From positions 1 through 32,990 of the forward strand of contig JADGEI010000029.1 of assembly GCA_016744455.1 (NCBI GenBank): 32,990 bases of DNA. Reading direction: 5' to 3'. The position numbers and the translations under genes were made by a program. Positions 1-32,990 of the stretch are shown here, in pieces; within the stretch, counting starts at the first letter, position 1, and the number at the start of each line of letters is the position of its first letter. Under the pieces are notes generated by a model. It was not told the origin of the DNA and ran no database searches. It saw nothing but the letters and a program-made list of their open reading frames with translations. This stretch comes from Alcanivoracaceae bacterium. GTDB taxonomy: Bacteria; Pseudomonadota; Gammaproteobacteria; Xanthomonadales; Marinicellaceae.

Positions 1-169
1 AATAAGCTAATCGGAATAGGGAAAAATAGATAAATAATGTGATTTTTGCAGAAAATCAATAAAATCAGAGAAATTTAAGATTCAAGCAAAGGTCTCTATT
101 ATAATAAAAAAAGTAAAATTATTTAAAACAACCTTAAGAATAAACAAACGCATACTTTTGAGTAACTGG

Positions 170-189
170 ATCCCCGCCTTCGCGAGGAT
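170..189. repeat. Palindromic intergenic repeat (hairpin)
   Basis: ATCC-c-CGC and GCG-a-GGAT pair around a CTTC tetraloop: seven pairs with one C/A mismatch. The core (ggatccccgccttcgcgagg) resembles a dispersed intergenic palindrome that I know from many proteobacterial genomes. It lies about 20 bases past the stop of the Avd-like gene, between that gene and wherever the rest of the retroelement lies. It could act as a transcription barrier or a mobile REP-like unit. The hairpin is seen directly; the family assignment is from memory. Confidence 0.6.
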
Positions 190-208
190 GACACTGTGTG
201 AGTGAATA

Positions 209-556
209 CTAATCATATTTCTTTTTCCATGAAAATGATTGTTTGGATATCTGTTGGGTATGCGTTAGGATTATTTCAAATTGTCTAAAAGATTTAAACA
301 CATGTAATTCTTTAGCCACTTGTAATTGTAAATTTAAATCATCTAAGACAAATAATAGTTTTGTAATATAGCTTTTTCTGAATTCTTTATATTTTATTGC
401 TCTTGATACATATTTATACACTTTCATCGCTGTTTGCCTGATTTCTGTCCCAAGTGTATATTTGTGGTATCTTGGAAAATCTTTTACAATTCTTTCCACT
501 TCGACCATCATTAATCTCGAATCTCGCAGTATGGGTAGCGTCTTATACTTTGCCAT
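209..556 (-). CDS. avd: Avd-like four-helix-bundle protein, accessory factor of a diversity-generating retroelement
   Basis: This 115-residue, basic, all-helical protein has the core KDFPRYHKYTLGTEIRQTA at about residues 25-43, which is typical of the Avd_like / 'four helix bundle protein' family. In characterised DGRs, Avd forms a pentamer that binds the reverse transcriptase and template RNA and is needed for mutagenic retrohoming. The gene starts 35 bases after the stop of the DUF1566 target on the same strand, the usual target-avd order, and probably shares its transcript. No strong ribosome binding site is visible before the ATG at 556. Some family members occur without a DGR (for example near rRNA introns), but the adjacent target makes the DGR reading the best one. 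The RT would be expected further left, outside the window. Confidence 0.82.
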   Translation of the reverse strand: MAKYKTLPILRDSRLMMVEVERIVKDFPRYHKYTLGTEIRQTAMKVYKYVSRAIKYKEFRKSYITKLLFVLDDLNLQLQVAKELHVFKSFRQFEIILTHTQQISKQSFSWKKKYD

Positions 557-591
557 AATTTATTACTTTAAATAAAATAAAAAAATAAAAA

Positions 592-1416
592 CTACTGTCC
601 GCCTCTTACCAATCGGACATAACCGCTATTGCCACGATAACCGCTGCCATCACTGCCGTAACCGAAGTACAAACCCCACGCACTGTCCGAGCTACCAGCA
701 TCGGGAGAAGAACTCCAAAACCAGCTTGATACAGTATTGGGGAAATAGTTTGCGTCAATTGCTGGGTTGACTTTGCCTTGGTGTACTATTGAATGTAGCT
801 CATTTATATCTGGTACACGCCAATCAGTTTGACCACATAGACTCTGAGTGTTTACCCTTGCTGCAAAGGCTTGTGTATTGCAAAAGGTTGAACTATCAGC
901 TACATTGTAACCTGAACAAATTGGTCCATCATCATCGGCATAACCATCAGCGCCACCGTTGGTAGCTGAATCAGTGTTATACCAGTTGTATGTATCATCT
1001 TTGTCATGAAACCCTCCATCATCGGTCTTAACCTCCCAAACCAGGCCTGTGACATTGTCTTGCACGCATGACCAAGGCGTTGTGTCATAATCATCAGCTT
1101 GATTAGCTATTGGCATACCATTGTCATCTAACTTGGTAAAACTAAAGCCGGCATGGCCATCATCGTCACTGTTTGTTAATGGGTTTGCATCACGCCCTTG
1201 GTTGCAATCTTGTGGTGAGGTGTTAGTACCAGTGATAGTGCAATTTACATTGTTACCTGATGCATATTTACCCGCCCATGTGATACCGGTGTCATTGAGT
1301 TTGACTAATGGAATAACTATTTTCTCAAACCCATTGTTAAAAATAGGCTGTGCTGATACGGTAGCGCAAAGGCTAATTATTAGTATTGATAAAACTGCTA
1401 AAGATTTAGTTTTCAT
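592..1416 (-). CDS. Secreted DUF1566 (Lcl-type) protein, DGR variable target
   Basis: This 274-residue protein has an N-terminal signal peptide (KTKS basic start, hydrophobic stretch, likely cut after VSA at about residue 22). The middle carries the DUF1566 hallmarks DNVTGLVWEVKTDDGG (about 121-136) and a CGQTDWRVPDINEL motif (about 194-207). The C-terminal part is a C-type-lectin-like variable region ending in VRLVRGGQ. Residues 250-266 are encoded by 17 consecutive codons that all end in T or C (GGY, AGY, GAY, TAY, AAY, CGY, TTC). Every one can be derived from AAY by changing adenines only, the footprint of DGR mutagenesis. The protein is probably exported and binds ligands through this hypervariable face. 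A GGA 8 bases before the ATG and a promoter at 1441-1470 support expression. Confidence 0.88.
   Translation of the reverse strand: MKTKSLAVLSILIISLCATVSAQPIFNNGFEKIVIPLVKLNDTGITWAGKYASGNNVNCTITGTNTSPQDCNQGRDANPLTNSDDDGHAGFSFTKLDDNGMPIANQADDYDTTPWSCVQDNVTGLVWEVKTDDGGFHDKDDTYNWYNTDSATNGGADGYADDDGPICSGYNVADSSTFCNTQAFAARVNTQSLCGQTDWRVPDINELHSIVHQGKVNPAIDANYFPNTVSSWFWSSSPDAGSSDSAWGLYFGYGSDGSGYRGNSGYVRLVRGGQ
601..705 (-). other. Variable repeat (VR) of the DGR target
   Basis: On the coding strand the stretch before the invariant VRLVRGGQ tail is dominated by NNY codons, with TGG, GCG, TTG and TCG interspersed as invariant-looking anchors. Sites decoding to G, S, D, Y, N, R and F fit adenine-substituted AAY template codons. 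The 3' boundary would be the conserved stretch coding for RLVRGG at 601-615, which resembles the position of an IMH site. The exact VR limits cannot be fixed without the template repeat, which is absent here. Confidence 0.7.
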
Positions 1417-1440
1417 TGATATTTTCCATTTGTCCTTGTG

Positions 1441-1470
1441 ATTATAAGAATATTACACAAAATCAATCAA
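1441..1470 (-). promoter_or_regulatory. Predicted sigma70-type promoter of the DUF1566/avd operon
   Basis: On the minus strand, TTGATT (1470-1465) and a perfect TATAAT (1446-1441) are separated by 18 bases. Transcription would start near 1434, giving a leader of about 17 bases before the ATG at 1416. Confidence 0.5.
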
Positions 1471-1523
1471 TGTATGAACAATTTTTGTATTTAAAGTTCA
1501 ATGTAATGACACCACAATCTCTA

Positions 1524-1553
1524 CTCGTTCCTCACGCTCTGCGTGGGAATGAG
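1524..1553. repeat. Palindromic intergenic repeat (hairpin)
   Basis: CTCgTTCCtCACGC and GCGTGGGAATGAG form a near-perfect inverted repeat around a TCT loop, with one extra T. This is another dispersed-type bacterial palindrome ('CACGCTCTGCGTGGGAATG' type). It sits between the DGR target promoter and the end of the DUF4143 remnant. Together with the repeat at 170-189 it brackets the target-avd pair. Confidence 0.6.
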
Positions 1554-1555
1554 GG

Positions 1556-1917
1556 TCAGTCTTGAATGTGGCCCTCTATAAAAGTCATTAAATCGTATAC
1601 CCAAATATCCTGTTTAATTGGATACGGCTTGTCTACTTGCGCAATCACCAATGCCTTGTTGGGTTTAATGGCCTTTATTGCTTCAAAAAAACTTTTACTT
1701 AAGGTTGGAGCTTGAGATGATTTAATTTCAATGGCTATTTTTTATCTCCCTTTTGCAAAACCAAATCTACTTCAGCACCACCTGAAGATCTATAAAAACT
1801 CGCCTCATACCGTGGGTAAGCCTCCAGAATAATCGAAGGGGTCAGAGCATTTGATTTATCCATTTTTCTGGTCATTCTTATATTTATTTGATTTCCTATC
1901 CCCACCTTTAATCCCAT
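1556..1917 (-). pseudogene. Remnant of a DUF4143-type AAA+ ATPase (C-terminal fragment, frameshifted)
   Basis: An ORF from 1917 reads into AYPRYEASFYRSSGGAEVDL, the C-terminal signature of DUF4143 / ATP-binding proteins, then stops at TAG (1735-1737) after GDKK. In another frame across the A-run at about 1738-1743 the family sequence continues (KIAIEIKSSQAPTLSKSFFE, then a stretch ending EGHIQD) to a TGA at 1556-1558. So the reading frame is broken by an indel in a homopolymer, and only about 110 of the usual 400 residues remain. The first 30 residues or so of the ORF do not look like the family, so the homologous part probably begins near 1830. It is a decayed gene, not a working one. A sequencing error could explain the frameshift but not the missing N-terminal two thirds. 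Confidence 0.75.
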
Positions 1918-1999
1918 ATTAGACTCCTTCGATTATTTATAACTATTCTTTATGCCTTGTAAAACTCTCATGCATTAATAAATACATACTTGGCCGTTT

Positions 2000-3133
2000 T
2001 CATTGGCCAACCAAAGCCAATAAAACACCAGCTGCGACAGCTGAACCAAGCACGCCAGCTACATTCGGGCCCATGGCGTGCATCAAGAGGAAATTGTGGG
2101 GATTGGCTTCAAGCCCTACTTTGTTTGCTACACGTGCTGCCATTGGTACGGCTGAAACACCGGCAGCACCAATTAAGGGGTTAATGGGGTCTTTTGAGAG
2201 TTTGTTCATTAATTTTGCCATCAAAACGCCAGTAGCTGTACCAATTGAGAAAGCAATTGCACCTAGACCTAATATCCCTAATGTTTCGACATTGAGAAAT
2301 TTATCTGCACTGAGTTTTGACCCTACGCCCAAGCCTAAAAAGATTGTTACGATATTAATTAATTCATTTTGAGAAGTAAAACTTAATCTATCTACTACTC
2401 CTGATTCACGCATCAAATTACCAAAACAAAACATACCCACAAGCGGCGTTGCAGCCGGCAAGAAGAAGATGGTGAGCAATAATACCGCCAGTGGAAAGAC
2501 GATTTTTTCGATTTTAGTGACATGGCGTAATTGCACCATTTCAATTTTCCTTTCTTCTTTATTGGTCAATGCTCGCATGATAGGTGGTTGAATAATAGGA
2601 ACCAGTGCCATATATGAATAGGCTGCTACGGCTATCGCTCCAAGCAATTCTGGTGCTAATTTAGAAGCCAAGAAAATGGCTGTTGGTCCATCAGCTCCAC
2701 CAATTATGGCAATAGCTGATGCATCTTGAATAGAAAATTCAATTCCTGGGATAGCATTTAGGGCAATAGCTCCAAAAAGAGTTGAGAAAATCCCAAATTG
2801 TGCTGCGGCACCCAATAACAACATTTTTGGATTTGCTATTAATGCACCGAAATCAGTCATTGCACCGACACCCATGAATATCACTAGCGGAAATATCCCA
2901 GTATCTATGCCCGCATAATAAATGTAATGCAATAAACCGCCCACTTCGGTAAATCCTGCTAATGGTATATTGGTTAATATCGCTCCAAAACCAATGGGGA
3001 CTAATAGTAAGGGTTCAAATTTTTTGACTATGGCTAAATACAACAAACCACAACCAACTAACATCATGATAACTTGGCCGTATTCGAAATTTGCGAGGCC
3101 TGTAGAATGCCAAAGAGAGGTCAACAATTCCAT
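2000..3133 (-). CDS. oadB: Sodium-pumping oxaloacetate decarboxylase, beta subunit
   Basis: This very hydrophobic 377-residue protein has about nine or more membrane segments. It contains the Na+-transporting decarboxylase beta-subunit signature [20 protein letters not shown] (about residues 144-163), in which the Asp is the conserved ion-binding residue, followed by the [20 protein letters not shown] block. The length matches the shorter beta subunits (about 375-380) rather than the 430-residue Klebsiella form. The beta subunit decarboxylates carboxybiotin delivered by OadA and couples this to Na+ export across the inner membrane. It is the last gene of oadG-oadA-oadB, three bases after oadA. 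The family includes methylmalonyl-CoA and glutaconyl-CoA pumps, but the linked OadA indicates oxaloacetate. Confidence 0.95.
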
Positions 3134-3136
3134 TTG

Positions 3137-4927
3137 TTATCCTATACCCAACAGCAATTCACCAACCTTTACATTGTCGCCTTCTTTTATATAGACGGAT
3201 GAAACTATTCCTGAACATGTCGAACGAATTTCGGTTTCCATTTTCATCGCTTCCATTATTATCACGACATCTCCTTCGGCAACTTCATCACCTGGTTTGA
3301 CCATCACTTTAAAGATATTACCAGCTAAAGGAGCATCTAAAGATTCACTGTCTTGAATTGCACTGACCGTTTCTTGAACCTTTGAAGCTGTAACTGTATT
3401 AACTGATCCAGAAGGCCCTACTTCAACTTCATACACCTTACCGTCGACTTTAACAGAATAATTTTCGATGCCTGCAATAGTTCCTTGAGCTGATTGCACT
3501 GGAGCTTGTTGATCTACTTTAATTATTCCTGGAGCTGGTTCAAAAGCGTCTTTATTATTGCGGTTTTTTAGAAATTTTAACCCAATCTGCGGGAATAAAG
3601 CATAGGTCAATACATCATCAATGACTTCTTCTGCCAATGTTATGTTTTCTTCTTTTGCCAGTTTCTTTAATTCTATGGTTAATGTCTCTACTTCAGGTTT
3701 TAGTAAATCTGCGGGACGACAAGTCACCATGTCATTGCCTTCAAGCACACGCTTTTGTAATTGTTCATTAACTTCAGCAGGAGTTGCTCCGTATTCACCT
3801 TTGAGGACACCGGAAGTCTCTTTTGTAATAGATTTGTACCTTTCGCCTGTTAATACATTCAATACAGCCTGTGTTCCTACAATTTGTGATGTGGGTGTCA
3901 CTAAAGGAATATAGCCCAAGTCTTTACGGACTTTAGGAATTTCAGTCAAGACATCATCTAATTTTCCCGCTGCGCCCTGCTCTTTGAGTTGTCCTTCCAT
4001 GTTGGTTAACATTCCACCTGGCACTTGAGCCGTTAAAATTCGTGCATCTATGCCTTGCAAACTGCCTTCGAATTGCGCATACTTTTTTCTGACTTCGCGG
4101 AAATAGGTGGCGACTTCTTCAAGCTTATTAATGTCTAAACCAGTGTCACGATCTGTGCCTTCGACAATGGAAATCATTGTTTCAGTTGGTGAGTGACCGT
4201 ATGTCATACTCATAGATGAAATAGCAGTATCAATAACATCAATATCGGCATCAATGGCTTTCATATGTGTTGCCATACTTAAACCTGTAGTGGCATGGCA
4301 GTGTAAAGCAATAGGAATATCGACTACTTTTTTTATTTCAGTTATGAGTTCAGTGGCATCGTATGGCTTTAACAAACCAGCCATGTCTTTAATACATAAA
4401 GAGTCTGAGCCCATGTCCTCTAACTGTTTTGCCATGGTCAACCAACCTTCGAGTGTGTGTACTGGACTTACAGTATAACTCAATGTACCTTGTGCATGAC
4501 CTCCAACTTTAGTCGTGGCTTTAATGGCTGATTGCATGTTCCTCACGTCATTCATGGCATCAAATATTCGGAAAACCTCAACACCATTGACATAAGCCCT
4601 TTCTACAAATTTTTCTACTAAATCATCTGCATAATGCCTGTAGCCTAAGATGTTTTGCCCACGAAACAACATTTGTTGTTTCGTTTTTGGCATAACTTTT
4701 TTTAGTTCACGTATGCGTTCCCATGGGTCTTCACCTAAATAACGGATACACGAATCAAATGTTGCACCACCCCAAGATTCAATTGACCAAAAACCCACTT
4801 CATCAAGTAGTGGAGCAATCGGTAGCATATCTTCTAAACGCATACGCGTTGCAAGTAAGGATTGATGAGCATCTCTCAAAACAAGTTCAGTGATACCCAA
4901 TGGATTTTTGTTGTTTACTTTTGACAT
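3137..4927 (-). CDS. oadA: Oxaloacetate decarboxylase, alpha subunit (biotin carboxyltransferase)
   Basis: This 596-residue protein has a carboxyltransferase TIM barrel in its N-terminal half, starting [17 protein letters not shown], whose Asp is the metal ligand. [19 protein letters not shown] (about residues 208-226) supplies the metal-binding histidines. The conserved PYC_OADA domain follows, then an acidic linker and a C-terminal biotinyl domain with EAMKMETEI (biotinylated Lys at about 562). It moves CO2 from oxaloacetate to biotin, releasing pyruvate, and passes carboxybiotin to OadB. The gene lies 35 bases after oadG and 3 bases before oadB. Similar architecture occurs in pyruvate carboxylase subunit B, but the OadG and OadB neighbours settle the assignment. 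Confidence 0.95.
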
Positions 4928-4962
4928 TTATATTTCCTAGATGGTTTTCTTTATATTTTGTA

Positions 4963-5226
4963 TTATCTGTTTGATCGGTATTGCTTAATTGCCACCGTAA
5001 TAGCTGCAATTATTGCTGAGTTATCTTTCTGTCGCGGTTTCTTTTTTACAGTGGGTTGTAAAATTTTATCGGGGTATTTTTTGGCTAATGGAGAGATAAA
5101 TAATTTGATGACAACAATCATCAAACTTAAAAAACTAAAGACAAATAACATGCCCACAAACATTAGGGTAGCAGCTTGTGAAAACAACGTTGATGATGTT
5201 TCGATACCTGTCATATAATCCAGCAT
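4963..5226 (-). CDS. oadG: Oxaloacetate decarboxylase, gamma subunit
   Basis: This 87-residue protein has one membrane helix near residues 18-43 (ATLMFVGMLFVFSFLSLMIV) and a basic cytoplasmic tail. That is the OadG layout, in which the subunit anchors OadA to OadB and holds a metal. The tail lacks the His-rich end seen in some OadG proteins. The first gene of the operon is usually oadG, as here. The ATG at 5226 has no ribosome binding site and lies close to the predicted transcription start. The second Met (codon 5, 5214) has GGAT just upstream and may be the real start. Confidence 0.88.
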   Translation of the reverse strand: MLDYMTGIETSSTLFSQAATLMFVGMLFVFSFLSLMIVVIKLFISPLAKKYPDKILQPTVKKKPRQKDNSAIIAAITVAIKQYRSNR

Positions 5227-5240
5227 TTTTAAAAAAACTT

Positions 5241-5269
5241 ATAATATAACATCTGAATATTTATAGCAA
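5241..5269 (-). promoter_or_regulatory. Predicted promoter of oadGAB
   Basis: On the minus strand, TTGCTA (5269-5264) and TATTAT (5246-5241) are spaced by 17 bases. The predicted start near 5234 leaves a very short leader, which favours the internal Met of oadG. This is the only clear promoter in the divergent gap between oadG and iadA. Confidence 0.4.
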
Positions 5270-5333
5270 TTTTGTAGTGTTAAAAAGTTGAATGTTGTAT
5301 GATGATTTTTTTATTTAACTTAGCCAATTAAAA

Positions 5334-6500
5334 ATGCTTCATCGCTTACAGAACGTCGACGTCTATTCACCTACACCATTAGGATTATGCCACCTACTAG
5401 TTGCTGCCGGTAAAATTGTTAGCTTATCAAATAAGCCAATTGAAATTGATGAAAGTTTATTGAGTACAGACGAAGATTTTAAAGGTAAAAGATTGATTCC
5501 TGGTTTGATTGATAGTCACGCCCATATCACTGGTGGCGGTGGAGAAGCTGGTTTTCAAAGTAAAGTCCCTGCGATAAATCTTAGTCAATACACAAAAGCA
5601 GGTGTTACCTCTGTCATAGGCTTGTTGGGAACTGACGACACAACACGAAACACTTCTTCTATCATTGCTCAAGTCTATTCATTACGCGAGGAAGGATTAA
5701 GTGCTTGGTGTTATACAGGTGGTTATCATGTTCCTTTGACTACATTAACAGGATCTGTACGTAAAGACATGGTTCATATAGAACCCATTATTGGTGTAGG
5801 TGAATTAGCTATCTCAGATCACAGGTCTTCGCAGCCCACATTTGATGAAATCGCGCGTATTGCTGGTGATGTTCATGTTGCTGGATTAATGACAGGTAAA
5901 GCAGGAATTGTTCACTTTCATTTGGGCGATGGCAAACGTGGTTTAGCTCTATTAGAAAAATTACTAGATGACACTGAAATACCACCAAGAGTCCTTAACC
6001 CAACGCATTGTAACCGTAATATCCCTCTATTTGAGCAAGCGTGCCAGTTGACTAAAAGAGGAATAAATATTGATGTCACAGCTTTTCCTCAAAGTGAAAG
6101 TGACGAAGAGTATTCAGCCGCAGAATCATTTAGGCGTTACACTAAAGCAGGACTTGACCCAACTAAATTGACCATCTCATCAGATGGCGGTGGCTGCTTA
6201 CCACATTTTGATGAACAAGGAGAACTTGCTCATTTGGACTATGGGCGTTGTACCCTGCTTAGTGATTGCATTAAAGAATTATTAGATGATAGGTTTCAAC
6301 TAGATAAAGTTATCGAACCATTTACTAGCAACGTAGCTAAATTGTTGCGGCTACACACTAAAGGTGTAATCAAAGTTGGAAATGATGCCGATTTAGCTCT
6401 ATTGGCTAATGACAATACGGTAGAATCTGTAATGGCAATGGGTCAATGGCATCAAAAGAATCATAAAACCTTGAGGTATGGTGGCTTTGAACAACAATAA
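5334..6500 (+). CDS. iadA: Isoaspartyl dipeptidase (beta-aspartyl-peptidase)
   Basis: This 388-residue amidohydrolase is close in length to E. coli IadA (390). By alignment from memory, the metal ligands are H62 and H64 (DSHAH), H196 (HFHLGD), H225 (PTHCNRN) and D284 (SSDGGG). E71 (GGGGEAG) and Y131 (GGYHVP) match the substrate-binding Glu and Tyr. The bridging Lys that is carboxylated in E. coli (K162, in GVKCAISDHRS) is Glu157 here (GVGELAISDHRS). The enzyme splits beta-Asp-X dipeptides. With cyanophycinase just downstream, the likely substrate is beta-Asp-Arg, giving Asp and Arg. There is no signal peptide, so it should be cytoplasmic. It is divergent from oadGAB and leads the cyanophycin genes. 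The ATG lacks a clear ribosome binding site. Confidence 0.9.
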   Translation: MLHRLQNVDVYSPTPLGLCHLLVAAGKIVSLSNKPIEIDESLLSTDEDFKGKRLIPGLIDSHAHITGGGGEAGFQSKVPAINLSQYTKAGVTSVIGLLGTDDTTRNTSSIIAQVYSLREEGLSAWCYTGGYHVPLTTLTGSVRKDMVHIEPIIGVGELAISDHRSSQPTFDEIARIAGDVHVAGLMTGKAGIVHFHLGDGKRGLALLEKLLDDTEIPPRVLNPTHCNRNIPLFEQACQLTKRGINIDVTAFPQSESDEEYSAAESFRRYTKAGLDPTKLTISSDGGGCLPHFDEQGELAHLDYGRCTLLSDCIKELLDDRFQLDKVIEPFTSNVAKLLRLHTKGVIKVGNDADLALLANDNTVESVMAMGQWHQKNHKTLRYGGFEQQ

Positions 6501-6623
6501 CACTTTATATTTTTAGGGATATTACTTATCTATGTAACGAAAATTGAAACTATACTAACGTGCTGAATCAATTTTATCGTTAGGCAAATTAAATAAATCC
6601 CTCTTTTTAACTCATTAACACAC

Positions 6624-6639
6624 GGTGATTTAACTCACC
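6624..6639 (+). promoter_or_regulatory. CRP-like dyad / small hairpin upstream of cphB
   Basis: GGTGA-TTTAAC-TCACC is a perfect 5-bp inverted repeat with 6-base spacing and holds the CRP core GTGA-N6-TCAC. It ends 22 bases before the cphB ATG, too close for an activator site of a start in this gap, so it would act as a repressor site or as a leader hairpin. AAGG at about 6650 is the ribosome binding site. No convincing -10/-35 pair was seen between 6501 and 6623. Confidence 0.35.
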
Positions 6640-6661
6640 TTAACAAAACAAGGAAAAACAT

Positions 6662-7480
6662 ATGTGCCCTGCAACCGCAGTAGAAAATACGGATCGTGGT
6701 TGGATAATTCCAATTGGCGGTGCTGAAGACAAAGAGAACGACATGAAAATACTCCACCGATTTTGGAAGCTATCAGGTGGAAAAGATGCTAAGATATTGG
6801 TTATTCCAACTGCATCACAATTAGAGGATACCGGTCCAAGATACGTTGAAATTTTTGAAAAACTTGGCGGTAAAGCCATGTATATTCGTGTGGATGATCG
6901 TGAAGATTGTTTTAAAGACCGTATTCAGGGGAAGCTCAAGCGTGCTACAGGTATTTTTATTACTGGTGGCAACCAATTACGTTTATCAACTATCCTAGGT
7001 GGTACGCCTGTTGCAAAATCTATTCGTGATCTTAATGCACGTGGTATACATGTAGCAGGAACTTCTGCTGGTGCTGCAATTATTACCGAACACATGATTG
7101 CTGGTGGCTCACCTGGGCCAACACCAACTGAGAATGGTGCAACAATGGCCCCAGGTCTTGGATTGACCAACAAACTTATTGTCGACCAACACTTTAGGCA
7201 ACGTGATAGAATTGGCAGGTTAATGACCGCCCTATCCTACAACCCCTTTATATCAGGTATTGGTATCGATGAGGACACAGCTGCATTTATTTCCCCACAA
7301 GGTGTTTTTGAAGTAGTTGGCGCAGGTGCGATTACTGTTGTTGACCCATCAGGATTAACTCATTCATCGATGCATGATGCACGGCATCAAGATGTCATTA
7401 CCCTAATTGGCATGAAGGTGCATATCCTAGGTGAAGGGAGTAAATATGACATCAATACACGAGAAACATTTACTGATTAA
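6662..7480 (+). CDS. cphB: Cyanophycinase
   Basis: This 272-residue S51-family serine peptidase matches the length of Synechocystis CphB (271). The nucleophile is Ser135 in GTSAGAAI, and His177 in DQHFRQRDRIGRL is the catalytic His. TGGNQLRLS (about 101-109) forms the substrate-binding loop. The enzyme hydrolyses the cytoplasmic storage polymer cyanophycin to beta-Asp-Arg dipeptides. No signal peptide is seen, so it is the intracellular CphB type rather than the secreted CphE type. It follows iadA by 161 bases, and its stop codon shares one base with the start of the downstream diguanylate cyclase (TAATG), implying translational coupling. AAGGAAAAACAT before the ATG supports the start. Confidence 0.95.
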   Translation: MCPATAVENTDRGWIIPIGGAEDKENDMKILHRFWKLSGGKDAKILVIPTASQLEDTGPRYVEIFEKLGGKAMYIRVDDREDCFKDRIQGKLKRATGIFITGGNQLRLSTILGGTPVAKSIRDLNARGIHVAGTSAGAAIITEHMIAGGSPGPTPTENGATMAPGLGLTNKLIVDQHFRQRDRIGRLMTALSYNPFISGIGIDEDTAAFISPQGVFEVVGAGAITVVDPSGLTHSSMHDARHQDVITLIGMKVHILGEGSKYDINTRETFTD

Positions 7481-9213
7481 TGCCTGAAAACACGATGAAA
7501 ATTTCACTCAGGTATGCATTAATTTTTTATATTGCATTCATCATCATTGCGTCATCGTATATTTTAATAAACCTTAATGTAAAATTCAACATCAGTGAAT
7601 CCAGAAAGAACAGTATCAGTATTCAAAAAAATCAAAGTCATGAGATTCAAAAATACTTAAAGTTTAATTTTAGCACTATTGAGAAATCAGTTAGATTAAT
7701 CGTATCATTACTTGAAAGCTCTTATGTTGATTATTTAGTCAAAGAAGAAGTCTTTGGAGTCTTACAAAAGATTGCCGTGCAAGAGAAAAACATGTCAACT
7801 CTCTCTTTTGCAGACATAAATGACAACTATGTCAGTCTATTTAGAACAAATAATAATAAAAACCTCTTGTACGCTATTGCCGATAGTACTGGAGAGTTAC
7901 ATAGTGATTATATTAATTTAGATAGTGAAAACATAACAAAACGCGTATCTCAAGGTTTCTTCGCATCAACTAGGATTTGGTTTACACAATCCATTAACTC
8001 TTTGAATTTAGAATGGCATCAAGTTTATGAGTATTATTCGAGTGGTAATTATGGCGTTGGAGCCTCAAAATCTGTTGTAAAAGATGGCAAAGCAATTGGT
8101 GTTGTTGCAATTGATTACACTTTAAATGATCTATCAAACTTACTGATTAATTTAAAACAAGGTAACCCAGGGGTAACCTTTATTTACCATCAAGAAAAAA
8201 AAATAATTGCTAGTAACATTAAAGAAACAAGTTTTGTGAATCAAGAATTGTATAAAGATCTGATGGCAAACAATTTTTCGTTGGTGGAACAATATATTAA
8301 GAACAAAGAGAGTTCTTTTATCATTGATGGATTAATCGTATATAAATCTAAAATCTACTTAAACAGTCACAATGATTACTATTTACTAGATATTGTACCG
8401 GAAAAAACCCTGCTATATGAAATCACTAAAAACACAAAGAAACAGATGTGGATTGCAATTTGTATTGTGATAATTACACTAATTGTTTTCTATTTTTCAT
8501 TGATTTATATTTTTAAACCAATAAAAAATTTAGAAAATGTATCAAAGAAAATAGCATTAGGAGAATGGAATATAAATTTACCTAAAAGCCGTTTTTATGA
8601 AATATCAAATTTATCTTCTGCCTATAACACTATGGCTGTAAAAATACATAAATCAGTGCAAAATCTTGAGGATAAAGTCAAAAAAAGAACAAAAAAGTTA
8701 AACAAACTAAATGAGAAGCTCAATGAACAATCCTTAACTGATTCTCTAACTGATTTAGGAAATCGTAGGCATTTCACAAATGTTATGAATGAATTATGGA
8801 AAAAAAACACAACTTTTTCTCTAGCTATTGCAGATATAGATTTTTTTAAGCGGTATAACGATAGTTATGGTCATTTAGCTGGTGATGATTGTTTAAAGCA
8901 CATTGGTGGATTTTTAATAAACACTTCACAAAATGATGCGACCTTCTGTTTTAGAATTGGAGGTGAAGAGTTTGCGATTATATTTTTAAATACTTCTTTT
9001 ACGGATGTCATAGATAGACTTGTAGCCCTACAAGAAGAGCTGAAACAGTTGAAGATAAAGCATGTTTCATCAGAAATCAGTCCCTATTTAACACTTAGTA
9101 TTGGTTTAGCAGCAAGACTTACAACACATGAATGCTGGGAAGAATTGTATAAAGATGCAGATAATCTTTTATACAACGCTAAAAGTGAAGGTAGAAATAG
9201 AATTTATACTTAA
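7480..9213 (+). CDS. Membrane-bound diguanylate cyclase (Cache-like sensor, HAMP, GGDEF)
   Basis: This 577-residue protein has a TM helix near 12-30, a periplasmic Cache-like sensor region of about 290 residues, a second TM at about 325-345 (IAICIVIITLIVFYFSLIYI), HAMP and a coiled coil to about 405, then a GGDEF domain. The active-site motif is intact as GGEEF (494-498), preceded by SLTDSLTDLGNRRHF and DIDFFKRYND. It should make c-di-GMP from two GTP. At the position of the inhibitory RxxD I-site the sequence reads NDAT, so product inhibition is probably lost. The ATG overlaps the cphB stop by one base, and cphA follows after 90 bases, placing a c-di-GMP synthase inside the cyanophycin operon. 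An internal ATG five codons later is an alternative start. The ligand of the sensor domain cannot be named. Confidence 0.9.
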   Translation: MPENTMKISLRYALIFYIAFIIIASSYILINLNVKFNISESRKNSISIQKNQSHEIQKYLKFNFSTIEKSVRLIVSLLESSYVDYLVKEEVFGVLQKIAVQEKNMSTLSFADINDNYVSLFRTNNNKNLLYAIADSTGELHSDYINLDSENITKRVSQGFFASTRIWFTQSINSLNLEWHQVYEYYSSGNYGVGASKSVVKDGKAIGVVAIDYTLNDLSNLLINLKQGNPGVTFIYHQEKKIIASNIKETSFVNQELYKDLMANNFSLVEQYIKNKESSFIIDGLIVYKSKIYLNSHNDYYLLDIVPEKTLLYEITKNTKKQMWIAICIVIITLIVFYFSLIYIFKPIKNLENVSKKIALGEWNINLPKSRFYEISNLSSAYNTMAVKIHKSVQNLEDKVKKRTKKLNKLNEKLNEQSLTDSLTDLGNRRHFTNVMNELWKKNTTFSLAIADIDFFKRYNDSYGHLAGDDCLKHIGGFLINTSQNDATFCFRIGGEEFAIIFLNTSFTDVIDRLVALQEELKQLKIKHVSSEISPYLTLSIGLAARLTTHECWEELYKDADNLLYNAKSEGRNRIYT

Positions 9214-9245
9214 GTAGAATTTTACCAAACTCTCTTAAATTATAC

Positions 9246-9273
9246 TTTACAACCCAACAAGCGCTTTTATAAA
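9246..9273 (+). promoter_or_regulatory. Predicted promoter of cphA
   Basis: TTTACA (9246-9251) and TATAAA (9268-9273) are spaced by 16 bases in the 90-base gap before cphA. Transcription would start near 9280. GAGAGGAA just before the cphA ATG is a strong ribosome binding site. Synthesis could therefore be driven separately from degradation (iadA-cphB). Confidence 0.45.
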
Positions 9274-9303
9274 ATACAGCTAAGAAAACAACGAGAGGAA
9301 TCC

Positions 9304-12111
9304 ATGAAAATAATATCAACCAATGTCTATGTAGGCCCAAATCTATATGCTCATTTTCCTGTGATACGCCAGCAACTTGATTTAGGGGTTTTAGAACAAT
9401 GGCCAAGTGCAAAAATTGGCCAGGGCTTTATCAATGGCCTCATTGAAAAATTACCTGGTTTACAGGAACATGGTTGTTCTTATGGTGTTGAAGGTGGATT
9501 CATCCGTCGCTTAAAGGAAGATGGTGGCACCTGGATGGGGCATATATTAGAGCATGTTATATTGGAACTTCAAAACATAGCTGGATCTGACGTAACTTTT
9601 GGAAAAACACGTTCTATCGAAGGGCAACAAGGCTGTTACAACATGGTTTTTCAATACAAACAACGAGATGTAGGTTTGGAAGCTGCTCGTATTGCAAGAC
9701 AATTACTCTATTCCTTAATGCCCTCCTCTTTACTGTCTCATTTATCAGAATTCATTGATAAAGATTTCAATTTTGAAGAAGACATTACCGATTTTATTCG
9801 TTTTGCACAACGTAAAGAATTGGGTCCATCAACAGCATCTATTGTCAAAGCAGCAGAACAACGCGGCATACCTTGGCTAAGGCTCAATGACTATTCACTT
9901 GTGCAATTTGGACATGGAAAATTTCAACAACGAATACAAGCAACAATAACATCAAAAACCACACACATAGCCGTGGAAATTTCATGTGACAAAGAAGATA
10001 CTCACAATTTACTTAAGGACCTTGGGTTACCTTTACCACGGCAAGAACTGGTCTATTCTGAAAGACAAGCAGTAAGAATGGCAAGAAGAATGGGATATCC
10101 GGTTGTCATCAAACCGCTTGATGCTAATCATGGTCGTGGCATAACAATAGATGTAAATGAAGATAATCAAGTAGCAGAAGGTTTCAAATATGCACGAGAA
10201 AAAGGAAACTCAAGGGGTATTTTAATTGAGTCAATGATAAAAGGATTTGATCACCGTATGTTGGTGGTTAATGGTGAACTTGTTGCAGTGGCTAAACGTG
10301 TCCCGGGGCATATCATTGGTGATGGCGAACACAGTATTGCAGAATTGGTTGATATAGTTAATCAAGATCCATTACGCGGAGTGGGACATGAAAAAGTACT
10401 GACACAACTCGAACTAGATAGACAGGCTAACTTAATTATTGATCAAGCAGGTCATACTTATGAAACCATTTTGCCAAAGGATGAAGTGTTTTATTTGCGT
10501 TCAACTGCCAACTTATCTACAGGAGGCACTGCAATAGATCTTACGGACGAAGTGCATCCCGACAACAAAGCAATGGCTGTTCGAGCAGTAATGTCTGTCG
10601 GTTTAGATGTTGGTGGCGTTGATTTTTTAAGTGAAGACATCACTCAATCATACAAAGACATAGGTGGGGGAATCTGTGAAGTTAATGCAGCTCCAGGTTT
10701 TAGGATGCATGTAGCACCTTCAGAAGGAAAACCACGTGATGTAGCAGGCAAGGTGATGGATATGTTGTTTCCAGAAGGTACTCCAAGCCGAATACCTATT
10801 GCTGCAATTACCGGAACCAATGGTAAAACAACAACAGCAAGAATGCTATCACATATATTAAAAACATGTGGTCATGTCGTCGGCAATACTGCTACAGAAG
10901 GTGTTTACATTGATGGGAACTTAACAGTTAAAGGCGATATGACAGGTCCAATGGCATCACATATCGTTTTAAGAGACCCTACAGTCGATGTGGCAGTTCT
11001 AGAAACTGCACGCGGTGGAATTGTCAGAGCTGGACTTGGATACAGTTCAACAAATGTGTCAGCTTGTTTAAACATATCATCTGATCATCTAGGCTTAAAA
11101 GGCATCAATACATTAGATCAGTTAGCTGAGGCTAAACGAGTCGTTGTTGAAGTTGCTAAAGATGTTGCTGTATTAAATGCCGATGATCAGTTATGTTTAC
11201 AAATGGCAGATTACACCAAAGCAAAGAAAGTCTGTTATGTCACCATGAACCCTAGCCACTTATTAGTAAAAGAGCACATAAATCAAGGCGGAATGGCCTT
11301 TGTACTCGAACAAGGCATCAATGGAGATATGATAACAATCTATGATAATGGCAACCATATCCCTTTATTATGGACGCACCTAATCCCTGCAACCATAGAA
11401 GGAAAAGCTACACACAATGTACAAAATGCAATGTTTTCAGCAGCCCTTGCCTATTCTATGGATAAGGAACTTGATCAAATAAGGCATGGTTTACGTACAT
11501 TTGACTCTACCTTTTTCCAAGCACCTGGTCGAATGAATCAATATGACGAACACCCATACAAAGTCATTTTGGACTATGGACACAACCCTGCAGCCATCAA
11601 AGTGGTTTGTCAAACCATCGATCGTTTTGAAGTGAACGGGAAGAAAACCGTTGTTCTATCAGCGCCTGGTGATAGACGAGATGAAGATATTATGGATATT
11701 GCCAATGAAGCTGCAGGTCATTTTGACTATTATATTTTAAAAGCAGATGATAATAGACGAGGTAGAGATGAGCGAGAAGTCCCATTAATGCTACAGGCTC
11801 AACTAATAGCACAAGGTGTAAATGAAGGTCAAACTGAAATAGTTGCAGATGAACAACAAGCTGTTGACTCATCATTAAGCAATGCACAAGAAGGAGATTT
11901 AGTGTTAATCTTTGGAGATGATATTACCCGATGCTGGAAGCAAATTATTAGCTATAATCCAGAAAATCAAAAATCAAAAATCAAAACTATTGACTCACAC
12001 GTTACCAGTGTCATTCTAGATAATGATGAGCAAGATATGATTAAAACTATGGACCTTATTAAAGATGAGCGTGGTGTACGTTTAGCAAGAATTGAAGAAG
12101 ATAGTGATTAA
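9304..12111 (+). CDS. cphA: Cyanophycin synthetase
   Basis: This 935-residue enzyme has the three CphA domains. The N domain (about 1-160) begins with the family sequence YVGPNLYAHFPVIR and contains H80-ILEH84 (HxxEH, with E88), of the kind linked to the primer-generating hydrolytic site described for some CphA enzymes. An ATP-grasp domain (about 225-485; YPVVIKPLDANHGRGI and EVNAAPGFRMH) adds Asp. A Mur-ligase-like domain with P-loop GTNGKTT (504-510) adds Arg to the beta-carboxyl. It polymerises Asp and Arg with ATP into cytoplasmic granules. It is somewhat longer than Synechocystis CphA (873), with an acidic C-terminal tail. Its own promoter is predicted at 9246-9273, and a Mur-ligase paralogue follows 87 bases downstream. 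Confidence 0.97.
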   Translation: MKIISTNVYVGPNLYAHFPVIRQQLDLGVLEQWPSAKIGQGFINGLIEKLPGLQEHGCSYGVEGGFIRRLKEDGGTWMGHILEHVILELQNIAGSDVTFGKTRSIEGQQGCYNMVFQYKQRDVGLEAARIARQLLYSLMPSSLLSHLSEFIDKDFNFEEDITDFIRFAQRKELGPSTASIVKAAEQRGIPWLRLNDYSLVQFGHGKFQQRIQATITSKTTHIAVEISCDKEDTHNLLKDLGLPLPRQELVYSERQAVRMARRMGYPVVIKPLDANHGRGITIDVNEDNQVAEGFKYAREKGNSRGILIESMIKGFDHRMLVVNGELVAVAKRVPGHIIGDGEHSIAELVDIVNQDPLRGVGHEKVLTQLELDRQANLIIDQAGHTYETILPKDEVFYLRSTANLSTGGTAIDLTDEVHPDNKAMAVRAVMSVGLDVGGVDFLSEDITQSYKDIGGGICEVNAAPGFRMHVAPSEGKPRDVAGKVMDMLFPEGTPSRIPIAAITGTNGKTTTARMLSHILKTCGHVVGNTATEGVYIDGNLTVKGDMTGPMASHIVLRDPTVDVAVLETARGGIVRAGLGYSSTNVSACLNISSDHLGLKGINTLDQLAEAKRVVVEVAKDVAVLNADDQLCLQMADYTKAKKVCYVTMNPSHLLVKEHINQGGMAFVLEQGINGDMITIYDNGNHIPLLWTHLIPATIEGKATHNVQNAMFSAALAYSMDKELDQIRHGLRTFDSTFFQAPGRMNQYDEHPYKVILDYGHNPAAIKVVCQTIDRFEVNGKKTVVLSAPGDRRDEDIMDIANEAAGHFDYYILKADDNRRGRDEREVPLMLQAQLIAQGVNEGQTEIVADEQQAVDSSLSNAQEGDLVLIFGDDITRCWKQIISYNPENQKSKIKTIDSHVTSVILDNDEQDMIKTMDLIKDERGVRLARIEEDSD

Positions 12112-12198
12112 TCTATGAACTATAACTATTAAAATAGACAAAGAAGTTTATCTGTTTAAATCATAAACACGGTATTATCACCAAAAAAGTAAACCTAT

Positions 12199-13902
12199 AT
12201 GAAAGCTAACACATTAAAAATAACTGATTCTCGCCGATTAACTGGACCCAATTTATTCTGGAATAAACCTGGAGCATTATTGGATATAGGTTTTGATGGT
12301 TTCGACTCAAATACACTTATTGATATGTGGTCAAAGCACTGCCGTGATTTGCTTGATGCTCTGGGTTGGTCTTCTGAAGAAATGGCTTATCGCATCTACA
12401 CTGGAGGTGCTAGCTTGGTGATTTCTGCGCCAATTGATTGTTTATATGCCGCTACTGAAATCACAGAGACAGCATTCACTATGATGCAAGAAGAACTAAA
12501 TGGAAAAACGGTAATTGTTGATAATTATTTATCCAATTTATTAAAAGAGATACATGACGAACAAAACCCACCTCTTATCGCCCTACAAAAAGCGGCGGCT
12601 ATCCATCATGTAAAATTCCTATCAGATGACGATGAAGTCTCTTTAGGTTATGGCAAAACGTGTAAAATTTTCCCAATAGATGCAATACCTGCTCCAGACA
12701 CAATAAATTGGAATGAAATCAAGGATATTCCAGTAGCGATGGTGACTGGGACAAATGGAAAAACAACTACTGTACGTTTAGCCAGTTCTGTTGTAAAAGC
12801 GGCGGGATTAAAGTGTGGAATCACCTCTACTGATTATATTCGGGTCGGCGAAAAAATATTAGATACAGGTGATTATTCTGGGCCAGGAGGTGCACGAACA
12901 CTACTTCGTCATCCCGAAACTGAAACCGCTTTACTTGAAGTGGCACGTGGCGGCATGTTACGACGTGGACTAGGTGTCAACCAAGCCACTTGTGTCGTTG
13001 TAACTAATGTTGCAGAAGATCATTTAGGTGAATATGGCATCAATACTTTACCAGAAATGGTTGAAACAAAATTTATTGTTCGACAATCAATCGACAAAAA
13101 GCAAGACCTCATTCTCAATGCTGACGATACTGGTTGTGTTGAATTTGCCAAAACCTTAGACAACACCATTGTGTGGTTCTCATGGTTTGCAAATAACCCT
13201 GTAATTACCAAGCACATTGAGAATGGTGGAAAAACTTGTTTTGTTGAAGATGGTACTATTTATTACCAACAAGCCCAAAATAAACAAGCCGTAGTCGCCG
13301 TAAATGATATACCAATTACATTTGATGGAGCTGCAAAGCACAACATTCATAATGCCTTAGCCGTAACAGCACTGTGCCAAGCCCTAGGATTTGAGAAAGC
13401 CACCATAGCTCAAGGTTTAAAAAACTTTACTAGCACACCTGAAAACAACCCTGGGCGTGGTAACTTATTTAAAATAAATGGTGTTAAAATAGTTGTAGAT
13501 TTTGCCCATAATGAGCATGGCTTAAGTCAAATGGCAAAAACCATCAAAAACATGCCAGCAAAAAGAAGACTGGTCATGATGGGGCAAGCTGGAGATAGAT
13601 CAAATGAATTAATACATGGGCTCGTGAAATCAGCTTTAAAAGCAAAACCTGATGCATTAGTAATTTGCGAACTAGCTAGTCATTTACGTGGAAGGAAAAT
13701 TGGAGACGTACCAAGTTTAATTCAAAAATCTGCCAAATCATTAGGAATGGAACAGCAACAACTTATTAATGCAAAAGATACAATTGAGGGCACTAAAAAA
13801 GCACTTCAATGGGCACAAAAAGGCGATGTCTTATTACTATTGGCTTTAACAAACCGTGATGAAATAATTGACTTGTTAAAAAACAAAAAATCACTCCAAT
13901 AA
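12199..13902 (+). CDS. CphA-like Mur ligase family protein without ATP-grasp domain
   Basis: This 567-residue protein has a CphA-like N-terminal region (RRLTGPNLFWNKPGALLDI resembles the CphA start) joined directly to a Mur-ligase domain with P-loop GTNGKTT (184-190). The CphA-type blocks LLEVARGGMLRRGLG and TNVAEDHLGEYGINT follow, then VKIVVDFAHNEHG. The ATP-grasp domain that activates the alpha-carboxyl in CphA is absent, and I see no HxxEH in the N-terminal part. It lies 87 bases after cphA on the same strand, with only a weak AAAGTAAA ribosome binding site. Truncated cphA-like genes beside cphA are known from proteobacteria, but their reaction is not settled to my knowledge. It could ligate Arg or another amine to a beta-carboxyl, make a primer, or modify the polymer. 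The Mur-type fold is sure; the substrate is unknown. Confidence 0.8.
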   Translation: MKANTLKITDSRRLTGPNLFWNKPGALLDIGFDGFDSNTLIDMWSKHCRDLLDALGWSSEEMAYRIYTGGASLVISAPIDCLYAATEITETAFTMMQEELNGKTVIVDNYLSNLLKEIHDEQNPPLIALQKAAAIHHVKFLSDDDEVSLGYGKTCKIFPIDAIPAPDTINWNEIKDIPVAMVTGTNGKTTTVRLASSVVKAAGLKCGITSTDYIRVGEKILDTGDYSGPGGARTLLRHPETETALLEVARGGMLRRGLGVNQATCVVVTNVAEDHLGEYGINTLPEMVETKFIVRQSIDKKQDLILNADDTGCVEFAKTLDNTIVWFSWFANNPVITKHIENGGKTCFVEDGTIYYQQAQNKQAVVAVNDIPITFDGAAKHNIHNALAVTALCQALGFEKATIAQGLKNFTSTPENNPGRGNLFKINGVKIVVDFAHNEHGLSQMAKTIKNMPAKRRLVMMGQAGDRSNELIHGLVKSALKAKPDALVICELASHLRGRKIGDVPSLIQKSAKSLGMEQQQLINAKDTIEGTKKALQWAQKGDVLLLLALTNRDEIIDLLKNKKSLQ

Positions 13903-14199
13903 ATTTATATTTCTCACGAACAGTCTTTCGTTTTTCAATGCTGATGAGGTGATTTGACAATAGAGTGACGTTGTCTTGGAACAAAAGTCATGCAAAACAG
14001 GGTTTTGCACTACTAGAGATAAATTTCTTTTTGCATCATTGATATAAATTGTCAAAAAATCAATTTCTACTTGATTTAGAATGCCGCCTTTATCAAGTTT
14101 TGATTTCATTGACATTAGTCTGGGCAATTTGTGTGATTTAAACTCTTTCATCATTACAAACAATAAACCAATTTTTTTACTACTTATTTCATCAATCAT
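13891..14199 (-). CDS. Conserved-looking small helical protein of unknown function
   Basis: This 102-residue, predicted all-helical protein has the block LMSMKSKLDKGGILNQVEID followed by FLTIYINDAKRNLSLVVQNP and ITSSALKNE. It looks like a family of about 100-residue proteobacterial proteins with the pattern 'LxxMKxKLDxGxxLxxxDIxFL...HPEYxxLYxxxxxLYxEITxxALENE', which I recall only as uncharacterised. AGGG before the ATG at 14199 supports the start. It converges on the Mur ligase gene, and the two 3' ends overlap by 12 bases. No membrane segment or signal peptide is seen, so it is probably cytoplasmic. No function is proposed. Confidence 0.65.
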   Translation of the reverse strand: MIDEISSKKIGLLFVMMKEFKSHKLPRLMSMKSKLDKGGILNQVEIDFLTIYINDAKRNLSLVVQNPVLHDFCSKTTSLYCQITSSALKNERLFVRNINLLE

Positions 14200-14392
14200 T
14201 TTTATACCCTAAAAGAGACCTATCCCAATTTATTACTTGAACGTGTTAAGTGGTCGCAAAAACACATTTTACATAAATAATAACTATTTTTAAGGCCCAT
14301 ATAACATGACTAAATTCATCAATTATATCAGATAACTTTAATCTTGTGGAAAAACTAGAGTTAACGCTTTTTAATTTATACCATTAATTATC

Positions 14393-14429
14393 AACAAACT
14401 ATTTGTTTAAAGTATAAATTCGTTATAAT
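14393..14429 (+). promoter_or_regulatory. Predicted sucA promoter with overlapping dyad
   Basis: A perfect TATAAT (14424-14429) lies 16 bases after TTTGTT (14402-14407), a weak -35. The -35 is the right arm of the dyad AACAAA-CTA-TTTGTT (14393-14407), which could be an operator for a TCA-cycle regulator. Start would be near 14436. The rest of 14200-14392 is AT-rich with no gene seen. Confidence 0.45.
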
Positions 14430-14458
14430 AGCAAGCCTAAATAGTAGGATATATAACA

Positions 14459-17308
14459 GTGACCTCTTGGATTAAAACACAACAAAAAACCTCACCTTTT
14501 TTTGGCAGCAATTCTAGCTGGCTCGAATCATTTTATGATGATTATTTAACGGACAAAAGTAGCGTTTCAAGCGAGCTTCAACATTTATTTGATGACTTAA
14601 CAGATAATACTGGGGAAGATATTCGTCATTTACCAATTTTAGAACGCTTCGAAGCTGCCGCTCAATTACCTCTTACATCAAACGATTCTCAACAATCCGC
14701 TGAAGTCTTGCTTAAAGAAGCAAAAGTATTACGGTTAATTAATTCATATAGAGTGGCAGGACATAAACAAGCGGATGTTGACCCAATCAAATATCGTACA
14801 CGACCTGAGGTTCCTGATTTAGATCCAAGTTATTACGGCCTTGCAGACTCCGATATGGAGACCATGTTCTCAACTGGCTCACTAATTGCTCCAGACAGGA
14901 TGAAACTCAAAGATATAATTGCACTGCTTAAGCGAACTTACACTCATCACGTTGGGTGTGAGTACATGCATATAACTAATATTGCAGAACGTGAATGGAT
15001 ACACAAAAGACTTGAGAGCACAGCGGATAATTATCCAGCCAATGAAGACAAGAAACACCGTTTATTAGAAGAATTAACCAAGGCTGAAGGAATGGAGCGA
15101 TACCTTCATACAAAATATGTCGGTCAGAAAAGATTCTCCCTAGAAGGTGGAGATGTGTTAATTCCTCAATTATACGAATTAATACTACACTTAGGAAAAC
15201 AAGGGATTAAAGAAACTGTCATCGGCATGGCTCACCGTGGCAGATTAAATGTTCTTGTCAACTTACTTGGTAAATCTTCAAAAGAGCTTTTTAAAGAATT
15301 TGAAGGTGTTTATGATACTGAATTCGATCATATTAACTCAGGTGATGTAAAGTACCACATGGGTTTTTCCTCAGATATTCCAACCGAAAATGGTGATGTC
15401 CATGTTGCCTTGTCATTTAATCCATCACATTTAGAAATTATTAACCCCGTTGTATTGGGTTCAGCTAAAGCGCGTCAGTTTAGACGTAACAATGATGATC
15501 ATGGAGAACAAGTCTGCCCAGTATTAATTCATGGCGATGCAGCAATTGAAGGACAAGGAGTCAACATGGAATTGTTTAACATGTCGCAAGAAGAAGGTTA
15601 TTTTGTTGGTGGAACCATTCATATTGTAATCAATAATCAAATTGGTTTTACTACCACACATGCATTAGACCAAACTATGCCAGGTTATTGCACAGAAGTT
15701 GCGAAAATGGTGCAAGCGCCTATATTTCATGTAAATGGTGATGACCCTGAAGCCGTTACTTTCGTTACAGAACTGGCAGCTGATTTCAGAAAAGAATTCA
15801 GAAAAGACGTTGTTGTAGATATCGTCTGTTATCGCCGTCACGGACATAATGAGGCAGATGAGCCATCAGCTACACAACCTATAATGTACAAATTGATAAA
15901 AAAACACCCTACTCCAAGAAAAATCTATGCTGATAAGTTAATCCAAGAAGGCACTATCTTCAAAGAACATGCAGAAGTTCTGATTGAAGGTTATAGAGAC
16001 GCTCTTGACGAAGGACGTGAAGTCGTTGAAATAAGTAAAAACATTGTAAAAGATGAGTTATATGTCGACTGGTCTCCACATTTAGGTGCAGATTTAAAAG
16101 AACCCGTAACAACAGCTATTTCTCAAGAAAAATTTAATAACTATGCAAAAGCGATAACAACTATACCCGAAGGTTTTAAACCTCATAATCGAATTGTAAA
16201 GATTTACCAAGACAGAATAAAAATGATGAATGGTGAGTTAAAAATGGATTGGGGCTTTGCTGAAACAATGGCATATGCCAGCCTTTTGCAAGATGGATAC
16301 CAAATTCGTATAGACGGGCAAGATTCTCAACGTGGTACCTTTTTTCACCGCCATGCTGTTATTCATAACGTCTCACAAGATGAAAACTACATGCCTCTAG
16401 CCAAGCTACAAACAGGCAAAGCTAAAATTTCAATAATTAACTCAGTTTTATCTGAAGAAGCTGTTTTAGCATTTGAGTATGGTTACGCTACATCTGAACC
16501 CAACGCCCTTATTGTTTGGGAAGCCCAATTTGGTGATTTTGCTAATGGAGCACAAGTTGTAATCGACCAATTCATATCATCTGGTGAAGCCAAATGGGGA
16601 CGGTTTAGCGGCTTAGTAATGTTTTTACCTCATGGTTTTGAAGGTCAAGGGCCTGAACATTCTTCAGCCAGACTCGAAAGGTATCTACAACTATGTGCAG
16701 TTAATAATATGCAAGTTTGTATGCCTTCAACACCTGCACAAATGTTTCATATGCTTAGAAGACAGATGTTACGTAAGGTGAGAAAACCTCTAATTGTCAT
16801 GACACCAAAAAGCTTGTTACGATACAAAGGTTCTGCATCAACTCTAAAACATTTAACACAGGGTGAGTTTCAAAATGTCATCCCTGATAGACGGGTAGAA
16901 AACGATAAGGTGGAACGTGTTATTCTTTGCTCTGGAAAAGTCTACTATGACATCCTAAATGAATTAAACGATAATCCAGATAATACAGTTGCAGTCTTAC
17001 GTGTAGAACAGCTTTACCCATTCCCGAGGCAATTACTAATCAAATACATAAACAGTTACACAAACTGTAAAGTCTTTATCTGGTGTCAAGAAGAACCTAT
17101 TAATCAAGGTGCTTGGTTCCAAATCAGGCATCATTTAAAATACTGTATAAAAAATCATAAGCATGGTAATAAATTCCTACACTTTGCTGGAAGAAGGCAC
17201 TCACCTTCGCCAGCTGTTGGGTCCTCAAAAGCTCATGCAAAACAACAAACCCAACTGGTCAAAGAAGCTATCTCAGGCATCAATGGATCAGCAATAGACG
17301 CGGAGTAA
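14459..17308 (+). CDS. sucA: 2-oxoglutarate dehydrogenase E1 component
   Basis: This 949-residue thiamine-diphosphate enzyme compares with 933 in E. coli. It begins with the E1o N-terminal motif (SSWLESFYDDYLTDKSSVSSE) that docks E2 and E3. The catalytic core shows VIGMAHRGRLNVLVNLLGKS and the ThDP/Mg motif NGDDPEAV with INNQIGFTT. FHRHAVIHN and EAQFGDFANGAQVVIDQFIS form the transketolase-like half. It decarboxylates 2-oxoglutarate and transfers the succinyl group to lipoyl-SucB in the TCA cycle. Translation starts at GTG (14459) with TAGGAT about 10 bases upstream. sucB follows after 3 bases. Confidence 0.97.
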   Translation: MTSWIKTQQKTSPFFGSNSSWLESFYDDYLTDKSSVSSELQHLFDDLTDNTGEDIRHLPILERFEAAAQLPLTSNDSQQSAEVLLKEAKVLRLINSYRVAGHKQADVDPIKYRTRPEVPDLDPSYYGLADSDMETMFSTGSLIAPDRMKLKDIIALLKRTYTHHVGCEYMHITNIAEREWIHKRLESTADNYPANEDKKHRLLEELTKAEGMERYLHTKYVGQKRFSLEGGDVLIPQLYELILHLGKQGIKETVIGMAHRGRLNVLVNLLGKSSKELFKEFEGVYDTEFDHINSGDVKYHMGFSSDIPTENGDVHVALSFNPSHLEIINPVVLGSAKARQFRRNNDDHGEQVCPVLIHGDAAIEGQGVNMELFNMSQEEGYFVGGTIHIVINNQIGFTTTHALDQTMPGYCTEVAKMVQAPIFHVNGDDPEAVTFVTELAADFRKEFRKDVVVDIVCYRRHGHNEADEPSATQPIMYKLIKKHPTPRKIYADKLIQEGTIFKEHAEVLIEGYRDALDEGREVVEISKNIVKDELYVDWSPHLGADLKEPVTTAISQEKFNNYAKAITTIPEGFKPHNRIVKIYQDRIKMMNGELKMDWGFAETMAYASLLQDGYQIRIDGQDSQRGTFFHRHAVIHNVSQDENYMPLAKLQTGKAKISIINSVLSEEAVLAFEYGYATSEPNALIVWEAQFGDFANGAQVVIDQFISSGEAKWGRFSGLVMFLPHGFEGQGPEHSSARLERYLQLCAVNNMQVCMPSTPAQMFHMLRRQMLRKVRKPLIVMTPKSLLRYKGSASTLKHLTQGEFQNVIPDRRVENDKVERVILCSGKVYYDILNELNDNPDNTVAVLRVEQLYPFPRQLLIKYINSYTNCKVFIWCQEEPINQGAWFQIRHHLKYCIKNHKHGNKFLHFAGRRHSPSPAVGSSKAHAKQQTQLVKEAISGINGSAIDAE

Positions 17309-17311
17309 TAA

Positions 17312-18457
17312 ATGAGTATAGAAGTAAAAGTTCCAGTTTTACCAGAATCAGTCGCAGATGCAACCATTGCAACTTGGCATAAAAAAGTCGGTGATTTTGT
17401 CCAAAGAGATGAAAATATAGTTGATTTAGAAACCGATAAAGTGGTTTTAGAAGTACCTGCTCCTGTTGATGGTTATATTAGAGAAATAATTAAACCAGAA
17501 GGTGAAACTGTCACTTCAGACCAAGTACTGGCAAAATTTGAAGAAGGCGAAGCACCTGAGTCAAAAGGTCCTGTTGATTCTGAGACAAAAGAAGGGCATA
17601 AATCAGACCCTGTTGTAACTAAATCTTCAGTTGCTAATGGAGCAAGCCCTGCAGCCCGTAAAATAATGACAGAGAACGATATTGAACCATCCCAAATCAA
17701 AGGGACAGGTCGTGGTGGAAGAATTACCAAACCAAATGCCATGGATATCGCCAACACACCAATGGAAGAACGTGTTCCAATGTCTCGTTTACGCCAAATG
17801 ATTGCTGGTCGTATGATTGAAGCTCAATCAACTGCTGCAATGTTAACTTCGTTCAATGAAGTAGATTTACAGGCTGTAATGGATATCCGCAAAAAATACA
17901 AAGAAGAATTTATGGAAAAACACGGTGTCAAATTAGGCCTTATGTCCTTTTTTGTAAAAGCTGCAACAGAAGCCTTAAAGAAATTCCCAATCATTAATGC
18001 TGCTACAGAAGGAAATGATGTGATTTACCATAAAATGCATAACATTGGTATTGCCGTAGCATCTCCTCGTGGATTGGTAGTACCAGTATTAAAAAATACT
18101 GCAGCGATGAGCCTAGCAGATATTGATGGAGGCATTCGAGAGTATGCTCTAGCAGCTCGTGATGGAAAACTCGCAATGGATGATCTACAAGGAGGAACTT
18201 TTACTATAACAAATGGTGGCTCATTTGGATCATTGATGTCAACACCAATATTAAATACACCCCAAAGTGCTATTTTAGGCATGCATACAATTAAACAACG
18301 GCCAGTTGTTGTTGATGGTGAAATTGTTGCTCGCCCAATGATGTATTTAGCGCTAACCTATGACCACCGTATAATAGATGGCAAAGATGCCGTACTGTTT
18401 CTAGTCGCTGTTAAAGAAGCACTAGAAGACCCTGCTCGCATGCTACTTAATCTTTAG
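17312..18457 (+). CDS. sucB: Dihydrolipoyl succinyltransferase, E2 of 2-oxoglutarate dehydrogenase
   Basis: This 381-residue protein is slightly shorter than E. coli SucB (405). It has one N-terminal lipoyl domain with lipoylated Lys43 ([10 protein letters not shown]), a peripheral-subunit binding domain ([20 protein letters not shown], about 111-130) and a catalytic core ending [12 protein letters not shown], with His352 and Asp356 as active-site residues. The shortening falls in the linkers. It forms the core of the complex and makes succinyl-CoA. GGAG 8 bases before the ATG is the ribosome binding site, and the 3-base gap from sucA points to coupled translation. Confidence 0.96.
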
Positions 18458-18466
18458 GAGAATACT

Positions 18467-19888
18467 ATGTCAGATAAATATGATGTTATTGTAATTGGTG
18501 GAGGCCCTGGCGGTTATGTTGCAGCAATTCGCGCTGCACAACTAGGCTTAAGTACTATCTGTGTAGACAACAACATAGGTAAAGATGGTAAACCCGCGCT
18601 TGGAGGTACCTGTCTTAATGTTGGTTGCATTCCATCAAAAGCTTTACTCGATTCATCGAAAAATTACGCACACATGCAACATGATTATAAAAATCATGGC
18701 ATTTCATTTGATAATGCTCGCATTGATATCAAAACTATGATCTCGCGTAAAGATAAAATTGTGAAACAATTTACTGGTGGGATAGCAGGCTTATTTAAAG
18801 CCAACAAAATCAAAGCTGCTCATGCAACGGGAACATTGATTGGTAATAATCAAGTAAAACTTACCAAGGGTGATGTAACAAAGGTTATTGAAGGAAACAA
18901 CATCATTATAGCCAGTGGCTCTATGCCCTTTTCCATTCCCAACGTTGAAATTGATAATCAATTAATCCTTGATAATGAAGGTGCTTTAAACATTGAAGAT
19001 ATACCTACTAAACTTGGCATTATTGGTGCGGGTGTAATTGGATTGGAAATGGCAAGTGTTTGGGGGCGTTTAGGATCTGAAATTGTTATTTTTGAGGCGA
19101 TGGATTCGTTATTGGCCGCTGCTGACAAAGACATAGCAAAGTTGGCAGGTCGCGAATTTAAAAAACAAAAAATGGATATTCGCCTTAAAACTTTTGTTAA
19201 ATCAGCACAAATCAAAGATGGAAAAGTCGAAGTAATTTATGAAAAAGATGGTGAGCAAACTAGTGAAATTTTCGATAAATTACTCGTTGCTGTTGGCAGA
19301 AAAGCTAATACTGACAACTTATTGGAAAACTCAAGTGGTGTAGAACTCACTGAACGAGGCCAAATTAAAGTTAACGAATTATGCCAAACAACTGCTGAAA
19401 ACGTGTGGGCAATTGGGGATGCTGTTGTTGGTCCAATGTTAGCTCATAAAGCCTCAGAAGAGGGCATAGCCGTTGCTGAACGTATTGCTGGACAACATGG
19501 TCATATCGATTTCAACACAGTTCCATGGGTTATTTATACAGAACCTGAAATGGCATGGGTTGGTAAAACTGAACAACAACTACAAGATGAAGGTATAGAT
19601 TACAATGTTGGTACTTTTCCTTTTGTTGCAATTGGACGAGCAGTTGCTATGAACCAGCCACAAGGTATGGTGAAACTATTAGCCGATAAAGAAACAGATA
19701 CTTTACTTGGAGCTCATATCATTGGTGCCAATGCTTCAGAACTTATTGCTGAATGCGTAGTTACTATGGAGTTTCAAGGTTGTGCTGAAGACTTAGCTAG
19801 AATTGTTCATGCACATCCTACACTTTCAGAAGCTGTTCATGAAGCTGCACTAAATGTTGATAAAAGAGCCATTCATAAAGTAAACTAA
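18467..19888 (+). CDS. lpdA: Dihydrolipoamide dehydrogenase (E3)
   Basis: This 473-residue flavoprotein has an FAD-binding GGGPGGYVAA (11-20), a redox disulfide C49/C54 in GGTCLNVGCIPSKAL, an NAD-binding GAGVIGLEM block near residue 187, and the C-terminal HAHPTLSEAVHEA with the catalytic His-Glu pair. It reoxidises the lipoyl groups of SucB with NAD+. Any pyruvate dehydrogenase or glycine cleavage complex of the cell may share it. It is 9 bases after sucB with AGGAG before the ATG. It ends the operon, with a terminator 21 bases on. Neither sucCD nor sdh is in this cluster. Confidence 0.97.
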   Translation: MSDKYDVIVIGGGPGGYVAAIRAAQLGLSTICVDNNIGKDGKPALGGTCLNVGCIPSKALLDSSKNYAHMQHDYKNHGISFDNARIDIKTMISRKDKIVKQFTGGIAGLFKANKIKAAHATGTLIGNNQVKLTKGDVTKVIEGNNIIIASGSMPFSIPNVEIDNQLILDNEGALNIEDIPTKLGIIGAGVIGLEMASVWGRLGSEIVIFEAMDSLLAAADKDIAKLAGREFKKQKMDIRLKTFVKSAQIKDGKVEVIYEKDGEQTSEIFDKLLVAVGRKANTDNLLENSSGVELTERGQIKVNELCQTTAENVWAIGDAVVGPMLAHKASEEGIAVAERIAGQHGHIDFNTVPWVIYTEPEMAWVGKTEQQLQDEGIDYNVGTFPFVAIGRAVAMNQPQGMVKLLADKETDTLLGAHIIGANASELIAECVVTMEFQGCAEDLARIVHAHPTLSEAVHEAALNVDKRAIHKVN

Positions 19889-19908
19889 TCTATTGCTAAC
19901 AAAATAAT

Positions 19909-19937
19909 GGGCAAAATATAAGTTTTGCCCTTTTTTT
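19909..19937 (+). terminator. Rho-independent terminator of sucAB-lpdA
   Basis: GGGCAAAA and TTTTGCCC form a perfect 8-bp stem around TATAAG, followed by seven T. It begins 21 bases after the lpdA stop. Confidence 0.93.
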
Positions 19938-20037
19938 ATTTCTCAAATAATTATAACTATAATTACACTGTTGATTAGTTTATACTTTATTTTTATAAAC
20001 CCACTAGAATTATTGAATTTCTGCTAAAAGAATAACG

Positions 20038-20066
20038 TTTAAATGTACATGAATTTATGGCATAAT
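20038..20066 (+). promoter_or_regulatory. Predicted promoter of the MASE1-GGDEF-EAL gene
   Basis: TTTAAA (20038-20043) and CATAAT (20061-20066) have 17-base spacing; the start would be near 20073. The gene is thus likely a single transcription unit after the lpdA terminator. Confidence 0.4.
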
Positions 20067-20108
20067 CAATAAACTATTGATGAGAAAATAATAATAAAAA
20101 TTAAAGCC

Positions 20109-23100
20109 GTGTATATTAAACAGAACATCCTAACATTTTCATTATACTTTTTGGTTACTTATACAGTTGTCAAATTATTTAATGACCCGTCACAAGCCAT
20201 ATTAATATGGCCTGCTGTTGGAATCGGTATTGTTACAGCATTAGTATGGGGTTACCGAGTTTTACCAGCATTGTATTTGTCGCAACTAGCTCTCAGTCTA
20301 GTCTTATATAACCATGATATTTCAAACTATGATTTTAAAGTATTTGCTATAGATAATGTGTTTGTTTTAATTGGGTTAATTAGATGCTATTTAGGCGCTT
20401 ATTTAATCAAGTCAATTATTGGTTACCCAAATTCACTTATTTCCAATCGAGCCATTTTCTATTTGTTTGCTTTAATTGGGCCAAGTATTACACTTATTAC
20501 TTCAGTATTAAATAGTAGTGTAAAATTTATATTTGGATTCCTTGAAACCTCCTCATTAACAAGCAATTTCATAGATTGGTGGTTTGGAGATTTATTAGGT
20601 TTTATTATTTTTGCACCTCTGACTATGGTACTTATAAGTCAACCAAAATCAATTTGGCGACCAAGACTTTATACACTTGCCTTGCCTGTCATAATTACGT
20701 TTACACTAATTTTGTTTATTTCAAATAAAACTCAAGAAAATGATTACACGCGCATCGCCGAAGAATTTAAAATAAAAAATGAACTAATTGTAACTAAAAT
20801 AAATCAAAAAATTAATTGGGTGAGTGACTTTATAGATGGAAGTTGGGCACACTTTTTATTACCAGGAGAAAAATACAAGACCATTGAACATTATTTCAAA
20901 TCTTATGATGGTAACGTTAACAACATCAGTACTATAATTTGGATTAATGATAATAAAATAGAGTACTATAATGCTTCAAAAGATATCCCTGATAACAAAT
21001 ATAATGCAATTAGATCATTAGATATTAAACAATACATTCAACAAACAAAGCGAAACAAATTAACCAACAAAACCCTATACAATGAAAAAATTCAGTCCTT
21101 TATAAACGTCTTTTATTATTCAAAGAAAAACCATGAAATGTCTGTTGTTGTTGTCCATGATATATTAAGCCTGTTAAAATCATTATTAAATGAATTTAAT
21201 ATCAAAAATATTAAAATTGACCTTACAATAAATAATAATAAAGCAAGTATAATTGATACTAAAGAATTAATGCATAAGAACGCACTAGCATTTAACTCCA
21301 ACATACTTTTTAATAATGAAAAATGGAAAATTACGTTCGTACCTACTGTAAATTATTTTAATAATAAAAAATCAAACTCAAATTCAATCATAGCTAAATT
21401 AGGTTTTTTGTTTACAGGTTTAATTGGCGCAATGTTATTAATTATAACCGGAAAAACAACTTTAACAAACATCAAGGTTAAAGAGAGGACATTAGATTTA
21501 GATACAAAAGTTAACCGTTTCATCAATCAAAAACAACAGTATTTTAAATTAATTGAGTTTCACCCTATTGTTTTATGGCGACAAGATATTGCTCGCAATC
21601 AGACTACCTACGTTAGCGAAAAAGTTGAAAGTATTTATGGTTATCCAGTTAGTCAATGGTTAGGCGATAAAGAGTTTTGGTTTAATCATATACACCATGA
21701 TGATTTAGAAATGGTTAAGAGTATCATCAATAAATCTATAAATGACAGGTCTCCATTTGAATTAGAGTATAGATTTATTAAGTCCGATTCATCAATTGCA
21801 TGGGTTAAAGATGTCGTTAACTTCAATAAAGATAAAAACAATAACCTGCAATTAGTCGGATTAATGATCGACATAACAGAAACTAAAGAAGCTCAAAAAG
21901 ATAAAAGCATAAGTGAGAGTAAATATAAAACACTATTTAAACATGCCTCAGATCCAATTATTATAATTGATTTAGATAATAAAGTTTTCAGAGATTACAA
22001 TGATAAAGCTGTTGATTTATTTGGATTAGATCAAATAATCGGAGAAGTTACAATCGCAGAATTTTCCCCTATCAAACAACCTGATGGCAGCATAAGTACA
22101 AATAGGTTAAAGAATTACTACAAACAATTAAATCAAAATGGGCATTGTCGTTTCGAATGGGTAATGAATGAAAAGACACATAAAAACATTATATGTAAAA
22201 TTAAAATAGTCAAACTACTTGTCGAAAACAGTAACCTAGCCATTGTAGATATAAATGATATAACTGAAAAACGCCTTCATGAAAAGAAAATTAATCAATT
22301 AGCCTATTATGACACCTTAACTTCCTTACCAAATAGAGACTATTTCTATTCGAAATTCTCCTACTTTCATAACAAAGCAATTGAAAATCAAAAATATGGG
22401 TGTGTCATATATCTTGATTTAGATAGATTTAAAATTCTTAACGATTCACTCGGGCATCAAGCAGGTGACACTTTGTTAAAAATGGTGAGTAAACGCATTC
22501 GGTTAGCATCAAAGAAAAGTGATTTTTGTGCGAGACTTGGTGGTGATGAATTTATCATCTTAACAAAAAAACTTGAAAATTCTATTGAATCAACTTTAGA
22601 GTCAAACCTTGTCAAATCTGAGCTTATTCTTGAAGCATTAAATGAACCCTATCAACTTGATGATTATGAACACTATATAACACCTAGTATAGGATTGTCA
22701 GTTTATCCTTCTGGCGATGCTTCAATCGATCAAATAATACATCAAGCTGACATTGCTATGTATGCATCAAAAGAAAAAGGTAAAAATACCATCACAGTTT
22801 ATCAGGATAAGATGGTCAAGCTGGTTGGTAAAAGATTAAAAATAGAAAAAGCAATTCGACAAGCTTTTGATAATAATGAGTTCAGATTATTCTATCAACC
22901 TCAGTTTAATAGCAACAGAAAAGTTGTTTCAGCAGAGGCTTTATTAAGATGGCATAAATTAGAAGAACTTAGTATAACAACTGAAGAACTCATTAGTTTA
23001 ATTGAGCAAATTGGATTAATACACGAGCTTGGCTATTGGGTCTTTGATCAAGCCTGCCAACAACTAGAAAATTGGCAAAAAAACGATCATACTATAGGCT

Positions 23101-23594
23101 CTATTGCTATTAATGTGAGCTCAAAACAATTTCATAGAAAACTTTTTGTAGAACAAATCAAAAGTGTTATAAACAGCTATGACATCTCACCTTCACAAAT
23201 AACAATTGAATTAACAGAAGCCGTAATTGTAGAAGATGTTGTTACTTTGATTAACAAATTAAATGAATTGCAAAGTTATGGAGTTAAAATTTCTTTAGAT
23301 GATTTTGGCACAGGTTATTCATCTCTCGCTTATTTAAAACATTTACCCATAAATCAACTTAAAATTGACCAGTTATTTGTCCATGATTTATCTAAAGAGG
23401 AATCTTCACAACATATCATTAAAACAATAATTGATTTAGCAAGATTAATGAAAATTGACCTTATTGTAGAAGGTATAGAATTGGAAGAACAATTTTCAAT
23501 TTTAAAAGATTTAGGTTGTGAGTACTTTCAAGGATTTTACTTTTCAAAAGCATTATCTGCAGAACAACTCATCAAGATAAAACACACACATTGA
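20109..23594 (+). CDS. MASE1-sensor-PAS-PAS-GGDEF-EAL c-di-GMP signalling protein
   Basis: This 1161-residue protein starts with a MASE1 multi-TM domain (about 1-205; ILIWPAVGIGIVTALVWGYR). An extracytoplasmic, CHASE-like region (about 215-425) and a further TM (about 430-450) follow. Two PAS domains come next (about 480-600 and 605-725; the first ends in LVGLMIDITETKEAQ). The GGDEF motif is intact (811-815), and the I-site position reads KKSD instead of RxxD. The EAL domain has E943-A-L plus SSKQF, ELTEAVIVED, DDFGTGYSS and EGIELEEQ, so phosphodiesterase activity is expected. It may make and degrade c-di-GMP, with sign set by the sensors. The GTG start has only a weak ribosome binding site. 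The input ligand is unknown. Confidence 0.92.
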   Translation: MYIKQNILTFSLYFLVTYTVVKLFNDPSQAILIWPAVGIGIVTALVWGYRVLPALYLSQLALSLVLYNHDISNYDFKVFAIDNVFVLIGLIRCYLGAYLIKSIIGYPNSLISNRAIFYLFALIGPSITLITSVLNSSVKFIFGFLETSSLTSNFIDWWFGDLLGFIIFAPLTMVLISQPKSIWRPRLYTLALPVIITFTLILFISNKTQENDYTRIAEEFKIKNELIVTKINQKINWVSDFIDGSWAHFLLPGEKYKTIEHYFKSYDGNVNNISTIIWINDNKIEYYNASKDIPDNKYNAIRSLDIKQYIQQTKRNKLTNKTLYNEKIQSFINVFYYSKKNHEMSVVVVHDILSLLKSLLNEFNIKNIKIDLTINNNKASIIDTKELMHKNALAFNSNILFNNEKWKITFVPTVNYFNNKKSNSNSIIAKLGFLFTGLIGAMLLIITGKTTLTNIKVKERTLDLDTKVNRFINQKQQYFKLIEFHPIVLWRQDIARNQTTYVSEKVESIYGYPVSQWLGDKEFWFNHIHHDDLEMVKSIINKSINDRSPFELEYRFIKSDSSIAWVKDVVNFNKDKNNNLQLVGLMIDITETKEAQKDKSISESKYKTLFKHASDPIIIIDLDNKVFRDYNDKAVDLFGLDQIIGEVTIAEFSPIKQPDGSISTNRLKNYYKQLNQNGHCRFEWVMNEKTHKNIICKIKIVKLLVENSNLAIVDINDITEKRLHEKKINQLAYYDTLTSLPNRDYFYSKFSYFHNKAIENQKYGCVIYLDLDRFKILNDSLGHQAGDTLLKMVSKRIRLASKKSDFCARLGGDEFIILTKKLENSIESTLESNLVKSELILEALNEPYQLDDYEHYITPSIGLSVYPSGDASIDQIIHQADIAMYASKEKGKNTITVYQDKMVKLVGKRLKIEKAIRQAFDNNEFRLFYQPQFNSNRKVVSAEALLRWHKLEELSITTEELISLIEQIGLIHELGYWVFDQACQQLENWQKNDHTIGSIAINVSSKQFHRKLFVEQIKSVINSYDISPSQITIELTEAVIVEDVVTLINKLNELQSYGVKISLDDFGTGYSSLAYLKHLPINQLKIDQLFVHDLSKEESSQHIIKTIIDLARLMKIDLIVEGIELEEQFSILKDLGCEYFQGFYFSKALSAEQLIKIKHTH

Positions 23595-23692
23595 CATGGT
23601 AAAATAGCACTGTAAACAAGTCATCATGTAACTTTATTGAAAAGCAATCTTGTTAAGTCATTACACCTAGACATTAAATAGGCGCTCTATAA

Positions 23693-23974
23693 TTATTTTA
23701 CTTTCTTAGACAGCTTCTTTATTGCTTTGTGCTTTTTAGAAGCTTTAGCAGCTATAGATGTGACTTCATTTAAGAGCTTTTTAGATTTTTCTTCAGATTG
23801 TTGTTTTTCAGCCAAGATCATTTTCTCTAAAGCTTTAATTTTTAACTTTGCTTTTTTTATTCTTTTTTCAGAGTTCTTGATTCTTTCAACTGCATCCTCA
23901 GCAAAACGTGCGGCATCTTCCGCACGTTTTATTGCATTCGCTAATTGTTGTTTCAAAGTTTCAACATCAGTCAT
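23693..23974 (-). CDS. Small coiled-coil protein downstream of ppk2
   Basis: Starting at the ATG at 23974 gives 93 residues: MTDVETLKQQL, then one long Lys/Glu/Ala-rich helix with heptad spacing (about 5-75) and a strongly basic tail (KASKKHKAIKKLSKKVK). A longer reading frame upstream overlaps ppk2 by 71 bases, but the internal ATG has AGGGA at the right distance and begins one base after the ppk2 stop, so translation is coupled to ppk2. No signal peptide or membrane segment is seen. I do not recognise a named family. The linkage and the basic tail suggest an accessory protein that binds polyphosphate, nucleic acid or the kinase itself; this is inference. Confidence 0.7.
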   Translation of the reverse strand: MTDVETLKQQLANAIKRAEDAARFAEDAVERIKNSEKRIKKAKLKIKALEKMILAEKQQSEEKSKKLLNEVTSIAAKASKKHKAIKKLSKKVK

Positions 23975-23975
23975 G

Positions 23976-24998
23976 TTAATCCCTTGAACCATCTTCACTA
24001 TTATAAATTGACTTAACAGGACCAATAACTTTTTCATCTGGCGCATAAACTATCGCATCATCTTTATTAGGATAATTTAAATTATGCAAGAAATGCCTAA
24101 TACAGTTAATACGTGCTCGTTTTTTATCATCAGACTTAACTACAGTCCAAGGGGCGTCACCAGTATCTGTATGGAAAAACATCGATTGTTTGGCATCCGT
24201 ATAATCACCCCACTTACTTAATGATTGTATATCAATAGGTGATAATTTCCATTGCTTTAATGGGTCATTTTTTCTGGAATGAAAACGTCTTAATTGTTCT
24301 TGCTGAGTTACGGAAAACCAAAACTTAAACAAGATAATACCAGAATTTACTAACATCCTCTCTAAACTCGGTGCTTGACGTAAAAACTCGAGGTATTCTC
24401 TATCAGTACAAAAACCCATTACACGTTCAACACCTGCACGGTTATACCAAGATCTATCGTAGAATCGCATTTCACCATCTGTTGGCAAATGATGAATGTA
24501 CCGTTGGAAATACCATTCGCCACGTTCTCGATCTGTCGGCTTTTCCAAGGCAATGACTCTTGCAGCACGAGGGTTTAGATGTTCCATGTAACGTTTAATG
24601 GTTCCACCCTTTCCTGCTGCGTCACGTCCCTCAAATAAACAAACAATCTGTTGCCCTGTTTCTTTCGCCCAACTTTGAACTTTCAACAACTCCCTTTGCA
24701 ACAAATGTTTCTCTGTTTGATAATCAAACAAAGACATTTTTTTGTCATAAGGGTAGTCGCCAGCCAAATGACTAATTTTCAATAAACTTTTCCCTTTCAT
24801 CACCTCATCTTTTGACATGACTACTTCAGAATTCGTTAATGACCCCAATTCTTTGATTGCCTGAGGCTTAGTCGTAATTTCTTCAGCTGGTTTAATTGCA
24901 ACTGTAGTATTAGCTCTTGCTGGCGGTCGGCCACGTCTTTTTACCGCTACAGCATCTTCATCTGCGCTTTTTTGTAAAGTATTTACCGTATCTTTCAT
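23976..24998 (-). CDS. ppk2: Polyphosphate kinase 2
   Basis: This 340-residue class I-type PPK2 has Walker A GRDAAGKGGTIK (124-135), the LEKPTDRERGEWYFQRYIHHLP block and the lid/Walker B motif FYDRSWYNRAGVERV (179-193). It transfers phosphate between polyphosphate and nucleoside diphosphates, usually using polyP to make GTP or ATP. About 75 residues precede the PPK2 fold. They include an AT-hook-like RRGRPPARA (21-29) and are probably disordered. A ribosome binding site AGAAGG precedes the ATG. The promoter at 25030-25071 has an FNR-type box. A small coiled-coil gene begins one base after the stop. Nucleotide specificity cannot be told by eye. Confidence 0.94.
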   Translation of the reverse strand: MKDTVNTLQKSADEDAVAVKRRGRPPARANTTVAIKPAEEITTKPQAIKELGSLTNSEVVMSKDEVMKGKSLLKISHLAGDYPYDKKMSLFDYQTEKHLLQRELLKVQSWAKETGQQIVCLFEGRDAAGKGGTIKRYMEHLNPRAARVIALEKPTDRERGEWYFQRYIHHLPTDGEMRFYDRSWYNRAGVERVMGFCTDREYLEFLRQAPSLERMLVNSGIILFKFWFSVTQQEQLRRFHSRKNDPLKQWKLSPIDIQSLSKWGDYTDAKQSMFFHTDTGDAPWTVVKSDDKKRARINCIRHFLHNLNYPNKDDAIVYAPDEKVIGPVKSIYNSEDGSRD

Positions 24999-25029
24999 GT
25001 TTTACCTTCTATAGTCGTTAATAATTTTA

Positions 25030-25071
25030 ATTATAAAACAAAATACATGTTAGGTATTTGATTTAAGTCAA
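25030..25071 (-). promoter_or_regulatory. FNR/ANR-type class II promoter of ppk2
   Basis: On the minus strand TTGAC-TTAA-ATCAA (25071-25058) matches the FNR/ANR consensus TTGAT-N4-ATCAA in nine of ten positions. A perfect TATAAT lies at 25035-25030. Taking the start 7 bases beyond the -10 (25023) puts the centre of the box exactly at -41.5, the standard class II activator position, and no -35 is needed. The leader to the ppk2 ATG is about 25 bases and holds its ribosome binding site. Confidence 0.6.
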
Positions 25072-25183
25072 ATTTTTTTCTAACGCTTGAAAAAATATAC
25101 ATGGATTTGCACTATTTCTCTGTTCCCTATTATAGATAGAGTTAAAGTTTTTAATACAAAGTGTTGTGTTTGATACTTCAAAT

Positions 25184-25221
25184 GGGTAGTTGACTTTCAC
25201 AGTATGTAGAGCCAACTACCC
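25184..25221. other. Hairpin of unknown role
   Basis: GGGTAGTTG (25184-25192) and CAACTACCC (25213-25221) are perfect 9-bp inverted repeats with a 20-base loop. Neither strand has a T-tract next to it, so it is not a standard terminator. It could be part of a small RNA, a 3' stabiliser for ppnN mRNA, or a binding site. Confidence 0.4.
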
Positions 25222-25264
25222 TTAACGTTTTAAAACTATTAATCACACAATAATACTGTGGAAC

Positions 25265-25360
25265 ATGATTAAAGTACAGAGCCATGTAATTAACGAACTA
25301 TTTGACGCATTTTTCGCCTTGATTGGTGTATTTATCCAAATATTAGAGAGGCTCAAATAA
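25265..25360 (+). CDS. Possible 31-residue hydrophobic peptide
   Basis: ATG to TAA encodes MIKVQSHVINELFDAFFALI followed by GVFIQILERLK: a single amphipathic to hydrophobic helix flanked by charged residues. GTGGAAC lies before the ATG, but the GGA is only two bases away, which is too close for an ideal ribosome binding site. The peptide resembles small membrane peptides or type I toxins in composition only. It faces the opposite strand to both neighbours. Chance is a real possibility at this length. Confidence 0.2.
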   Translation: MIKVQSHVINELFDAFFALIGVFIQILERLK

Positions 25361-25369
25361 GCAAATAAG

Positions 25370-26749
25370 TTACTGTACCACTTCAAATACAGGGGTGTAT
25401 TCTGTACCCGGTAACTTCATACGTTTTTGATCAATAAATGACTCTAACAATGTATCCAATCGATTCATTAGCTCCTTATTGCCGACTATTTTATAAACAC
25501 CATGTTCTTGAATTTGTTTACGGCCAAATTCTTTAACATTTCCTGCTACAATTCCAGAGAAAACTTTACGTAAATCTGCGGCTAAAATATTTACAGGTTG
25601 ATCTTGGCTCAAATTAAGGTTCAACATATTTTCATGCGTTGGGACAAATGGAAACTGAAAACCTTTATCAATTTCTAAATCCCAATCAAAGTAATAACTA
25701 ATTTGCTTGTCAGATCTATAAGTTTTTACTCTTTCTAGCCCGTCAACCATCTTAATCGCAACTTTTTCTGGGTCATCAATAATGATTTCGTAGAGGCTTG
25801 CGACTTCATCACCTAACGCAAATCGAATGAAAGCATCAATTTGCCTAAAATATTCTTCTGCTTCCTTCGGTCCTGTCATGATAAATGGATAAGGATTATC
25901 TTTGTTATCAGGATGTGAAAGTAATCCGATTAAGTATAAAATTTCTTCTGCGGTACCAACCCCACCAGGAAAAACAATAATACCATGTCCTAAGCGTACA
26001 AATGCTTCTAACCTCTTTTCTATGTCTGGCATAATAACTAACTTATTTACGATTGGATTAGGTGCTTCAGCAGCAATAATACCGGGTTCTGTCAAGCCAA
26101 TATAACGCCCATCATAAATTCTTTGTTTAGCATGACCAACTGATGCACCTTTCATGGGGCCTTTCATAGCTCCAGTCCCACAACCAGTACAAATATCTGC
26201 ACCACGTAAGCCCAATTGATAACCAACATTTTTGGTGTATTGATACTCCACTTTATTTATTGAATGCCCTCCCCAGCATACAACTAAATTGGGTGTTTTA
26301 CCAAATTGATGGACTTCACCCCGCCTAAGCATTTCAAAAACCATATTGGTAATTCCTGACTGTGTTGTTTCATCAAAATTACCATCATTATGCTCACTGC
26401 TTTGGTAAATAATATCCCTAAGGACAGAAAAGATTGAATCTCTTATACCCGAAATCATTTTACCATCGACAAATGCTTGTGACGGAGCATTAACAAATTC
26501 TAAGTGAATCCCTCTCTCACGAGGTAATAGTTTTACATCAAAATCTGGATACCGTGATAGTACAGCCATCGCATCATCTTCTTTCGCGTCACAATTAAGC
26601 ACAGCTAAGCAGCACTTCCTAAACAACGCATGTACTGAGCCCGTGCCCATTTCTAACATTTTATTGACTTCATCTCTAGATAAAAGAGTCATACCACCGC
26701 GTGCGGCAATTATACTTTTAGCTACTGTTTTTTCTTTGTTACAATTCAT
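25370..26749 (-). CDS. ppnN: Nucleotide 5'-monophosphate nucleosidase PpnN (LOG family)
   Basis: This 459-residue protein matches E. coli PpnN/YgdH (454) in length and order. The N-terminal DUF4478-like part reads LFRKCCLAVLNCD and RERGIHLEFVNAP with AFVDGKMI. The Rossmann LOG core has VCWGGHSINKVEYQY, GCGTGAMKGPMKG and the PGGVGTAEEI motif near residue 263. The C-terminal DUF3412-like part runs to the end. It cleaves nucleoside monophosphates to base and ribose-5-phosphate for salvage, and the E. coli enzyme is controlled by (p)ppGpp. The start at 26749 is supported by CAGGAG at the right distance. It stands alone on its strand with a divergent DUF3301 gene upstream. Confidence 0.95.
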   Translation of the reverse strand: MNCNKEKTVAKSIIAARGGMTLLSRDEVNKMLEMGTGSVHALFRKCCLAVLNCDAKEDDAMAVLSRYPDFDVKLLPRERGIHLEFVNAPSQAFVDGKMISGIRDSIFSVLRDIIYQSSEHNDGNFDETTQSGITNMVFEMLRRGEVHQFGKTPNLVVCWGGHSINKVEYQYTKNVGYQLGLRGADICTGCGTGAMKGPMKGASVGHAKQRIYDGRYIGLTEPGIIAAEAPNPIVNKLVIMPDIEKRLEAFVRLGHGIIVFPGGVGTAEEILYLIGLLSHPDNKDNPYPFIMTGPKEAEEYFRQIDAFIRFALGDEVASLYEIIIDDPEKVAIKMVDGLERVKTYRSDKQISYYFDWDLEIDKGFQFPFVPTHENMLNLNLSQDQPVNILAADLRKVFSGIVAGNVKEFGRKQIQEHGVYKIVGNKELMNRLDTLLESFIDQKRMKLPGTEYTPVFEVVQ

Positions 26750-26875
26750 GTAATCTCCTGTTGAATGAGTTTCCCCTGTGGAAACCCTATTATTTTTTAA
26801 TGTTTGCCTTTAAATTTAAAGCGACCTACCATATTATAACAATATTACAATTTGGTAAAGATTAACTAATTAATT

Positions 26876-27208
26876 ATGATAGAAATTCCCTTATTATTGC
26901 TTACTGTTATTTTCATCTTGTTTTTTGGCACAAATTCAAAAGCAAGAGATATCGCTCGATCCTATACAAAACGAGAAACTATACGAAGAAATGGTGTGTT
27001 TTTAGACGATTCTATTTCGATGAAAGCATTGAAAATCAGAAGAATTAAAGGAAAATTTGGTTTTTACAGGAGTTATGCATTCGAATATAACCATTCTGAC
27101 TTTCAACGATACGATGGTAAAATTGAACTATTAGGCTACTATGTGCTAAGCATACAATTCTTTCATCCTGACCATATTGAACAAAAGGACAACCATGTTA
27201 ACCAATAA
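26876..27208 (+). CDS. DUF3301 family membrane-anchored protein
   Basis: This 110-residue protein has an N-terminal membrane helix (IPLLLLTVIFILFF) and then the DUF3301 pattern: ARDIARSYTKRETIRRNGVF, LKIRRIKGKFGFYRSYAFEY and a YDGKIELLGYYVLSIQF block. The family is widespread in gammaproteobacteria and has no established role that I know of. Its 3' end overlaps the preferred start of the ABC exporter by 14 bases, so the two are probably co-transcribed and co-translated. It is divergent from ppnN. Confidence 0.82.
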   Translation: MIEIPLLLLTVIFILFFGTNSKARDIARSYTKRETIRRNGVFLDDSISMKALKIRRIKGKFGFYRSYAFEYNHSDFQRYDGKIELLGYYVLSIQFFHPDHIEQKDNHVNQ

Positions 27209-28964
27209 AAGCCCGCTGATTCGATTATTAAAATATGCTAAAGGATTAAGAGGGAAAATAATATGGGCCAGTATATGCTCGACCATAAACAAACTTTTTG
27301 ATATAGCTCCTGAAATACTCATTGGCATTGCCATAGATGTTGTAGTTAGTAAACAAGACTCATTTCTTGCGAGTTTTGGTTATACTGATCCAAAATCTCA
27401 ATTAATTGCATTAGCCGTATTAACCTTTATCATCTGGTTAGGAGAATCAATTTTTCAGTTTCTTTACACTCTTTTATGGCGTAATTTAGCACAATCATTA
27501 CAACACCGAATGCGGACGGAAACTTATGATCGTATGCAGCAAATGGACATGTCTTTTTTTGAAAATCAAGCCACAGGAAATTTAACCTCAATTTTAAATG
27601 ATGATGTCAATCAATTAGAAAGGTTCTTAAATGTTGGTGCCAATGATTTTATACAAGTTGCTGTATCAGTCTTGGGTGTAGGCACAGTGTTTTTTTATAT
27701 TTCTACAAAAATTGCAATTTTTGCATTTTTGCCAATTCCATTGATAATTTTCGGTGCATTTTTCTTTCAACGAAAAGCCCAACCAAAATACAAAGAAGTT
27801 AGAAGGCAAGCAGGCATATTAGCAACAGCGATTAGTAACAAAATAATGGGCATCGCGACCATCAAAAGTTTTACTCGTGAAAACAAAGAGTTAGACAATT
27901 TAGCTAAACTAAGTTATGATTATCAAGAAGCCAATAAAGAAGCAATAAAAGTTTCAGCTGCTTTCACGCCAACCATACGTATGGCCATTTTAACCGGTTT
28001 TTTAGCTACGTTCATCATAGGAGGATTTGATGCCTTAGATGGCGTTATCACAGTGGGTTCTTATGGTATGTTAGTTTTTCTAACTCAACGACTCTTATGG
28101 CCATTCACATCCCTCGCTATCACCATGGATTTATATGAAAGAGCCATGGCATCAGTGCGTCGGATACTTGATCTGTTGGAAACACCCATAGAAATTCGGG
28201 ACAAAAACGCCACCCAATCCGCCAATATGTCAGAGAATATTCAATTTAAAAACGTTAACTTTTCCTATGCTCCAGATACACCAGAAATATTAAGCTCTAT
28301 AAACGTGGATTTAGAAAAATCAAAGGTCACCGCCTTTGTTGGACAAACAGGCTCTGGCAAAAGCACATTAATGAAATTGCTTTTAAGGTTTTATTCACCC
28401 AACTCTGGCGAAATATTGATTGATAGCACCTCAATAGAAGATATCAAGATAAAACAATTAAGAGAGTCAATTGGGTTAGTATCACAAGATATTTTTCTAT
28501 TTGATGGCAGTATTAAAGATAATATCGCCTATGGCAAACACAATGCCTCAGATGAAGAGATACTTGCTGCTGCAAAATTAGCAGAAGCTCACGAGTTTAT
28601 TACAGATTTACCATTAGGTATAAACACATTAGTAGGTGAACGTGGCATGAAGCTATCAGGAGGCCAACGCCAACGTATTTCTTTAGCCCGTGCTATCCTC
28701 AAGAACCCCCCAATACTTATATTGGATGAAGCTACTTCAGCGGTTGATAATGAAACAGAAGCAGCCATTCAAAGGTCAATGCAAAAAATAGCGCAAAATA
28801 GAACTTTACTCGTTATTGCTCATCGTTTATCTACGATTGTTAAAGCTGACACCATTTATGTTTTAGACAAAGGCACAATTAGTGAGTCTGGTACGCACCA
28901 TGAATTACTCAAAACTAATGGTATTTATCATAAGTTGTGGAATATTCAAACAGGCTGCGTATAA
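27195..28964 (+). CDS. ABC exporter, fused permease and ATPase (MsbA/LmrA-like)
   Basis: The frame can open at TTG 27177, but ATG 27195 has AAAGGA at good spacing and gives 589 residues. A six-TM permease domain (about 1-320) is followed by an ATPase with Walker A GQTGSGKST, signature LSGGQRQR, Walker B ILILDEATSAVD and H-loop IAHRLST. The protein is complete and would work as a homodimer in the inner membrane, exporting a lipid, drug or peptide. No peptidase domain or substrate gene is nearby to name the cargo. A three-TM small protein follows after 9 bases. Confidence 0.9.
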   Translation: MLTNKSPLIRLLKYAKGLRGKIIWASICSTINKLFDIAPEILIGIAIDVVVSKQDSFLASFGYTDPKSQLIALAVLTFIIWLGESIFQFLYTLLWRNLAQSLQHRMRTETYDRMQQMDMSFFENQATGNLTSILNDDVNQLERFLNVGANDFIQVAVSVLGVGTVFFYISTKIAIFAFLPIPLIIFGAFFFQRKAQPKYKEVRRQAGILATAISNKIMGIATIKSFTRENKELDNLAKLSYDYQEANKEAIKVSAAFTPTIRMAILTGFLATFIIGGFDALDGVITVGSYGMLVFLTQRLLWPFTSLAITMDLYERAMASVRRILDLLETPIEIRDKNATQSANMSENIQFKNVNFSYAPDTPEILSSINVDLEKSKVTAFVGQTGSGKSTLMKLLLRFYSPNSGEILIDSTSIEDIKIKQLRESIGLVSQDIFLFDGSIKDNIAYGKHNASDEEILAAAKLAEAHEFITDLPLGINTLVGERGMKLSGGQRQRISLARAILKNPPILILDEATSAVDNETEAAIQRSMQKIAQNRTLLVIAHRLSTIVKADTIYVLDKGTISESGTHHELLKTNGIYHKLWNIQTGCV

Positions 28965-28973
28965 TCAACTGCC

Positions 28974-29303
28974 ATGACTTCAGATAAAACAACAACTGCC
29001 TTTACTCCTTTACGTATCGCCTTAATGGTATTTATTGCTATAGCTATTTCAGGTGCAATTATTGCCTATGTTTTTCATAATCAACCTTGGGCGTATTACC
29101 TCGGTATATTTTCAACTGTATTTATCCTTATGTCAGATTTTATTATCTTCCTGGAACTCGTATGGCTCAACTCCATGCGCATCAACATCAAAGACCCTAC
29201 CATCAAAGCCAGCTATAAAAAAGCCTTGATAATCTATCTGGCATTATTAACCATTGGTGTGATTATATGTTTTTTCATTCTGCAATTATTGGTGTTACGT
29301 TAG
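28974..29303 (+). CDS. Small three-TM membrane protein next to the ABC exporter
   Basis: This 109-residue protein has three hydrophobic segments: about 14-34 (IALMVFIAIAISGAIIAYVF), 42-66 and 84-107. The short loop between the second and third is charged (NSMRINIKDPTIKASYKKAL). It starts 9 bases after the exporter stop with no clear ribosome binding site, so it probably depends on translation of the exporter. I do not recognise a family. Its place suggests a partner or regulator of the exporter, but it may be unrelated. Confidence 0.65.
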   Translation: MTSDKTTTAFTPLRIALMVFIAIAISGAIIAYVFHNQPWAYYLGIFSTVFILMSDFIIFLELVWLNSMRINIKDPTIKASYKKALIIYLALLTIGVIICFFILQLLVLR

Positions 29304-29594
29304 TTTATTAAGATCAATGCTATAAAAACAATGAACATGCTCAATAGATGGCAGGTTTTTAACTTTCAATAAACACTACACTGCGATAGTGTTCACCCTT
29401 CATCATTAGAGGACCGGTCATTAGTGGTATTTTCAGCCCTCTTCGTTTTGTTCAATTATTTCGCCCAATTAATTACTACATTTGTAAACCATAGTTCAAA
29501 AAAACCGTTAACTAAAGCAACCATGGTTATATCTTTCTACACATCAGACACATGAACCTGATTAATTTAATTAACGATCTAATGGAGACAAACA

Positions 29595-30071
29595 ATGTAC
29601 AAATTAATATTTATTTTACTGGTCTTTACGACTCTTTTGCATGTATCACCGGCTCAAGCTGGCTTTGATATTACACGCTTGACGACTATAATTGATGATT
29701 ATAGTGGCTCTTATACTGTATCAAAATCAGGTCGAAGAGACGATGGTAATTTCACAGGAACTAGCATTGCCGAATTTGCCAATTTCCACCCTTTTATTAA
29801 AGCAACAGGTATCAGTATCTCTGGCACAATCTCAAAGACGGTTATAAAACAGAGTGGTAATCGTAACACCTCATCAGATGCACAATTAATCGTTGTTAGG
29901 CCTGAAGAATCACTTGCAATCAGCTTTACCAATCTAGGAATAATTATAGACTCAGAAGGCGCAAAGTTTGAAGGTGAAGTCTCAGTAAACAATGAAATTT
30001 TTGAAGTGGATGACCTACCAATAAAGGTAAGAAAACTCTTGAAAAGAGTCTTTTATTTAACTAAGAAGTAA
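29595..30071 (+). CDS. Secreted or periplasmic protein of unknown function
   Basis: This 158-residue protein has a clear signal peptide (MYKLIFILLVFTTLLHVSPAQA, cut after AQA at 22). The mature part is rich in beta-forming residues with many Gly, Ser and Thr (SGSYTVSKSGRRDDGNFTGT). It ends in a basic helix (KVRKLLKRVFYLTKK). GGAG 8 bases before the ATG supports the start. The 291 bases upstream hold only small hairpins (for example AACACTA/TAGTGTT at 29372-29393) and the palindrome GACCGGTC (29412-29419). I recognise no domain. Confidence 0.65.
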   Translation: MYKLIFILLVFTTLLHVSPAQAGFDITRLTTIIDDYSGSYTVSKSGRRDDGNFTGTSIAEFANFHPFIKATGISISGTISKTVIKQSGNRNTSSDAQLIVVRPEESLAISFTNLGIIIDSEGAKFEGEVSVNNEIFEVDDLPIKVRKLLKRVFYLTKK

Positions 30072-30085
30072 AACATATTAAATCA

Positions 30086-30116
30086 ACCAACTCAGAATTG
30101 ATTGATTTGAGTTGGT
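30086..30116. terminator. Putative bidirectional terminator between convergent genes
   Basis: ACCAACTCA and TGAGTTGGT form a perfect 9-bp stem, extended by AAT/ATT with one bulged G. It sits between the stop of the secreted protein (30071) and the stop of the CHAT gene (30120), which converge. The U-tracts are weak on both sides (TACTTTACTTT on plus). Confidence 0.5.
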
Positions 30117-30119
30117 ACT

Positions 30120-32990
30120 TTACTTTCCAAAGGTATTCCCGCTTATCCCACGATTTGAAGAAGTCAAAACAAACCCTGCCCAATAATACGGATGTCGATA
30201 TCTTCGATACTTTCCTAGTGTTGCAAAGTTTTTCTTGGCTTGATTTAATGCTTTTGAAACATCACCACCCATATTTTTTAAATTTGTATAAAATTCTTTC
30301 ATAAATAAAGGGGTGGCTCTATCAGATATTGACCAGATTGTACCTATTACTGAATTAACTCCTTGAGACAACAGCCCCCGAGATAGGCTGTTAAAACCTT
30401 CTCCACTAATTTCTTTGCCAAGAGTCGTTTCACATCCACTAACGACAGCAAGGTTTGCTTTAAATGGCTGGTATAGGATTTCGCGCATTGCTAGTATGCC
30501 AGGTGCCTGTTTGTTATCAGCGCCAACAACTGATGTGGCAATGCCTACATTTTCTAAACTTTCATCGTTAAAAAAGCCATGCGTAGCAATATGAATAATA
30601 TTTGCATTACGGTTGTTTTTACTTAAGAAGTTTTCATTTGTCGCTTGTGCTCCACTTAATACGTTTATTGAGCTCTCAGGAAATATTTTAACAATATCCT
30701 CTGCTTCCTTGTTCGTATAGGGTAACGGTTCAAACTCCCATAGTTTATTGCTTTTTGTGAATTTATTTTTTAGCGATTGGTTATCCGTATTTTTCAAAAA
30801 TATTGGGTTCGCAAATACTGAAATAGTATCATCATTCTTAGCAATACTTTGTTTAGAAAAATAATCACTGGCTGAAAAAGTTCTTTCAATTTCGACTTGA
30901 GTAGCTAAAGGCAAGTATTCACCTTTGTTTTGGCTCACATTAATCGATGAAAATGGCATTAAGTTCACTATTCCATCAGGTATTATAATTATTTTTTTAT
31001 ATGAATTATCAAGAATTTTCTTATGCGGTAGTATTTGTTCATAAATACTCGATTCATTTATCAAATTACTAAAGCGTTTACTTTTAACAGAGTTAATTGC
31101 GCCTTTAACAATTTCATTTAGCTTGCTCGAATCAGATAGTTTTTTTATCTCATAATAATTTTTATCAATCACATAAACAAACGAATTATTATCACTAATA
31201 TAATAACGTAAAAACAATTCATCATCGGCTAGTTTTTCTTGCACTTGTTCAATAGGCAAATATTCCAATTCTATCTTGCCTACAGGTTGTTCACTTTTTT
31301 CATCTTTAGCCAAAAAAAGTTCTTTCGCTTCATCTGCTTGATTTTGTGTTTTTAAATCGTTAGATAATAAAGTTTGACGTTCCAAGTTTATATAGCTGTC
31401 TAATGCTTGTTGAAATTCATCTGATTTTTGTTTAATTAAATTATTGTTAGTATTTTGTCTTTTTTCACGAAGGTTAATAGCGTAATATTTTTCTAATAAA
31501 ATAAAGATACTATCAAAGTCATTTTGTAATTCAAGAACATCAACAAGTTTAGTAACAACGGATTTAGCTTGGTTAGTCCAATGAAGAGCAAGGTCCGAAA
31601 TATTGATTTTACTTCTTATTTTGCTAATGTAGTTTATTGTTTTCAAATTTAAAGCTTCTAATGAATCAATTTTTGATAGTATATATATCGTATTTATTTC
31701 AAATTTAAAAAACCTTAAACTGACTTCTATATTTAAATTCTCAATTACATCAGATTCCGCTAACATTACATCATATTTTTTTAACTCTTTTATATCATTA
31801 TTTTTAAAAGTTAATTCTGCCAATATTAAAATTGCTTCAAACTTCACTAATGAATCCACTTTAAAGTTCACTAATTCATCATGTAAAATTGATTCCAATT
31901 GAGTATTTGTAAGTACACTAAGAGAACTGTAGTTAAATTTAGCATTTGAAGTTATTATGAGCTTATATATTTCATTACGCGATAATTGATACTCACTCAT
32001 TGCAAAATAATCCTTGCTTAAATCTAAAATTGAATCTAAAAACAATTTAACATTTTGATTTTTGTAGTGTTCTAGGCTTTTTTTATGTTGGTTAACTGAC
32101 AACTTAAACTTTTTAAATGATCTATTAATATCACCCATAGTGTTTAAAGTTTTAACAACTTCATTGTTTGATTTGATTTCTTTGAATATGCTCAATGATA
32201 ACGACAAATACCGATACGCTCTTTTAAAGTCTCCTAATGCAATATAAGTCCGAGACAAGTTATGGTATATTCCCGCCTTACTAAATTGATGTATGTCAGT
32301 ATCTAAGTTTTTTAGGACATTACGATAGTTTTCAAGTGCTGCTACATAATCATTTTGAAATAAGTGATTAATTGCAATTTGATTATACATTAAATATAGA
32401 CCACTTGAGTAATTTGCACTTTTCAAGTTTTTTATAGCTAATTTTATTGTGACATTTGATATTTCATATTCACCATTTAGTGTATAAGCACTAGCCAATA
32501 GGTAAAGAACTTTTGATAATAGCAAATCTTCATTGCTATTTTTTAATATTTTATATGATTGGGCAATTTCTTTTATGCAGCCAGTCATGTTTTGATGATT
32601 ATAAAACGCACTTAAGCAATTCGCAAAACCAATTAGCGCTAATAATTCTTGCTGATATAAAGAGTTAATATCACTTGGGTTGTAATTAACTACATCCAAA
32701 GCCTCCAAAAAATTCTCTCCAGCTTTATTTAACTTGCTTTCATTAAGATACGCAAGCCCCATTAACCAATAATAGTTACGTTGCAAATGATTATTTTTAA
32801 TGCTAAATGAGTTGGTTTGGACTTTTAAAAACTCCAATAATTGATGGTATTCTTCAAGTTCATATAGTGACCATGCATAGATATTTGACAATTCAGAGTA
32901 GTTCATCTTGTACTGTGGGTATTTTAAAAACAAAGTTCTTAAACGATTTAGTATTTCTTTTTTTGAAACCTTATCTAACTCTAAATATAT
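30120..32990 (-). CDS. TPR-repeat CHAT-domain peptidase-like protein (5' end outside window)
   Basis: The frame is open to the right edge (the codons from 32990 read IYLELDKVSKKEILNRLRT), so the apparent start at TTG 32933 is not real and at least 956 residues are present. The N-terminal two thirds are helical TPR-like repeats (for example AGIYHNLSRTYIALGDFKRA). The C-terminal 300 residues are a CHAT caspase-fold domain with the dyad intact: His in HIATHGFF (codon 30579-30581) and Cys in VVSGCETTLG (codon 30432-30434). EGFNSLSRGLLSQGVNSVIG then YYWAGFVLTS end the fold. It is probably a cysteine peptidase. CHAT proteins serve in defence (for example gasdermin or Csx29 systems), but the common stand-alone TPR-CHAT type has no known target. 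No partner gene is visible on this side. Confidence 0.88.
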   Translation of the reverse strand: MYLELDKVSKKEILNRLRTLFLKYPQYKMNYSELSNIYAWSLYELEEYHQLLEFLKVQTNSFSIKNNHLQRNYYWLMGLAYLNESKLNKAGENFLEALDVVNYNPSDINSLYQQELLALIGFANCLSAFYNHQNMTGCIKEIAQSYKILKNSNEDLLLSKVLYLLASAYTLNGEYEISNVTIKLAIKNLKSANYSSGLYLMYNQIAINHLFQNDYVAALENYRNVLKNLDTDIHQFSKAGIYHNLSRTYIALGDFKRAYRYLSLSLSIFKEIKSNNEVVKTLNTMGDINRSFKKFKLSVNQHKKSLEHYKNQNVKLFLDSILDLSKDYFAMSEYQLSRNEIYKLIITSNAKFNYSSLSVLTNTQLESILHDELVNFKVDSLVKFEAILILAELTFKNNDIKELKKYDVMLAESDVIENLNIEVSLRFFKFEINTIYILSKIDSLEALNLKTINYISKIRSKINISDLALHWTNQAKSVVTKLVDVLELQNDFDSIFILLEKYYAINLREKRQNTNNNLIKQKSDEFQQALDSYINLERQTLLSNDLKTQNQADEAKELFLAKDEKSEQPVGKIELEYLPIEQVQEKLADDELFLRYYISDNNSFVYVIDKNYYEIKKLSDSSKLNEIVKGAINSVKSKRFSNLINESSIYEQILPHKKILDNSYKKIIIIPDGIVNLMPFSSINVSQNKGEYLPLATQVEIERTFSASDYFSKQSIAKNDDTISVFANPIFLKNTDNQSLKNKFTKSNKLWEFEPLPYTNKEAEDIVKIFPESSINVLSGAQATNENFLSKNNRNANIIHIATHGFFNDESLENVGIATSVVGADNKQAPGILAMREILYQPFKANLAVVSGCETTLGKEISGEGFNSLSRGLLSQGVNSVIGTIWSISDRATPLFMKEFYTNLKNMGGDVSKALNQAKKNFATLGKYRRYRHPYYWAGFVLTSSNRGISGNTFGK

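Follow-up and report, generated by a model that had tools for sequence, protein, structure and literature searches.

We found that the gene at positions 592 to 1416 of the window (the whole of contig C3, 32,990 bases, from a 3.62-Mb genome in 47 contigs labelled here as G000) is almost certainly one of two targets of a diversity-generating retroelement (DGR), the cassette of which was most likely split by an insertion sequence (IS) and is spread over two contigs, C3 and C40. The left end of C3 carried, on the minus strand, target gene A and then avd; in the same genome, C40 carried the template (TR), then a DGR-type reverse transcriptase (RT), and then a second target with its own variable region, VR-B. 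The assembly broke in the IS, which left the two halves on different contigs; on the chromosome they most likely run targetA(VR-A)-avd-[IS]-leader-TR-RT-targetB(VR-B), on a single strand. For this element the template, the A-restricted differences in both variable regions, the DGR-type RT and the Avd were all established, as was a matching gene order in a congener, there on one contig. The cassette may be active at present, its product may be surface located, and ligand binding may be its use. The element is a DGR of known kind, and the lineage of its RT and the split two-target layout mark it out as a variant. The features of the window that belong to the cassette or to its broken edge are as follows.

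1–96: end of a multicopy insertion sequence at the contig edge, common to seven contig ends (C3 included); its other end is likely the last ~95 bases of C40
97–101: likely 5-base target-site duplication TATTA, with the partner TAATA on C40
209–556, minus strand: avd, 115 aa (PHROG 3206 "Avd protein of DGR", 5.7e-18; Pfam bAvd, 3e-8, under the cut-off)
592–1416, minus strand: target gene A, an ORF of 274 aa with an Lcl_C/DUF1566 domain at residues 117–271 (Pfam PF07603, 1.2e-33, over the cut-off)
595–597, minus strand: last codon, CAG against AAG in the template; the VR/TR difference at the 3' boundary and a candidate IMH/IMH* discriminator (six VRs, four genomes)
598–723, minus strand: VR-A core, 126 b; template counterpart at C40:616355-616480 (-); codons 232–273 of target A
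616–669, minus strand: NNY run of 18 codons (250–267), by codon count
1351–1416, minus strand: probable signal peptide (residues 1–22 of target A), as read from the sequence

The analysis started from an earlier note, which had proposed an adenine-mutagenesis footprint and thus a DGR variable region in a DUF1566 target, a reading now supported by the TR, the RT and the Avd. A search of the whole genome for RTs gave two places, and the one on C40 was directly preceded by an ORF ending in WFWSSSPNANNSNNAWKLNFNNGNDNNNNRNNNNYVRLVRGGK. When VR-A was compared with this template, 27 of the 126 positions differed, and all 27 lay at a template A (23 A>G and 4 A>T). The TR holds 47 A in its 126 bases, and chance was excluded as the reason why every VR-A mismatch fell on a template A (hypergeometric P 4e-15). 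VR-B showed 25 differences from the TR, 24 of them at a template A. When every A of the TR was masked as N and up to three mismatches were allowed, the whole genome gave three matches, namely VR-A (0 mismatches), the TR itself (0) and VR-B (1), and the reversed pattern used as a control gave none; a protein search of the genome with target A likewise led to three places, with none further at E 0.001. The template-like copy differing only at A, which the note had set as a test, was thus present on C40.

The variable region is located at the 3' end of target A within the Lcl_C domain, a domain of C-type-lectin type according to PMC6642488. The limits had been given as 592–720, and the template comparison placed the core at 598–723. 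Codons 250–266 of the minus-strand ORF were indeed all NNY; the run extended to 18 codons, was followed by the VRLVRGG end that the note describes, and was the longest in the window (17 stop-to-stop frames with 150 codons or more), the next reaching 14. All 17 codons had been read as reachable from AAY by adenine changes, which is not right in one detail: the template has AAY at 12 of them, and codons 251 (TTC), 254 (GGC), 256 (GAT), 261 (CGT) and 266 (TAT) are identical in the template and VR-A. The hexamer GGACAG was found at the 3' boundary in six VRs (A and B of G000, A and B of the congener G006, A of G010, and that of G175), and the corresponding templates read GGAAAG, GGAGAG, GGCCAG and GGAGAG; G134 differed. 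In BPP-1 a hairpin follows the VR; after VR-A there were A/T inverted repeats only (the longest of 12 nt, 83%, at 559–589) and no GC-rich hairpin. As a separate observation, three large secreted-looking proteins of G000 were recorded as ending in F.NGFE, with L060:6527-12211 and L007:7554-9560 named alongside window 592–1416; target A carries PIFNNGFE directly after its signal peptide and not F.NGFE at its end. Two short words near the cassette, ccccgccttcgcgaggatgac (167–196; similar words on many contigs) and cacgctctgcgtgggaatgag (1530–1560), had the look of dispersed repeats.

The gap of 35 bases between target A and the next ORF (556–209) was as claimed, and the Avd-like nature of that ORF was borne out by its PHROG match, with sub-cut-off scores against Pfam bAvd (34.6 bits, cut-off 40) and NCBIfam (35.8 bits, cut-off 80). 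All 22 aligned members (the window's and 21 viral ones of the 24 found) matched bAvd at E 0.001. A profile comparison with the Avd of BPP-1 by hhalign gave a probability of 1.3%, and no match was found in PDB. A protein search of the genome at E 0.001 gave this single avd and no further copies.

The RT on C40 starts 2 bases after the TR core, comprises 571 aa, and carries the motifs IGNLTSQ, of the form (I/V/L)GxxxSQ, and YVDD. In PDB it matched best to the 8ub7 series (3.8e-28), which carries the name "Reverse transcriptase" and which we take to be the RT of the Bordetella phage DGR. A tree of 19 rows joined it to 15 further SQ-motif RTs in a group of 16 rows (88/88), apart from two group II RTs; the rows, plasmid ones among them, were taken as DGR-type on the strength of search hits. 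The predicted presence of a DGR-clade RT elsewhere in the genome was thereby verified. The second RT of the genome (C22; L001:883-2634, 583 aa) shows VGSALSD and FKDD at the usual motif places and is not DGR-type; it fell outside the SQ-motif group on a very long branch, so its placement is unsure. Both the G000 RT gene (L007:14638-16353) and that of G006 (L040:8428-10443) contained in-frame inserts resembling dispersed repeats, at about residues 403–465 in the former and about 122–247 and 590–640 in the latter. As the TR abuts the RT, the 5' end of the RT gene was also considered as a priming spacer, and this was rejected, there being no excess codon identity in codons 1–25: among codons for the same amino acid in G006 and G010, 13/21 were identical there, and 16/20, 17/23, 21/25 and 14/18 in the later blocks.

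Beyond residue ~335 the RT of G000 has about 236 further residues, which are homologous to C-terminal extensions in its relatives. With the G006 extension as the query, three of 369 genomes of the class matched, namely G000, G134 and G175 (G006 itself was evidently outside the draw), and the four RTs, all with the extension, formed one group (93/93; the program's own mark 95). The C-terminus of the G134 RT is MutS domain I (Pfam PF01624, 6.5e-12, 46.1 bits, cut-off 20.6) and showed 31% identity to residues 15–102 of E. coli MutS (2e-8, 2000-letter database). The extension of G175 scored under the cut-off (16.7 bits, 0.0086), those of G000 and G006 gave no Pfam match at all at E 10, and no other MutS domains were seen in these RTs. 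Compared with MutS domain I, the homologous region of G000 is split, reordered and undetected by Pfam alone. In BLAST of the C-termini against each other (2000-letter database), residues 155–241 of the G000 C-terminus aligned to 56–143 of that of G175 (1.4e-12) and residues 158–242 to that of G134 (1.5e-4); residues 49–65 aligned to 192–208 of G175 (59% identity, E 0.002), with a weaker echo of this second block in G006 (0.04). The two blocks are thus in swapped order in G000 compared with G175, and G006 keeps the order of G175 and G134. The G000 C-terminus has likely been circularly permuted next to a repeat that was inserted, although this falls short of proof because the second block is short; the order in G000 looks derived, since an RT remnant in another genus of the family (G019) ends like the G006 RT. 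The G006 extension matched nothing in plasmids or phages and that of G000 nothing in plasmids, and the whole G134 RT was covered to 80% by none of 2774 plasmid and none of 148 phage records.

A yAyTGTG motif lay 97–150 bases before the TR in all five loci compared, and the five leaders had four distinct closing-stem sequences, one being shared by G006 and G010. Folded singly, they gave z-scores of −1.20 (G000, no more stable than expected by chance, 25 of 200 shuffles being as good), −3.93, −3.22, −2.41 and −1.98. The RNAalifold consensus over the five contained no pairs, the G175 piece having been taken from wrong coordinates, and Rfam gave no matches in the five loci. Within 450 bases after avd the motif occurred in none of 22 viral loci (24 found), with 0.93 expected by chance. 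A folded leader, made up of yAyTGTG and a closing stem of changing sequence, is put forward as a lead only.

The listings and passages of the literature that we consulted contained no DGR RT fused to a MutS domain. In PMC12875486, mutS was deleted in the E. coli host to help retain DGR substitutions, and no effect of MutS was found in the insertion-repair assay of that study. We tentatively suggest, as an idea that probably will not hold in full, a DGR lineage in which a mismatch-recognition module borne by the RT (MutS domain I) might hold the A-mismatched cDNA/target heteroduplex or shield it from host mismatch repair, and which would have its own folded template-RNA leader. If true, mutagenic homing and mismatch handling would be combined within one enzyme, and this RT lineage would bear on the survival of mismatched cDNA against repair during homing.

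The relatives provided both intact and decayed versions of the cassette. In the congener G006, targetA-avd-TR-RT-targetB was found on one contig (L040:6939-10958), with 18/19 and 23/24 VR differences at A. A short contig of G010 carried targetA-avd-TR and the RT start in the same order, with 22/26 differences at A; its target A has a nonsense codon where the VR begins. Both DUF1566 targets were kept in G019 (L093:1639-3285, G019:C1), but the TR and most of the RT were gone, and avd was fused to the last codons of the RT through a 5-base repeat, a relic of deletion. In G134 and G175, avd, TR and target lie beside the RT; 21/24 differences were at A in G134 (139 columns, some flank included), and 19/20 in G175, where the alignment needs a 1-base gap in the VR and gives 22/48 when ungapped. 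Among 61 genomes, our own included, the RT query matched four (our own, G006, G010 and, weakly and with a stop, G051), and the avd query also four (our own, G006, G010 and G019). The genes next to the cassette are presumably, for G000, oad-like in the window and VPS10-like on C40, and otherwise valS-like and pepA-like in G006, FHA-like in G010, and cmoA/cmoB-like in G019. No match to target, avd or RT was found around pepA in G000, G004, G009 and G010 or around oadB in G002, G007 and G010. These differing neighbors, together with the pepA and oadB stretches that lack the cassette, suggest that it moved or was gained and lost repeatedly. The ends of an empty site were not definable, as flanking gene order was too little conserved.

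By the homing chemistry established for DGRs, the RT and Avd would reverse-transcribe the TR RNA, placing random bases opposite each A, and the resulting cDNA would replace the 3'-terminal VR of either target, so that a secreted protein could have up to 17 AAY codons changed in a domain of C-type-lectin type. Whether this still happens in G000 has to be weighed against a recent death of the element, in which the A-only footprint would be kept while the rearranged RT with its inserted repeat, or the IS, has stopped the cassette. The RT could be impaired, given the repeat and the apparent rearrangement in its C-terminal part; avd is cut off from TR-RT by the IS, which counts against a working cassette; and relatives have decayed, through the nonsense codon in G010 and the TR-RT deletion in G019. 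DGRs with broken RTs, one of them broken by insertion elements, that have VRs with A changes only are described in PMC3521204. However, the reading frame is kept through the RT core with its motifs, the G006 RT likewise has in-frame inserts, VR-A has no non-A change, and nothing divides leader, TR and RT, with the IS end 397 bases ahead of the TR. We therefore regard a dead cassette as possible but not probable.

A local VR-A inside a two-target cassette, split by the IS between avd and TR, is most likely because both contigs break off within ends of a multicopy element, with flanks that match as a 5-base duplication, and because G006 has the order on one contig. The last ~95 bases of C40 are common to five contig ends, C40 included, and the outer bases GCAAAGGTCTC and GCAAAGATCTC resemble imperfect terminal repeats of one element. 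When the 5-base duplications were paired, four of the five right ends matched exactly one left end each, C40 with C3, and C20 was without a partner; at 4 bases the C40 flank also fits C43. Random 5-mers from those flanks gave 0.06 matches per 35 pairs, but with TAnnA words on both sides (5 by 5), as suits the AT-rich flanks, at least four matches arose in 5% of trials, and gene order is the stronger argument for adjacency. Taken together, these results strongly indicated that C3 adjoins C40. It is quite unlikely that the contigs lie far apart and that VR-A is a true remote (trans) target on which the RT acts at a distance: they are separate contigs, the repeat at both ends has several partners, and multi-VR DGRs are common (271/948 in PMC6642488), yet avd-TR-RT is contiguous in G006 and G010 and is echoed by the G019 remnant, the two contigs break off at the same place, between avd and TR, and one 5-base flank match joins C40 to C3. 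An IS inside a DGR cassette can thus lead a draft assembly to present a local target as a remote one. The interior of the IS and its transposase were not found; among 41 genomes two matched it, our own included, with four loci in G005. Immediately ahead of the TR leader is an element of ~160 bases (L007:16707-16865) that has short inverted ends (GAGACCTTTGCATAA). Related copies are at C40:48492-48650 (86%) and C26:18469-18628 (71%), and the element may be related to the splitting IS as a non-autonomous form.

That VR-A is a codon-biased Gly/Ser/Tyr-rich loop without any retroelement, its NNY run being chance or a simple repeat, would suit a gene with 61% NNY in its first 229 codons and a window with other runs of up to 14, but this is refuted by the TR/VR comparison and by the masked-template search with its empty control, and the presence of a DGR-type RT and Avd leaves it a negligible probability.

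Compared with the DGR of BPP-1 (mtd-avd-TR-brt, NC_005357), the cassette of G000 has the same target-avd-TR-RT order on one strand, an SQ-motif RT and an Avd-type helper, and VR/TR differences are A-specific in both. However, BPP-1 is a phage and the G000 cassette lies on a chromosomal contig; G000 has a second target after the RT, its target is Lcl_C, its TR-to-RT gap is 2 bases against 144, and its RT has 571 aa with a C-terminal extension against 328. DGRs with several VRs, and targets of the DUF1566 type, are well known (PMC3521204 and PMC6642488); as there, one TR serves two paralogous DUF1566 targets, but in G000 the targets flank avd-TR-RT on both sides. PMC6642488 gives DUF1566 as the commonest Pfam domain among DGR targets and assigns it a C-type-lectin fold. 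The G000 RT is longer than the 260–527 aa of DGR RTs in PMC3521204 and than the candidate detection window of 250–550 aa in PMC8144416; such cassettes may be under-counted, because RTs of 571 and 671 aa exceed that window. The G006 cassette shares with G000 both the targetA-avd-TR-RT-targetB order and the C-terminal RT modules, but has no IS between avd and TR, and its RT shares 55% identity with that of G000 (309 columns). What began as a visible pattern in one gene has led to a full retroelement with its template, its enzyme and two targets.
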